In this document: positions 1 to 64,000 of the stretch, in pieces
Position numbering within the stretch: position 1 is the first letter of the stretch
How the letters are laid out: each line of letters begins with the position of its first letter
Origin: Epinephelus fuscoguttatus
Taxonomy: Eukaryota > Chordata > Actinopteri > Perciformes > Serranidae
DNA: 64,000 nt
Assembly: GCF_011397635.1 (NCBI RefSeq)
Contig: NC_064760.1
Span: 31,081,856 to 31,145,855 of the forward strand
Direction of reading: 5' to 3'
Position numbers and translations under genes: made by a program
Notes under the pieces: model-generated
The model's input: the letters and a program-made list of their open reading frames with translations, nothing else
Told to the model about the DNA's origin: nothing
Databases searched by the model: none

Positions 1-299
1 GAACTGAGGCTGTAGTGAGGATGATGCATCGATGCTTATTCTCATTAATGCATGATCGTTATAATGCATGGCTGAACTTGGTGCACTCTGCTGCATAATT
101 TACAGTTAATAAATAATTTTAGAGTTATTGAGTAACATGCGGTATCGACTAACATCAGTTTAAATGCCTTGTAAACACAAAATGTGTTTTACATGCCCTC
201 TAACCACAGTAAAAATGCTAAATTTGATTTTTTTTTCCCAGTGTAGACAGTGTATCTGTTTTGTACTAAAACATTCAGGATTACGTTTATTTCTATTCA

Positions 300-745
300 A
301 GAGTTTCAAGATTCAAGACTGATTCACACCGTACAATGAAATTCTTAATAGCCAGTCTCCCTTCACACAGAACAATAATAAAATTTGAATTAAATTACCT
401 AAGAATTAAAACGCAATAAAAGTAAAGTGCACTATGCCTCATGGAAATGTAGCAAGAAGTAAGTTTAAGTCAAAGCAGTCGGGTGGGGGTTGACACTCCT
501 GTAGTGTCTGCCTGATGGCAGAAGTGTTCAGACTGTAGTTGGGGTGTGTACTGTCTTTGATAATGTTGACCCTGCTGTTGTAAATGTCCTGAATGGAAGG
601 GAAGGCTGCTCCTAAAATGAGTTGTGCAGCTTTTATCACGCGCTGGAGGAACTTCATGTCCTGAGCAGTACAGTTTCCATCCATCCGTACATCTGTAAAA
701 GTTGCCGAGGATATTGGTTGGCATGTCACCAGTTTATACAACACT
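300..745 (-). repeat. LINE 3' fragment (end of reverse-transcriptase ORF plus tail)
   Basis: On the minus strand, 439-744 encodes a stretch resembling the extreme C-terminal end of fish non-LTR retrotransposon polymerases: a FLQRVIKAAQLILG-like run, then SIQDIYNSR, then a NIIKDSTHPNYSL-like run. The usual family pattern is LQRVV-A-IIG, SL-DIY--R and I-KD-SHP. The presumed 3' tail lies at about 300-430 with a TTCAAGATTCAAG end, and a similar start is seen at 63183. The fragment is 5'-truncated, as is usual for LINEs, and lies left of the last visible gabrp exon, presumably in a gabrp intron. The exact family (L2/Rex-like) is not certain. Confidence 0.6.
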
Positions 746-1307
746 TAGTTGTGACACTTAGTTGTGTGACCCCTCAAATCCCCTTTGTCATATGTGTCCC
801 CCCCAGTGTTGTAATGAACCCTACGGCATCAACCAGCTGTGCTCATATGACATCAGCCAGTGCCACGAGGTACTATCTGGTCAAGCTGTTAACTCACAGG
901 AATCAAACATGCCACCAAAGTGACTGTCAACAGACCCTTATTTCACTGGTTGCACAATAAATGGAAAATACAGATAAATGTACGTGCTGTAAAGTAGCTG
1001 GCCTGTGGTAACGTGTACACAAAGTAGCAAGCTATTGTGTAGGAATGCCTATGTGTTACCTGTTGCCTCATATGTGCTGCAGAATCATAGCTGTGTTGAT
1101 ATTCATTACAACAGCTCTCCCTCTCATGTGCTGATGTTTAAATGAATGGCACTCAAATACATTTAATCTTTCTGACCGTATTGAGTCTGTGAGGTGGGAT
1201 GTGAAAAGGTCGTAAATAATATCCTACAATGAATTAATAATGTGGAATACACCATCATCATTACACTTTCACCTCTGATAAAATGCAGTAAGAGATCTGG
1301 TACTGAC

Positions 1308-4300
1308 CGATACAGGTCCTGGCTGGGACGGAGGACTGGCTGATCCAGAAAGAGACCCAGGAGAGAACCACCAGCAGAATGGAGGGAACGTACGTCTCCA
1401 AGATGAAGAACAGCACGTTTCTACGCAATGCAAAATGCAGCACCAGCTTGGGGTATTGTCCTGTATGAGGAGACACAAACAGACACAGCTTTATTACATT
1501 TGTGCTCTCACATATAACTCCACATGTGAGGGGGACTGTGGGAGATGTAGTGTCCTACCTGTCTCATACACAGCCTCTGACACTGATGTATAGTAGCTCT
1601 CTACGCTGTACTGAGCCAGCCGCAGAATGTCAAGACCCTTCACTGAGTCATTCCCTCTGGTCCAATAGAACACCACATCCTGCAGGTTGTAGCCCCCTGA
1701 CACACACACACACAACGGTTTATAGTTAAAGTTGAATGAATGATCTGCTTAAAATAACAGTGTCAGTTTGATACTCACTACACTGATGATGAAAATGGTG
1801 ATGGTGATGATGAGATGATGGTGATGTATGTCCATCTACACACTTGATGGAGTGGAGGGTTCACACAGGTACTCACAGCTCTCCAGCTGCAGGGTGCACT
1901 CCTGTCTGTCCATGGGATACTTGGTCAGGTCCATGTTGCAGGCGATGGTAGCCGTGATGCTGTTGTGCATTCATAACAAGATCATTAGAACAACTCCCTC
2001 CAACACACTGTTACTCCTTTGATGTCGGACAGGGCAGTTAATAACCAGAGAACACAAAGAACTTTCCTCCCTGAGCAACAACGGAAAGAACAAAGACTCA
2101 TATCCAAAGTGTCAGACATTTCTGCATCTGATGCATTAATTATGTATAAGACTTGGAATTTGCTGACAGTTTCTGAGCACTAGAATCAAAATTATTTAGA
2201 TGATGTATTGCTTACTGAAGAACATCAGTGTTCTATTTCTATACAAAGCAAAATATGCCAATAATATTTTTAAAAAACAACTGACAAACATGGATCTGTA
2301 CAACATAACTATTATATAAAATGTTTTCCCTCTAATCAAGAAGAATAAGGAACATCTTGCACAACACTGCCCTTTCTGTCCTCAGTAAAGCTTTCCAGTC
2401 ATAATAAAGTTTTATATCAGTGTGACATGACAGATTAGACATCAGAACAAATTTTGACTGTGGCCACAGGCAACGAATTTTCCCCACCACAATCTGAACT
2501 GTTTGAAGGGTAGAAAAAACAGTAATTTCAGTGGCATTCCCTTGAGTTATATGACTGAGCGATGATACATAAGTGCTCTTTTTTCTTCCTGTCTTTTTTT
2601 AGCCAAACCAAAGGCCAATTCACGGTTGATTACCACAACAATCATGAAAACAGCATGAAAAAAATCTCAGTAGATTTTTTCTTCCTCGCCTTTCTCTTTT
2701 CATCTCCCTACATTTCCTTTCATTTTAACCTCTTCCAGCTCAGCAGAATCTGAAAAGCTCACGGGCAGGAGTATCAAATGATCAAATGTCAGCGACTGTT
2801 GAATCAATAAACATAAACCTGTACCGTAGGGCATAGAGAACTGTTCCATTGCTGAAGATGCGTATGAGGCGGTTTTCCACCGTGACGTCATGCAGGAAGG
2901 AACGTTTGGAGTCGGGGATGAAGGTGTCAGGGATCCACAGCAGTGACACGAGGCGTCCGTCCACACTGACGCTCTCATTTCCAGGGAACACCAGCCTGGA
3001 GTCACGCCAGCGCTGACGGAGGAAGATGGTCGCAGTGTAGTCCTAAGAAGATATTGTAAAGAAGACTTCTAGTCATTTATTTGTTTCTTCAGTCACTTAT
3101 TCAACCCAGTGGCCCCCAGAAATTTTGCTTGGCCCAATATGGCCACTGAAAATCTTGGGGTGGCCAAAACCTAAAACCATATCTGAGTTTCAGGACTTCC
3201 ATTATGTTGTTGTAGTACAGTTGTATAAAGGTTAGTCATAAACTATCGTAAAACTTCAATTAAACACCTAGTCCCTTTTACTAGCCTTGTGTGGCTACAC
3301 AATTTGACAAATAAACGCCTGTCACAATTAGAGGCCTGCTCTGGTTACCAAGAAGTTCTTCGGATGTATAAAACCAGGTTGTTGGCTACCTCAAATTATG
3401 CGTCCATTCCTGGATTACCCTGTAAATTATTCATATTCCTTCAGTTCTTACGTAAGAGTCCTTAGATCAAAAGAATCAGAAGTGTTCTTCATAGAAATTA
3501 ACACAAGTTGTGAGTTTTGTTTTAACAGGATTGAGTGATGTTGTGTTGGTATGCCGGGTGCCGTAACCCCCAAGTGCCATAACTTATTTTATTCATACTG
3601 GATTAAATAAACAATTTGATTGTCTTTCCCATTTTTGTTGTGCAACAGTTTTGTTTGAAAGGAATTAAAGGCCTGTCGATTTCAGTGATTCAAGCAAATA
3701 ATAGCCCGGGCTATTAATTGAAGTTTTACATTATGTCAAAATGAGGGTTAAAGAATCGCATACTGATGTGCCTTGGTTTCTTGTTTTAGAGTTGATGTTA
3801 CTAATTATCTGATGTGACTAATAATAGTACAGTTGACATTATGAGTTCCACAACAATTCTGTTTTAATGTGTTATGTGTCATGTTTTAGGTGGGTCACTG
3901 TTCTTCAAAAGGCTGGTCGTCCTTTTCCTTAAAAGGACAAATAAACAGCTTTAATTTGACAGAAAACACTGATTGTTAGACACACAATGTTTACTGGAAG
4001 CTAACCCACTAAAGTTTAAAAACACCTCAACAAGGCAAGTCCTGCACTGGGTCTGGTACCTGTGGGTACCCGTCAGGTGACTGGCAAAAAAAAAGTGATT
4101 TGCGGGTGGAATTTTGTCTTAATTTTATTTCTGGTTTCAGTTCTGGGTGAAAAAGGAACATGTGCGTTAGATTTTGCATGTTAGATGATAAATATATTTA
4201 AATAAAATGAGAATAATAATAATTTAATGGAATGTTTTCACATTTTAATCCTCTGATCACTGACTTTGTGTCTTGCCTCTGTCCTCTGCACTAACTGGTT

Positions 4301-5301
4301 CATAAGAGCTGCTTCAATCAGGTGTGTTTCTGACAGGTGTATTAACTGTGGAGATATGCTGCTCAGTATAATGGGAATAAGCAAAAAAAAAATCATCATT
4401 TAAATTGTGTTTCCCAAATTACCTTTGTTTTAAAGTTTGTTATCTTTACATGCATGAAATGGCTCAGAATGATCAATTTAAACACACCCCCTAACAGAAA
4501 TATTTGAACAGCGCATGGTTATTATACAATTTGCATTTTCAGGTTGGGCCTCAAATCTTGTGTTGGCCGGTTGGGTTGTGGAACTTATTGGTTATTAGTG
4601 TGGGTGGCGGGGCCGGTGCAGTATTGTATGCTGGGATTGTAGTCTTGAAAATCAGACCTGTGCAGGACTCGGAGGCCTTCAATTATTTTTGCAAGAAGAA
4701 ATGTGTGTGTGTGTGTATGTGGGGGGGTTGTGCAGTTATTGTGTAAGGGTGGCCCTGGCCAGCCCCTGGTGGCGCCATTGATTCACCCACTGACACATAG
4801 TAGGAAGATTGGTGTACCATATTGATTTCAGAGATGGCATCAATGCTGGCGATGTCAAGACTCATTCCAATTTCCACAGGACCCTCTGTCAAACACAGAA
4901 ATTACATTTTTGCATGAACCAACACTTGAACTCAATTACATGTATAAATTCTTTATGAAGCTCAAGCCTACCATTGAAATTAGGTCTGAGGTAGCGGTTG
5001 TATCCTTTCATCAGCTTCTGAATCGTGGGCTGAAGCTGAGAGCCGTTCCATTCGCCCCAGTGGTTGCTAGAAAACGTACATCCACTGATGACAATAAAGA
5101 GAGATGGAAAAGAAATAAGGCAGGAAACGGGTCATAAAAGTTGTACGAGAACATACATCAACCTAAGGCATTGCATTTTCAGTCAATAAAGATCAGTGTT
5201 AGCATGTGTTCTCAACCCTGTACATGAGTGTTGAACCTCAGCTCTCACCCCTGTGTGACGGTCAGGCAGAGGGTCAGTAGCGTGTGCAGCTGGACAGACA
5301 T
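1308..5301 (-). CDS. gabrp: GABA-A receptor subunit pi, exons 1-7 (3' half outside window)
   Basis: Subunit of a pentameric GABA-gated chloride channel; the pi subunit is typical of epithelia. Coding exons on the minus strand: 5249-5301, 4972-5084, 4818-4885, 2825-3042, 1877-1959, 1559-1696, 1308-1460. All have AG/GT borders and matching phases, giving 275 residues so far. The 68, 83, 138 and 153 nt exons have sizes typical of the GABA-A family. Residues 1-17 look like a signal peptide. The ligand-binding domain includes [13 protein letters not shown] and [20 protein letters not shown]. The Cys-loop cysteines are 158 and 172, with 13 residues between. M1 is about residues 238-262 ([20 protein letters not shown]), followed by SVPARTCIG. 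This wording fits pi better than the alpha, beta or gamma subunits. M2-M4 were not found at 1-1307, so intron 7 runs off the left edge. The start is the only ATG followed by a hydrophobic leader. Confidence 0.93.
1788..1828 (+). repeat. GATGGT-type simple repeat
   Basis: Imperfect GAT/GGT triplet run inside the intron between gabrp exons 5 and 6. Confidence 0.7.
3229..3748. repeat. Interspersed repeat family A, copy 1 (uninterrupted)
   Basis: About 520 bp in gabrp intron 3 that aligns by eye, over its length, with 45628-46840. Shared landmarks are the block around GGATGTATAAA, the GTTTTAACAGGAT block, GTTGTGTTGGTATGCC, and the AAATAATAGCC / GGCTATTAATTGAA end. No coding capacity was seen. 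This copy lacks the 587-bp insertion present in the second copy and so preserves the empty target site at 3519-3526. Confidence 0.8.
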
Positions 5302-8300
5302 TGTGGACCAGCGGACAGAGGTCAGCAGCTGTGCTAGGGGAGATGCAACACACAAAAACACGACCACAAATTATTCCTCCTGCACATTTACATTACGTGG
5401 GATAACACTGTTTCACCATAGGGTGGCAGCAGCTAACTGAATGTGATCCCAAACCTCAGGGGAAACGTGCAGCACGCTGTCACCCTTTGATGTGATAAAA
5501 CTGTGCCATCTCTCGGCCTGCCCTCATACTTGTGAAAACGTGGCGGAAACTTGTATTGATTTCTTCCTCTGTGTCCCATGAATACACAAGTAGCTACTTA
5601 AGAATACACAAAGAGATAAAGACAGCGTCTAGATAAGACATGAGTGCACCTACCTACTTTTTATACATGCACACATGCTTGTTTTTGTGTGTTTCTAGCA
5701 CATAAGTGTGTCGCACAAACTGTCATCTGCAGATATATGTGGCTGCGACCTCATGGTTTATTCACAAAGCCCCCTCCACTGATCACTAATCCAGTCTCTT
5801 AACTCATCAAGGATTCCCCGTTGTCTAGTTGTTACTCACCCTTCTCCTCCTGCAGATACATCTCACTGTCTGTAATAGATTGCAGCTCTCCTTACATCTC
5901 ACTTTCATCCACATCATCTGAATCCATCATTCGTGTGTTTATGTTCTCATACATGTTGACATGTTCCCAGGACCTCAGCAAAGCATTTCCATTGAATATT
6001 CAATGTATTATTTACACAGCGCTGCCATTATAAATGATGCTCCATATGAACACTATGTGGCCACAGTGGAAGTAAACGAGCCACACAATGTTATTAGGTT
6101 GTTTTTCCACACTTACCAGTTGATGATTAATTCATGCCAGCACATTTATGTTTTCATTCATGTTTTTGTTTACCGCTTTGTAGCTCAGACTAAAGTCTCA
6201 CATGATTATTTGTCTTGTTTTATGCATGCCTCTATGGGTCCAAATAAGCATCGCCTAAATACAGAATATTTGGCTTCATCTCTTTGTTTCCTTTCTTTAA
6301 ATTCAGTGAATTTAATTTAATAATCTGTGCATGCACATCCAACAAAATATTTATCTTTGAATTTCATTTTTTTAAAACCATAAAAAAACACTCTCCCTGT
6401 TTTTTTTTTTACATGCACACATTTCCTCACTCTCAGGTTTGGTCTCATCATGCCCCTCTCTTCCTCCTACCTGTTTCAGTCCTCTGGTTTTCCACCTCAG
6501 GTCACTCCTCTTCTCTTTGTTTCCTCCCCCACTCTCCCAAATGTTCTGAGTGGCTGAGATTTCTCTCCTTCTTCACTTACTTCTGGTTATATCCCAGTGT
6601 TCCTTCCATCTACCAATAAACCACTGTTGCTCCTATCATTTGGTCCCGCTGTGTGGGCTAGTGTTGGTTGTTTTACTGTTTGTGCATCTCCCTCTGTCTC
6701 TCTGCACAGCTGTATTCATCTCCCAACAGAGCCTCTGTGCACCCCCCCCCACCTCCTCCCCCTCCTCCTCCTCCTCCCAGCCTCCCTCTCTCTCTCCCTT
6801 TCTGTTTATGCCACTCACCCTCTCATTTGTGCTGCATCTCTCTCCCCTTCTTTTTTTCACTGCCCCCCACCTCCACACACACACACACACACACACAGGC
6901 ACACAGTGCTGGATGCACACACACATGCATCCAGTTTGATCCACCGTATCACTTCTTTTCTTCCCCTCACTCTCCTCCTCCCACACGTTCTCATACTTTC
7001 GGCCCTTAATCTCTATCTACCCCCCTCTCCTTCAATTTACACTGACACCGCACCTCCTTCTGGGCTCCAAAGCTCTCCCATGTCTCCCTCCTTCATTCCC
7101 TGTCCCTCCTCACCCTGAACTCCGTTCCCTTGCATTATTGTCATCATTTGAATTAGTTCCCTCTCAGCTCTGTCTCATATCTGTGTGTTCACTTCCATTA
7201 AATACCCATGTGGCTCCTGTCAAGATGAGCAACACATTTACTGTAAGCCTCCTTCTCTGTGTTTGCCTTTCATTAAAACCTTACTGAAAATAATGTCTTT
7301 CCTTCACTACTGTGGCTCACTCATCTTACCCTATAGCTGCAGCTGTCCACATTCTGGTCAATGAAAATGTGTTGAATGTCTTGATGTCGCTGCTGCTCAT
7401 TACTGGATATAATAACCAGGAGCAGAGTCCTAGTACCAGTAATGGTAATGATGATGATTATCCACACGCAGCTGTCAACAACAGCCCATAGACCAAAGCA
7501 CTTTTTTTGCTAAACGGTCAATCCTTCAGCTCCAGCACCAGTGACACGGGGTGATTAATCTGTATTTGCTCTTCCTTCCTTGAGATTCAGCTCTAATTAT
7601 ATAGCCTGACCTCCAACAGCCCAGTGGTGGAAGTTCTAGCATGTGTGAGAAAGCCTTGAGGGTATACAGCCTAATAATGTCTTATAAGATTACAGCAAAA
7701 GCAATGGACTTGCTGCACCCCATTGCTTCCCCAGCCTGTGTTCCCCAGTACTGACTACTGATGTTAACTGGTTGCTAACAAGGTGATATGTTCCCATCGC
7801 AAGCTATTTAGTGCATCAGTAACCTACTGTAGTCATAAAGCTCTTTTATTCTTAATTTCACACCCTGGTGGCTGTGTTCTTGGGTAAATAGTCTTTTTAC
7901 ATTTAACGATAATGATTAGGAGTGCTGTGAAATGAACATAGGATCATCTGATTTGCGCCCACCATGTGAATTGAAGTACACAGTCCCAGTCCCAATCTCT
8001 GACAGTGAAAGAGACAAATGGAGACGTTTGTCAAGCACCTGAGGGGGAGGATGTCACTGTTTGATCTGTGTGTTAGGGGGCTAATGAATAATTATAGTCA
8101 GCGATGCTGGAGCGGCAGACAACTCAGTGTTAGTCAGCATCCACCTGGCTGCCTCCGCCTGCCTGTTCTTTCACATCTTGCTGTGATTGAGTAGCCCACG
8201 TTTTCCTTTTATTTCTCTCACTGCTTGAAAGCTTGCAAAATCCGTGTATGTGTCCACCTGTCCATCCATCTTACAGCTTTATTAGCTGGCTCACATTTCA

Positions 8301-8400
8301 TATTTCTTTGCATCCTCTGACTATATCTGCCAGTTTTATGTTCCTGTATGGCTGCTGTCCTTGGTCAATTTAACCTAAATATCCTATCAAAATCACAGAT
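5302..8400. other. Gene-free stretch upstream of gabrp with pyrimidine-rich block
   Basis: No exon was recognised. It should contain the gabrp promoter and 5' UTR just right of 5301, but no clear TATA box was picked out. The part at 6420-7120 is strongly C/T-rich on the plus strand and creates long open frames of low complexity (Ser/Pro/Leu/Thr/His) that are not credible genes. Confidence 0.6.
6874..6897 (+). repeat. (CA)n microsatellite
   Basis: Twelve uninterrupted CA dinucleotides inside the pyrimidine-rich block. Confidence 0.95.
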
Positions 8401-8584
8401 GCTTCAGTATCCAGGCAGAATAGGTAGAATTGCTGGCCTGAGCCTGCCTTAGCCACCATAACTGGCATCAGCTGGTTAAAGCCATATAAAAACCTGGTAT
8501 TTCACTCCGCCTTTACGTTTGACAAGCAAATTCATGCAGTAGTAAAGACAGCTTTTTCCAACTGTGAGTCTGCACCATATCTAA

Positions 8585-9251
8585 AATCAAGCCATTGCTC
8601 TCCCTCAAGAACTTGGAGATCGTCACCCATGCCCGTTTAAACTACTGTAACTCTCTGTATACCAGTATTAGTCAATCCACTCTGTCCCGCCTCCAGCTGG
8701 TTCAGAACACCACTGCCAGACTCCTCACAGGTACCTGGACGAGAGACCATATCCCACCCGTTTTAGCCTCTCTCCACTGAAGACTGACTGGTTCACAATT
8801 GGCTTTAAGGTTCTCCTGTTTGTGTACAAAGCCCTTAATGGTCTAGCCCCATCCTACATCCCAGACCTCCTAACCCCTTATTCTACCCCCCAGGTCCCTC
8901 AAGTCAGCTCCAGGCTGTACCACGCTCCAGACTTAGCTCGGGGGTGATCGTGCCTTTGCTGTGTCTGCCCCCAAACTGAGGAACAGCATCCCCCTCCCAA
9001 TCAGATCTGCCCCCACCATTGACTCATTTAAGTCCAGGCTCAAAAACTACTTGTATTCATTAGCGTTTGAGTCCTCCTGATGTGGTTTTATCTGATGTCT
9101 GTGTGTGCTGTGTCTCTGAATGAATGAGCTGTGTACCTGACTGTTATGATGCCTCTCATGTGTGTGTTTTTAGCATCTTACTCCTTTTGTACAGCATTTT
9201 GGTCAACGTGAGTTGTTTAAAATCTGCTTCATAAATAAATTTGAGTTGAGA
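8585..9251 (+). repeat. L2-like LINE, 5'-truncated 3' end
   Basis: The plus strand encodes the last part of an L2-type polymerase: HARLNYCNSLY, then LSRLQLVQNTTARLLTGT, then RDHIPPVLASLH, and after a break FKVLLFVYKALNGLAPSYIP. It ends in the typical tail with TACAGCATTTTGGTCAAC followed by ATAAATAAATTTGAG at 9233-9247. The reading frame is interrupted: a stop falls where the family has the Trp of LHWLP, and at least one frame change is seen after it, so this copy is dead. The 5' limit is not sharp. Confidence 0.85.
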
Positions 9252-9339
9252 TGACTTGGGCCTCTGGATCTGGTTGCATCAGGTGTTCTTAAGTTGGGAC
9301 TTATACCTGTTAATAATGTTTACTAAGCAGAGGTTTCTC

Positions 9340-9355
9340 AAAAAAAAAAAAAAAA
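9340..9355 (+). repeat. Poly(A) run
   Basis: About 17 consecutive A, not clearly tied to the LINE end at 9251. Confidence 0.6.
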
Positions 9356-9564
9356 ATTCTTCTGTACAAAGAGCAGTTGTTTCTAAATATTAGTAATTGC
9401 CAGGTGAAACTGTTTAAGTAGTAGCAAACTGAATCAAGTGACAAAGCTAACGCTAGCTTTGTTGATATCCAAATTGAAATTGAGGAGTAAGAGACACGTC
9501 CTTAAAATGCTGTTTAATAATGATATAAATATGTATGTTTTTAAGTGGTTTTTAAGGCTGCTTA

Positions 9565-10150
9565 GCCTTACTGCCAATATTTCCTAGTGGCCACTTGTGG
9601 TATTGCAGCAACAAAAAATGTCCTGCGGCCCAAAAACACATTTTCCCCATAGGCCACCATTACAAAAGAGACGTCTGTAAAACTGTTGAGAGGACAACTT
9701 GAACTGCAGACAAGGTCAGTATGACTCTTTCTATTAGAAAGTTTTGATAAATGGGGGGTTATATCAGAAAAACTTCACTGGAGCCGAGAAAAGAGATTTT
9801 AAAAAATCTGTGACATCATCACAGTGTGAAGTCTAGGAGCTGAATAGGAACTCGCGAGTGGGGCCAGCATGAGAAACATTGCTGTGCATATCCAGGGTCC
9901 ACATACCGTGGACGTAAAACCAGAGGCTAGAGACTTCTTTGGGCGTATGCATCAGGCAAGCAATTCCACTGAAATGAACAGTCTGGGTGACAGCTGTCGT
10001 CTTGTCACCATGACACCCCGATAGAGCTGCTTCCTTCCATGTACACACTGAGGCACATGTCACCCTCACAGGTTACCTACAAGGCCACTGTCCTTAAAGG
10101 GGAAGAAGGGTGAGCCGGTAACAATAGGCACCATCTTGGGATCTGGTATC
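9565..10150. repeat. Probable teleost interspersed repeat, non-coding
   Basis: The text around AGGCCACCATTACAAAAGAG and the GTGGGGCCAGCATGAGAAAC block reads like a common non-autonomous fish repeat known to me from memory. No second copy was found in this window, so the call rests on recall and the limits are approximate. Confidence 0.4.
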
Positions 10151-12400
10151 TAGGTATTGTCATACATCTATGGTTTAAGTCACTTTACAGTAAAATACAG
10201 TAAAATTACAAAATGTTATATGGCAAAAGGGGAAAAAAGAAGACGAAAGGTCTATGGAACTCTGCTGGCAAAAATTAAAACCCATCCACTCAAAAAGAAC
10301 CTAAAAATAAAAATTTAAAAAAAGTTATAACCCATGAAACAAATGAACAAACCATGAAATAATAATCTGATTCAATGCTTTTTAACTTTTTGCCAGAAAG
10401 TGCCAGGGACCTTTCTTCTTCGTTGAACTTGTGCGCTACCAAAGAGCACCTTCATCACACTAAAAACTCTAAACACTTCCTTTAAACACTCATTCCTTTT
10501 TACCAAATATGATGCCATCCCAGTGAAGTCTGAATGACCAAATCATGTTGGTTAGCTAGCGCAATTGTTTATTTTCAACCCATTCTAAACTACATTTGCT
10601 AATGCTAACTCTGAAAACATTTCTCCATACATGCACGTCATAAAACAAAGTAATACTAGTCTAAAATTTTGGTAGAATTTTTTTTTTACATTTAATGAAT
10701 TATTTGACATCTTAACATTGATGCTACATATGTTTCCAACAATGATTTACCCATTGCTGAAATCTATGTTTATGTATGTACATGTTAAATGCTACGCTGC
10801 GGCACAATGATGCTTGTATCTCAGCCTCATTATGGTGCATGTATCACAAACTGTTCCCTATTGTCCAATCCTTACCTCATTTTTCATTTTAAATGCCATC
10901 AGTTATCCTTGGCTAACAGCTCCCCACTGCCACATGACCTTCCCTCAGCTGTGTGTCACTTATTTCCACTATTGCTTCATATATCTCACCTTTACAGCCC
11001 TCGGTTTCTGACTCACTCATCCATCCATCCATTTCACCCAAGAATTCCATAAAACATAGATGCACGCTGCATCCTCCCCAATCATCTTCTGTTCAGCCAA
11101 GAACACTTAATGCTGCACTTTGGTTTCTTTCCCATCAATCCCCTGTTGCATAACTATCTTTCTCTGAATCTTTGCCTCTCCCTTTTCGGCTCAATTTCTC
11201 TTTCTTTTTCTCTCTATGTCTCTCTATCATGCCGAATAAGCTTTTGACGACACCATGTTTCAAGTAATGTTCATGTCCAGAGCAGCACCATGAAATGGAA
11301 ACGTGATTTACTGTCATGTGACAAATGGAAATGTCACAGGACGGCTCACAAGACGGACAGTGATAAATCTCTCCTAAATGACTCTGACGGCTGCCATGTC
11401 CAGGAGGAACACGTATGAATTAATGTGACGTAGACTCTGGGCCGTGTGCGCTGGCCTCCGCTCTGAGCCAGCTGTCATATCACCCCATGACTGTTGAGTC
11501 CACAGGAAGTGGATAAAGTGTTTGCTGTTCTCTTTCTTCAGATACAGTGGACATGACATTGTAATTCAACATTTCTCTCAACTCTTTCTTTCCCAGAAGG
11601 TGTGCTCTCACAGGCGCTGCTGGCTTTTGCTCTGGGCTTTATCTGAGGCTTAAGGCATTTCTTCTTTTTAGACACTCCTCTCTTTTATCTCAGGTGTTTA
11701 TATATACTCCTGTCCTTGCACTTGTTGATCCCAGAGTATAAACTGATTTCAGTCCTGTCTCCCTTCTTTGGCACAGTAGAGTTTGAAGTTCCTGTCAGGC
11801 ACAGAACTCTCTTAAAGACTGTCTTACTATCGCCCCCCTACGCATCATTCCTCCTTTCATCTCTTTGCAGTCAAAGTTTCGGTGAAGTGTTTTTATCCCT
11901 TCCCTGCATATGATCACATGTGTGACATTAGCTGCCTGGTCCCTCAAGGACAGCATATTCACAAAAGTATAATTAAAATGCTTTGAAGACAACGTTCATA
12001 GAGCATGACACAGCATTCTGTTTGGGACTGGGAGCAGAAAGCCACCTGCAGGACTACTAACCACATCCGCATTTGGTGCATCAGTGAAAAAACTTATTAA
12101 AAGTAAAACCCCTAAGAGGATTAGAAACAACATCCTTAGAAATAAGATTAGATTAGAAGTAACCTCTGCATCTGACAGCCCCTGGTGGTTTGAATTGATT
12201 AGTCTAACTTAATGATAATAAACATTCAAAGTTGGTCTTATGTAAGCATTAGGCTGCACATTTACATATCACTGAATAAATGAATCAATACAGGTACAGA
12301 TCAACATACTTCCACTTCAGCAAAATACAAAAACACAGCATATTTTCTGGAACATCATGTGCTCTCTACTCTTCTTCTCTTTTTTTTTCTTCTAGTAGAT
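10150..12400. other. Intergenic, nothing recognised
   Basis: AT-rich non-coding DNA. Short open frames are present on both strands, but none shows family motifs or splice-site support. Confidence 0.5.
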
Positions 12401-12404
12401 TTTC

Positions 12405-12758
12405 TCCAAGGGTGTAGTAGTTAGCACTGTCACCTCACAGCAAGAGGGTTCCTGGTTCAATCCCAGTAGGGAGCCCTTCTGTGCGGAGTTTGCATGTTCT
12501 CCTTGTGTCAGAGTGGGTTTTCTCCAGGTACTCCAGCTTCCTCCCACAACCCAAAGACATGCAGGTTAACTAGTGACTAAATTGGCTGTAGGTGTGAATG
12601 TGAGTGTGAATGGTTGTCTGTCTCTATGTGTCAGCCCTGAGATAGTGTGGCGATCTGTCCAGGGTGTACCCTGCCTCTAGCCCACTGTCAGCTGGGATAG
12701 GCTCCAGCCCCCCCGCAACCCTCAAGAGGATAAGCAATTACGAAAATGGATGGATGGA
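12405..12758 (+). repeat. tRNA-like SINE-type repeat ending in (TGGA)n
   Basis: It begins near a TAGTAGTTAGCACTGTCACC block that resembles an A box, followed at 12454-12463 by GGTTCAATCC, a good B-box match. The body carries the very common fish phrases TTTGCATGTTCTCC and GCTTCCTCCCACA, and the GGGATAGGCTCCAGCCCC block near the end. It closes with TGGATGGATGGAT at 12748-12760. A partial reverse copy of the GGAGCCTATCCCAGCTGACAT part is seen at about 36425-36445. Confidence 0.75.
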
Positions 12759-12814
12759 TTTTCTCCAACTTGAGAATATGCTCAAAGAAACTGTGTGTAA
12801 GATTTAGGGACCTC

Positions 12815-13300
12815 AGTCCAAAGTCGTCGAAATCCGGTGCTTTGGCAGTGACTTGCGGCGTCAGAAACCAACGAAAACAGGCATCTTTTAATGTCGGCAT
12901 GATACACGGCCGGTTGCCATTATGGACACCCAGTGGCATCATGGGGAAATGTGGCAAGACAGGGATGAAAGTTAAGGTGGTGAGAGACCGAGTGGGGTGG
13001 ATGGGTCTGACAAACACTGACTTTTCAAAAGCCAAACTCTGTTCTTTATTCCTAAACCTAACCACATCAATTTACGGTGTTGTACCAATGTAGTGCGTTT
13101 TATTTTGAAAGAGACTCTATGTAAACGTTAAATTTCCTGTGAAAACGGAAGTGTATCTTGAAAGAAGAGAACTTTACATGGTGTCCCAGAACATCAACTA
13201 CCAACACACCCAGGTTACCTTGCAAGCTGTATGTGGATGTAGAAAGTCCATGACCAAAACGTCAATATGTGACGAGGTTGGAGTGAGAATGTGTTGAGCT
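12815..13300 (+). repeat. Interspersed repeat family B, copy 1
   Basis: Matches 17690-17895 and 45948-46534 by eye. Shared blocks include TTCCTGTGAAAAC, GAAGTGTAT-TTGAAA, the ACACACCCAGGTTACCTT region, GGATGTAGAAAGTCC and ATATGTGACGAGGTTGGAGTG, and the right end GAGAATGTGTTG. Non-coding and probably a non-autonomous DNA element; the best evidence for mobility comes from copy 3. Confidence 0.75.
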
Positions 13301-13364
13301 GTGAGGACTGCAGATTGCAACTAGCTAGATGAAACATTTCCACCTCAGGATTTCTTCAGTGTTA

Positions 13365-15147
13365 ATTGTTCAGGAGATTTTTAGCGGAAGCAGAATTATC
13401 CACAGAGGTCTCTTCCTCGCCAAACCTCACCAGACCAGGTGATAAAATTTGTAAAAGCAGTTCCACATTACAAATCATGGTTTCTCCTTCACTGTCCCAC
13501 ACGTCACAGATGGACCTGCGAGCCCAGCGCCTACTAATAACAGGGTAGTAACGCACATGAACAACAAGGATACAGTTTTTTGCTACAGGTGCAAGAGCAA
13601 AAGTAATGATTGATCTGTTCTTTTTGCTTTTTTCTCTGTGAGTGCTGTAAGAGCACTTTGGATCAACTCTGTTTGTGATTAAAGTGCGGCATAAATAAAG
13701 TTCACTTGACTTGATATGAGTTCAGGTTTTTTTAAAGACATGAGTACTTGTCATGTTCCTTTTTAAAAACTCTGCTTCTGCTCTTTACTCAAGCATAATT
13801 CTGAGCCAGTAATCTTTTTACTTTACTAGCATTTGCCATTTATTTCTTCATTTCAACGACTGTAGGAGGGAGAGCACATGAGGAGCTCCTCTTCTGTAGA
13901 TGCAAAGTTGCCGGCTGCCTGAAAGAAAAAAAAGCACCACTTGTTTTGTGACTACAATATGATAATGAAAGTAAACCCCAGAAGACAAGGCAGCTTTCGG
14001 TGACAATCCCTCGACACATCTGGCCACGCTTTTAATAAGAAAATAATAATAATAATAAAAAAAAAGACAACAGTTACATGATGAAGTGCTTGCTGTGCTC
14101 CCTCAACAACACTGAGATCTCCACTAGCACATTCACATACTGTTGGTAGGTGAAGTAAATGCTGCTAGCTATTATTAGCTTTTTCATGTCTTGTGTTAAT
14201 CTTTGATTTTCGGATAAGGAAGAGAGACGTAGAAAGGAGAAGATGGAGAAAGAGTGTGAGATTTTTCTTATCTCAATTGTTTAGGCTTTCCTTTACGGTT
14301 TGATTAGCCAACCTGCTATACTTCATTTAGAACAATGTATATCGACAAGTGGAGTTTTCTCCATTAGTTTACACCCTAAACATTATATATATGTAAATGG
14401 AGAGCAATTTGCACTTTGAAAATCAAACCAATTAACCAAGTGTTTTTTACTTGAGTCATTTTTTATGGACATAATGTTACTTTTCCTTGAGTATAGAGTT
14501 CCAGTACTCCACCCAGCACTTAATTTCTGCTCACCTCTTTTCTCTGACAACTTAATATGTGCTGACCTTATTTGTGATCCAGACATTTAACTGTGACCTG
14601 AATTATCTGCAGAGGTCTCCTTCTCTCCAAAACAAACAGACCTGATGGTTATTTAAACTGGTAAAATACACACAAAAACCTCAAAACAGTTTCACGTTAC
14701 AAATAAGTGTTTCTCAAACACTGTACGGCATATTGAAAATGGGCTTCTGACCCAGTACCTGGTAATGTGTGCTCTCGTTTTTTGTCTGGTAACTTAAGAT
14801 CCAGATGTTCAGGAGGTTTTTACTGGTAGCTGAATTATCTACAGAGGTCCTGTCCTCTGTTTAACAATCAGACCCAGTGATTTAAACTCTAAATACATCA
14901 GTTTCATGTTAAAAAAAAAAAAACAGTTCTTTACCAAAGCACTTGTTGAGGAGGGAATGCAAACTACGGTGGGTGATGAAAAAGTGCAGAAACATGGTGG
15001 TGCAACATGGTGATTTCCATGGACGCTCTATAAACGTCCCATTCTAAGGTAACAAAAAGGTGATAATACACTAATCAAAACATACTTATTATATTATATT
15101 TCTGCCAATGTATCCTCTTAAATTCTACACACTGGACCTTTAATACA
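13365..15147. repeat. Composite repeat region with three related ~120-bp segments
   Basis: Segments at about 13366-13490, 14590-14715 and 14806-14915 share an order of blocks: GTTCAGGAG-TTTTTA (first and third copies), GAATTATC-ACAGAGGTC, a CAGACC block, and an AGTTTCA-GTTA block. The right end at 15124-15145 carries TCTACACACTGGACCTTTAA, the end of a very common fish MITE-like element whose opposite end (CAGTGTGTAGGATTTAG) is seen at 23761. A LINE-type tail sits at 13632-13720. Limits are approximate. Confidence 0.6.
13632..13720 (+). repeat. LINE tail (L2-like 3' end)
   Basis: AGAGCACTTTGGATCAACTC followed by GCGGCATAAATAAAGTTCA and an ACTTGACTTGA end is the typical 3' terminus of fish L2-like LINEs. 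Only the tail is present. Confidence 0.6.
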
Positions 15148-15149
15148 TT

Positions 15150-17200
15150 CCCTGGGAGTGGTTTTTGATTAAAAAAAAAACAGTAATGTGAGAGTACCTA
15201 ATTAAATATAGGTCAGAAGATGTAATTTGGTGTTTTATAAAGGATTTGTCCTTTCAAAACAATCTAAATGGAAGTTGCTACCAGCAGGAGAAGCAGTGGC
15301 ACACAGGATAGTCAGTATTCAGTATGAGAGAAGCAGTGGCCTCAGTATTCAGTGTGAATAAAGACTAGACTCAACAACTAAAGAGGACTTGACAAATCAT
15401 ACTGTAGGTTTAGGTGTCTGTTTAGCATACAAATCGTCTTGTTGGCCCCAAAAGACCAAACACTAGACGTCAAGAAAATCCTGAAATAATTAATGAAAGG
15501 TCACCTGATGTTTTATCTCGTATGTCATGCGTGCACAGCTACTGTATTATTAATCGGACAGGTTTCACACTGAAGAGGAGTGACCGAGTCTATTAAGTAG
15601 AGCAGAAGTTATAAAATGTAAAAAAGCATTAAAAAAATGTCCTGTTTGGGACAACTTTTTTGGTGGTCAGAGCCACGCCACAATCATTTTGGATTTGTTA
15701 GAAGAACAGCTGCTTTCCCATGAGGACTTTGGGATTTGTACTTCAGCCCGGAGGGGTTGAAAAAAGAATAATCCTGTGAGAAATAAGCTGCTTACTCCCT
15801 CGATGTTAACATCTTATTTTCTGTCTTTAGCCAGCCGCCACTTGAAATGGCTGGGAGGTTATTCAAGCTTTAAACCTGTGTATCCCCCAAATTGGAAAAC
15901 ATCATGGCTGGAGCACTGTCTGCAACAACACAAAAACTACGGCTAATTTTATTTTTGGTTTCGTAGCCAACGATGTGAGATAATCATCTTCAGAAAAGGC
16001 AAACTGTCATTGTGACTCAATATAAAGTCAGTCATCAACCTAAGTAAGCCACCGACTCTTTGATCTGGAATATAGCTCTTAGGGCTGAGAAAATTTGCAT
16101 GATTTTAACAGACTGTTAATCTTAGTCTCAAGATAATAACACCCAATTACCCATCTGTCTCCAATCATATCTTTATCAAACTAGCATTGACCCCTTTATC
16201 CTCAGGGATAAACTTGCACATTCTGTAATAGGCAAATTTTGTGTTGATACAATAATAATATGGATTTTACACCATATTACACTAATTCACACTCATTTAT
16301 TTTTGCCAAGTGCATGCCGAGGGGAAGAAAAACAGTATGAGCAACTTCTCTGGCCACGTAGCTCCTGTGTGCTCTGCCCTCAGGTCCATTCAGACTCTTA
16401 TTAGCGCTGTCAGCAGCAGAGAAGACTGAGAGCTCCTCTACATGGACAGGATATATAAAGGCCTAGCGGGAAGCCAAGTCTTCCTATCATATCAGGAATT
16501 TAATTTTTACCTTCCACCCAGCTATGGGATTCAAATTCCCCTAAGCTATCACACCAGCCAACCTCCTGGGAATCTGAGGCATTTCAGTGCCAATTAGAGT
16601 CTGCAATCTTTCATTCGATCAATAAGTCTCGCCTGTTATGGGATACTGAGAGAACGTAAAGAAAATGCCTTAGCGCAGTTTTTCATTTGCAGGGAAAAGC
16701 TTTTAAATGCACATGAAAATGTAAAGGTACAGGGCACCCGTGGGACTAGTTAACAGCAGGTGGATGCAGTGTGGAGAAAAACTGAGATGGTGTGAGGATA
16801 AACTCCAAGGAATGCAGCGCCATGGTGGGAGAGCATCTTTAATGGAGACTGGTGTAAATACATATCCATGCTTCTCAGTAAATACCAGCACCTCGGTTTG
16901 CATCACTGTTTCGATCCAGCCTCTAGTTTTCTTCCTGTTTCCACTCGTTATTATCGCTGTACTATTAAAACAAGCCTCTCTCCCTTCCTTTTCTCTCTAC
17001 TTCCTAAACCAGCCCAGTCTCACTCATCAAATAATGACGGTTATCAAATAAGACACCACCCTAATTTCTGTAGCCTACAATACACGAGCTATCGCCAGTA
17101 ACTGGTTAGCTTAGCATAAATCAACTCAACTAGACTTAAATCTAGAAAAAATCTGAGTCTGGCCCTCACCGATACACCCTTCCTACCCAAGGGGCAGCAC
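15150..17200. other. Intergenic, nothing recognised
   Basis: No gene and no clear repeat family was seen. A TATATAAAG string occurs at 16451-16459 but no downstream exon was found. Confidence 0.4.
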
Positions 17201-17253
17201 TAACTGAGGCATTTCAAATGCCGCTGCACGCAATTGGATAGCACGATGGCCAA

Positions 17254-17499
17254 TCAGAGCAAAAAACAAGGTGACGTATTCATTACACTAAGCCCCATTT
17301 GTTTGCGGACCAGTGGGGCTAACTGATATATTATGTTTTTGCTGTATCCTTTCAGCAAAACGGCAAAAACGTCCTTCCTGGAAACAAAGGCTTCTAGGGC
17401 AGTCTTCTGTTCCTCTCTCAAGGAAAAAGATAAGTGTAGTTGGCTTAGCGTTTCTTCCAAAGCTAAACTGAATGGACGCGGTCCTTCGGCAGCTGCCAT
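17254..17499 (-). pseudogene. Relic of a RecQ-like DNA helicase (N-terminal part)
   Basis: The minus-strand frame opens MAAAEGPRPFSLALEETL, then LREEQKTALEAFVSRKDVFA, then a glycine-containing loop and IIYQLAPLVRKQMG. This matches in order the start of RecQ/DEAD-type helicases found repeatedly in fish genomes: LR-EQ--A, KDVFAVLPTG-GKSLI-QL-PL. The ATP-binding loop here reads VLLKGYSKNIIYQ, so the G-GKS/T signature is lost. After about 70 matching residues the similarity stops and the frame ends. It reads as a dead, truncated copy, probably carried by a mobile element. Repeat B copy 2 starts about 190 bp to the right. Confidence 0.55.
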
Positions 17500-17689
17500 C
17501 TTGGCTGTTTACCTTTTGACTCCTACAACACAGCACTGTCGTCATCATGTTATGTCTGCCCAGAGCCCGCCTCTGTCAGATAGACTAATCTGATTGGTCC
17601 GATTGGTGATTCAGCAGGCTCTGCTGGTTGGGGCCAGATTCCCGTGCAGAGCTAATTCGAATTTGCTAGGGGCGGGGCATCTGGATTTC

Positions 17690-17895
17690 CAGGTTATGTA
17701 AACAGCACATTTCCTGTGAAAACAGAAGTGTATTTTGAAAAAAGACAATACATGTAACAGGCAGAACTTGACACGGCATCCAAGAACGTCAACAGCCAAC
17801 GCACCCGTGGTACCTTTCACATTGTATCTGGATGTGGAAAGTCTGTGACAAAACGTCAATATGTGACAAAGTCCGAGTGAGAATGTGTTGAAATA
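17690..17895 (+). repeat. Interspersed repeat family B, copy 2 (3' part only)
   Basis: Carries the right-hand half of family B: TTTCCTGTGAAAACAGAAGT, the CAACGCACCC block, GGATGTGGAAAGTC, CAATATGTGACAAAG and the GAGAATGTGTTGA end. The left half is missing. Confidence 0.75.
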
Positions 17896-17899
17896 AAAC

Positions 17900-18940
17900 T
17901 AAAGAAAAAATATCAAATGCAAATACAAAAACTGTATCTCAGTCCTCTACAGCTCCATTCCTGCACCTAAACATCTCTCTCCTCTTCTGTTGTCTCCATC
18001 TCCCCATCAGTCAGTCCTGCTTTTGACAGTTCAGTGAAATGTTTTGTCCCCCACCCTGAGTGCTCCAGTCTGTTTTTATCGAGTAACTGAAGTGTGAATC
18101 CATCAACCAGCTCGGTGGATCCCATGAGATCGCAAACGGATCTAATCGGTCATAACACCAGCAGCAACCCTGGAAAAGAACAGGTCAAGGGTAAAGGCCA
18201 AAACACTCCCAGATTGAGCTTCAAGGAGCTGCTGTTGTGATGGTGGTTATTTCTGCTTATTGTACACAATGTGTTTCTTAAGTGAATTAGATTAATTACT
18301 AGATAACACTATGATTAATTTTCTCTCTCTGATTTTCTCTCTATTGATTTCCTTTTCTTCAGACCTACATCTCTGTGTTCATTAGCCTTACTACTGACCT
18401 GTCTCATAGGTAATTTCATGGCTGTATTTAGTTTACTGTGGCACTTCCTACCTTTGTCAAATCAGTCTACTGACCCATAGTCTCTTTCCAGAATTACCCC
18501 CTCTCCCCGGAGCAAGTCCTGTCCCTTTTGCCTTTCTACTTGAAATTCAGATGAGTGGAGTGTCAGGAGTGGTTATCGTCTGGACCTGGGGTAGCATCTC
18601 ATTTAATTCACACGGGAGAGAGGAGAGGTGAACAGGGAATACGTTCCCCTGTCACCTTCATCCTGTCAGCTCTGATGGGCGGATGGAACTGAGAAGGAGG
18701 AAATAATGCAAATCAGAGTCCCGGTGTTCTGTGTCTTTATGTGGAGTGTCTACTTCTGTGATTAATTGTCTTGTTTAGAATGTTTATAAATGAGTCTAGC
18801 TGTGTTGTGTCATTTCTCGGCGAGCTATTGCTGCTGTTTTGCTAATTGATTTTATTTCAACCATATGCTTGATAAATTGTAAATAGAATTACATCCACTA
18901 TCAAGAGCTTTTTTGTTATCTCTTCTAAGGAGGTCATGTT
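17900..18940. other. Intergenic, nothing recognised
   Basis: No coding exon, RNA gene or repeat was recognised. Confidence 0.4.
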
Positions 18941-18954
18941 TGTTTTGTATGTTT

Positions 18955-19165
18955 TTCAGCAGGATTACAGGAGAACTACTGGCATGATATTCATGAAACT
19001 GGGTGGAAAGGTGTAGTATGGGCAAAGGAAGAACCCATTAAATTTTGAAGCAGATCCAAATCACTTGGCAGATACACAAATTATTTATTCATTTTCGTTA
19101 ACATTGCGAGATAGGGAATTTGGCCTTGGTGGAAGTCTGCGCTCTCCGAGTGCTCTTCCTCCATT
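18955..19165 (+). repeat. Common fish interspersed repeat fragment
   Basis: ATGAAACTGGGTGGAAAGG, GGCAAAGGAAGAACCCATTA, the CAGATCCAAATCACTTGGCA block and ACATTGCGAGATAGGGAATT recall a widely dispersed fish repeat. The call is from memory; no second copy is in the window. Confidence 0.5.
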
Positions 19166-20420
19166 TTGTTGTGAATTTGATAATACAAAATTAAGATTGT
19201 CGCTGTAAAGACAAACCTTTCACTACAAGGACTTCTTAACCCACACTCTGGAAAAATAATCCATTGATTCATCTTAAAAAATAAGGTAGCAATTTGCATG
19301 AATTTTTTAAGAGTAGTTCCAACTCCGACATTATTGAGTAAATCCTACGAGTCTTTTATAATCTGACAAACTCAATTAACTTAGTACAACCAACATATTT
19401 TTTCTTTGATCTCAATAAGCTTAATTAAGTTGAACCAACTTAATATTCATCCAAAAGTTGTGATGATGTTTATTGGTCAAACTATTTAATTGAAAATAAT
19501 CCAATTTATTTATTCTAATTCCATCTCATTAAAAAATGTTAAAAGTTGTCAACTGACTAAAATACTTTAATCTGACAAACATGTTTTTTTTTAATGCTAA
19601 ATGACTTCTTTAATTTAAACATTATCCACTAACTTCATGCATCTTTTTTTTTTTTGAGTGGTTGTGATGGGTTCAGCCAGACCTTTCTCCGACGTGTGTT
19701 TCTGTCAGCGGAAGTCTCGCCAACTGCATTATGACCTGTGTGTGCACACCACAAGATTTCTCCACCGAGCCCTCGCTGACAAAGCCCCAGACAATGCAGT
19801 GCCGTCACCAAACTACGTTTTTTAACTTGGAGACAACACATCACAAAGACATGGATATTCTTCCCAGTGTTGAATCAGATCTGCCTCCAGGGCCTGGGTC
19901 CAGACACAACGTGCTCCCCGTGATCCTGTGGACGCCGCCACTGTTGTTGTTGCTTGCCGGTGAGTTAGTGTTGCCAGATCTTGGGAGAGAAACAAGCAAC
20001 CAGGGCCCAAATAAGCAACTCCACTTTAAAAAACAAGTCCAAAAAACTGCAACTCACAACCACCAATAGTTGTAAGCAACTTTATAAAAAAACAAGCCCA
20101 AAGTCTCGGATAATAAGCTGACCAGGCATCCCTGCGGCTTGTTGTCCTCACATTTCTTCCGTCCTCCTGTGTGCTGACATGGGATGTTCATTGGCTGATA
20201 CTCTTTGTCAGTCGTGTCTCCAGTTTTCTAGCATGCCAGAAATCCAGTCCCAGTCGCAGACGATGGGGCGACTTGCTCGAGTCGTAGGCTTGTTCACACA
20301 TGAGGACTCGTCGTGGCAGACTATCTGCTGACTCACCTCCGACCCAAGCTGGCTCTCAAGATCCTCTGCGACGTCAAAATCACAGTGAAAATCGTGTCAT
20401 GTAAACTAGGCTTAGGACAA
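19166..20420. other. Intergenic, nothing recognised
   Basis: AT-rich. A 112-codon plus frame at 19731-20069 has no recognisable motif and no splice context. Confidence 0.4.
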
Positions 20421-20429
20421 TTTGACATA

Positions 20430-20610
20430 GTGGCCAAACAATGTTACTGCAACTTCTGGGTCCATCACGTGATGCCACTGTACCCAGAAAGACTTTTCCC
20501 CATAAACTTACACTGGAAAAGAGGCATTTGTAAATTAGTAATTAAATAACTTAAACCCCATTCAAGTTAGCGGAGCGCTAAACCGGAAGTTATCTGCTCA
20601 GCTGGCAAAG
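20430..20610 (+). repeat. Possible interspersed repeat fragment
   Basis: The ACTTCTGGGTCCATCACGTG, TTTTCCCCATAAACTTACAC and GGAGCGCTAAACCGGAAGTT blocks resemble a frequent fish repeat. From memory only. Confidence 0.35.
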
Positions 20611-23600
20611 TCTTAAGTGCGCTTGCTCTATGGACCCAATAATGTGGATGACCTGGGTAATTCAACACCCTGGAAGTCGAACATTTTCGTCGTCATGCAC
20701 CAATAAGCAACTGTCAAATGAACAGGGCATCGCCTTCAATGCTTTATCCAGTTCTCTTTACACATCCGTACTGAAGATAAGTCTGTATTTGATTGGCCTA
20801 ACCATGGCTGATGACACACTCCTCTCAGTTCAAGCTCTCTTCTGCAACCTCTGTTTCTCTCTGTGCAGCTGTTATCACAGATGCGTAGCATCATAAGTGG
20901 TACCTCCAACTGACGGTTTATGATAATTTCTGGGTTGTTACATGGGACACTCAATCAAATCATTTTTATATACGACAGACAGAAATGTCTTTTACAACAG
21001 CTGCGTTATGTTATTGGTTTTAAACACAATACAACTGATGACAGGGAGTTGGAAGCCACTCAAAGTTGGTTTGTTAAAACTGCTGGCAAGCCCAGGTTCA
21101 CCAGAGACATTGGTGAATGATTGATTACCAAAAAATTGTGAGTCAGTTTGGAAAAAAAAAAAGACTTAAGTGTGGAGTAGGAAGGACCTCCTTGGAGTGT
21201 GTTTGTGTGTGTGCATGAGGAGACAATCTACTGTACTGATGTGAGCTGTCAAAGAAAGGATTTCATCCTGCAGCAGCTGTGGGATCCAACTCATCTGCAT
21301 GGTCCAGTAGAGACCTCTCCACCCACACACACACGTGCATGCATGCGCACACATACTGGTCCTCCTTCTGCCTAAGGGATAAAGACACACCAATTAGTAT
21401 GCACCAGTTGATTTACTGAGGAACTGGAGAAAAGCCCAGTGGGAAGATGAAGGTTCAGAGGGCCGAGGCTGTGCGCCTGGCCAGGGCAAATCTTATAGAG
21501 TTTCACTGCAGTAAGAATAATTAGCCGCACAGTTGTTTCTTGGATGTGTAATGACTTTTGAGGGAATTTCAGCCACATAGCCAATTACTGGGTAATAGGC
21601 ATTAAAACTGACATAGTCACTGTTATGGCTTTTTTCCTTTGTGGCCACAATCCCTTTTTCATGGAGATGAATGAATGCAGTTGCATCAAGAAATTAGCTC
21701 TCCCTTGCTGGTTCTGCATTAAAGTGCTGAATATGTAAATTCCATGTCATGCGCATGATGCATAATCTGCACTACATGCTAGCTTTTCAGGGATTAACCT
21801 AGACAGTCTAATTTTCTCGCAGCTTTTCTCACGGTATGTGGTTTGATTGGGTTCCCATAGATCCTTGTTCTGCGAATACAGCTCTGCGTACATTTTTAAT
21901 TGATCGTCACAACATTTTACCATTTGTAAAAAATATTTTCTCTCTGCAAAGACTGCACAAGGTTGTGAGGAAGAAAAGGAATGCAAAAAAAAGATGCAAT
22001 TTCTACTGAGTTTTTTGCACTATTCTTTTTTTTCTATAGCTGACTACATTAAATAAAAAACACATGTAAATATGTGCAGCCACATTCTAGGCTGCAGTTT
22101 GACTGATAGGGATTTGTGTTAGGCTTCTGGCCAGTGTCCTGTTTAAGCAGCATATTGGCTGGCAGGTGTGCATCGGACGCGTCCTGGGAAAATATATTCT
22201 CTTATAATGGTTGTCATGTGGAAAGTAAGCTAATTTATTCCTTCTCTGGAAGCTTCTCCCGCTCCCTTGTGTTTTCTGAGCGTGTCACACCTCAAGTATG
22301 ATTTTTTCCAATACATTTTCTTTTTGTTTTTGTCTTTCTCTTTCTGTTGCCCTCATTCCATCTTTCTTTCTCTGATGCATGCTATCGGACACTTGTGAAT
22401 AATTTGCTTTCCTCCGCCCACATTTGTTATTCATCCGGCTTCCTCTTGCTTTTACCCTCTCTTACCTGATTCCTGTTCTTGGGCGTCTTATTTATATGGA
22501 AATGAATCTGTGTCCGAAACTGTGAGAATGAGTAAGTATAAGTATTGTGCACATGCACAATATGTAGATGTGTGTGAGTCTTATTGAGGGTAGCCAACTG
22601 CAAGCTCTGACTGACAAGACTATTACCTTTAACATCAAATGGTTCAAGTCAAATCCTTGGAGTGGCTTTGTCTCTGCTTGACATAGCCGCGATCAATTAT
22701 TCAAACTGGCATCATGAAATTGCACTATGCACAAAATAAAAGCACAAAAAAAAAAAAGCAAAAATGTCACTGTGTGAATAATTTATTCTCCATCACCCAT
22801 GGTATGCCATTTATACAACTTGTGCATGCTTGCGCTTGTTTGATATTTCGGCTTGTGGTGTGTTTATAGACCCAGTAAGTGGCCACCATTTAAATAGTCC
22901 AGTCTTCCAGTTGATCGATTATCTTCCCTGATAAGCCATGTGCAAAACCCACATCTCACCAGGACAAAGCAGGCAATTAATTTGCAATTGATTTTCACTT
23001 TAACAGCTCTGCAAAGTAATGGGAAAGCAGTCTGACTTGTAAAAAAAAAAAAAAGAAGGTGCCCCCATTAACAGGCTCAGAGTATTATAGCATGGTAAAC
23101 ACACACCCACATGCACCACTGTGTACAGATACTCTACACCAACCTGCTGCAGTAACTTGTGGAGCAGTTCTTTCAGTGACCACTAAATGGACTCCTTCCT
23201 TTAAAGATGCCTGTTCCTGCTTGTCACACCTGATCAGGTTGCTCCACGTTCGTGGAAACACAAGTAGTAGTAGTAGTAGTTTGGATTTGCTTTCCTGACT
23301 GCCTGAAAAAAGTGGTGCTGGTTTGTAACCTCCACATGCCTAATGAACCACTGGAAGTGTTTAACGTTGATCTACTTTAAGTCAGTGGCTACAAGCATCT
23401 AATAGTAGCACTAGTATGAATTTGTTTTGCCAGTTAAGGTCAAACTGCAGTTCTGCAGTGTGTACTTTGGGATCCTGCAAACACCAACATTTACTTGCTC
23501 AATTATATTATATCTATATTAATATTATTATAAACCAGGATTTTAAAAAGGGTTGTGCACAGGAGAGTTTTCAAGATCTACTGAGCATCACTTCCTTCTG

Positions 23601-23640
23601 AAGAACTTTTTTTTTGTTGTTGTAAAAATGCTCCTCAGTG
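20611..23640. other. Intergenic, nothing recognised
   Basis: No exon was supported. It contains only a short AGT triplet run at 23263-23280 and poly(A) runs. Confidence 0.4.
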
Positions 23641-23645
23641 ACGTT

Positions 23646-23747
23646 TTCTTAGTCAAATAGTCATATCAAGATGACTATTTCTTAGTCAAATAGTCAAATA
23701 GTCATATCAAGATGACTATTTCTTAGTCAAATAGTCATATCAAGATG
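23646..23747 (+). repeat. Tandem repeat, ~33-bp unit with internal palindrome
   Basis: Three head-to-tail units beginning TTCTTAGTCAAATAGTC, at about 23646-23678, 23679-23719 and 23720-23747. The middle unit is longer by an internal 8-bp duplication (AAATAGTC). Complete units contain TAGTCAT, a 6-base loop ATCAAG, and ATGACTA, a perfect 7-bp inverted repeat. The array abuts the MITE-like end that begins at 23751. Confidence 0.9.
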
Positions 23748-23750
23748 TCT

Positions 23751-24300
23751 TAAATGCCCAGTGTGTAGGATTTAGTGACATTTAGTTGTAAAATCAAACG
23801 TCTAGGGGAACTTCAGAGGCTGATGCAAAAATGCAAAAATGCAAAAACGTAAATGGCCCTATTTAGAGCAAGTGTTTGAATTGTCTGGACTACTGCAGAA
23901 CAACATGGCAGACTCTGTGGATGAATTCACTCTGAATGTAGATATAATGGCTCATTCAAATGTAGCGAAAATGATTTTATATACATATATATATTATAAA
24001 ACATAGATCTGAATAGCACATACCATAACCGCCACATAGTGTTCTTTTCTGAGTGCAGGCATCTTTTTTTAGATTGTTTCCAATGAGGAGAGAGCATATG
24101 CAACTGCCTGGAGAAATAGGTGATACCCAGCATCTTTTTTCAGAGCACTTTGGCTGTTTTGTGCCACTCAGGCACTTCTAGTTGAAAATCTCTGAACTTT
24201 TTTCAGAAAGGCGCTAGTGACATCACTGCCACTCCTTTAGCTACAGCATGATATCACAACCTAGACAGAGAAGGCGATTGTCCGGACATTGAATATTGCT
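23751..24300 (+). repeat. MITE-like fish repeat (left end present)
   Basis: Starts with TTAAATGCCCAGTGTGTAGG then ATTTAGTGACATTTAG, the left end of the dispersed element whose right end is seen at 15124-15145. The body includes the ACAACATGGCAGACTCTGTGG block familiar from that family. The right end was not located. Confidence 0.6.
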
Positions 24301-24329
24301 GATGAGTATTGTACTTTTATAAAGGTCCA

Positions 24330-24560
24330 ACGTTCAAGCTTCAGTTTATTGTCATTCAAACATGTTGAAAACACGAGGGAACGAAATTTGTTAACAGCAG
24401 CATACAGAATGAATAACATTTTAAGATAATTTATACATACTTTATTAATCCCACTGTGGGGAAATTCAATTTTTTCACTCTGTTGTTATTAACACACAGG
24501 TCTGAAATACACACACATGTACAAACAGATCCTATACATGCACAAAGTGGAGAGATGTCA
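24330..24560 (-). repeat. LINE-type tail sequences, reverse orientation
   Basis: CTTCAGTTTATTGTCATTCA reads in reverse as a TGACAATAAACTGAAG-type LINE tail. It is followed at 24441-24465 by TTTATTAATCCCACTGTGGG then GAAATTCAA, a second very common fish retroelement-derived phrase. Confidence 0.5.
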
Positions 24561-27500
24561 GAGTGAGACCTATAATGAATAATTAAATAACCTAAAAGCC
24601 ATTTTGTAGGCTTGTTGTTAACTGTGTAGCATTACGCTAGCTACCTAGCTAGTATCAAGATATTGTTGTCACAGAAACATTACCATGTGTAGAATGTCAT
24701 TTAAAAAAGCACTGGGAGCACTTTTTTCATGAAACATTGTAATGAACAACATTTTTGTAGCTAAGATGAAAATGGAAACAAAACAAACAAACAAAAAATC
24801 AATATAGTCTCCTTGAACCATAAAATATTAAAGCTGGGCGCAAGAACTATGGTAGTTATTCAAGAGCTTGCCTATGACTCATGACTGTGATTTGAAAAGA
24901 AAACCCCCAAATAACACAGCATGTTAACTCAGCTTCAACTTATTGTCCTTGAGGGGGGATTTTTCTCACAGCCACATAAAACCCAGAACACAGGCTTGAA
25001 CATAAAACATAATAAAGACATAACATTTATGGAAAAAAATACTGAACACACACAAGCTCACATAAAACAATATACATCAGAGACAACATAACATCAGGGG
25101 TTATAGAAAAGTACTCCTCAGCTGACTCTGAGCATTTAGCAGTTTCATCTTTTAAGAACTCATAACATTTAAAGCCTCAATACATGAATTTGCTTTAATT
25201 ATTTCAAGAAAAGACATTAAGGAAAATCCCCAACGGCACCAATCTAACCAGTGGCGTCAGAAACCCTTGTTTTTCTCACTGAAGTCAGAACAGTGTGTCA
25301 CAACACACAGCTTATGAGGGTTGGGAGGACGTGTCTGTCTGATGTTTTCACGCATACAGGACAGACAGTTTCATCAAGACGTTTACTGTCATCAGTACAG
25401 TAGGTGTGACATCTAATCCATCAGAGGTGACCTCCAGGCACTGACAACAACAGAATGACTAAAGACCGAAGGCTGTATGATTGTATTGATGTCCTTCTCT
25501 CTGACACCTCCTCACATTTCTGCTTTACTGCCTATTAAAACTGAATGTGACACAAATTTGGAGTATGATATTCACACTAAAAGAGTAGCAGCTTAGACGA
25601 CTTCTGGTGCACTTATCCGCTCTCAGTGTGCAGCCATAAAACAAATTGATTATGTCTCCTTCTTTTCTAATGTAGAAAGCTCCAGGAAGCCTCCAGGTGA
25701 GACGATTCTGCAGAGCTTGTGTGGCCATTTGCTGCAGTAACCGCTTGTTTACAACATAATGCAGTGTCAGTAGTTTAAAAAAGGCCTATTGAGCCCACAC
25801 TTTGGTGAGTCCTTTGATTTTTTAGTGTGTGACCAGTCAGTGGCAAAATGTAAAGCCTGAAAATGGCTTTTAAACAGGATTAAACTTTCATTTTCACTAA
25901 GGCAGGTGAATATCATTATGTCCTGGTGAGTTGTATCATGTTCATCGCTGCATAATTGCCCCTGCGTCTAAATGATTGTACAAACACAGGAGGAGGAAGC
26001 AGGGAGCTGTCATTTTTATGTGCAACACAATCATCATCATCATTAACCAAACAAACAAAAAATAAAATAAACCGCAGCCTTCCCTCGGAATATTAAAAAC
26101 AGTGAGGTTTCAGGTTACAGTGCCAACACCACAGCTTCCCATCACCATCCTGCAGTGAAGTGATGTCACATTTTCAAGAAAAACAACTTTCTTTCAGGTC
26201 TGCACCAAATCAGCTACTATTACAGTGAGCAGGAGTATATCCATTCTCATGCTGACATCTGCCTGAGGCAAAATTGTGGGGTGGAGAGGCCGTGTCTGAA
26301 GGTTAATGGCCACATTTGCAGACTGGAAACTGAGCCATTGTTGTTTGTTTTTCTGTCTTACTTTGGTTTGGTTTTCTGTTGGGCGATTCATCTTCTGTAT
26401 GGGCACAGTTTGGATGGCACTCATGCTGTCTGGTCCACTCTCAGACCTGGTTAATGGAAATAAATGTGAATGCATTAGTGTACATGCTGCCCACCCAACA
26501 GATAAAGTCCTCACCCTGCATGCTAAAATATAGCTTCGTAAGTCTGTGTGATCCAGCTGACGTGTAGAGGAGCTGAATGCACTCAGCTGGGCTGTATACT
26601 CAGCAAGTGATTTTACGCCATGTCCCACCCAGAAGGAATAATATTAGATAGAGCTTCCTGAGAGCAATAATAATGCCACTTGTTAAATTACATTTCCTCT
26701 TCGCCTTTATCAGGGTTAGCCAGCTTTTACAGGGAGCCATACTGTACTATCAAAAGCAATAACTGATGCACTTATATCTAAAACCAGAGCCCCACTATAT
26801 GATTTTCCATACATTCTCCTGCATGATTAACCTTTATGATACAATATACCCAGTAGTTGTGGAGATATCTCAGTCTGGAGCAAAGTGGTGGACCAACTGA
26901 TAGACCTACATGGTAGAGCATTGCTGAAAAGGACTGAATGTCTGGGCTTCATTCTTATTTTTTGACCCCAGAACTGCACAACCTGCAAACCCATTGGCTA
27001 TAGGTCAGATAATTTGGCCTCTGGAACACCATTATTTCAGGGGTTACAATGCAGCCATCAGATATCCAGATAATGGAAATGGACATCCTGGCTAAGACTT
27101 TCCCTTTGTTTACCGTCGGGTTAGTAAGTGAGAATGTAGTAGGAATTGAAAGATGACTAATCTCTATAAAAAGATACTGTATTTGCATATGAAAGCATCA
27201 GACAATAGGGAAGGGGTTCCAAGATTGCATTTCAGCCAGTGTTTCTTCCTCTTTTGCTCTCCACATGGACTGTCTACCTACATGCGACCAGAGCCTGCTC
27301 AAACATGATGGGTCAGTACAACAAATGGAAACCAGAACACTTCTGATATGATAATCTTGTAATGTTGCCCAGAAATTTTTCAATCATACAAAGATATCTG
27401 CTTATTAGGTCTTGGTTTTGCTTAAAAACTACAATACCAGTACTAGAACCAGTACCCTTAAAGATATGCAGGATTTTCCTAAAAACAACATGGACTCATA

Positions 27501-27823
27501 CAGAATAAGTCCTCTCAATCAACACTTAGGACCCACTTGAAGTATTTTATGTATGCAGAAGCTCTTCCCTTTGCCTGTATTTTCTTATCTTTTGTGTTCA
27601 CGATGTTTATGGGCATGTATCCCCACAGTGCTCCAGTGAGGTCTGGCCCTTTAAAAAAGGTCGCGACCAGGTTCCAGACTGTAAGCAGCAGGCATCCAAG
27701 AGACACCATGCCAAAAAGATGCAAATTTAGTGAGGCGAAACACCAAATGAGGGTTGGCTTTTACTTCCACTTTTGCTGGAGAGTGTGTTTAGAAACAGTA
27801 ACTGACAATCCTGCACAGTATAC
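24561..27823. other. Intergenic, nothing recognised
   Basis: No exons seen. A 144-codon minus frame at 26194-26628 has no family signature and no splice borders. Confidence 0.4.
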
Positions 27824-27831
27824 CTTTAAAG

Positions 27832-28114
27832 CAGTGGTTCCCAACTGGTCCAGCGACGGGGTCCAGATTTCATACTTGCGTTTGGCCATGTTGTCCATCT
27901 GGTTTGCTATCTCTGTCAAGGAGCTGTCCTTCAGTCATTCACTCTACAGCAGAAAACAGCACTTCAAAGTAAAAGCTCTGTGCCAGAAATTCAGTGTACT
28001 TCAAAATAAAGTGTGTTTTTTACAAAGCTGACTTGTTGGCGAGTCACTTGCGGTCCATTCAGAATGGACCCTCAACCCACTTTTGGACCGCGACCGACCA
28101 GTTGGGAACCACTG
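27832..28114. mobile_element. hAT-type MITE, 283 bp, with 8-bp target duplication
   Basis: The ends are CAGTGGTTCCCAACTGGTC and its near-perfect reverse complement GACCAGTTGGGAACCACTG, flanked on both sides by CTTTAAAG (27824-27831 and 28115-28122). CAGTGGTTC terminal repeats with 8-bp duplications define hAT elements. The interior encodes no transposase, so it moved with help from an autonomous relative. Confidence 0.95.
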
Positions 28115-28122
28115 CTTTAAAG

Positions 28123-31100
28123 TGATCATTAAATACCTTTATTCGTACTTTACTTGATACCCATCATATGTTGGAAGCTGCATAAATACCACTAGACGCC
28201 ACAGGTGTGTAGTGTAGCCATACTTTAAACTTTCGTGGAATCTCGGCATGCTGAACTACCGTCACCGCGCTCGACCTCCCCACACCACAGACTGTATGGG
28301 TTATAGCTGCCTCAGTAGTGGGCCAATCACATGTTGCATTAAAGTGAGGAACACTTGTGGTGATTGCAAGCAAACTATACAAACAGTCATATTTTTTAGA
28401 TCTTGGCACAAAAAGGATCGGATGCAGGTATCGACTGACTCCAGCAGTTTTGATACTACTTGGCACCAGGTTATTCTGGTTGATGCCTTAAAGATATCCC
28501 ACCCTACTGCACATAGAGCTTACAGCATGCCTCCTATTAACCCATCCTACCAGGTAAACTGTGTCAAAGTTCAACTCTCAGTGTGCTATTAGTCAATAAA
28601 TAAGAAAAAGGAAAAAGGACAGAAGGGTTACAGAACACAAGGCTTCCAATTTCTTAGATACCCCATCCAGTTCAGCAGATATCCACTAAGACAGACTGTA
28701 TACACCTCATTCCCCCCTTCTTCCTTCTTCTCCCTCCCTCACTGCAAAACCCTGTTCATATCGCCATGTTTACTGCATGTTGACATAGAAATATTTTAGG
28801 GTGAAATAGCAATGATTCATATATACACACAGTCTCACTGCGCTCTGTGTTTGTCTTTAAACTTCTCTTTTCCCCAAATCGTGTATATAAGCCATGTTTA
28901 GGAAGAGGAGATCACTCACTGCCTTCTTCTCCAGAGTCTGAGACACTGGGATGTATTATTTTACACAGAAGGAGCTGCTGCTTTTTTATGCTTTTTTCAT
29001 GGAGAGCTTGAACGGAATTTGGGCAAACCAGGAGCTTTTCTACCTCTTCTAAACTGGAGCTAAGACTGCAGGACATTGATGATGGCAATTTGGCGAGTGT
29101 CTGAGTATTTAGACATTGTTAAGAGTTATATTGTTAAGCAGTGTTGTTCGGATTTCTGACGTTCAGTAATGCAACTATCCTGCTGAAAATGTGAGGATTT
29201 TCAAAGCAAGAGTATTTCATGTGTCCATTTCTAACAACCATGTGTCAAACTTCTGCCAACAGGACTTGGATTCAAGCCATGGTGGAAGAAACTGAAGGAA
29301 TTCTAGCGTTTTCCGTTGACCTCTAAAGAGCACAAAAACAGAAAAGGTTGTTCAATGACTCCCAGATAAAGGGCAAGGTATTTCACTTCTTTCATCACCT
29401 GTATGCGTGTGTCTGGAGTGTGTGTGGATGTTTACACATAACAGCAAGCTGGTAATGCAGAGCTGGAGCACTGGGCATGACCACATGTCTCCAGGCTTGA
29501 CGTTCTCTGCTACCGTTTACTAAACAGCCTCGATAGGACATGACTGTTTTAGTAAATACAGAGGGTGCGTGTGTGTGTGTGCGTGCGTGTGTTTTGGGTT
29601 GATTTGGTACCAGGAGAGTTAGTTCTCCTTTCAGGTAGCAGTTATCCAAAGTTAAGTGGTGCATCTCCTCACTTTAGAGGGAATAAACATGAGCAGATTT
29701 ATGAGACTTTACAAAGTCTTTATCCACCACACAGTGAGGAATCTTTTCCACACCGCAATAATCAGTTCTTACACACACACAAATCTCTCATGCGTAGCAG
29801 CTCTAATCGTTCTCTGTCTGAGTTTACATTATAAACACCACACACTCGCATGCACCACACAGCACGAACGCGTACACACAAGCACGCACACATAAACAAT
29901 ATATGTGTGAGGGGGTGTGCGTTCCGTTAGCTCGACAGGTGTGTGGAAGACTGCCACGAGCCAGGCGGCAGGTGGAGATGAGGATTTATAGATTTTAATC
30001 GTATCACTCTGTTGAGCAATAATTCTACTGCCTGAGGCAAGGAAGGTCCGTAGCTACAGTAACATGTGATTGATGGATGCTGTGTGTGGGCATCCCTGAA
30101 TCATAGAAGAGCCAGTGTGCTCCAAAATACATGTCTAATAGCTTGTGCTCCAGTATGTGACAGCTTCATTTTGAAACTGAATGTGCTATAAGGTAAAGGA
30201 AGCAGAAAATCAAACAGATGAAAGTTTTTATGGAGGCTTCAAGTGTTTTTGCTTCATTGTGAAGAAGATAAAAGCAGATGAGAAGAAAAGCCAGGAGTAA
30301 AACAGTGTAATAATTGGATGTTGTAGCAAGTAAGACAAGTGTGTGATCTGTGTATGAGGTGGGATAACTATCCAAATAAACAACATAGAGTAGACAAGGG
30401 AAGTTCCAAAATATTAAAACGTGTGTTTGAGTTTCAATAAAAGCACTCTGGTTTCAGGGAGCCGGTAAGATAAATCCCTCAGGTTTTACTGTTTCTTATC
30501 TGGAAGGCTCCATCTGCAGCACTGCATTTTCCCCCTGACCTTGTCATCCCCATCCCTGGCGTGATTAACGGCTACAAATTTGCATCAATTTGAAACTGTC
30601 TGAGTAAGACAGCAGAAGTTGATGTCTGCTGTTAATGAAGTCTCCGAGATAAAAGCTCTTCAACGTTCTTGTTGGCAGACGCACTCAAAAACAGAGCTCA
30701 TGCTGGATCGACAAGGCGAAAGGCCACCCCTGTTCTTGATGCTGCTTATTTCATCTGCCAGCACAAAGTCTGAGCAAGGCACAAAGTAAAAACTACTACT
30801 AAAAAACTTAGAAGCTGCATAAACTTCAAAGTGTGATGTGTTGGGACAGTGATATTTCCCTTCTGTCTTCACTCTTCTCTGCTTATTTCCTACTTCCGTC
30901 CCTCTGTCTTTAATACTTAACTTGTGCCCAAAGACTATTTATTTAGTGTGAAGAGCAACATTTGTTCTGATTGTTCTAGGATTTTAAATGGTAGGGACAT
31001 ACTATCTAATAGTATACATTTTTAAATCACATGAAAAATCTTACTTTTATCAATCAAATCAAGAAATAAAATGAGCAAAACATTAACATCCATATGAGAT

Positions 31101-32900
31101 CTTTCTTGATATTATAGTTATGTTATGAGTTGTTATGTTATGAGTTCAGAGATACCAAATACTTGATTGTGCTGCTTCCTGAGATACAGACAGTTTTGTA
31201 TCGTACTATATTTAGACTTTGGGCACATGGGATTTCTGTCATAATGAAATACATAGAAAAAACAATAGTCCCATGTGCTTAAATATAAGACTACAATAAG
31301 ATAAACTAATCTTTCAGCCAGATGGTTTCACTGATTTTGAGATTTTCTTCATATTGGTACAAGTCCAGAGAACACTTCCACCAAAGGAAATTCAATCTTT
31401 TAGTTTCAGGCACAAATGGGTTAAAAAAAGGGCTCATGATCCACTCTGTAAAAGTGATATCTGCAGAGAAAGATCCTCTATTTGCATATGGCTTTGGCAC
31501 AGTCAGGATTCCCTGAATGAGTTCCGAGGTTTACGGCTCGGTGTGTGAGGCAGGACATTTCCCTCTGTTAAATCGGATATACTCGCCAGCCTGACACAGC
31601 TAATAAAGCGGGACTTTATGATCCATCCAAATGCAACCTCATCACTTGTTTTGGAATCAGTTATGCAAATTTTTGACAGGTTGACCGTCTAACCCCCTAA
31701 CCACTAATACACTTCACCTATTGTGCCAGGATGTTAAATTCCACTCTAAGTGCGCTTTCTTTGTGTCTTTCTTTCTGTGTTTAGTGTAAATGATTGTCAT
31801 GCTGCCTGTGTTTCAGGGTAAATAAAGGCCTAAGGGAGACACCGATCAAAGGGTTTATATTTATTGAAATAACATGTGCAGGACACGTAGAGAGCAGGAT
31901 AGAAAATAATTTGCAAATATCAGTCGCAGTTCATCAATTTAAATCATTATATCCACCAATGTAGAAAATGGCTGTCAATAACTGGATGGTTTAACTATGT
32001 GTTTGAATATAAAATATTTTCTTTGATATCATATTACAGTATGGATTTAGAATTGCTGTATTAAGACATATAAGCATATACCAGAATCTACTGTTCAGAT
32101 TGTTGTTTCTGCTATGCATCTGACTTACTGCACAAATTCACACAACTCTTCCACACCTGTCTTTACGTGTGCGTGTTGCTGGTATCGTTGCATCTTTATT
32201 TTTTTAATACTTTGTTATAGTAGGCTGCATTATATTTTTATTCTATGAATACTGCATATTAAATCTATGTTCTTCCTTTTTGTAAATGACAGTCACTGGA
32301 GAAAACAACCTATGAATTTCTTTGTACATGTGCATGTGGCAATAAAGCTTTTACATTTACACCTATTGCTTGTACCGAATGTTCTTGGTTAACTTCCACA
32401 CACTCTCCACTCTCTATAACATTAAATAGCTTTTCATAATAGTGGTGAAATTCATCCAGAGATGCTAGTTAGAGTGCAATTATAAACTGTGCTATAAGTG
32501 CCTGTGTTTATCTAGCAGCTAATTCACACTTCAGCATCTTTACAGCCTTTTACAGTATAAGCCCCTCTCTCCTTGTAAAGCTGCTTGCATCCAGTCAGCA
32601 GTATCTGTGTTTAGATGGTTTGACAGAAAGAGATTTCAGGTGTCGTGCAGTGAAGAGGGAGAGCATGGGAATGTGGATTTTCACCGTTTGGCAGAATCAG
32701 TTAACTATCCATCACACAAAGCTCAGGTTACGCCGACATGCAGGTTCTACTCCACTGGTCATCGCTTTCCTGACAGGACTGTTTTCTGTCAGTGAGTGCT
32801 TATTGTCTGGCTTTCCCTATTTTTTTTTTTTTTTTTGGGAATCATTTGACTTATTGCTTCAGAGTAATAATTATTCTGCATAAGAATAAAATGAGAAATA
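28123..32900. other. Intergenic between MITE and foxi1 3' end
   Basis: No coding exon was recognised. It contains a GT-rich microsatellite (29567-29593), CA-rich patches at 29770-29890, and a LINE-like tail with GTGGCAATAAAGCTTTTACA at 32337-32356. Confidence 0.45.
29567..29593 (+). repeat. (GT)n microsatellite with GC interruptions
   Basis: Alternating GT/GC dinucleotides. Confidence 0.85.
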
Positions 32901-32922
32901 CAACAGTGGAACTCTAAAACCT

Positions 32923-32928
32923 TTTATT
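32923..32928 (-). terminator. Poly(A) signal of foxi1
   Basis: AATAAA on the minus strand about 700 bp below the foxi1 stop. It implies a 3' UTR of roughly 32905-33625. Confidence 0.6.
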
Positions 32929-33625
32929 CATATCAAAAAACACAACATGTATAGCATACACCATACATACAGAATGAGTTTCGTACAGTAACAGATGTAC
33001 CAACACACCAACAACATACATGTATAACATTACACAACACATTGACATATTTACAAAGTACAATCAACACTATCAGACTCAAAGACTGTAAGTTCATCAG
33101 ATTTTTTAGCGTCAGTACTACAAAAACCATGACAGAAAGTCTACCTTTTACCTTTTGTACACACACAATGTAGACAATAGTGTAATTCAACTACTCCTCT
33201 AAATGTGCTGTCTGAGCGCTGTGTATGGGTGATACTATCAAAGAGTCACAGATAGCAGTGTGGAATGGCCTGATGTCAGCAGATCAGATCCAGGATCTGT
33301 TAATAATGAGTCAGATCTGATAGAGACTAGCTTAAGTGTGAATAAAAGCTGACTGAGGATCTGATAACGAGGCTGACTGTGGTTTCAGGGAGTGACGCTC
33401 GCGGTCGTTCGCGGCTGACTCAGCTGTTACTGTGGGAATCAAAGCCTTTTTACTCTGCTGTCACACGCTATAGTGATCTCAACTGTCCCAGTCAGCGCAA
33501 ACTTTGTGTGTTTGTGTGTGTGTTGTCTCTCACAGGTGAATCTCTCTCAAACAAAAGTGAACAGACAGGTAAAAAATTCCCGTCAAGAGTCTTTTCAGAC
33601 CAAACTTTTCCCGCTCAATGTCTTA

Positions 33626-34976
33626 TTAAACTTCTGTGCCCTCACGATGGTAGATGATTCCTGTGGAGCCCAGTGAGGGGTAGAAATGCCCGTTGGAGCC
33701 ACTGTACTGGCTGAGGATTGGGCTAGTGTAGCCTAGGGAAGAGTGGGTGGGTGAAGAGGAGAGCACAGAGGGAGCTGGCACTTGTGGCACCCACTCTGGG
33801 CCGCCTGAGTTGGGGGAGTAGCTGCTAAAGCTCCCAGGTTGCGCAGGTCTATGAGGCCCATCTAAAGGAAGGTGCAGTGGCCTGTTTAACCCATCACTTC
33901 CCACCTCAGTAGCTGCTGCGGCTGTCACTCCAGACATCTCGGTTAAGAAGCTGCTGAGACAAGGTGCTGGGCCTGATGATGGAGAGGGGATCCTGTCCGC
34001 TGTGGGGGAGATGTTAAGGGAGGTTGAGTGTTTAGGGCTGCCCCTCTCGCTGTCACCTGAATCTGGAGCCCCTGAGCCACTGTCGCCCCCGGAGAGGGAA
34101 TCGGACTTCCTCTTTCTTTTGCGGCGGAAGTTTCCGTTGTCGAACATCTTTTCGCAGTTTGGGTCAAGTGTCCAGTAGTTGCCCTTGCCTGTGATGTGAG
34201 ATGTTGAGATAGTGAGGTTCAATTTAAATAACTTAGCATAACGCAACACGCCAAGAAAAAACTACAGCACATTCAGAAAGCACTGCAAATGATATGAATA
34301 AATCATATAAGTCTTCCCTTACTAGAGAGAGGTATTCATAACAGAAACAAAAACAATCAGAAAAGAAAATATTACCTGGATCATCCTCATCTCTCGGTAC
34401 TTTTTTGAAGCAGTCATTGAGTGACAGGTTGTGTCTGATAGAATTCTGCCAGCCCGCTTTACTCTTGTTGTAGAAAGGGAAGTTGTCAGCCACGTACTGG
34501 TAAATCTGGCTCAATGTCAGTCTCCTGTCTGGCGCCCCGTGGATAGCCATGGCGATGAGAGCCGAGTAAGAGTAAGGCGGCCTGACCAGCTTCATCAGGT
34601 CTTCCTGCGAGGGGAGAGAGAACCAGCTCAGCTCCCCTCCTGGACCCCCAGCTCCGGCAGGACCCAGGTAAGGCCTCTGCATGCCGTAGTGCTGAGGGAC
34701 AAAGGGAGGACCGGGGTTACCAGGTGGGCCGGTAGTAGCCAGATAGGGCGGTGTGTTGATGCTGGAGCCGTTGAACCAGAGGTAAGGGTTTGGGGAAGAG
34801 GTGCTGTACTCGCTCAGGTCGTAGGATGTCGGAGTGGTGCGCTGAGGACTTGGCAGCGAAGGAGGTGGGTAGTAACAGTCACTGTACATGCTGAGCTCAG
34901 GGGGCTCCTGGCCGAGGCTGGGGAACTGTGGGCCACACCGAGGAGGAGACTGGCCCTGGGCCTCAAATGAAGACAT
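33626..34976 (-). CDS. foxi1: Forkhead box protein I1 (two exons)
   Basis: Forkhead transcription factor that in vertebrates controls ionocyte and otic/epibranchial placode fate; it acts in the nucleus. Coding exons are 34376-34976 and 33626-34188 (minus), joined phase 1, giving 387 residues. The start at [16 protein letters not shown] was chosen over an ATG six codons upstream because FoxI1 proteins open this way. The forkhead domain spans about residues 130-225 ([73 protein letters not shown]). The intron lies within the forkhead domain after DDPG. A basic RRKRKRK stretch at about 222-228 is the likely nuclear signal. The C-terminus, [10 protein letters not shown], matches the FoxI1 ending. 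Ser/Pro-rich linkers lie on both sides. The gene looks intact. Confidence 0.95.
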
Positions 34977-36880
34977 TGTGAGATTTCTCCTCACCTCTCA
35001 GAGTCTCCTCTGCACCTTTTGCCCTTAGCTTGTCCTCTCTCTCTAAGCAAATCTTTCAGCAGTGGTTTTGTCGGCCTCCAAAAGTCTTTTTCTTCTTCAC
35101 ACCTTTGCAGGTATTTGAATGTGAGCTGATCCAAATGGTGGTCTTGGAACTTCCAAGTTGTAGGCTCCTCTTCTCCACCCCTGCCTTGTCTGTTTGCCCT
35201 TGCTTTGTCAAGATGTCACCTGTCATACCTGCTTTATCTGTTTCCCTGGAAACGCCCACTGTCTCCTTTGATTGGCTGCTTTTCGCAGGTGAGGAGTCTG
35301 TCCCTGCTTTCTCTGTTTTTTTTTTCCTGCTGTCAGCTAGTTCACTACCTCCAGGGGTTTTGTTCACCCTCAATTAAATATTTTTCCACTCAAGCTGTTA
35401 CTCCAGCATTAATTGAGTTCAGTCATCTGTATCTTTTTTTTTTTGATGAGCATGATGCAAATTCAAACAGACTGAAATAATACTGTTCGTTTATTTAGAT
35501 TGTATACTTTAATAATATTCTTTCTCCAGCATGCTACTGCTGCTGTCATGGACCGCTTAGTCATTATGAAGATAAACAACCAACCACCTACAAGAGAAAG
35601 ATGATTTTGTGGACACTCTGGCTAATGTTTTCCTTTTTAAATGTTTTGGATATATGCAATATTTAATATTACATTACTAATACAGCACAGTACTATTTTC
35701 TGTAAAGGCCGGGCCACACTTATAAGCCTATGTTATAAATAAAAAATGATAATTATGATAAACAAAGCAATAGCAGTCCTGTAATGGCCTCTTTTTACCA
35801 TTTGCAGCACATGCATCATAGAACTAGGAGAAATATGTAACATTACATTTGTAGGAATAGTGGTCTTATTACCTTATTGTGTAAAATATTAAACTGAAAG
35901 TGAAACTTATCTTCCCTCAAAGTCACATTTATTTATTTATTTATTTACTTTTTGAAATATGCATGTGTTTTGGAAGTGCTACTGAGCTGGATAAATGAGA
36001 CTTAGATTGCACTACACTTGTTGTGTTAAAGTTTGTAAACAGATGTTTTGATATAGTTTTGATAAACAAGGTGGTCCCCAATCAATCAATTAATCAATAT
36101 GTCCACCATTTTCAGTGGAGGCATGCAAGAAAACCTGAGTTCATGAATTGAAAGTATGGCATGATTTACAAATGGTAATTCTGTGGGTGAAGTATTACTT
36201 TAAGTTGGAATATGTAGTATTTTATTATTCAGCCAATTCAACTTTAGTCTCTGTAACTGGGACTGAAATGCCAGCCTGTTTTTCTTTTATATGTGTAAGC
36301 TAATATCCTGTTTGATATTTATATTATTACTTTATTATCAAGATAAGATAACATAGCATAACATAACATAACAACATAATTTGTTGTCTGTCAACACTTC
36401 CTGACAGGGGTCGCAGGGGTCGCTGGAGCCTATCCCAGCTGACATCGGGGGATAATGGAAACAAGAACCATAATTAAAAACAAAACAAAACAAAAACAAA
36501 CAAACAAAAAGGCAATAAAATAAAATAATAAATAAGTGTAATAAGTGAATAGTGTAAAAAACAGAGCAGCTAAAACAAGTAAACAGTAAAGAAAAAATGC
36601 AGAGCAATATAGCCTAGTAGGTAAACACCTAAACACACAGGGCAGTGTCATAAGTAAACAGTAAAAAAGCTACATCTATTAAATTGGCAGGCTGATGAAA
36701 TTTGTAAGTGTAGATATTGCACAGTTTAGCATTATTATTAATGTTCCAAAGTCTTGCCGTCACAATGTATCCTCCTGCCTACAGTGGCTGTCTAATATGT
36801 ACAACCCGTTTATGGAATAAGACTGTTGATAATTCATAGGAAGCTGACGTCATCACGAAAATGCGCATTGCGTCGTTTTA
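34977..36880. other. foxi1 upstream region and intergenic DNA
   Basis: Presumed foxi1 5' flank, with no clear TATA box. A short reverse fragment of the SINE-type repeat (GGAGCCTATCCCAGCTGACA) lies at 36425-36444. No other gene was seen. A 105-codon minus frame at 35056-35373 is Lys/Thr/Ser-rich and unsupported. Confidence 0.45.
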
Positions 36881-36940
36881 TTCCCTCAAATTAGCGCGAG
36901 CTCTATTTCAAACTGACTTACTGAAGAAACGCCCTCTACC

Positions 36941-36946
36941 GTAAGT
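36941..36946 (+). other. Splice donor of probable syce3 5' untranslated exon
   Basis: GTAAGT after CCCTCTACC. With the acceptor ending at 37291 it would define a 351-bp 5' UTR intron and place the promoter near 36.85-36.93 kb. Inferred, not proven. Confidence 0.5.
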
Positions 36947-37291
36947 TTTTGCACAGTTTATAATTAAATAACACCTCTTACCCCACAAACTGCTTATTGA
37001 AATTCCTGCTAGCGTTTGGGAATACCATTATTCCTGTTGACATGTCGAAATCAGTCAAAAACTTCATATCAACTATAATATCATGCTAACTCGACCTTGC
37101 TAACAGTTACACCGCAGCGTCGTAAGCTAGCTAGCTAACTAACGTTTACCTTTGCTGCCGTGACCTAACGTCAGTAACGGCTTGCCGGTGCCACTTAAGT
37201 TAGCTCAAGTTTTTTGTTGCGGAGAAGTTTATTCGCGATTAACCGACGGCTGATTAAGGTCATATAATGTGAACGTTACCGGTTTGTTTAG

Positions 37292-37723
37292 ATGGCCGAT
37301 GCAGAATCACTTCCCGAGCCACCGCAGAGCAGCAGCGACGACGTGTTGGAGATGAAAAGGGATTTGGAGAGACTCATAGAAGACACTGAAAATTTATCAG
37401 GTGTGTTAACGTTACTGTGTCTCATTGCATTGTCACACGGTGTTAGGAAGACTTCAGTTAATATCTTTGCATTCGAAGACTCAGGTTTGGCTTGGAGTTG
37501 TGTTAATACAGATATTATCCCCCTCTGTCCACCTGTAGTGCAGCTCACCTGGATGTGTTATGACATGGCGGCGCTGAAGACCAGTCCTGAGCTGTGGGAC
37601 TCCATGCAGAAACTGGAAGAAGCCCATCATAAATGCAGAGCAGTTGTGTGTGGAGACCAAGAGCAGGAGCCAGAGATGGGCACATGTCCTGATCTTACTG
37701 TCATAGCTACTACTCAGATGTGA
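37292..37723 (+). CDS. syce3: Synaptonemal complex central element protein 3
   Basis: Small component of the central element of the synaptonemal complex, needed for chromosome synapsis in meiosis. Coding exons 37292-37400 and 37539-37723 join in phase (TCA G / TG) to give 97 residues; mammalian SYCE3 is about 88. The core DVLEMKRDLERLIEDTENLS then VQLTWMCYDMAALKTSPELW then DSMQKLEEA corresponds to the SYCE3 pattern (L-DLEKLLEEMEKISVQ-TWM-YDMV-MRT-P-L--SM--LE-A). The first part is predicted helical, as in the family. The ATG directly follows an acceptor (TTTGTTTAG). A 5' untranslated exon probably ends at 36940, before GTAAGT. Poly(A) signals AATAAA lie at 38019-38024 and 38028-38033. The tail after HHKCRAVVCGD is less conserved. 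Confidence 0.88.
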   Translation: MADAESLPEPPQSSSDDVLEMKRDLERLIEDTENLSGVLTLLCLIALSHGVRKTSVNIFAFEDSGLAWSCVNTDIIPLCPPVVQLTWMCYDMAALKTSPELWDSMQKLEEAHHKCRAVVCGDQEQEPEMGTCPDLTVIATTQM

Positions 37724-38018
37724 TGTCAAAGTTTACACAAGAATACTGTACTAAACAGTAGGGACAATGGCTGATGGAGTATTTAAATCTTTTAAAGTAA
37801 ATGCTAAAGCTCTGTTTTCATTTTTACTTGGAAGAAGCAGGTATGTGGACTGATTTTTCTGCTCTCTGGTGTAAAACAGTATGTTTCATTCAGTAATGTG
37901 CAGACTGCATCTCTTTGATAGTTGTTACTTGATGTTAGTATGATCTGCAAACTTTGTTTCGTAGGTACCAAAGTGTTTTGTTCTGCTCTGATCTGTTACA
38001 TTGAATAATAATAATAAT

Positions 38019-38033
38019 AATAAACAAAATAAA
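38019..38033 (+). terminator. Tandem AATAAA poly(A) signals after syce3
   Basis: AATAAA at 38019 and again at 38028, about 300 bp beyond the syce3 stop. They lie upstream of the next small reading frame. Confidence 0.5.
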
Positions 38034-38218
38034 TGAGAATGTGTTGTGTGTTTTTATAGACATGGATGTACAAGCATGACACCTGTTTTATTGTATCTGT
38101 GTCATTTTATGTTTGTTTTAATTAGAATGTTACATCAGCATAAGTTTGTTAGATTTTGTGTGTTACATAAATTAATAGTTGACATAAACGGTTTTGTTCT
38201 TATGCATTTATTTTTCAG

Positions 38219-39625
38219 ATGGAGAACACAGAGAAGAGCACAGAGCAAGCTACTTCAACTGCCTGCACTGATCTGGAAAACATACTGAAAGGGCTGGACT
38301 CCTTGTCTAACTGCATGGATCAACTGGCATGTATGTACAACAAGTTTATCCCCATCCACTCCCTGCACACCTCCAAAATGTCAGTAAGCATCAATTATGC
38401 CAGTAAGATGACCTTTATGATCGATTTGCAAATATGCAAAGCACATGATGTAACTGTTACCCTAGATCTGAAATGTGATAGCCAAAAATGGATTATTGTG
38501 CACCAACTGCTGCTCAAATTAGCCTCGCTCGTAGATGTCAGTGGTGCAGCATTACACGATGCTACATGATGTCTGTCAGTTCGCACTCTGCTGATGGGCA
38601 GATAGGACTAACGGAAGGATTTCCCTCACATGGTTGTCCATCATGCCATTTGATGTGAGGCATAATGTTGCAACTTCTTTTTTTGCCAGAGGGGACAGCT
38701 GTGGGCAAAGAGGCTGTCACAGTTGTCTGCTTGTTGTCTTACTTGATTAGAGCTATCTGCTTATTTCAACAACTCAACGCCTGAAAACAAACATCAGAGG
38801 TTTGGTGTCAGTGTTGGCTGTCGCCCCTCCACTTTTTTTTTTAACACTATATTGTTTTGGCTTGTAGTTTATAGGAAATGAAACAACTTTATTTTACGCT
38901 ATTAAGAAATTGTAAAAGATATGCTTGAGCAGATGTCAATCAACCTGTTATCGTAGAGAGCTGTTGTCAGTTTTGAATTTAAAACCCACTAAAACAAAAA
39001 GAAAATTGTTATCCTAGATGTGAAATACTCATTTAGTCATTTAGTTTGTGTGTGCTGTCTCACCCCCTAGAGTTATAATTGTTCCAGCTGTGAGTTGCTC
39101 CTCTTTTTCAATCTGGATTGCATTATAGAACAATTCTGTTCTGTTCTGTTCAATCTGAGTGTTTTGAGTGAATTTTACAGTATTAATCAGTTTCCCAGAG
39201 CTTACACAAACATTTTCAAACCCTAGTTAGAATTTATGTGTAGAATATTTGAATATATCTGAATAAATAGCAGTTTGTCAATGATCACAAACAATTTACG
39301 TTGTTCAGGCGAGTTACTTCTGTCTGAGTATCGTATCTTTGCATCAGATACAATGAATACTGCTTTATAACAGGACAAAATAGAGAGGAGTGTACACTAA
39401 TAAAGATATGTCATGCAGGAATTGTCAGTTACTGTTAGTAAAAAACTATTGTCAGCAAAATAGAAAGTAAAAGCCAACCCCAGATTCACTCTTGTTTGCT
39501 TTGTTTTTCAGTGCTGTGTCCATGATTTTTGGAGCTTCCTTTTGGTTGCGTGCTGCTTACTGTCTTGCACCTACGTGCTACCTTTATATACAGTCATGAC
39601 CTCACCTGCATGCGGTGCACAGTAA
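38219..39625 (+). CDS. Small putative tail-anchored protein, two exons (C5orf58-like?)
   Basis: Not firmly recognised. Exon 38219-38383 starts with ATG immediately after an acceptor (TTTTTCAG) and ends at TCA/GTAAGC. A second exon 39512-39625 follows TTGTTTTTCAG and continues in phase 0 to TAA, giving 92 residues. Residues about 18-43 (TDLENILKGLDSLSNCMDQL and on) look like an amphipathic helix. Residues about 60-83 are strongly hydrophobic (FWSFLLVACCLLSCTYVLPL), with CC just before, and only about 9 residues follow, the layout of a tail-anchored membrane protein. If exon 1 is not spliced, the frame instead reads on to 38569 without the hydrophobic end. Human C5orf58 lies between FOXI1 and LCP2, the same place, and shares a vague ENI-K---S helix, but I cannot confirm orthology. 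Confidence 0.45.
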
Positions 39626-40356
39626 CATCCAGAACACAGTTAGATAAGAAGAAAATAAGAAAATACAGGCAGAGGGCAGAGTCTCTACAGATGAAGAAAC
39701 TCCTATACACTTCCAGGAGGTCATACGTGAAGACTGAGAGGGATTCCTTCTGTATGAGTCTCTACATTTTTTTTTTTTAAAGATAATCCTGCATAGTATA
39801 CCTTTAAGTTTATCATTCAGGTCATTTCCTGTTAGGTACTATCGTCCTTGGTGTGAAGCCTTATATTTTTTGGAATGTGACTTCTGAACATCTTAGAACT
39901 GTGGTGACCTGAGGCATTTGTGAGACAAGGTATTTGTCTTATGCCTGCAGTGCGAACCCAGCTGAGGCAATGTGATCTGATCATTTGTGTTGGCCACCCT
40001 GACAAGTCAGTGTTTCTGAAAATCCAAGAGGCTCTGAAGCAGCAGCCCCCAGCTTGACATGACACTGAGGCATGAAGAACAAAGGTAATGCTGTGTGTTT
40101 GTGTAAAACATAGTTTAATGGAATATACACCATAAGCTTTGCAAAAATCATTCTTTCATTCTGTTTGCTAAAAATACAAATGAAGTAAGCAAAAAAAGGA
40201 AAAGAATTATGTAATAATGACCTTTTGTGTTTGCGAAAATTGTGACGTTTGTTTGGTTCCAAAAAGGCTTCTAAAAAAGCCACAAGTATGCATGCGTACA
40301 AATTAGCATACAGAGGCAGATGCAAACACCCACATTAAGCTTGGTGTTGGTGCTGG

Positions 40357-43300
40357 TCAGAGTCCCGCAGGGTGCAGCAGACAACACTGGCTCGGCGCTT
40401 CAGAGCTCTGGTCTGTGGCATCAATGAGCAGCAGCGGAGTGTGTGTGTGATGGGTAATCATCTCCTTCACCCCGGGGAAACTCTGCAGCACAGCAGCACA
40501 CAAAAAAGATGACAGGGACCTAATGACGCAGCGCAGCACAAGTCAGCATCAAACACTCCCCGAGGCGTGCCACAAGATGTCAACTTTTCAGTTTAAGTGA
40601 ATACAGACTTTTTCTCTCATTTTAACATCATAGTTAATGGCATCATCATTTTTAGTTTACCTTGGTATTTTTGAGGCCAGTGCCGAGGGAGTAGGAGTTG
40701 CCTTGGTTACGAATCATAATGTTGTAAACCCTGCCTTCTTTCAGCAGCATTAGGGTGTAGGGGTGCTCAACCTTGCCTTGTGTGCTGTCCCTTACCACAA
40801 ATGCCCCATCCTAAAGACACAAATATGGACAAATCCATGCACACACAGACAAATAGAGTCAGTTCAATGTGATACTGCAAGTTAAATCCTGTAAAATTTC
40901 ACCTGCACGGTTTGTGTTTATGTGTGTGTCTGTGTCTGTGTTCCAGGAAGAGGAGGATGAGATATATGAGACCGTGACGGGCAACACCTGACCTTGTTCA
41001 CCTCTCTGAGAGCAGCTTCAGCTTGATGTCTGGTCACCTTTCCGCCATACCAGCTGGGATCCAAGCCCTGGATGCAACATAATAAGACACTTATAGTAAG
41101 GACTACATAAACTAACTCTTCTCATTTCTCTTTAACACTGACAGAAATGTGCTTTACACTATTGTTGTAAAAGAAATATAACAGATGTTTCCAATTATCC
41201 AACCTAGTGAATAAAATGCAAATCTTTTGAGCTGAGAGCAGACAGAAGGGTCCTACCACTGTGTCCTTTTTACAACATTGCCATCTGCTGTTTCCCATCT
41301 GAAAGTACTCAAATGTGGGTGTAATTGCACAGAAAAGCTCACCCTTACCATGTGTGTTCTCCAGCAAACAAACTAAAATAATGGAAATTATTACTCAGTT
41401 GTGGTTCCACTTTTGATTCTCACCTTTCTTGGACCTGGCATTGAATTTTTAACCTGAGAAAGCTCTACTGGCACTGGAGGAACGGGTTTATCTGCTCTGG
41501 GAGGGGAGAGATGGAATGAAACACAATTAAAAAGCCTAAATAATTGTATACTGGGATTGAAGGGCTTGCTACACTTATAAATTGCTCAGGGTTCCGTATA
41601 CCTGTTGGCCACATCTATATGTTTCGGGGGTCTTGGTTTAGGGGTCTTGCTTGTGGATGATCCAGGAGCCCTGTCAGTGCTGCCCTCTTGTGGACATGAT
41701 GGATAGTGTGAAACAGAAGCGAAAAGTCACAACATTTTGCTGTTCAACTGTTACAACTACTCCTAACACTACATGATAAGCAGCGCATACTTGATTTTTT
41801 AAGGTCTGTCTGGGATGGGCCAGAGTGCCCAGGCTTCTTGCTCCTGTCAATAGTCAGATTTGGTTGACTGGCTGGTGCTGGGAATGAGAAAACGCATTTT
41901 ACACAAGGATTAGATCATTAACATCATCAAGAAGTCAGGTGGTTGTGGAGTTTTTAAATGTACCACAGTCACCTGGTGCTTTGAAAGGTCTCTGAGAGGT
42001 ATGGCTCATTCTTGGTGGATGAGGGTGTGGAGGTTTTGAGGTCCTTTCAGCAGGAGTCGGCTCACGAACAGGATCTATTCACATACATACATAAACAATT
42101 TTTTAAGTTTGGCCTGCAAGAAATGGGAACAATTCTGCAGACAAACTGATATGTTTTCTGGCATGCTTGCATGTCTCTGTGAACAGCACTGTTGTTGAGG
42201 TTGCTTTCTGCTACCTCTGTAGTGACTGTCCTGATGTTTAGCCAATCCCAGAAGTTGAAGTGGCTTTATTATGTCTGCAGAGGAAGGCTCGTCGCAGCTC
42301 TCTTCATAGGCCTCGTCACTGTCTTCTTGCTCAGTTGTTTGTGGCTCAGTCAGAGCACAGATGTAGCTGTCTTCCCCTTCCTCCTGGTTCGAACTCTCAT
42401 AGTCATGGTCGCTGTCATTGTCCTGACCACAGCCCAGACATGAGGCACAAGTAGTGGGCACAAGTGCAACTATCAATTTGTTCTGACACTGAAGTTTGAG
42501 TCATTAAAGTGGCCAAACTTTTAAAGATAACTGGTGGCTTTTTACTTACAAACTCATCAGAGTCCCAAAGTTCTTCCTGTACAAATACTGTAGGAAAATG
42601 AACAGTAAAAGAATGTAATCAGGCCTTAGTAATGATGGCTTTGTATCAGTGGCATAGTTGAACCCAAGTGGTGTTTACCTTGTTTTGGGTATTTCTGTGC
42701 CTTTGATCTGCACAAAAAAATAAATGAGAAAGTCATACATTGTTCAGTTACAGTGACACTTTCAGTAGAAGTTGTAAATAAAATCAGTTTTAGTACTTAA
42801 GACCAAAGCCCCCCTTCTTCTGGTCCATCTTGTTGATTTCATTTTGGATCTTAGTGATTATTCTATGAAGATACAATATATGTTTTTCATCAATATTTTT
42901 GGTTGGAAAACTGTTTGATGTCAGTGAAATAAATAAATATTAAGTCAGACTCACGGGACATAAAGGCTGGGGAACACTTGAAGGTCACATGCAGTCATTT
43001 GCTGGATGATGTAGATTTGAATATTAGTGAGAAATAGAAAATCAGTTGCTTGTGTTTTAGAACAGTAAATAAATGGAATGGCCTCCAGAGCTACGGGCAT
43101 ACTTACCACGAACTGTGCTCCATTTATGCTGCTCTTTATCACTAATCTGTCACAGCCGGATAACTTAAGCTGAGAAGATGTCACACACTTTTAGAACATG
43201 TAGATTAACTTTTACTGTATGTTTGAAGTTATATAGTCGTCTGGAAATAGTGCAGCCCAGTTGCCAGAAGAAAATGTTGGCATTGCACATTTCTGCAAAC

Positions 43301-44115
43301 CCCGGATGTGTTACATTTGTTTGTTTCATACATGGCATATCAACGTTTTTGAAGTGATGTTCTGATTATATGTGTATGAGCTCACTTCACTTTGTCATCG
43401 TGAGGTGGAAGGGATGATGAATGGAGTAAGACCTAGCTGAGACGGCTGCAGACAACTATTTGAGATCAACAAAAAATTCTGGCACCAAAACGGTGTATAT
43501 TAAGCCAAAAAATTACTCGCTCCTAACTAAAACCAAGTGGTTTTTTTGTGACTAAACATAACCACACATTAACCACAGTACAGCAATGCTGAAATGTAAA
43601 GAGACTTTTCGACACATCCGCTACATATTAACATACAATTATCATAAGCAACATATCCGTGGTTTGCAGAAATGTGTGCAGTGCCGACATTTTTTGCTCA
43701 TAAGCTCAGGAAAGTGTCAGATTTGGTTTTAAAATATAATGCATCAATTTGTGGCGGAGTAATGCAAGACAACGAACACTGAAAATGCAGAAACGGAACT
43801 GTTGCATACATTACTTAATCAGTATGTATTAAATAGTGTAGATTTTTACTTAGTTTCATACATATTGTATAGTCCCTTTATTTAAGATAAATATTTTTAA
43901 CACTTCAGATTTTAAATTAACTTAGAAGAACAAAATGAAACTTAAGAACTCGACTGCTACAGAAGACATTAAACTGGTTTTTTTTGTTTGTTTGTTTGTT
44001 TGTTTTTTCACTCATAAGCTGCGTTTTTGATACTTACCCTCCTCATGTAGTCAGCAAGGCTTTGGGGATTCCATCCCATCACCTCCACTTTAGAGGGAAC
44101 ACTGTTTAAACTCAT
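40357..44115 (-). CDS. lcp2: Lymphocyte cytosolic protein 2 (SLP-76), 14 exons
   Basis: Adaptor that links ZAP-70-type kinases to PLC-gamma, Vav and Gads in T-cell and platelet signalling; cytosolic. Exons (minus): 44038-44115, 43107-43169, 42955-43001, 42797-42862, 42679-42707, 42550-42587, 42215-42422, 41973-42074, 41791-41877, 41602-41686, 41424-41496, 40993-41067, 40661-40810, 40357-40482. All phases agree, giving 408 residues; human has 533. Order of parts: SAM domain 1-80 (VMGWNPQSLADYM), then an acidic region with tyrosines 115 (DYESS), 127 (DSYIC) and 146 (EAYEES), close to human 113/128/145. A Pro-rich linker follows with RSKKP at 222-226, the Gads-binding R-x-x-K. The SH2 domain covers about 298-395 with FVVRDS (Arg324), ending LLHPAGL. 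The linker is shorter than in mammals. Confidence 0.95.
43259..43710. repeat. MITE-like element C with ~50-bp terminal inverted repeats
   Basis: The left end (43261-43312: AGAAAATGTTGGCATTGCAC, TTTCTGCAAACC, GGATGTGTT) is the imperfect reverse complement of 43650-43702 (ACATATCCGTGGTTTGCAGA, GTGTGCAGTGCCGACATTTT). It lies in lcp2 intron 1. No coding capacity. A partial copy is at 45395-45605. Confidence 0.75.
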
Positions 44116-45390
44116 TCTTCTGCCTTGTAAGTGTCACATTCGCCAAAAAGTTAAGGGTTTAATGGCAGCAGTATGCTCACAAAATGGAAGCTCTTGCAGT
44201 CCTGAACACACTCAACCTACCGTATAAAATGAAAGTTTAGCATAACATCTCTGTCCTTTAAATAAACATTTGTGGTGGCACATCGTCTTACTTGTCTGTT
44301 TCCGTGGTTATTCTTGAGATGTGTGATGTCAGTGCATGCACTCACTGCAGAGTATAGGTATCTCTAAACATAGACTGCTGATTTCCTTTCAGATACCTAG
44401 AAACATTACCACATGCTTCTAACTACATACAGTGCATCAGTTTAGTTTGTACTAATGTGCACTAATGTGTTTGATTTTTGACTGAACAGCAGGACATTGA
44501 TGTGAGATGCAGATTTCTCAAACAATTTTAAACATGGTCAGCTCTAAATGGACTGAAATGATACTCATACATTTGTGTTGCTGTCCTCAGCCTGCCTTGT
44601 GTCAGGCCTCTTGGTATCTCACACCCAGGTGAGAGAGGAGGGCAGAGGAGAAAAGGGATGATCAATCACGCTCAAATCTTCTTAGACCCCCAGGCAAGTC
44701 TGGGTGAATACATGAGTCCTCCTGGGGGGTCCCTGTGGGAGATCACCCCTGTTTTCCTTTTCTGTCCTGAATGGGAAACATATCCCCCCAGTGAAAGACA
44801 TGATACTGCCAATGTGAAGGAAGCAGGAAAGACAGGATGATTATAAAGCAAGGGATGCAACAGTTTTAGAAAGGTTAAATCAGTGTTAGGTAATATTCAG
44901 AAAAATGTGGTTGATTTTATGAAGTCTGAAAAATGTTTCTTTCATTCTTCAAAACTTGCAGGATCAATAACTGACACTTTATATGGAGAAGATGGTTTAT
45001 GAATAGATGGACAGCTGTGGTCATCTTGCTTGTAGATCACAACCAAGCAACAGCATCATATGGGACCAATATGGAACCAGTAATGTACTCAGTGGAGAGT
45101 GGAGATAAAGGGGTGGATTGGTGAGGGCTTCCTGCGGGGCAAAACCTTCATTAACACACAGCAGGATAGCATGGGAAATACAGGACATCCCCAGAAGCAA
45201 ACAGACAAATGGGAAGGATGGGAGGGAGTATTTTGGTCTGTGAGAGTGTTACTTGATCCTCATTCAGTAAGGATTTTCTGTCACTCTGTGTGTAGTGGTC
45301 TCACACTTTCTCTGTCCCTGTACCTGCGCTAGAAACCTATTTTGTCCCCCCAAAAAATTACATTTACCCATATATATTTATGTGGAGTTG
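44116..45390. other. lcp2 upstream region, nothing further recognised
   Basis: It should hold the lcp2 promoter and any 5' untranslated exon. Short frames on both strands lack motifs. Confidence 0.4.
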
Positions 45391-45394
45391 TATG

Positions 45395-45605
45395 CTGTTT
45401 GTGGCCAGAAGAAAATGTTGGCTTGCATGCTTCTGCAAACCACAAATGCGTTACATTTGTACCTTTCATTTGCATTATAGGAATGTTTCGAAAGTGATGT
45501 AGGGTATGAGCTCACTTCGTCCTTTGGAGGTGGAGGGTATGGTGGAAGGCATGACACCTAGGCAAGACACTTGCCAAGCTGCAGACCACTGTGTGAGACC
45601 TAATG
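45395..45605. repeat. Element C, second copy (one end only)
   Basis: GCCAGAAGAAAATGTTGGC, CTTCTGCAAACC and TATGAGCTCACTTC match the left half of the element at 43259-43710. The right terminal repeat is missing; family A copy 2 begins about 25 bp further on. Confidence 0.7.
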
Positions 45606-45627
45606 TGTTGCTTAAGTGGTAATTCCA

Positions 45628-46840
45628 TAATACGGTAAAACTTTAATTAATTAAAAGCCTAGTCCCTATTAAACTCCTAGTCTCTTTTACTAACCCAATG
45701 TTGCCACACATTTTGACAAAGAAACAGCTGTCTCAATTAGATGCCTGGTCTGGTTGCCAAGCAGTCCTTTTTTATAGAGGTTCTTTGGATGTATAAAGCC
45801 AGGTTTTTGGCTACCTCAAATTGTGTGTCCATTCCTCGATTAGCCTGTAAGATATTCATATTCCTTTAGTCCATAAGGGTCCTCAGATCAAAACAATCAA
45901 AAGGATTTTTCATAAAAAATAATCAAAGTTATAAGTATTGTTTTAACCAACCTGGTCTTGTTCCAAAGTTGTCGAAGTCCAGCACATGGACAGTGACATC
46001 AGACTCTGATATGTCGGCACGGTATGCAGCCAGTCACCATTATAGTTTAATGGTGCTTTGTGGCGTCAGGAGGAAACATGGCAGGACAAGAGTGCATGTT
46101 AAGGCGGCAAAAGTCAGACGAGAACGAGTGGGAGGGGTGGTGGAGGGGTCCAACAAACACCAACTCTCACCCGGGAGAGCAGTGTTGGTGCCCTGGAAGA
46201 CTTTAAAGCCAAACCTTGGTCTATTTTTCTAAACCTAGCCATTTACTTTTGTTGCCTAAACCTAACCACGTTTTCTTGTTGCCTAAACCCAACCACGTGT
46301 TAGTTGTTGAAGGAAAAAAAATGTCAATTTTTATCGAGTTAGTGTGTTTATTTTGAAATAGACTGTAAGCCGTAAATTTCTTGTGAAAACAGAAGTGTAT
46401 TTTGAAAGAAGACAATGCTATAAAAGGCATTACTTGACAACCAACGCACCCAGGGTACCTTCCACGTGGTATCTAGATGTGGAAAGTCCTTGACCAAACA
46501 TCGATATGTGACGAGGTCAGAGTGAGCATGTGTTGTTTTAACAGGATAAAGTTGTGTTGTGTTGGTATGCCAGTTGCCGTATGCCTTGAGTGCCGTAACT
46601 CTCTTTCTCTCTGATTCACTGTCTGGTGGAGCTTGATCAAATAAATGATTCATATCTGAAGCCTAATATTTAAATAAGTAATGCTCATACTGTTTTAAAA
46701 AACAATTTGATTGTATTTCCTGATCTTTGATGAGCAATAGTTTGGAATGAATGCCTGCCCCAAATAAAGGCTTTGTTGATTTTAGTGATATAAGTAAATA
46801 ATAGCCAGGGCTATTAATTGAATTTTATGGTATGTCAAAT
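45628..46840. repeat. Family A repeat, copy 2, split by an insertion
   Basis: Aligns with 3229-3748 in two parts, 45628-45947 and 46535-46840, separated by the family B element at 45948-46534. The two parts join exactly at the GTTTTAAC block when compared with copy 1. Confidence 0.85.
45948..46534 (+). mobile_element. Family B element, copy 3, with target-site duplication
   Basis: About 587 bp inserted in family A. The flanks carry GTTTTAAC at 45940-45947 and 46535-46542, present once in the empty paralogous site at 3519-3526. If the terminal GTTG is counted as part of the element the ends are CAAC...GTTG and the duplication is 7 bp. Non-coding. The duplication length suits a hAT-like or related DNA transposon. 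Confidence 0.75.
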
Positions 46841-47780
46841 TTGAAACAACAAATGGGAAGAAGTGGCTCCCATCAAGTTGTCAGAGTTCTTGTGGATGTT
46901 TGTGGCACCAGTTGATCTACTGTATATTAACCCATGCAGTAATTTCTCTCTTATCTCCTCATTTACTGCTTCTATAGTAACTGGTCTGTAAAGATGGTGA
47001 AACAGCCTCCTCCCACCCCTCTCCCCCAGGCATGGACCCCCTCATGTAGGTAATATCCATGCCATCACTCACTTAGCTGAGACAGTGGCAGATTTATGAC
47101 ACGTCCAGCTGAGAGGAAAATTTTTGCAGAGACAGGGGGTAGAGGAGAGAAGGAGGCAAATGAATGGCTCTTAAGACACAGATAGGCCAGTGGGCGGAGA
47201 CGAGGCTCCTCTCAGACCTAATTACTTGCAAATTATAAGATTAGAAATTAACTTGCTTTCAGGGTGGAATCCGAGTCAGGCTTATTTATAACTGTCCCCT
47301 CACTGGAGTTGCGGTGTAATATCTGGACCCCTCAGTGACCCACTTTGCTGTGAAACAGTGAATTTTGGTCACAAGTGTGTAAACGCGTTTCCCCTGGAGG
47401 CTTTGATGTATTGTGATACATTTGCTTTGTCTGTGGGATGTGACTCGGATAAGGCAGTGTTGGCCCGGATTATCAGGCCAAACAGTAACTTGTAGCGGTG
47501 TAAATGCTTCCCTAATTTGTCTTTCAAAGCCTCTCTGCTCTTTGAATGAAATCAATACACGCTGACATCAAAGTGATAGTGGTTCAACGCTGGATCAACA
47601 CCTTGGTTAGGTGCGAACTGCACCATGTTATCCGTGTAATCCTCTGTTAAGTGTATTCGGCTCATTCTTATTCTAATAGATTCTTGTGTGCCTTCTCCTA
47701 AAATCCAATGACCCTGGGATTTATTAAGTAAAATTATGAAATGTTTCTGTAGTTATTGGCTGGAATGAAACATGACAATC
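46841..47780. other. Intergenic between repeats and wnt8a ORF2
   Basis: No exon recognised; no clear repeat. Confidence 0.4.
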
Positions 47781-47787
47781 AGAAGTC

Positions 47788-47806
47788 TTTATTTCTAACT
47801 TTTATT
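47788..47806 (-). terminator. Two poly(A) signals after wnt8a ORF2
   Basis: AATAAA on the minus strand at 47801-47806 and 47788-47793, about 135-150 bp below the stop codon. Confidence 0.7.
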
Positions 47807-47938
47807 ATAATCAAACAAACATAATATTCATAAATAGACACAAGTATTTATACAAGGAGACATGGGAAGTGCAGACATTTAACATCTTAATATGGGCTCT
47901 TATTTAACAGACGTCACTGTGATGTAGGAGCTCCTTTT

Positions 47939-49700
47939 TCACTTGGGTCCACGGTATTTCCGTCTAAAGCCGTGCCCATGAGCACCTTCCCTCCTGGCAC
48001 ACACGTGTTTGATCATAACCTGAGAGCAGTCCTCACAGTTCACCGTGCAGCACCAGTGGAATTTGCAGTTGCAGCTGCTCACTACCTCCGTGCGCCTCTC
48101 CTCCACCCTAAGGCCGCATTCATGACACAACCTGCGGCAGCTGCGCCTCTCCCACTGGGTTAAACCCTCTCCGTGCTGCACACACTCCCGGCCCTCGGTC
48201 CCGTACAGCCCCACGCTGGTGTTTCTCCTGCAGTAGTCCGGGGAGTCCTCCAGGTAGATGAGCTCTGTCGGGGCCACGCTGCCAAACGCGTCCACGATAG
48301 CACCAGGGTTGTCCGCGCTGTTGCCAGCCCGCACGCGCTTTTTGTCGATGTCCAGTTTTTGAGCTTGGCTGTGTTTGGTCTTCAAGTAGTTGCCGATTTC
48401 TCTGAAATCTGACAGCTGTGTCCAGCAGGTTTGGACAGTGCAGCTCTCAGACATGCCATGACATCTACAGATGCGCTTCATTGTTGCTCTCACAGCCTGT
48501 TGGAAAACAGGAAAAGTTAATCAGTGCCAAGCCAGCGACCTAAAACGGTGTCATGTAATAAATTCTCGTTGTGCAAACAGTTCTTACCAGCCGTCCAGCT
48601 GCGTTGTTGTGCAGGTTGACAGCAGCCCTGGAGTCTTGACCCGTCTCCTGCGCGTCAACGTACTGTTTGGAAATCCTCTCTCCGAAATCCACGTTATCAC
48701 TGCAGCCACCCCACAGCCAGCCACGACCACCTGCACACAAAATGTCACTTAAAATCAGCACCAACTTTAAATATCGAAAATTATAATTGATCCATAGGTC
48801 GGCCTAAGTTTTGTGCACAACACGTCACAAGCATGTTAAATATTTATGGAAACTTCACCTATTTTTCCATTGTTGGAGACGTCACAGCCGCAGTTATCGA
48901 GTTCCCCCAGACTACAGTTCCTGGTCAGAGTGTACATGACCCCCGCTGCACTGATGGCGTGGACGAAAGACGTCTCTCTGGTGGCTGGAAGAAGAAATAG
49001 GCAAAGAAATTAAAGTAATCAGTGAATATTTAGGAAATCCTCTAATGGTGATCTTTTAAAAATGACTTCGGTGACTTTTTTTTAATTACAAAAAATAAAT
49101 AGAAATGGGCCATTGTATAGGAATGACTACAACACATTATAATTATAATTATAATCCATTTCGGCACATTATGCCCTTTATTTTTGGATATATTCCACAC
49201 ACATTTTACGCATGACGCATCACGTAATTTTTCCTTCAGCATATATGGACTTGTTTTAGAACTTGTATTTACAATTCAAACCTACCGCGTTTTAGTCCTT
49301 TCAGCTGAGTCGCGCTGTCGGGACAGTTCCATCTGTCCCACGCAAACTGGTGTCTGCACTCCTCGATCCCACTCTGTGCACCCACCTGCACGCTTCTTGC
49401 GTAGGTGAGATAGGCCTGCAGGAGAGGCAATGTCATTTTGTGACCTGATTCACATTTGAAAGGTTATCCTAAACTTGTCAGGGTTATCCCAGTAATTAAG
49501 TAGTTTCTTATCTACCTTAGGTCCCGTCATAAGTACGTTACTTGCCACCCTGAGAAAAAAATAGAGGATAAAGAATGAGATTAGTTTTTCTTAAGTCTAC
49601 ACATATAGAAAAGATACAGGTAAACCATGTAGATCTCTTACCAAGCATGTCCTGGGCATATTTTGAACAAAAGGGGCAGGATCCAAAGTATTGAATGCAT
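47939..49700 (-). CDS. wnt8a: Wnt8a, downstream copy (ORF2)
   Basis: Secreted, lipid-modified Wnt ligand of the Wnt8 family; in fish it acts in ventrolateral mesoderm and posterior neural patterning through Frizzled/beta-catenin. Exons (minus): 49642-49700, 49516-49549, 49286-49415, 48859-48984, 48588-48730, 47939-48496. They are in phase and give 349 residues. The leader [17 protein letters not shown] looks like a signal peptide. Family marks: [62 protein letters not shown], and the final Cys-rich part [18 protein letters not shown]. The acylation site is CHGMSESC (Ser182), with Glu where Wnts normally have Gly. Exons of 34, 126 and 143 nt equal those of the upstream copy, so this is a tandem duplicate. 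Intact. Confidence 0.94.
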
Positions 49701-49825
49701 TTTCACATGCACCGTTATCCTTCAAAGTAGAGATGTTGCTATTTTGGCCCTGCGTACTGCAACTTTTGTTTGAATGGAGGACAAATGGAACTCTTGTTCT
49801 TTGTCCCCGAGGTCCGAGAAAGCCG

Positions 49826-49830
49826 ATTGG
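49826..49830 (-). promoter_or_regulatory. CCAAT box ahead of wnt8a ORF2
   Basis: CCAAT within CAACCAATCGG, about 125 bp upstream of the ORF2 ATG. A TTCAAAG match to the Tcf/Lef core (WWCAAAG) lies at 49721-49727. Both are short motifs and only suggest a separate ORF2 promoter. Confidence 0.35.
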
Positions 49831-49986
49831 TTGACGGGTTCAGGAAACGCCTATTGCGCACTTCAAAAGGATGGCATTAGGCTCCACTTTATTTTCTTCC
49901 CATAGGCTGTATGACACCAGGGCACCAATATACAAAATCTTGCCAGTGACAAATCAGTCTGAGTCATGCATATTATAGAAAAAATA

Positions 49987-49992
49987 TTTATT
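49987..49992 (-). terminator. Possible poly(A) signal between the two wnt8a ORFs
   Basis: AATAAA 295 bp below the ORF1 stop and about 290 bp above the ORF2 ATG. It would allow a monocistronic ORF1 message; skipping it would give a bicistronic one. Confidence 0.5.
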
Positions 49993-50286
49993 AGATAGCA
50001 TTTTCAATTAAAAATATACATTTAAAATATTAGACACCTTTCAGACTTCACAGAAGACAGATCCAACAAATTTGATCCATTATCCCTTAAACGCCACCAT
50101 GAACGAGTGAGCATTCGTGGATAGTTTGATTTCTGTACAGAATCAAATCAATAAGATCAAGTGCATTAAATAGCATCAGATGATATAACAGTTGAAATTG
50201 AAATGAACATTTCTGTAATACAGAATAATGCCTATTGATGTCCATATATGAAAAGTGATGAGCATAGTCTTTGCAACCAGTGGCAA

Positions 50287-52288
50287 TCATTGCTGGCGCT
50301 CACGGTGCCTGCGCCTCGTTTTATTGTGTGGTTTTCTTCCACCGTCTTTACGTGTACAGTAATATTTTGTCACAACTTGAGTGCATTTGTCGCACTTCAC
50401 CGTGCAGCACCAGTGAAACTTGCAGTTGCAGCTGCTCACAACATTGATGCGCTTCTCCACCACTCTGAGGCCGCATTCATAGCACAGCCTGCGGCAGCTC
50501 TTTCTCTCCCGCTGGGACATGTTCTTGTTACCCTTCAGACACTCCCGGCCCTCGGTGCCCTGATATCCCAGGCTGTGGTTCTTGACGCAGTAATCCGGGG
50601 AATCCTCCAGGTAAATGAGCTCTGTGCGGGCGATGCTCCGGAGAGCGTGCGCAATGGCTCCTCGGTTGTCCGCGCTGTTTCCAGCCCTCGCCGGCTTCTT
50701 GTCCATCTCCAGTTTCTTTGCATGCTCGTGCTTCAGCTTGAGGTAGTTGCCCACCTCTCTGAAGTCGGCCAGCTGCATCCAGCAGGTTTGGATGCTGCAG
50801 CTCCCAGACACTCCGTGACACTTACAGGCTCTCCTCATGGTAGCTTTGATTGCCTGCCAAGATAGCGAAACAGTTAGTTGGAAATGTAATTAATTGCACT
50901 ACTTCTTCCTTCCAAGATCAGAATCAATGCGTAAATGCCACCAACAAAAGACATTTTTCCCTCCCCGGACCAAGGTTATTAATAAATGTTTCATTCTGAC
51001 AAACTTAAGTGAGTAATAAAAGTAAAATCTTACCAGTCTGCCTGCCTCATTGTTATGCAGGTTGACGGCTGCGCGTGAGTCATGCCCACCTTCCAGCGCG
51101 TCCACAAACTGTTTGGAGATCTTCTCTCCAAACGCCACATTATCACTGCAGCCTCCCCAAATCCATCCTCTACCACCTGGGGATTAAAAATGCACATTTT
51201 TATTCAGTACTAAGAATAAAATGTTCATCTCACATAATCAAATCTAATTGTAAATAGACCACACATGGTGTAGAAATGTACCTGTCTGTCCAATTCTGGA
51301 GTCATCACAGCCGCAGTTGTCAAAGTCTCCCATACTACAGTTCTTGGTGAGCGTGTACATCACTCCAGCCGAGCTGATGGCATGGACAAAAGACGTCTCC
51401 CTCGTGGCTACAATGCAAAGTAAGCAAAATACAATGTTAGGCTTTGCAGCCCAAGTTGGCAACGCAGATGCGCAGTGGTTACGCTCAAATACTGTGCGTA
51501 AAAGGTGCGTAAGCTGTGCGTAAAGGCACGGTTGGAGATTAACAGGGTAACAATGTTGGGCATGTTGGGTGTTTTATTAATGAGGGTCTAGCAAGGAATT
51601 TTATCTTATGATTGTGTCCCCTCTCCATGGAGATCAGAGCGCACAATCCGCCACATCATCCTTTCTGCGTTGGAGGAATAACTTTGTGCAAAAGTGCCTG
51701 TGCAAAGTTGCGTTACTGGAATTGAACTCATCACCACTCCACCCCGATACATGTCCTTCATATGATGCAAATATATGGATACACGTCTCTTACCACTTCG
51801 AAGGCCGTTGTGTGTGGATAATTGGAGCCTGTTTTCTGGGCAGTTCCACCTCTCCCACGCGAACTGGTGTTTACACTCATGTATTCCACTTTGTGCGCCA
51901 ACTTGCACACTGCCGGCATAAGTCAGGAAAGCCTTGGGAGAGGAAAAACGGGAAATGTTAGTCATCGTTGCATTTAATAAATAAGAAAATACATTAATTT
52001 ATTGTAGATTCAGCTAAAACATTTGAATATACAGAGAGGATTTTACGCACAATAAGACAGATAAAAAATGTGTTTACCTTAGGTCCAGTCATGAGGAAGT
52101 TATTCACCGTCCTACAGAAAGGAAACAGAAAAGCCACGTTAATCCCAAGTCATTATACCACCAGCAAACACACATTTCAATGTAGTATTTTTAAATTGAT
52201 TCCACCAAAAGGAAGAAACATACCAAGCAAATGTAAACTGACAGCACATGGACAGAACCATGGCTGGAAGGAGATTCAAAGGTCCCAT
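50287..52288 (-). CDS. wnt8a: Wnt8a, upstream copy (ORF1)
   Basis: Same family and role as the downstream copy. Exons (minus): 52224-52288, 52078-52111, 51794-51932, 51282-51407, 51034-51176, 50287-50853. They are in phase and give 357 residues. The leader [20 protein letters not shown] serves as a signal peptide; a second ATG nine codons on is possible. Motifs: [61 protein letters not shown], and the standard acylation site CHGVSGSC with Ser187. The end is [18 protein letters not shown] then a basic tail rich in Arg. A TATA box sits about 105 bp above the ATG. The gap from this stop to the ORF2 start is 586 bp, same strand. This closely fits the two-ORF wnt8a locus described in zebrafish. 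Confidence 0.95.
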
Positions 52289-52389
52289 CACAGCTGTATT
52301 CCAAACGGAGGCCTGTCTGTTTGTATCCCAGATGTGAGTGCCCAAAGAGAGAGGAGGGCAACTGAAGCTGTAGCCAGACTCCACGCCAA

Positions 52390-52402
52390 TGATATTTATA
52401 TG
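52390..52402 (-). promoter_or_regulatory. TATA box of wnt8a ORF1
   Basis: GCATATAAATATC on the minus strand. Transcription would start near 52360-52370, leaving a 5' UTR of about 75 nt before the ATG at 52288. Confidence 0.6.
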
Positions 52403-52419
52403 CTCTTGCCCGTTTGATT

Positions 52420-54540
52420 GACAGATTTGTCCCGCAGGTAACGCTCCACTGTGAAAATGCGACGACATTGATGCCGCGTCCTATAGACAAAAAGGAGCCG
52501 TCGGTGCATAAGTGCACTTCAAAGGAGTGACGCAGACAGTTAAACAGCCCCTCAGTCATTCATTCACCTGTCATTCCCAGGCTCTAATCCTTATGGACTT
52601 TTCCCACGAATGGAAGCATATTGAGTACATATATGAGCACTGATTTAAAACTTATTAAAAATGCATCAAGCTGAGGGTATTTAAATGATGCATATTGGAA
52701 TAATATCTTGGTTTACTGTTTAGGGATTTGAGGAGGGCTGGGTTTCTGCACTGAGACCACACATTATAGACATAGCATTATCATCAGAAAACAACTTGGT
52801 TTCACTGAATGGCATTAAAGATGGCTCCTAATTATTAAATTACAGTCATACGTTAGGGAAATATACAATTTAATGCCTTCATATGTAGCTGGAAACGTTT
52901 GGGAAATGGCACCAGTGTCCCAGGGGGAAAAGACAGTGACTACAAAGCCATAAAGTCTTTCAAGAGCTGATGGTAGCCTATATAGTCATGTAAATACTGC
53001 CTCACACATCGGCGACATTGGCAGCGTTGTGATAATAGGATAATAGATGTTTCCCTGGGAAACAACTCGGTGTGAAAACAGTCTGGAATTTACAAGTCTG
53101 TAAACACATAAGATCTTTAATGCTTTAACCATTACATTGGGAGTTATTGTTGGTCATTTTGTTCTATAGATGGTTTTGATTTGTAGAGTTATACCCAAAA
53201 AACATATTGATAATTCATTCTAGAAGCGTGGGATTATCCAGCACTTAGTCCCATCTGATTCTGCTGATCATCCTCCTTGATTTAACTTCCATAATTACTG
53301 ATCATTAACAGTCACCCTGCCAGTTTCTGTCATTCCATACTCAAACTGTGATTTGATGCGAGAGAAGTTACCAAGTTAGTGATTAACATTACAGCTTTTA
53401 AAACCACACTTGTCAAATCCCCTTTAAACCACTCAAAATCCCTTAAAACAACAATCCACTCATCGCGGTGAACAATGGACGGACGGCCGGGCGAGGTCCC
53501 CCGCACAATGGTGGAGAGGTGTAGGTGAGGATAATCTCTATTAATTAAATATCGCTCACATTCACTCTGCAATATGACTGAAACCTAGAGCCCCTCAACA
53601 CCTGGCTGGGGAAATAATACAGAGCGATTATAATCGAGCTGCATGATTTGTAATTAACCCAAGGCGCATTAAACGATTTTAATGGGTTAATAACCTGCAA
53701 ACAATAGTCCATCCAGCAGGGCGTGTTGCGGCATGGGTGCTAGATGGCTCCTAAACACCGAAACTCTTAAAGACAAGTCACGTGGGTTGTTAAGTGAATT
53801 AAAGAAATGGATTTTATTTATTAATTATTAGGCGATTAATGGTCAAATCAGAAATATTGTCACCTGTCAAATGTTTGGTTGGATACATATGTATTGCCAT
53901 ACCTTATAATTATTACCTTACGGATTTTTATTTTTCATGCAAGTTTGTGTATTCTATCTCCACCAGGAAACGGCAGGGTGAGGACATTTGACCACTTTGC
54001 TTAAAATAACATCAAGTAAAAATGCGCGCTAATTAAATTGTTCCAACAGACATTTCAGACACATTAGGCCGTCCGGTGAGCGCTGACGGGTGATTTATGG
54101 CACTGCAAGGTGAGAGAAATGGAGCAATAAAGGCTTAGGAGGTGACAGGCTTTACAGGCCGAGGGAAGGGTGGCAGGATTGGTGACGCCAACCAGAGACA
54201 TCAGTCAGGTTATAAATGACCACTGTAGACTGGAATTAAAAATGACCTGTAATAAATAAATAATAGGCTATAAATATGTTATCTATCCTTAATGCAGAAA
54301 AGTTCCACAATATTAAACAAATTGTTAAACTCAAATCATTGCCTTAAAATGTTTTTTTTCAGCATTCTTTTCTATTATTTTGTTCTTTATTGTATTTTAT
54401 ATCAATTATTTTAGACAGGCACCTTTTTCAAATTCTACTTTTATTTCATAGTGCTATTTTTAGTGTTGCTCTTGCTTAATATTTTCTCATTTACATGACA
54501 GTATTGTGGTCACCAATCCCCGCCCCTCCTCGCCTTTCAG
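52420..54540. other. wnt8a upstream region, no gene seen
   Basis: No exon recognised. It lies directly upstream of the wnt8a pair, so enhancers are possible, but none can be named from sequence. Confidence 0.4.
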
Positions 54541-54589
54541 CCAACCACATTCCTCCAGCCTCTGGCAGGCTCAGATACTACCAACTAGC

Positions 54590-55260
54590 AAGGTAGCTCT
54601 TCTTAGCTACCCACAGCACTTGTTTTTTCGCAAAGTCAAGGATCCTTCCTTGGTAGGATGAGTCCTTCCAAGGAAGAATCAATTTTAACAAATGTAAGCA
54701 GTATTTTCAAAGTCACATGACTTTTATGGAGAATATATTTCTGGATTATATTAAAAAAACAAACACGCTAAATGATATGGGTAATTTGTGGCACTTGGCG
54801 CTCTATCACTGCTGCAAATGATTGATTTAAAAACTTTAATGTTTTATCTAAATCATATTATCTTAAAATGCTCATTATTTGGCAGTGGACACATTGGAAA
54901 GCGTAAATAATGAGGTTTCTGTCAGTATTTTTTTTTCATGCTCATATGATAAAAACTCCTGGAGATATTAATACAAATAAATTACATATTTATCTAAATC
55001 CTGCTGAGCTCCACTGGCGCATTTTTCGTTAAAGAGGTCTCACTTTCACTTCCAGCAAATCATGCGCAAAGAATTGTGGGTACTTTCTACCTGCTGAGCA
55101 TACACACATGTATACTTGAAAATTCTCTGAATAAAGAACTCTGTCCTTGGTAGAATTTAAAGGATCCTTGATATTGGAACAGTCCTTAGGCAGGATTTGA
55201 TGATGTAGCATCCTTGGAATTCAGCAGTGTAAGGATTCCTTCCTTGAGTTTGAGAAACAC
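54590..55260. repeat. Possible MITE with GGATCCTT-type inverted ends
   Basis: AAGGATCCTTCCTTGGTAGG at 54640-54659 and GTCCTTCCAAGGAAG nearby have counterparts at 55141-55240 (CCTTGGTAGAATTTAAAGGATCC... and AAGGATTCCTTCCTTGAG). The symmetry is imperfect and the limits are uncertain. Confidence 0.35.
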
Positions 55261-55355
55261 CCACTGTCTTAGGCTGCACTGGTGTGTCTTTGACCTGGGG
55301 AGCCTTGAAATCACTAGAGTGATGCTGACGTTAGCATTTACTGAACGACGACAAG

Positions 55356-55690
55356 TAGGGCTGCAGTTAATGGTCATTTTCACCATCAATTCATCTGCCC
55401 ATTAATTTATTCATTTTTTGTCGGTTATTCGTTTTGTCCGTAAAATGTCAGAAAATATTGAAAAATGCCTATCATAATCTCCCAGAGCCCAGGGTGATGT
55501 TTTTAAATAGCTTGTTTTGTCCACCCAAAAGCCTAAAACCTGATGTTTTTTTTTAAAAAAAATAACTATCATAGAATATTAAGAAAAGTAGCAGATACTC
55601 ACATTTGAGAACTGAGATTTTTTTACTTTAAAATGACAACAAATATCCAATTTTTCTGTCCATTAATCAAGTAATCGTCTAAGCTCTCAT
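55356..55690 (+). repeat. MITE of the AGGGCTGCA family
   Basis: Begins TAGGGCTGCAGTTAATGGTC, continues with AAATGTCAGAAAATATTGAA, CCCAGAGCCCAGGGTGATG and TTGTTTTGTCCACC, and ends CCATTAATCAAGTAATCGTC then AAGCTCT. This is a very common fish element containing ATTAATCGATTA-like strings. Related ends occur at 60703-60785 and 61160-61205. Confidence 0.75.
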
Positions 55691-56230
55691 GCCAAGTAAG
55701 AGCTCACATGCCAAGCTAGCCTGAAACGTTAGCAGGCTAGCTTGAGCCAGCTAACAAGAGGATGTAACAAATTCTCATAACAATGTGTTGAGTTTTGACG
55801 TTAATTTATTTAGTGCTCTGTATACACACCAATGATTACGTGTTTAATATGAGCCACTTGGGCTACATTATTATTGTTATTATTAAGGTTTGAAAATGTG
55901 TGTTTCCAACCCTTATTCTTAACTGTTTCTGTCAGTAAACTATACCAGAATATGGCCCCTGTATATCTGGTGAAATCTTAAAGTAATGCAAGTTTAACAC
56001 CAAGACTAAGGCTCTGAATATGCACTCATATGTGAGGTGTGAATTGCATAACTGTGCAGTGCAGTACTTTACATACTGAACAGGCCAGTCGCAAGCAGTC
56101 GAGATGAATCATTTGTGTATTTATTCCATGGTCGTGCATGATCAGTCCATGCCTCATGAGTATGTATGTGAGTCTGACGTTTGCACATAGACATAAAGGA
56201 GACAGCAATATGCACAGGACTGACTGGTTC
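55691..56230. other. Intergenic, nothing recognised
   Basis: No motif-bearing frames. Confidence 0.4.
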
Positions 56231-56242
56231 CACGTCTTCATA

Positions 56243-56248
56243 TTTATT
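56243..56248 (-). terminator. Poly(A) signal of the thymosin gene
   Basis: AATAAA on the minus strand 400 bp below the stop codon, which suits the long 3' UTRs of beta-thymosins. Confidence 0.5.
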
Positions 56249-56647
56249 TCATAAAGAAAAGTAAAAAGTTTCTTAAGAAAACATCCCACATGATTAGACT
56301 CCGATTGCTCCCATGTCTGTAAACACCCCCCATACCTCCCCCACTAGCCTGGATGCCTGCCTTTCTCTCTGTGCTACATCACTTCACCACTCCCCAGTTT
56401 GGCAATATTGGAGACATGTTAGCTATTATAGGCTAACAGTGCAAGACAGGCACCCAGGCTAAAGTTTTTTCCACCGGAGTGGTAAGAGAGCCCCCATGTG
56501 AGGATGCCATATACCCTTACGGCACCCCAGGGAGCTCAAGAGCACCCTTTTCTGAAGACAAAGCAAGAGATTGAAATACTGTGATAATCAAAGGAAAGTG
56601 CTTTTTTGCTGTGGCATCTCAGCGTCTTTTCTTCATGTGCTCAGAAG

Positions 56648-57093
<446 letters not shown>

Positions 57094-57429
57094 TTACTGT
57101 CAGTCATCATACTGGTAATTCAGAATAACATAATAGACATCCATCTTTTCTATCAGATACACTCTGTGGTATTAGAGTGATGTTCTTCCGAGTCATCACA
57201 AGAGCTGTCAAAAACCTCGATGGCTTTGTCTGATATTGAAGATAATCTTTTTCTACTGACTGCACAGAAAGGGAGTGGCAACGACATGTGCAGCTCAGAC
57301 ACAGCCACATGGATGCCTGTGAGTGGTCGCTGCACCCCACACATGGTCTGTCTTGATATTCTCCTCTCTCCTAAATGCCTATGTAGCTAACATGTGCCTA
57401 TTTTTACCTAGCTGTCTGTTCTTTGTCTT

Positions 57430-57530
57430 TGCTTTTCCCTCTCCGAGGCTGAGGTCTTTGTTCTCTTCCTCCGCATCCTCTCCCTCTCTCTCCTCTCTCT
57501 CTTCTCTCTCTGCCTCTGCATCCACCCCTG
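57430..57530 (+). repeat. (CT)n-rich low-complexity tract in thymosin intron
   Basis: Long runs of TCTC/CTCT on the plus strand inside the 5' UTR intron. Confidence 0.8.
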
Positions 57531-58160
57531 CAGCCTCGTGGATCCAGGCAATGCTCCACTGCAGTCATATTCCTGACCTAGCCGCAGGTCTGACTAATCT
57601 GTCTTGCTCAGTGCGGCCCAGTCACGCCTGCTTCAGCCACTGCTCTGTGAAGAGACTGCTGTTGAAATGAGACAAGCCCACCACCCTGCAGCCAGTCATT
57701 TGCAAACCAAGCTACTGTACAATCATCCTCGCTAGTCTGAATTTGAATGGGGCCTAATAGAATTGGTTTGACATAGAAATAGACATGCTGGGCACGTGGC
57801 CAAAATTTGAAAAAAATCTTGAAACGAGGCACAGTGAATCATTTCTCGATTACCCTTCAGCTACAAATTCTGTCTATTTCCAGCCCTGCCACATCTTGAT
57901 ATTAACATCTATTTATTTTAGTTAATCGATAAACCTAATCTTTCAGACATTTGCTCTATTGTTCCCTTATCACCATCACCATCGTCATCCTCAACATCCC
58001 TCTTTCACATCATTTCACAGCTGCCATCAGCCATCAGCCTGTGCTGATCCAGCCACACCCAAATCCTTTGTTTGACTCTAGTAAAACAGAAGCAGAAAGA
58101 GACACACGGACACAGAGACACTGAGAGACACACACCGAAGGACAGATGATTGGTTCTTAC

Positions 58161-58380
58161 CGGTGTTCCACACAGCAGTGGGCTAAAATCCACCAGCGGA
58201 GAGAGTAGGGAGGGATAGAGACACAAGAGATGGAGAAGGGAGAGCGATGCGGAAGCGGAGTGAGTCTGCCGGTGTGTGCACGCCTGCCTGCATCCAGGGT
58301 GTGGGTTTAAGAGGGAGGGAGGGGGAGAGAGAGAGGGAGAGAGAGAGTGACTAGGAGCTTGGTCAGCCTTCCTCCTCCTC
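58161..58380 (-). other. Probable 5' untranslated exon of the thymosin gene
   Basis: On the minus strand GGAACACCG is followed by GTAAGAACC at 58160-58152, a strong donor that pairs with the acceptor at 57050. The exon is Cys/Thr-free of any ATG-led frame related to thymosin; its 5' limit near a GA-rich tract (58310-58350) is a guess. Confidence 0.5.
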
Positions 58381-58754
58381 ATCAGTATTCATGTTCTCCA
58401 GGGAAAAGACAAGAGGAAACCAACCACTGATAGGAAACAGCTGAGCTGTTGATGTTCATCTGAGATTGATTATGATAAATAATTTAGGCATTACATTGTG
58501 TGTATTATAGATTGTATTGTACAGTGTGTTTGCTGAGCAGGTCGGGACACTGCATGAAATGGTGGAAAGAGGATTTTGTCTTCCTTTATAGCTGATCATT
58601 ATGGTCTGTATGAGAATTTACATGTACTGTGACTATAGACTGATATAATATTCATTACATGCTGAGAATGTGTCACAGTTATGAGTATTTATAAGACTGC
58701 AAGTCATGTAATGACTTGTGTATTTTTAAATGGAGATATTTTCATGTTACATAT

Positions 58755-58930
58755 TTGTAATGTAGAGTTTATTTTTATAGGGACAAATTTATGACATGGA
58801 CCAGCCCCACATACCACAGCATTTATAGCCTAAGCTTTTGCCCATCCCTAGATGGACCTTCATACAAATTCAATACAAACAGAAAACTCAGCAATAAAAT
58901 ACACAGAAAAAAAAGCAAAACGCACAAACT
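58755..58930 (+). repeat. Interspersed repeat D, copy 1
   Basis: GTTTATTTTTATAGGGACAA, CCACAGCATTTATAGCC-AAGC and CTTCATACAAAT recur in order at 60430-60620. Confidence 0.8.
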
Positions 58931-59099
58931 GGCTAATCATAATGGTTAATGGGAAGTGATAGGTACTGTGACAGTTATCTGTACCTCTACACTAGTCATA
59001 ACATGTTGAAATTGGGTCAAAGTTATGAGTATTTATAGAAATGAAGTGAGTATGACAGTTCATACCCATCCTCATTTTGAATCAAAGTCTGAATCAATG

Positions 59100-59480
59100 T
59101 TTAAAGGGGAACCACACTTATTTTAAAAATTCATACATGCTATTCCTTTGGGCTTAGACAGTCCAAAAATATTTGTAAACATGAACAACTCTCTCCCAAA
59201 TCCAAAAACTTGGGTGCTAAAAGTCAAATTTGTGATGTAATCAAGGTTAAAGTCTGGAGCTGCTCCACAGACAAAGGGTCATTTGGGTATAAAAAGACAA
59301 GCGCTGTGTCCAAAATAGCATCCTAATCACTACATGCCTATTAAGGGTGTGCCATATCATCTCGGTCATGATAATACCGGTGTTTATTTTAATATGACAT
59401 GAAAAATTCCTAGCCTGATACGTGAGATATTTTGACTTCTTGACGTATTGACGTCATACTGTTACCCACAGCAACAGCAT
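59100..59480 (+). repeat. Probable fish repeat fragments
   Basis: AAAGGGGAACCACACTTATT and GTGTGCCATATCATCTCGG with GATAATACCGGTGTTTATTT resemble common fish elements. From memory; no partner copy in the window. Confidence 0.4.
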
Positions 59481-60229
59481 GCATGGCTGAAAGTGAAAAT
59501 TACCAACTCCGCAGCTTCAGTAGTGTGGAATAAATTGTGGCGTCGTTAGGCCTAAGCGTCCTGAATGTTTTATGAACAGCCCCAGACTTCTCAGACTCTT
59601 TTAGTGAGTTACCACTCAGAAGGAACTCATTCAGCGGCTCCTCCGGTAGCAGCACAGTGTCTCTCGCTCTCCTCTCTTGCCGTGCACACACAGGAGTGTC
59701 GTCGAGTGAATATGTCATAAACCTTTGTTAATGTAAACCTACGTGATGCTCGCAGCTCGACAAAAAATGTGCGATAGTTATGGTAGCATTAACTGCCTGT
59801 CACAGGTTACAGCGTGATGATTAGAAGAGAAATGGCAGAGCATAAAGGTCCAGGTGGGCAAAAAAAACCAACTCACTCATTTATGATTAGGGTCATATCG
59901 CCAATTCCTAATACCCAATATGTGTACTATCATTCAACACACTTTTGTGTAAATGAATAGTAGTAGGCCCCATGTACGTTTGCAGAAGCACTGAGCTGTA
60001 ATTACAGCGTCACATCCTGAAAGCCTCCTTGCTGGTTGGAGAAGCGTAACCATGGTAACCTGAACCAACCTCAGCTCTAGTGGTAATTTAAAAACAGTTT
60101 TAAAACTATTACGCATAGCAAAATTAAATCTTGCACTTCTTACATACCTCCACTTGAAATGAAATGTTATTGATGTCACAGAGCTTTTTAGGTCTCTTTA
60201 CATTATTAGCGCTGTCGTAGGCAGCACTG

Positions 60230-60428
60230 CATTGTCTGATATTCATGAGGGCATAGTGTTAAGTGTTTGCATACAGCAATATTTCATTAGAAATAGTATG
60301 CGATTCACATACTAAGATTTCATACATACTAAAAAATCTCACATACTGTTTTAGTGTACTAGTGACTGGACTTTCCTAGGCCATGGAAAACCATATTGGA
60401 ATTCTTAATTTAGGCGGTGTTCCCCTCT
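60230..60428 (+). repeat. Probable fish repeat fragment (CATACTA-rich)
   Basis: The ATTTCATACATACTAAAA, TCACATACTGTTTTAGTGTA and GGACTTTCCTAGGCCATGG blocks are typical of a dispersed fish repeat. From memory. Confidence 0.4.
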
Positions 60429-60429
60429 A

Positions 60430-60625
60430 AGGTTTATTTTTAAAGGGGAAGTATTGAGTGTGGACTGGTGCCACATGCCACAGCATTTATAGCCCAAGCT
60501 AATTTGCAGTGGCCATCCTTAAAAGGGCCTTTATACAAATATACAAAACTCAACACAGAAATACATTGAAAACAATACAAAACTTAAAATGAAAACACAC
60601 ACAACACATCACAGAACACAAACAA
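60430..60625 (+). repeat. Interspersed repeat D, copy 2
   Basis: Same ordered blocks as 58755-58930: GTTTATTTTTAAAGGGGAAG, CCACAGCATTTATAGCCCAAGC, then CTTTATACAAAT and an A/C-rich AAAACACACACAACACA end. Confidence 0.8.
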
Positions 60626-60702
60626 TGATACAATAAAATTACCATTACACTTAATGACAGGCAGCAGATCATTTGGGACCTCATGACTGATCCCACAGCG
60701 TT

Positions 60703-61205
60703 AGAGTTGAAACAACTGGTCAATAAATTGATGAACTGATCGACAGAAAATTAAGCAACTATTTTGATATTCAAATAATCCTTTAGATAGGGCTGGGTGA
60801 TCTGGAGAAAATCAAATATCACACTATTGTTGACCAAATACCTTGATATTGGTATTGTGACAGTATTGGTGCTTTCACAAAATATTTACACAATGACATT
60901 TTTGACAAATAATCATCACTACTACAGATATAATGACTAAGTGGGTAATGGTAAATATAACAGCTATAACAGTCTGGTAATTTCAGAAAATGACATCACT
61001 GTACAGTGATGCAGCCTTTAAAACCTGGAAAAGACAACATTACAATATCCATAATCTAAGACGACATCCACTCTCATATCACAATATTGATAACACATCA
61101 TTACATTGTCCAGTCCTTACTTCTCAAATGTAAATATTTGCTGGTTTTCTTTGAATTTTGCAATTTGTTAATGAAGGAAATAATCATTAGCTGTAGCCCT
61201 ACACA
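60703..61205 (+). mobile_element. AGGGCTGCA-family MITE split by a second MITE
   Basis: The outer element is recognised by ATCGACAGAAAATTAAGCAA and CTATTTTGATATTCAAATAA on the left. On the right, AATGAAGGAAATAATCATTA then GCTGTAGCCCT at 61195-61205 is the reverse complement of the family start AGGGCTACAGCTAATGATT. Between them, from 60788, lies AGGGCTGGGTGATCTGGAGA, the start of a different fish MITE that continues through GCTTTCACAAAATATTTACA and the CATATCACAATATTGATAAC block to about 61100. Confidence 0.7.
60788..61100 (+). mobile_element. Inner MITE (AGGGCTGGGTGAT start)
   Basis: About 310 bp, non-coding. It has the body typical of this family: AAATCAAATATCACACTATT, ATGACTAAGTGGGTAATGG, GCAGCCTTTAAAACCTGG, ATCCATAATCTAAGACGAC. 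The far terminal repeat is worn. Confidence 0.7.
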
Positions 61206-63030
61206 TCATCCCACACTGTATTTGTTATATTCACTGTCATTTATTTTTTCTCACGGCCAAATTACAATTTATTTTACAACAGTTTAGCTGGTTATCATCT
61301 TAAGCACAGATGTGTGCATAGTTTTAACATTATTTGTCACATCCTTTTTGCGACTGATTAAGCACATCAGGCTCTAATAAAGCCGTGACGTTTAGAAAGC
61401 TCTTGGCCCTCTGCTGACATCATGAAACCTGCTGGTCTTTAATCTTGCCAGAGGTCCAGTTACAGCCTGCTGATGCAGCCGGAGAGAGCGTCCATCTCAT
61501 TGCTGATGGCTCATCTCAGAATAGCAGTGATAATGAGTCAACATGACCTCAACCTTTTGAAATGATACCGTGAGCCGGGTAAGAGCAATGCGCACATGTA
61601 GGTTCTGGTAAGAACAATGTTAATGTGTGACATCACATTACTGGATGACTTTGGGGTTTTACTGGATCACATTGAGGTCATACATACCCCTGTGTGCTCT
61701 GTTGGGAGGCAGCAACCCCACCTGCTGGCTGAAGTCAGGAACTGCTTCATTTAACAGGCGCTGTTGCGCATGTGGACTTCACACATTTAAACACAGTGAA
61801 TAATAATACTGAGCAGCCTTGTTACACTTTCACTTGAAATGACGCCTCCTGAATGCTACACACAATATCTGATAATCCAAACTAACCTATGTGATAGCCC
61901 TGCGAGGCTAATTATACGTCAACACCCCTCAAATCACCCACTGATTCAGCCTTTAAGACGTATGTTTCTATTGAGTTGTTTGTTCCTTTGTATTACTGTG
62001 TAGGGGTGGGGGAGATCTTTGACCTTCTCTAAATTTGCCCGAGCCCTCCTATTAACCTTTCTGTCTGAAATGTTATCATATTTGAAGCTTGGAGACGAGA
62101 TGCACTCTGACAAAGGTCAGACTTAGTAGTCAAATGACCTGTCAGAACAGTCAGACAGACCACTGCTTGTTGGTGGATGGTAATAGACCAGTAAACCTTT
62201 TCTGGGATCAAGTCTGTCTCTGCACTGTTTAGATGACTGATAGGAGAGATGAACACAGTAAAAGCCAGTAGATGGCAGCCCCTTGAATTTGAAAAGCTTT
62301 CTGGAGATAGATGGATAGATGTTGAAACTAGAATATCTTCCTTACTGTGCTTTATTTAACAATAATCAAAATATATAGGGAGGCTTAGTTAATGTGCACA
62401 CTAAACAGTCATGCTAACATATGGCGTAAACACAGGATGGCAGCACAGGACTATTTTACATTTTCCAGGCAGTGAGCTGAACAGTCTATGAGGGCCCACC
62501 AGGGTGCACTCATCCCTCAGCACTAAGCAGCATAACAGCTTGTAGCGGCTTGAATCCTAATGTCGCTAATGTGATTAAAAAAACTCTTCACACTTTTCCA
62601 AACACCGTTTCTTACATACTTGTGTGTTAATAGCGAGGAGAGTTTCAAGCCAGATAGCTCAGTGGTTTGACATGATACTGAGGGAGAACAGGAGATGATT
62701 CCAACAAGCGGAAAAAGGAGGTTCCAGAGATTATTGTCAATTCAGCAGCGAAGCTTCAAGTAAAGCAACATTTACTCCCATGAATGTGGCAAATAAGCAT
62801 GCAGTGTGCAGCGCGCACTGCAGCTCTGTGATTGATTTGTTGGAGTGTTATTTTTTCCAGCAGGCCCTTTTTAGTTTGTGTGGATTTAGTTGTGCTGTTT
62901 TGTGTTAATTTAGGTGACATGTCAGTAAAGATAGAATTAACTCATCAGTGCGACAAAGTGAGTAAATGTGTTAACACCTGGGTTGTGCAGTAAGCCGTCT
63001 ATTAATCTGCAGAGCTAGTTTGGCACAGAC
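61206..63030. other. Intergenic, nothing recognised
   Basis: No exon or clear repeat seen. Short frames only. Confidence 0.4.
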
Positions 63031-63034
63031 ACTG

Positions 63035-63182
63035 TTCGGACCACCATTTTGATTTTGATGAGATATCTAAACAACTACTGGATGGATTGCCATGAAATTT
63101 TGGGCCATTATTTATAGAGATGATGAAGCCTAATGACTTAGGTGATCCTCCAACTTTTCCGTTAGCACCACTGTTCAGTTCA
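63035..63182 (+). repeat. Fish repeat E, left part
   Basis: GATATCTAAACAACTACTGG, ATGGATTGCCATGAAATTTT and the AGGTGATCCTCCAACTTTTCC block belong to a very abundant fish repeat. The family normally continues into the block seen at 63690-63840, here separated by a LINE fragment. Confidence 0.7.
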
Positions 63183-63640
63183 AGATTCAATTATTTATTA
63201 CCATTTCAATAAAAAATTGATAGGAATATGTCTCGGTGTGTGCTCGGGGCAGACAAAACAATACAATACAAATACATACATGTATGCATAAGCATATAAA
63301 AATAGCATAAATGTATCAAATACTCTAATGGAGCAAATAAAACAAAGTTTCTCGTGCATTAAAAACCTGCTAGAGGACACAGTTAAGTTATATTCAGGGA
63401 TTGAACTGATGATGAGGTGTTAAGGGCCCTCACTGCCTCAGAATATGTGCTGTTATGTAAACAAGCTCTGCTCTTAATACTGTGCAACCTTTTTCCTGAA
63501 GGAAGGGAACAAAATGTGCATTAGCTGGATAAGAGGGGTCTCTGATTATTTTAAGACCCATCCTACATATACAGGCTATTTGCGGCTCTTTTGTGAAATG
63601 TCACAACAATTCTTGTACGGGTTACCATGCAATTAGGCCA
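63183..63640 (-). repeat. LINE 3' fragment inserted in repeat E
   Basis: Starts with TTCAAGATTCAATTATTTAT like the element at 300-430. Read on the minus strand, about 63420-63570 encodes IICRMGLKIIRDPSYPANAH then FVPF, matching the I-KD-SHP-H-LF-LLP end of fish LINE polymerases. The reading frame is interrupted; a dead copy. Confidence 0.6.
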
Positions 63641-63689
63641 CTTGGAGGTATTTATGCCCCTCTTCTATTCCCATGAGTCCCAGCTGATA

Positions 63690-63840
63690 GCAAATGTTAG
63701 CATAATGGTAAACAAATGTAAGCGTGATACCCAGGTTTCACCATATTTGTCATTCTGAACATTTGGCATGCTGACATTGCAGCACTGTGCCTAAGGGCAG
63801 CCTCACAGAGCCGTTAGCATGGCTGTAGCTGTCTTGGTAT
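63690..63840 (+). repeat. Fish repeat E, right part
   Basis: GCAAATGTTAGCATAATGGT, ATTTGGCATGCTGACATTGC, TGTGCCTAAGGGCAGCCTCA and AGAGCCGTTAGCATGGCTGT are the usual right end of the family whose left part is at 63035. Confidence 0.7.
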
Positions 63841-64000
63841 ATTGCAGTTAACAATTCACTCTCATCTTTCCATCATTACATTCCTTATGCTTTTATTCCC
63901 TCCTTGATGTAGCTCTTGAGGTCTGGTTCACGTCTTAGCTCACTGCAGCTGTGCTCTCCGAAGTTTGTGTAAAGCAGTGGCTGTTCTCTCAGACACATTA

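Follow-up and report, generated by a model that had tools for sequence, protein, structure and literature searches.

A tandem pair of intact wnt8a genes in Epinephelus fuscoguttatus, with a glutamate beside the putative acylation serine of the second protein

Two intact six-exon Wnt8 genes, ORF1 and then ORF2, lie head to tail on the minus strand of the window, the whole stretch of 64,000 nucleotides of Epinephelus fuscoguttatus DNA that was analysed; the locus is another species' example of a tandem arrangement known from bony fish. The early embryo is patterned by wnt8a, and messages encoding two proteins are rare in vertebrates; one more intact pair gives another case in which to ask whether a shared message is a function that has been kept or a consequence of leaky polyadenylation. 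The account favored here, with somewhat more confidence than doubt when taken as a whole, supposes a promoter and a poly(A) site for each gene, partial read-through from one gene into the next, and an ORF2 protein made mostly from a message of its own. The second protein also carries a glutamate beside the position at which other Wnts receive their lipid, which opens the way to a sharp biochemical test of whether a natural Wnt can work when its acylation is impaired.

Gene models and family identity

In the spliced models, ORF1 (52288..50287, minus strand) has exons of 65, 34, 139, 126, 143 and 567 nt, located at 52224..52288 (with the ATG at 52288), 52078..52111, 51794..51932, 51282..51407, 51034..51176 and 50287..50853 (the coding part of exon 6, its stop ending at 50287); the 1074 coding nucleotides specify 357 aa. 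ORF2 (49700..47939, minus strand) has exons of 59, 34, 130, 126, 143 and 558 nt, at 49642..49700 (ATG at 49700), 49516..49549, 49286..49415, 48859..48984, 48588..48730 and 47939..48496 (again the coding part of exon 6, with the stop ending at 47939); here 1050 coding nucleotides specify 349 aa. Exons 2, 4 and 5 are of identical size in the two genes (34, 126 and 143 nt), as a previous sequence-only reading of this DNA had noted, and the size difference is 9 nt both for exon 3 and for exon 6. All 10 introns are GT-AG and spliced translation found no internal stop in either reading frame; the two six-exon, head-to-tail models proposed in that reading are right, and the distance it gave from the ORF1 stop to the ORF2 ATG is likewise the measured one, 586 nt. 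Inspection by eye of the reading frames in the window flanks (L035, L036 and L040) led to no recognizable gene.

Both products contain the wnt domain and the cysteine pattern of the family. Pfam wnt (PF00110) is matched by ORF1 at E 7.2e-93 and by ORF2 at E 3.9e-90; among solved structures the best match of each is Protein Wnt-8, which we take to be the Xenopus protein (chain 4f0a_B; E 1e-175 for ORF1 and 7.2e-166 for ORF2); and all 22 cysteines of the part of 4f0a that aligns are conserved in ORF1 and in ORF2 alike. Since both proteins match both the Pfam family and this structure, the genes are no product of chance; gene identity, considered alone, is near certain. An NCBIfam search with the ORF1 protein returned 0 families. 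The two proteins are 65.6% identical (229/349), and the divergence between their genes (dN 0.243 against dS 1.41, both NG86 estimates only) points to purifying selection; both genes look intact and constrained. Gene conversion between them was considered and rejected: third-position identity ranges from 0.37 to 0.70 in 16 windows of 30 codons, with no sharp block. It rises mildly towards the 3' end.

Assignment to wnt8a and origin of the pair

One way to tell wnt8a from wnt8b is to locate the other gene in the same genome. ORF1 was searched against the genome (1.047 Gb, 26 contigs), and among the 63 exon matches the one conspicuous Wnt8-type gene outside the window is on contig C16, with 59% identity in its last exon. 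It is flanked by an exon for an acyl-CoA desaturase (PDB match, E 1.4e-36) and an exon for factor-inhibiting-HIF, or FIH (E 2.3e-41), presumably the scd/hif1an neighborhood of human WNT8B. The C16 gene is thus wnt8b and, because the wnt8b of this genome sits elsewhere, between the desaturase and FIH exons, the pair in the window is wnt8a; what had been described as a complete two-gene wnt8a locus is borne out, with two intact genes in the window and the wnt8b of the same genome placed on C16. Sequence alone separates Wnt8a from Wnt8b weakly: against the Wnt-8a of 7kc4 the identity is 70.1% for ORF1 and 64.8% for ORF2, and against the partial C16 protein it is 68.5% and 64.1%, respectively.

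The origin of the pair is approached by trees. With the C16 wnt8b protein included (a partial sequence, its first exon missing), the pairing of ORF1 with ORF2 is the best of 3 topologies, with support of 84 and a log-likelihood lead of 5.75 and 5.69 over the alternatives; the AU test keeps both of these (p 0.050 and 0.087), and bp-RELL excludes one of the two (0.0315). Contrary to this, FastTree with WNT3/WNT3A as outgroups puts ORF2 outside a group of ORF1 and tetrapod Wnt8a (support 0.855); less weight is given to that result because these outgroups are far away (branch 1.27). By alignment columns, only 23 unite ORF1 and ORF2 against 4f0a, 39 join ORF1 alone with 4f0a, and 29 join ORF2 alone with 4f0a. 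The tree with the C16 protein favors a duplication within the fish line, which is not proof of it.

Comparison with other fish

The published text available for comparison describes two Wnt8a copies in all teleosts analysed there, in a tandem arrangement that appears very conserved (PMC3896364). In the present locus, too, two intact Wnt8a genes follow one another in the same direction, separated by a short spacer. The nearest precedent is the zebrafish wnt8a locus, with its tandem ORF1 and ORF2. The sequence-only reading had described it as a two-ORF locus with both separate and bicistronic messages, and so it is stated in print: a bicistronic transcript has been identified there, plus a separate one for the second gene (PMC3896364). 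The RNA forms are thus known in zebrafish, whereas the present locus is read from DNA. Takifugu rubripes likewise has a tandem pair with a short gap, wnt8.1/wnt8.2 (AY628150), in a GenBank record named bicistronic mRNA; its frames (1-1092 and 1552-2604) amount to 1092 and 1053 coding nucleotides, compared with 1074 and 1050 here, and the gap in that mRNA record is 459 nt, compared with 586 nt here (PMC3896364). Medaka again has a tandem pair, Wnt8a1/Wnt8a2, the first formerly named Wnt8-like; its two genes, however, differ in expression, and it has been speculated that medaka may lack a bicistronic transcript (PMC3896364).

Peptides encoded by published primers were compared with the two genes. 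One zebrafish ORF2 primer encodes DQAQKL, which agrees at 5 of 6 residues with ORF2 here (SQAQKL) and at 3 of 6 with ORF1, and also at 5 of 6 with 4f0a Wnt-8; the other ORF2 primer and both zebrafish ORF1 primers do not separate the two genes of this locus. One medaka Wnt8a1 primer encodes ACKCHG, found at 6 of 6 residues in ORF1 and 4 of 6 in ORF2. Both zebrafish genes are placed on the Wnt8a1 branch of the published tree (PMC3896364).

One shared message or two

The sequence-only reading called the locus probably bicistronic because of the zebrafish precedent. A shared message is a fair transfer from known fish: the DNA is compatible with it, which is not proof, and as a guess it is reasonable but may not hold for every species. 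The trait may vary among fish, since the medaka genes differ in expression and a bicistronic form is doubted there.

Signals around the two genes are compatible with more than one arrangement. The TATA box claimed upstream of ORF1 is present as TATAAA (52395..52400, minus strand), a likely promoter element. Beyond the ORF2 stop lie two AATAAA motifs, a candidate poly(A) signal at 47801..47806 and a second candidate at 47788..47793. Between the reading frames, the 586-nt spacer (49701..50286, minus strand) had been credited with a single AATAAA, at 49987; two are present, at 49987..49992 and, overlooked before, at 49888..49893, and either is a candidate poly(A) signal for ORF1. When the spacer is shuffled 2000 times, 209 of the results contain at least two, and the pair may be chance. 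As had been said, no TATA box is found in the spacer and one CCAAT is (49826..49830), in a candidate ORF2 promoter; the spacer also holds one ATTGG, at 49929. Vertebrate promoters often lack a TATA box; for this reason, and because two AATAAA are present, the short spacer, the count of poly(A) signals and the absent TATA do not decide the bicistronic question.

The favored account runs as follows. The locus would be a teleost wnt8a tandem duplicate in which each gene encodes a complete secreted ligand of Wnt8a type. The TATA promoter near 52400 would drive ORF1, and the resulting message would usually be cut after the AATAAA at 49992 or that at 49893, a choice of signals made on sequence grounds. 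Some transcription would continue past these signals as far as the poly(A) site of ORF2 (47806/47793) and yield a bicistronic RNA, as suggested by zebrafish and Fugu. Most ORF2 protein would be translated from a message of its own, initiated in the region that has the CCAAT but no TATA box, at about 49.83-49.71 kb, a location again proposed from motifs. Within this account, the gene models, the motifs and the paralogy are the observed part.

Evidence for an ORF2 promoter comes from the proximal spacer. A minimal upstream frame, ATG-TGA (49703..49708, minus strand), starts 8 nt before the ORF2 ATG, and the 168 nt directly upstream of it contain no ATG, as is also the case in 140 of 1000 shuffles. 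A message starting in that stretch would have a nearly clean leader, since there is no ATG in it compared with 15 in the whole spacer. CpG is raised in a 200-nt stretch there, which has 8. The rise is mild: 322 of the 5993 overlapping windows of that length that avoid the wnt8a coding exons have at least 8, in a comparison where exons of other genes are unmasked and the stretch was picked after the profile had been seen. The ATG-free stretch and the CpG rise are weak hints of a promoter belonging to ORF2, and a separate promoter seems, on such weak evidence, the likelier arrangement.

These same hints fit a tandem pair of ordinary genes whose messages are entirely separate, read-through being absent or negligible. 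So does a spacer with two AATAAA, and so do the medaka genes, expressed differently and with a bicistronic form doubted as speculation (PMC3896364). Bicistronic RNA is reported from both zebrafish and Fugu, however (PMC3896364), and the spacer is short in this locus; full separation is a serious competitor that we nevertheless hold to be clearly less probable than partial read-through. At the other extreme, ORF2 might have no promoter at all, its protein coming only from the shared message via internal entry or reinitiation. The spacer without TATA and the reported zebrafish and Fugu RNAs (PMC3896364) agree with such an obligate bicistron. The 15 spacer ATGs do not: they are not depleted (shuffle mean 16.8). 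Nor is the spacer RNA better folded than its shuffles (MFE z +0.33 against 60), and an Rfam search of the window at the gathering score matched no family; a structure for internal entry in the spacer is rejected on the latter two grounds. The second zebrafish gene, moreover, also has a separate transcript (PMC3896364), and an obligate bicistron seems very improbable. From a shared message protein 2 should be translated poorly, since 14 ATGs are met before the ATG-TGA at 49708, folding is ordinary and no Rfam family is matched.

The idea that the spacer carries a duplicate of the ORF1 promoter was dropped as evidence, the homology being unconvincing. The best local match between the two regions scores 28, a value that shuffled sequence reaches in 5 of 500 trials when 400 nt of ORF1 upstream sequence are used and in 19 of 500 when 1000 nt are used; this match sits in the spacer 28-57 nt past the ORF1 stop, far from ORF2. 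With softer scoring over 300 nt of each region, 108 of 500 shuffles do as well. An 18-nt CAAT-type match lies at near-equal distance from both ATGs and is tied with two other diagonals.

A genome search skipping simple repeats found no copied bicistronic message, the spacer matching itself only. A broken piece of ORF2 is present on contig C2. It corresponds to 48137..47786 of the window, the end of exon 6 and the 3' region, with 304 identities over 347 aligned bases and gaps at 32 positions (K2P 0.136); its frame is broken by one shift and one stop. The match has no extension on either side and ends in an A-rich stretch, 15 bases past the AATAAA at 47806-47801 and 2 past that at 47793-47788. 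Such features would be expected of a copy made by reverse transcription and truncated at its 5' end; no target-site duplication was found by eye in the flanks. As a fossil of a bicistronic message the copy is uninformative, because it begins inside exon 6 of ORF2. In the 3' regions themselves GCACTT, which we take to be a miR-430 seed site, occurs once each (50164 and 47872), with at least one in 292 and 16 of 2000 shuffles, respectively; the miR-430 literature, in the text available, was not found to name wnt8a as a target.

A glutamate beside the putative acylation serine

The hairpin that bears the lipid in other Wnts reads CHGVSGSC in ORF1 and CHGMSESC in ORF2, with the serine and the cysteines kept in both. 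In other Wnts this serine is lipid-modified (PMC3888416, PMC4068752). Directly after it, ORF2 has Glu181 (GAG, 48446..48448, minus strand), a residue missed in the sequence-only reading; at the equivalent position ORF1 has the usual residue, Gly186 (GGG, 50803..50805, minus strand). A pattern search for such hairpins in the genome, over 36 loci, gave 30 hairpins, or 24 distinct places after 6 duplicates were dropped, with none from L018 and L032-L036; glycine follows the serine in 23 of the 24, ORF1 included, and glutamate in ORF2 alone, in a scan that misses Wnts with differing cysteines or with a hairpin exon below the genome-search threshold. A text search of the literature with six CHGxSxSC strings found glycine forms and, in the text so covered, no glutamate form.

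The exception has nevertheless been described. In the available text of a 2014 study the glycine is conserved in all Wnts except the Wnt8-like proteins of medaka and zebrafish, which have glutamate and for which attenuated activity is expected (PMC4068752). Because such proteins are known, glycine after the serine is near-universal in Wnts, not defining. The same residue in those two fish also makes a sequencing error an unlikely source of the glutamate here. The functional evidence concerns other substitutions: in mouse Wnt3a, G210R reduces secretion by more than 90%, abolishes Fz8 binding, removes most reporter activity and gives poor retention on Blue Sepharose, while some activity is left in embryos (24.8% affected); in the reporter assay G210A behaves as wild type does, on data that the study does not show; G210E is not among the substitutions that the available text reports (PMC4068752). 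ORF2 protein is probably the weaker ligand of the pair, since Glu181 adjoins Ser180, the counterpart of the serine acylated in other Wnts. One could go further and suppose that the weakness of ORF2 as a Wnt is deliberate and of ancient, conserved standing: glutamate would lower Porcupine-dependent lipid attachment, and full-strength and lipid-poor Wnt8a, made partly from one RNA, would tune the range of a gradient or compete for receptors. This larger scheme we consider doubtful.

The medaka comparison contains a conflict. Its Wnt8-like protein has glutamate at the same position as ORF2 (PMC4068752), and Wnt8-like is the old name of medaka Wnt8a1 (PMC3896364), yet the glutamate here is in ORF2; the conflict is sharpened by the Wnt8a1 primer, which matches ORF1 at all six residues. 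Either the names have been used differently or medaka differs. The glutamate is already in print; this locus extends it to one more species, where the second gene of the pair carries it. The two residues, as encoded here, are separated by one base: GGG in ORF1 and GAG in ORF2.

The acylation hairpin, the Cys-bounded stretch in which a Ser is lipid-modified in other Wnts, differs between the two genes of the wnt8a pair. Immediately 3' of the hairpin Ser codon, ORF2, the second gene, has a GAG codon (48446-48448, minus strand; Glu181); at the equivalent position ORF1 has GGG (50803-50805, minus strand; Gly186). A pattern scan of 36 loci of this genome detected 24 distinct Wnt hairpins, of which the one with Glu181 is the single exception. 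Eight nucleotides 5' of the ORF2 ATG lies a minimal upstream frame, ATG-TGA (49703-49708, minus strand).

Each 3' region contains a single GCACTT, the seed match of miR-430. That of ORF1 (50159-50164) is easily explained by chance, as 292 of 2000 shuffles held at least one; that of ORF2 (47867-47872; 16 of 2000) is less so.

A broken copy of the ORF2 3' end, about 12% diverged from it, lies on another contig, C2 (C2:32025659-32026032; positions 660-1033 of locus L037). Its terminus is the ORF2 poly(A) region, just past the candidate AATAAA motifs at 47806-47801 and 47793-47788; this fragment is possibly a retrocopy.

Elsewhere in the window are a forkhead gene (33626-34997, minus strand; PF00250), presumably FoxI-like, judged by eye; a reading frame with a match to synaptonemal complex central element protein 3 (37292-37720, plus strand; PF15191); and an exon whose nearest match is GABA-A receptor subunit pi (2785-3042, minus strand; E 1e-32). 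This exon and the forkhead gene together are reminiscent of the human 5q35 GABRP-FOXI1 arrangement.
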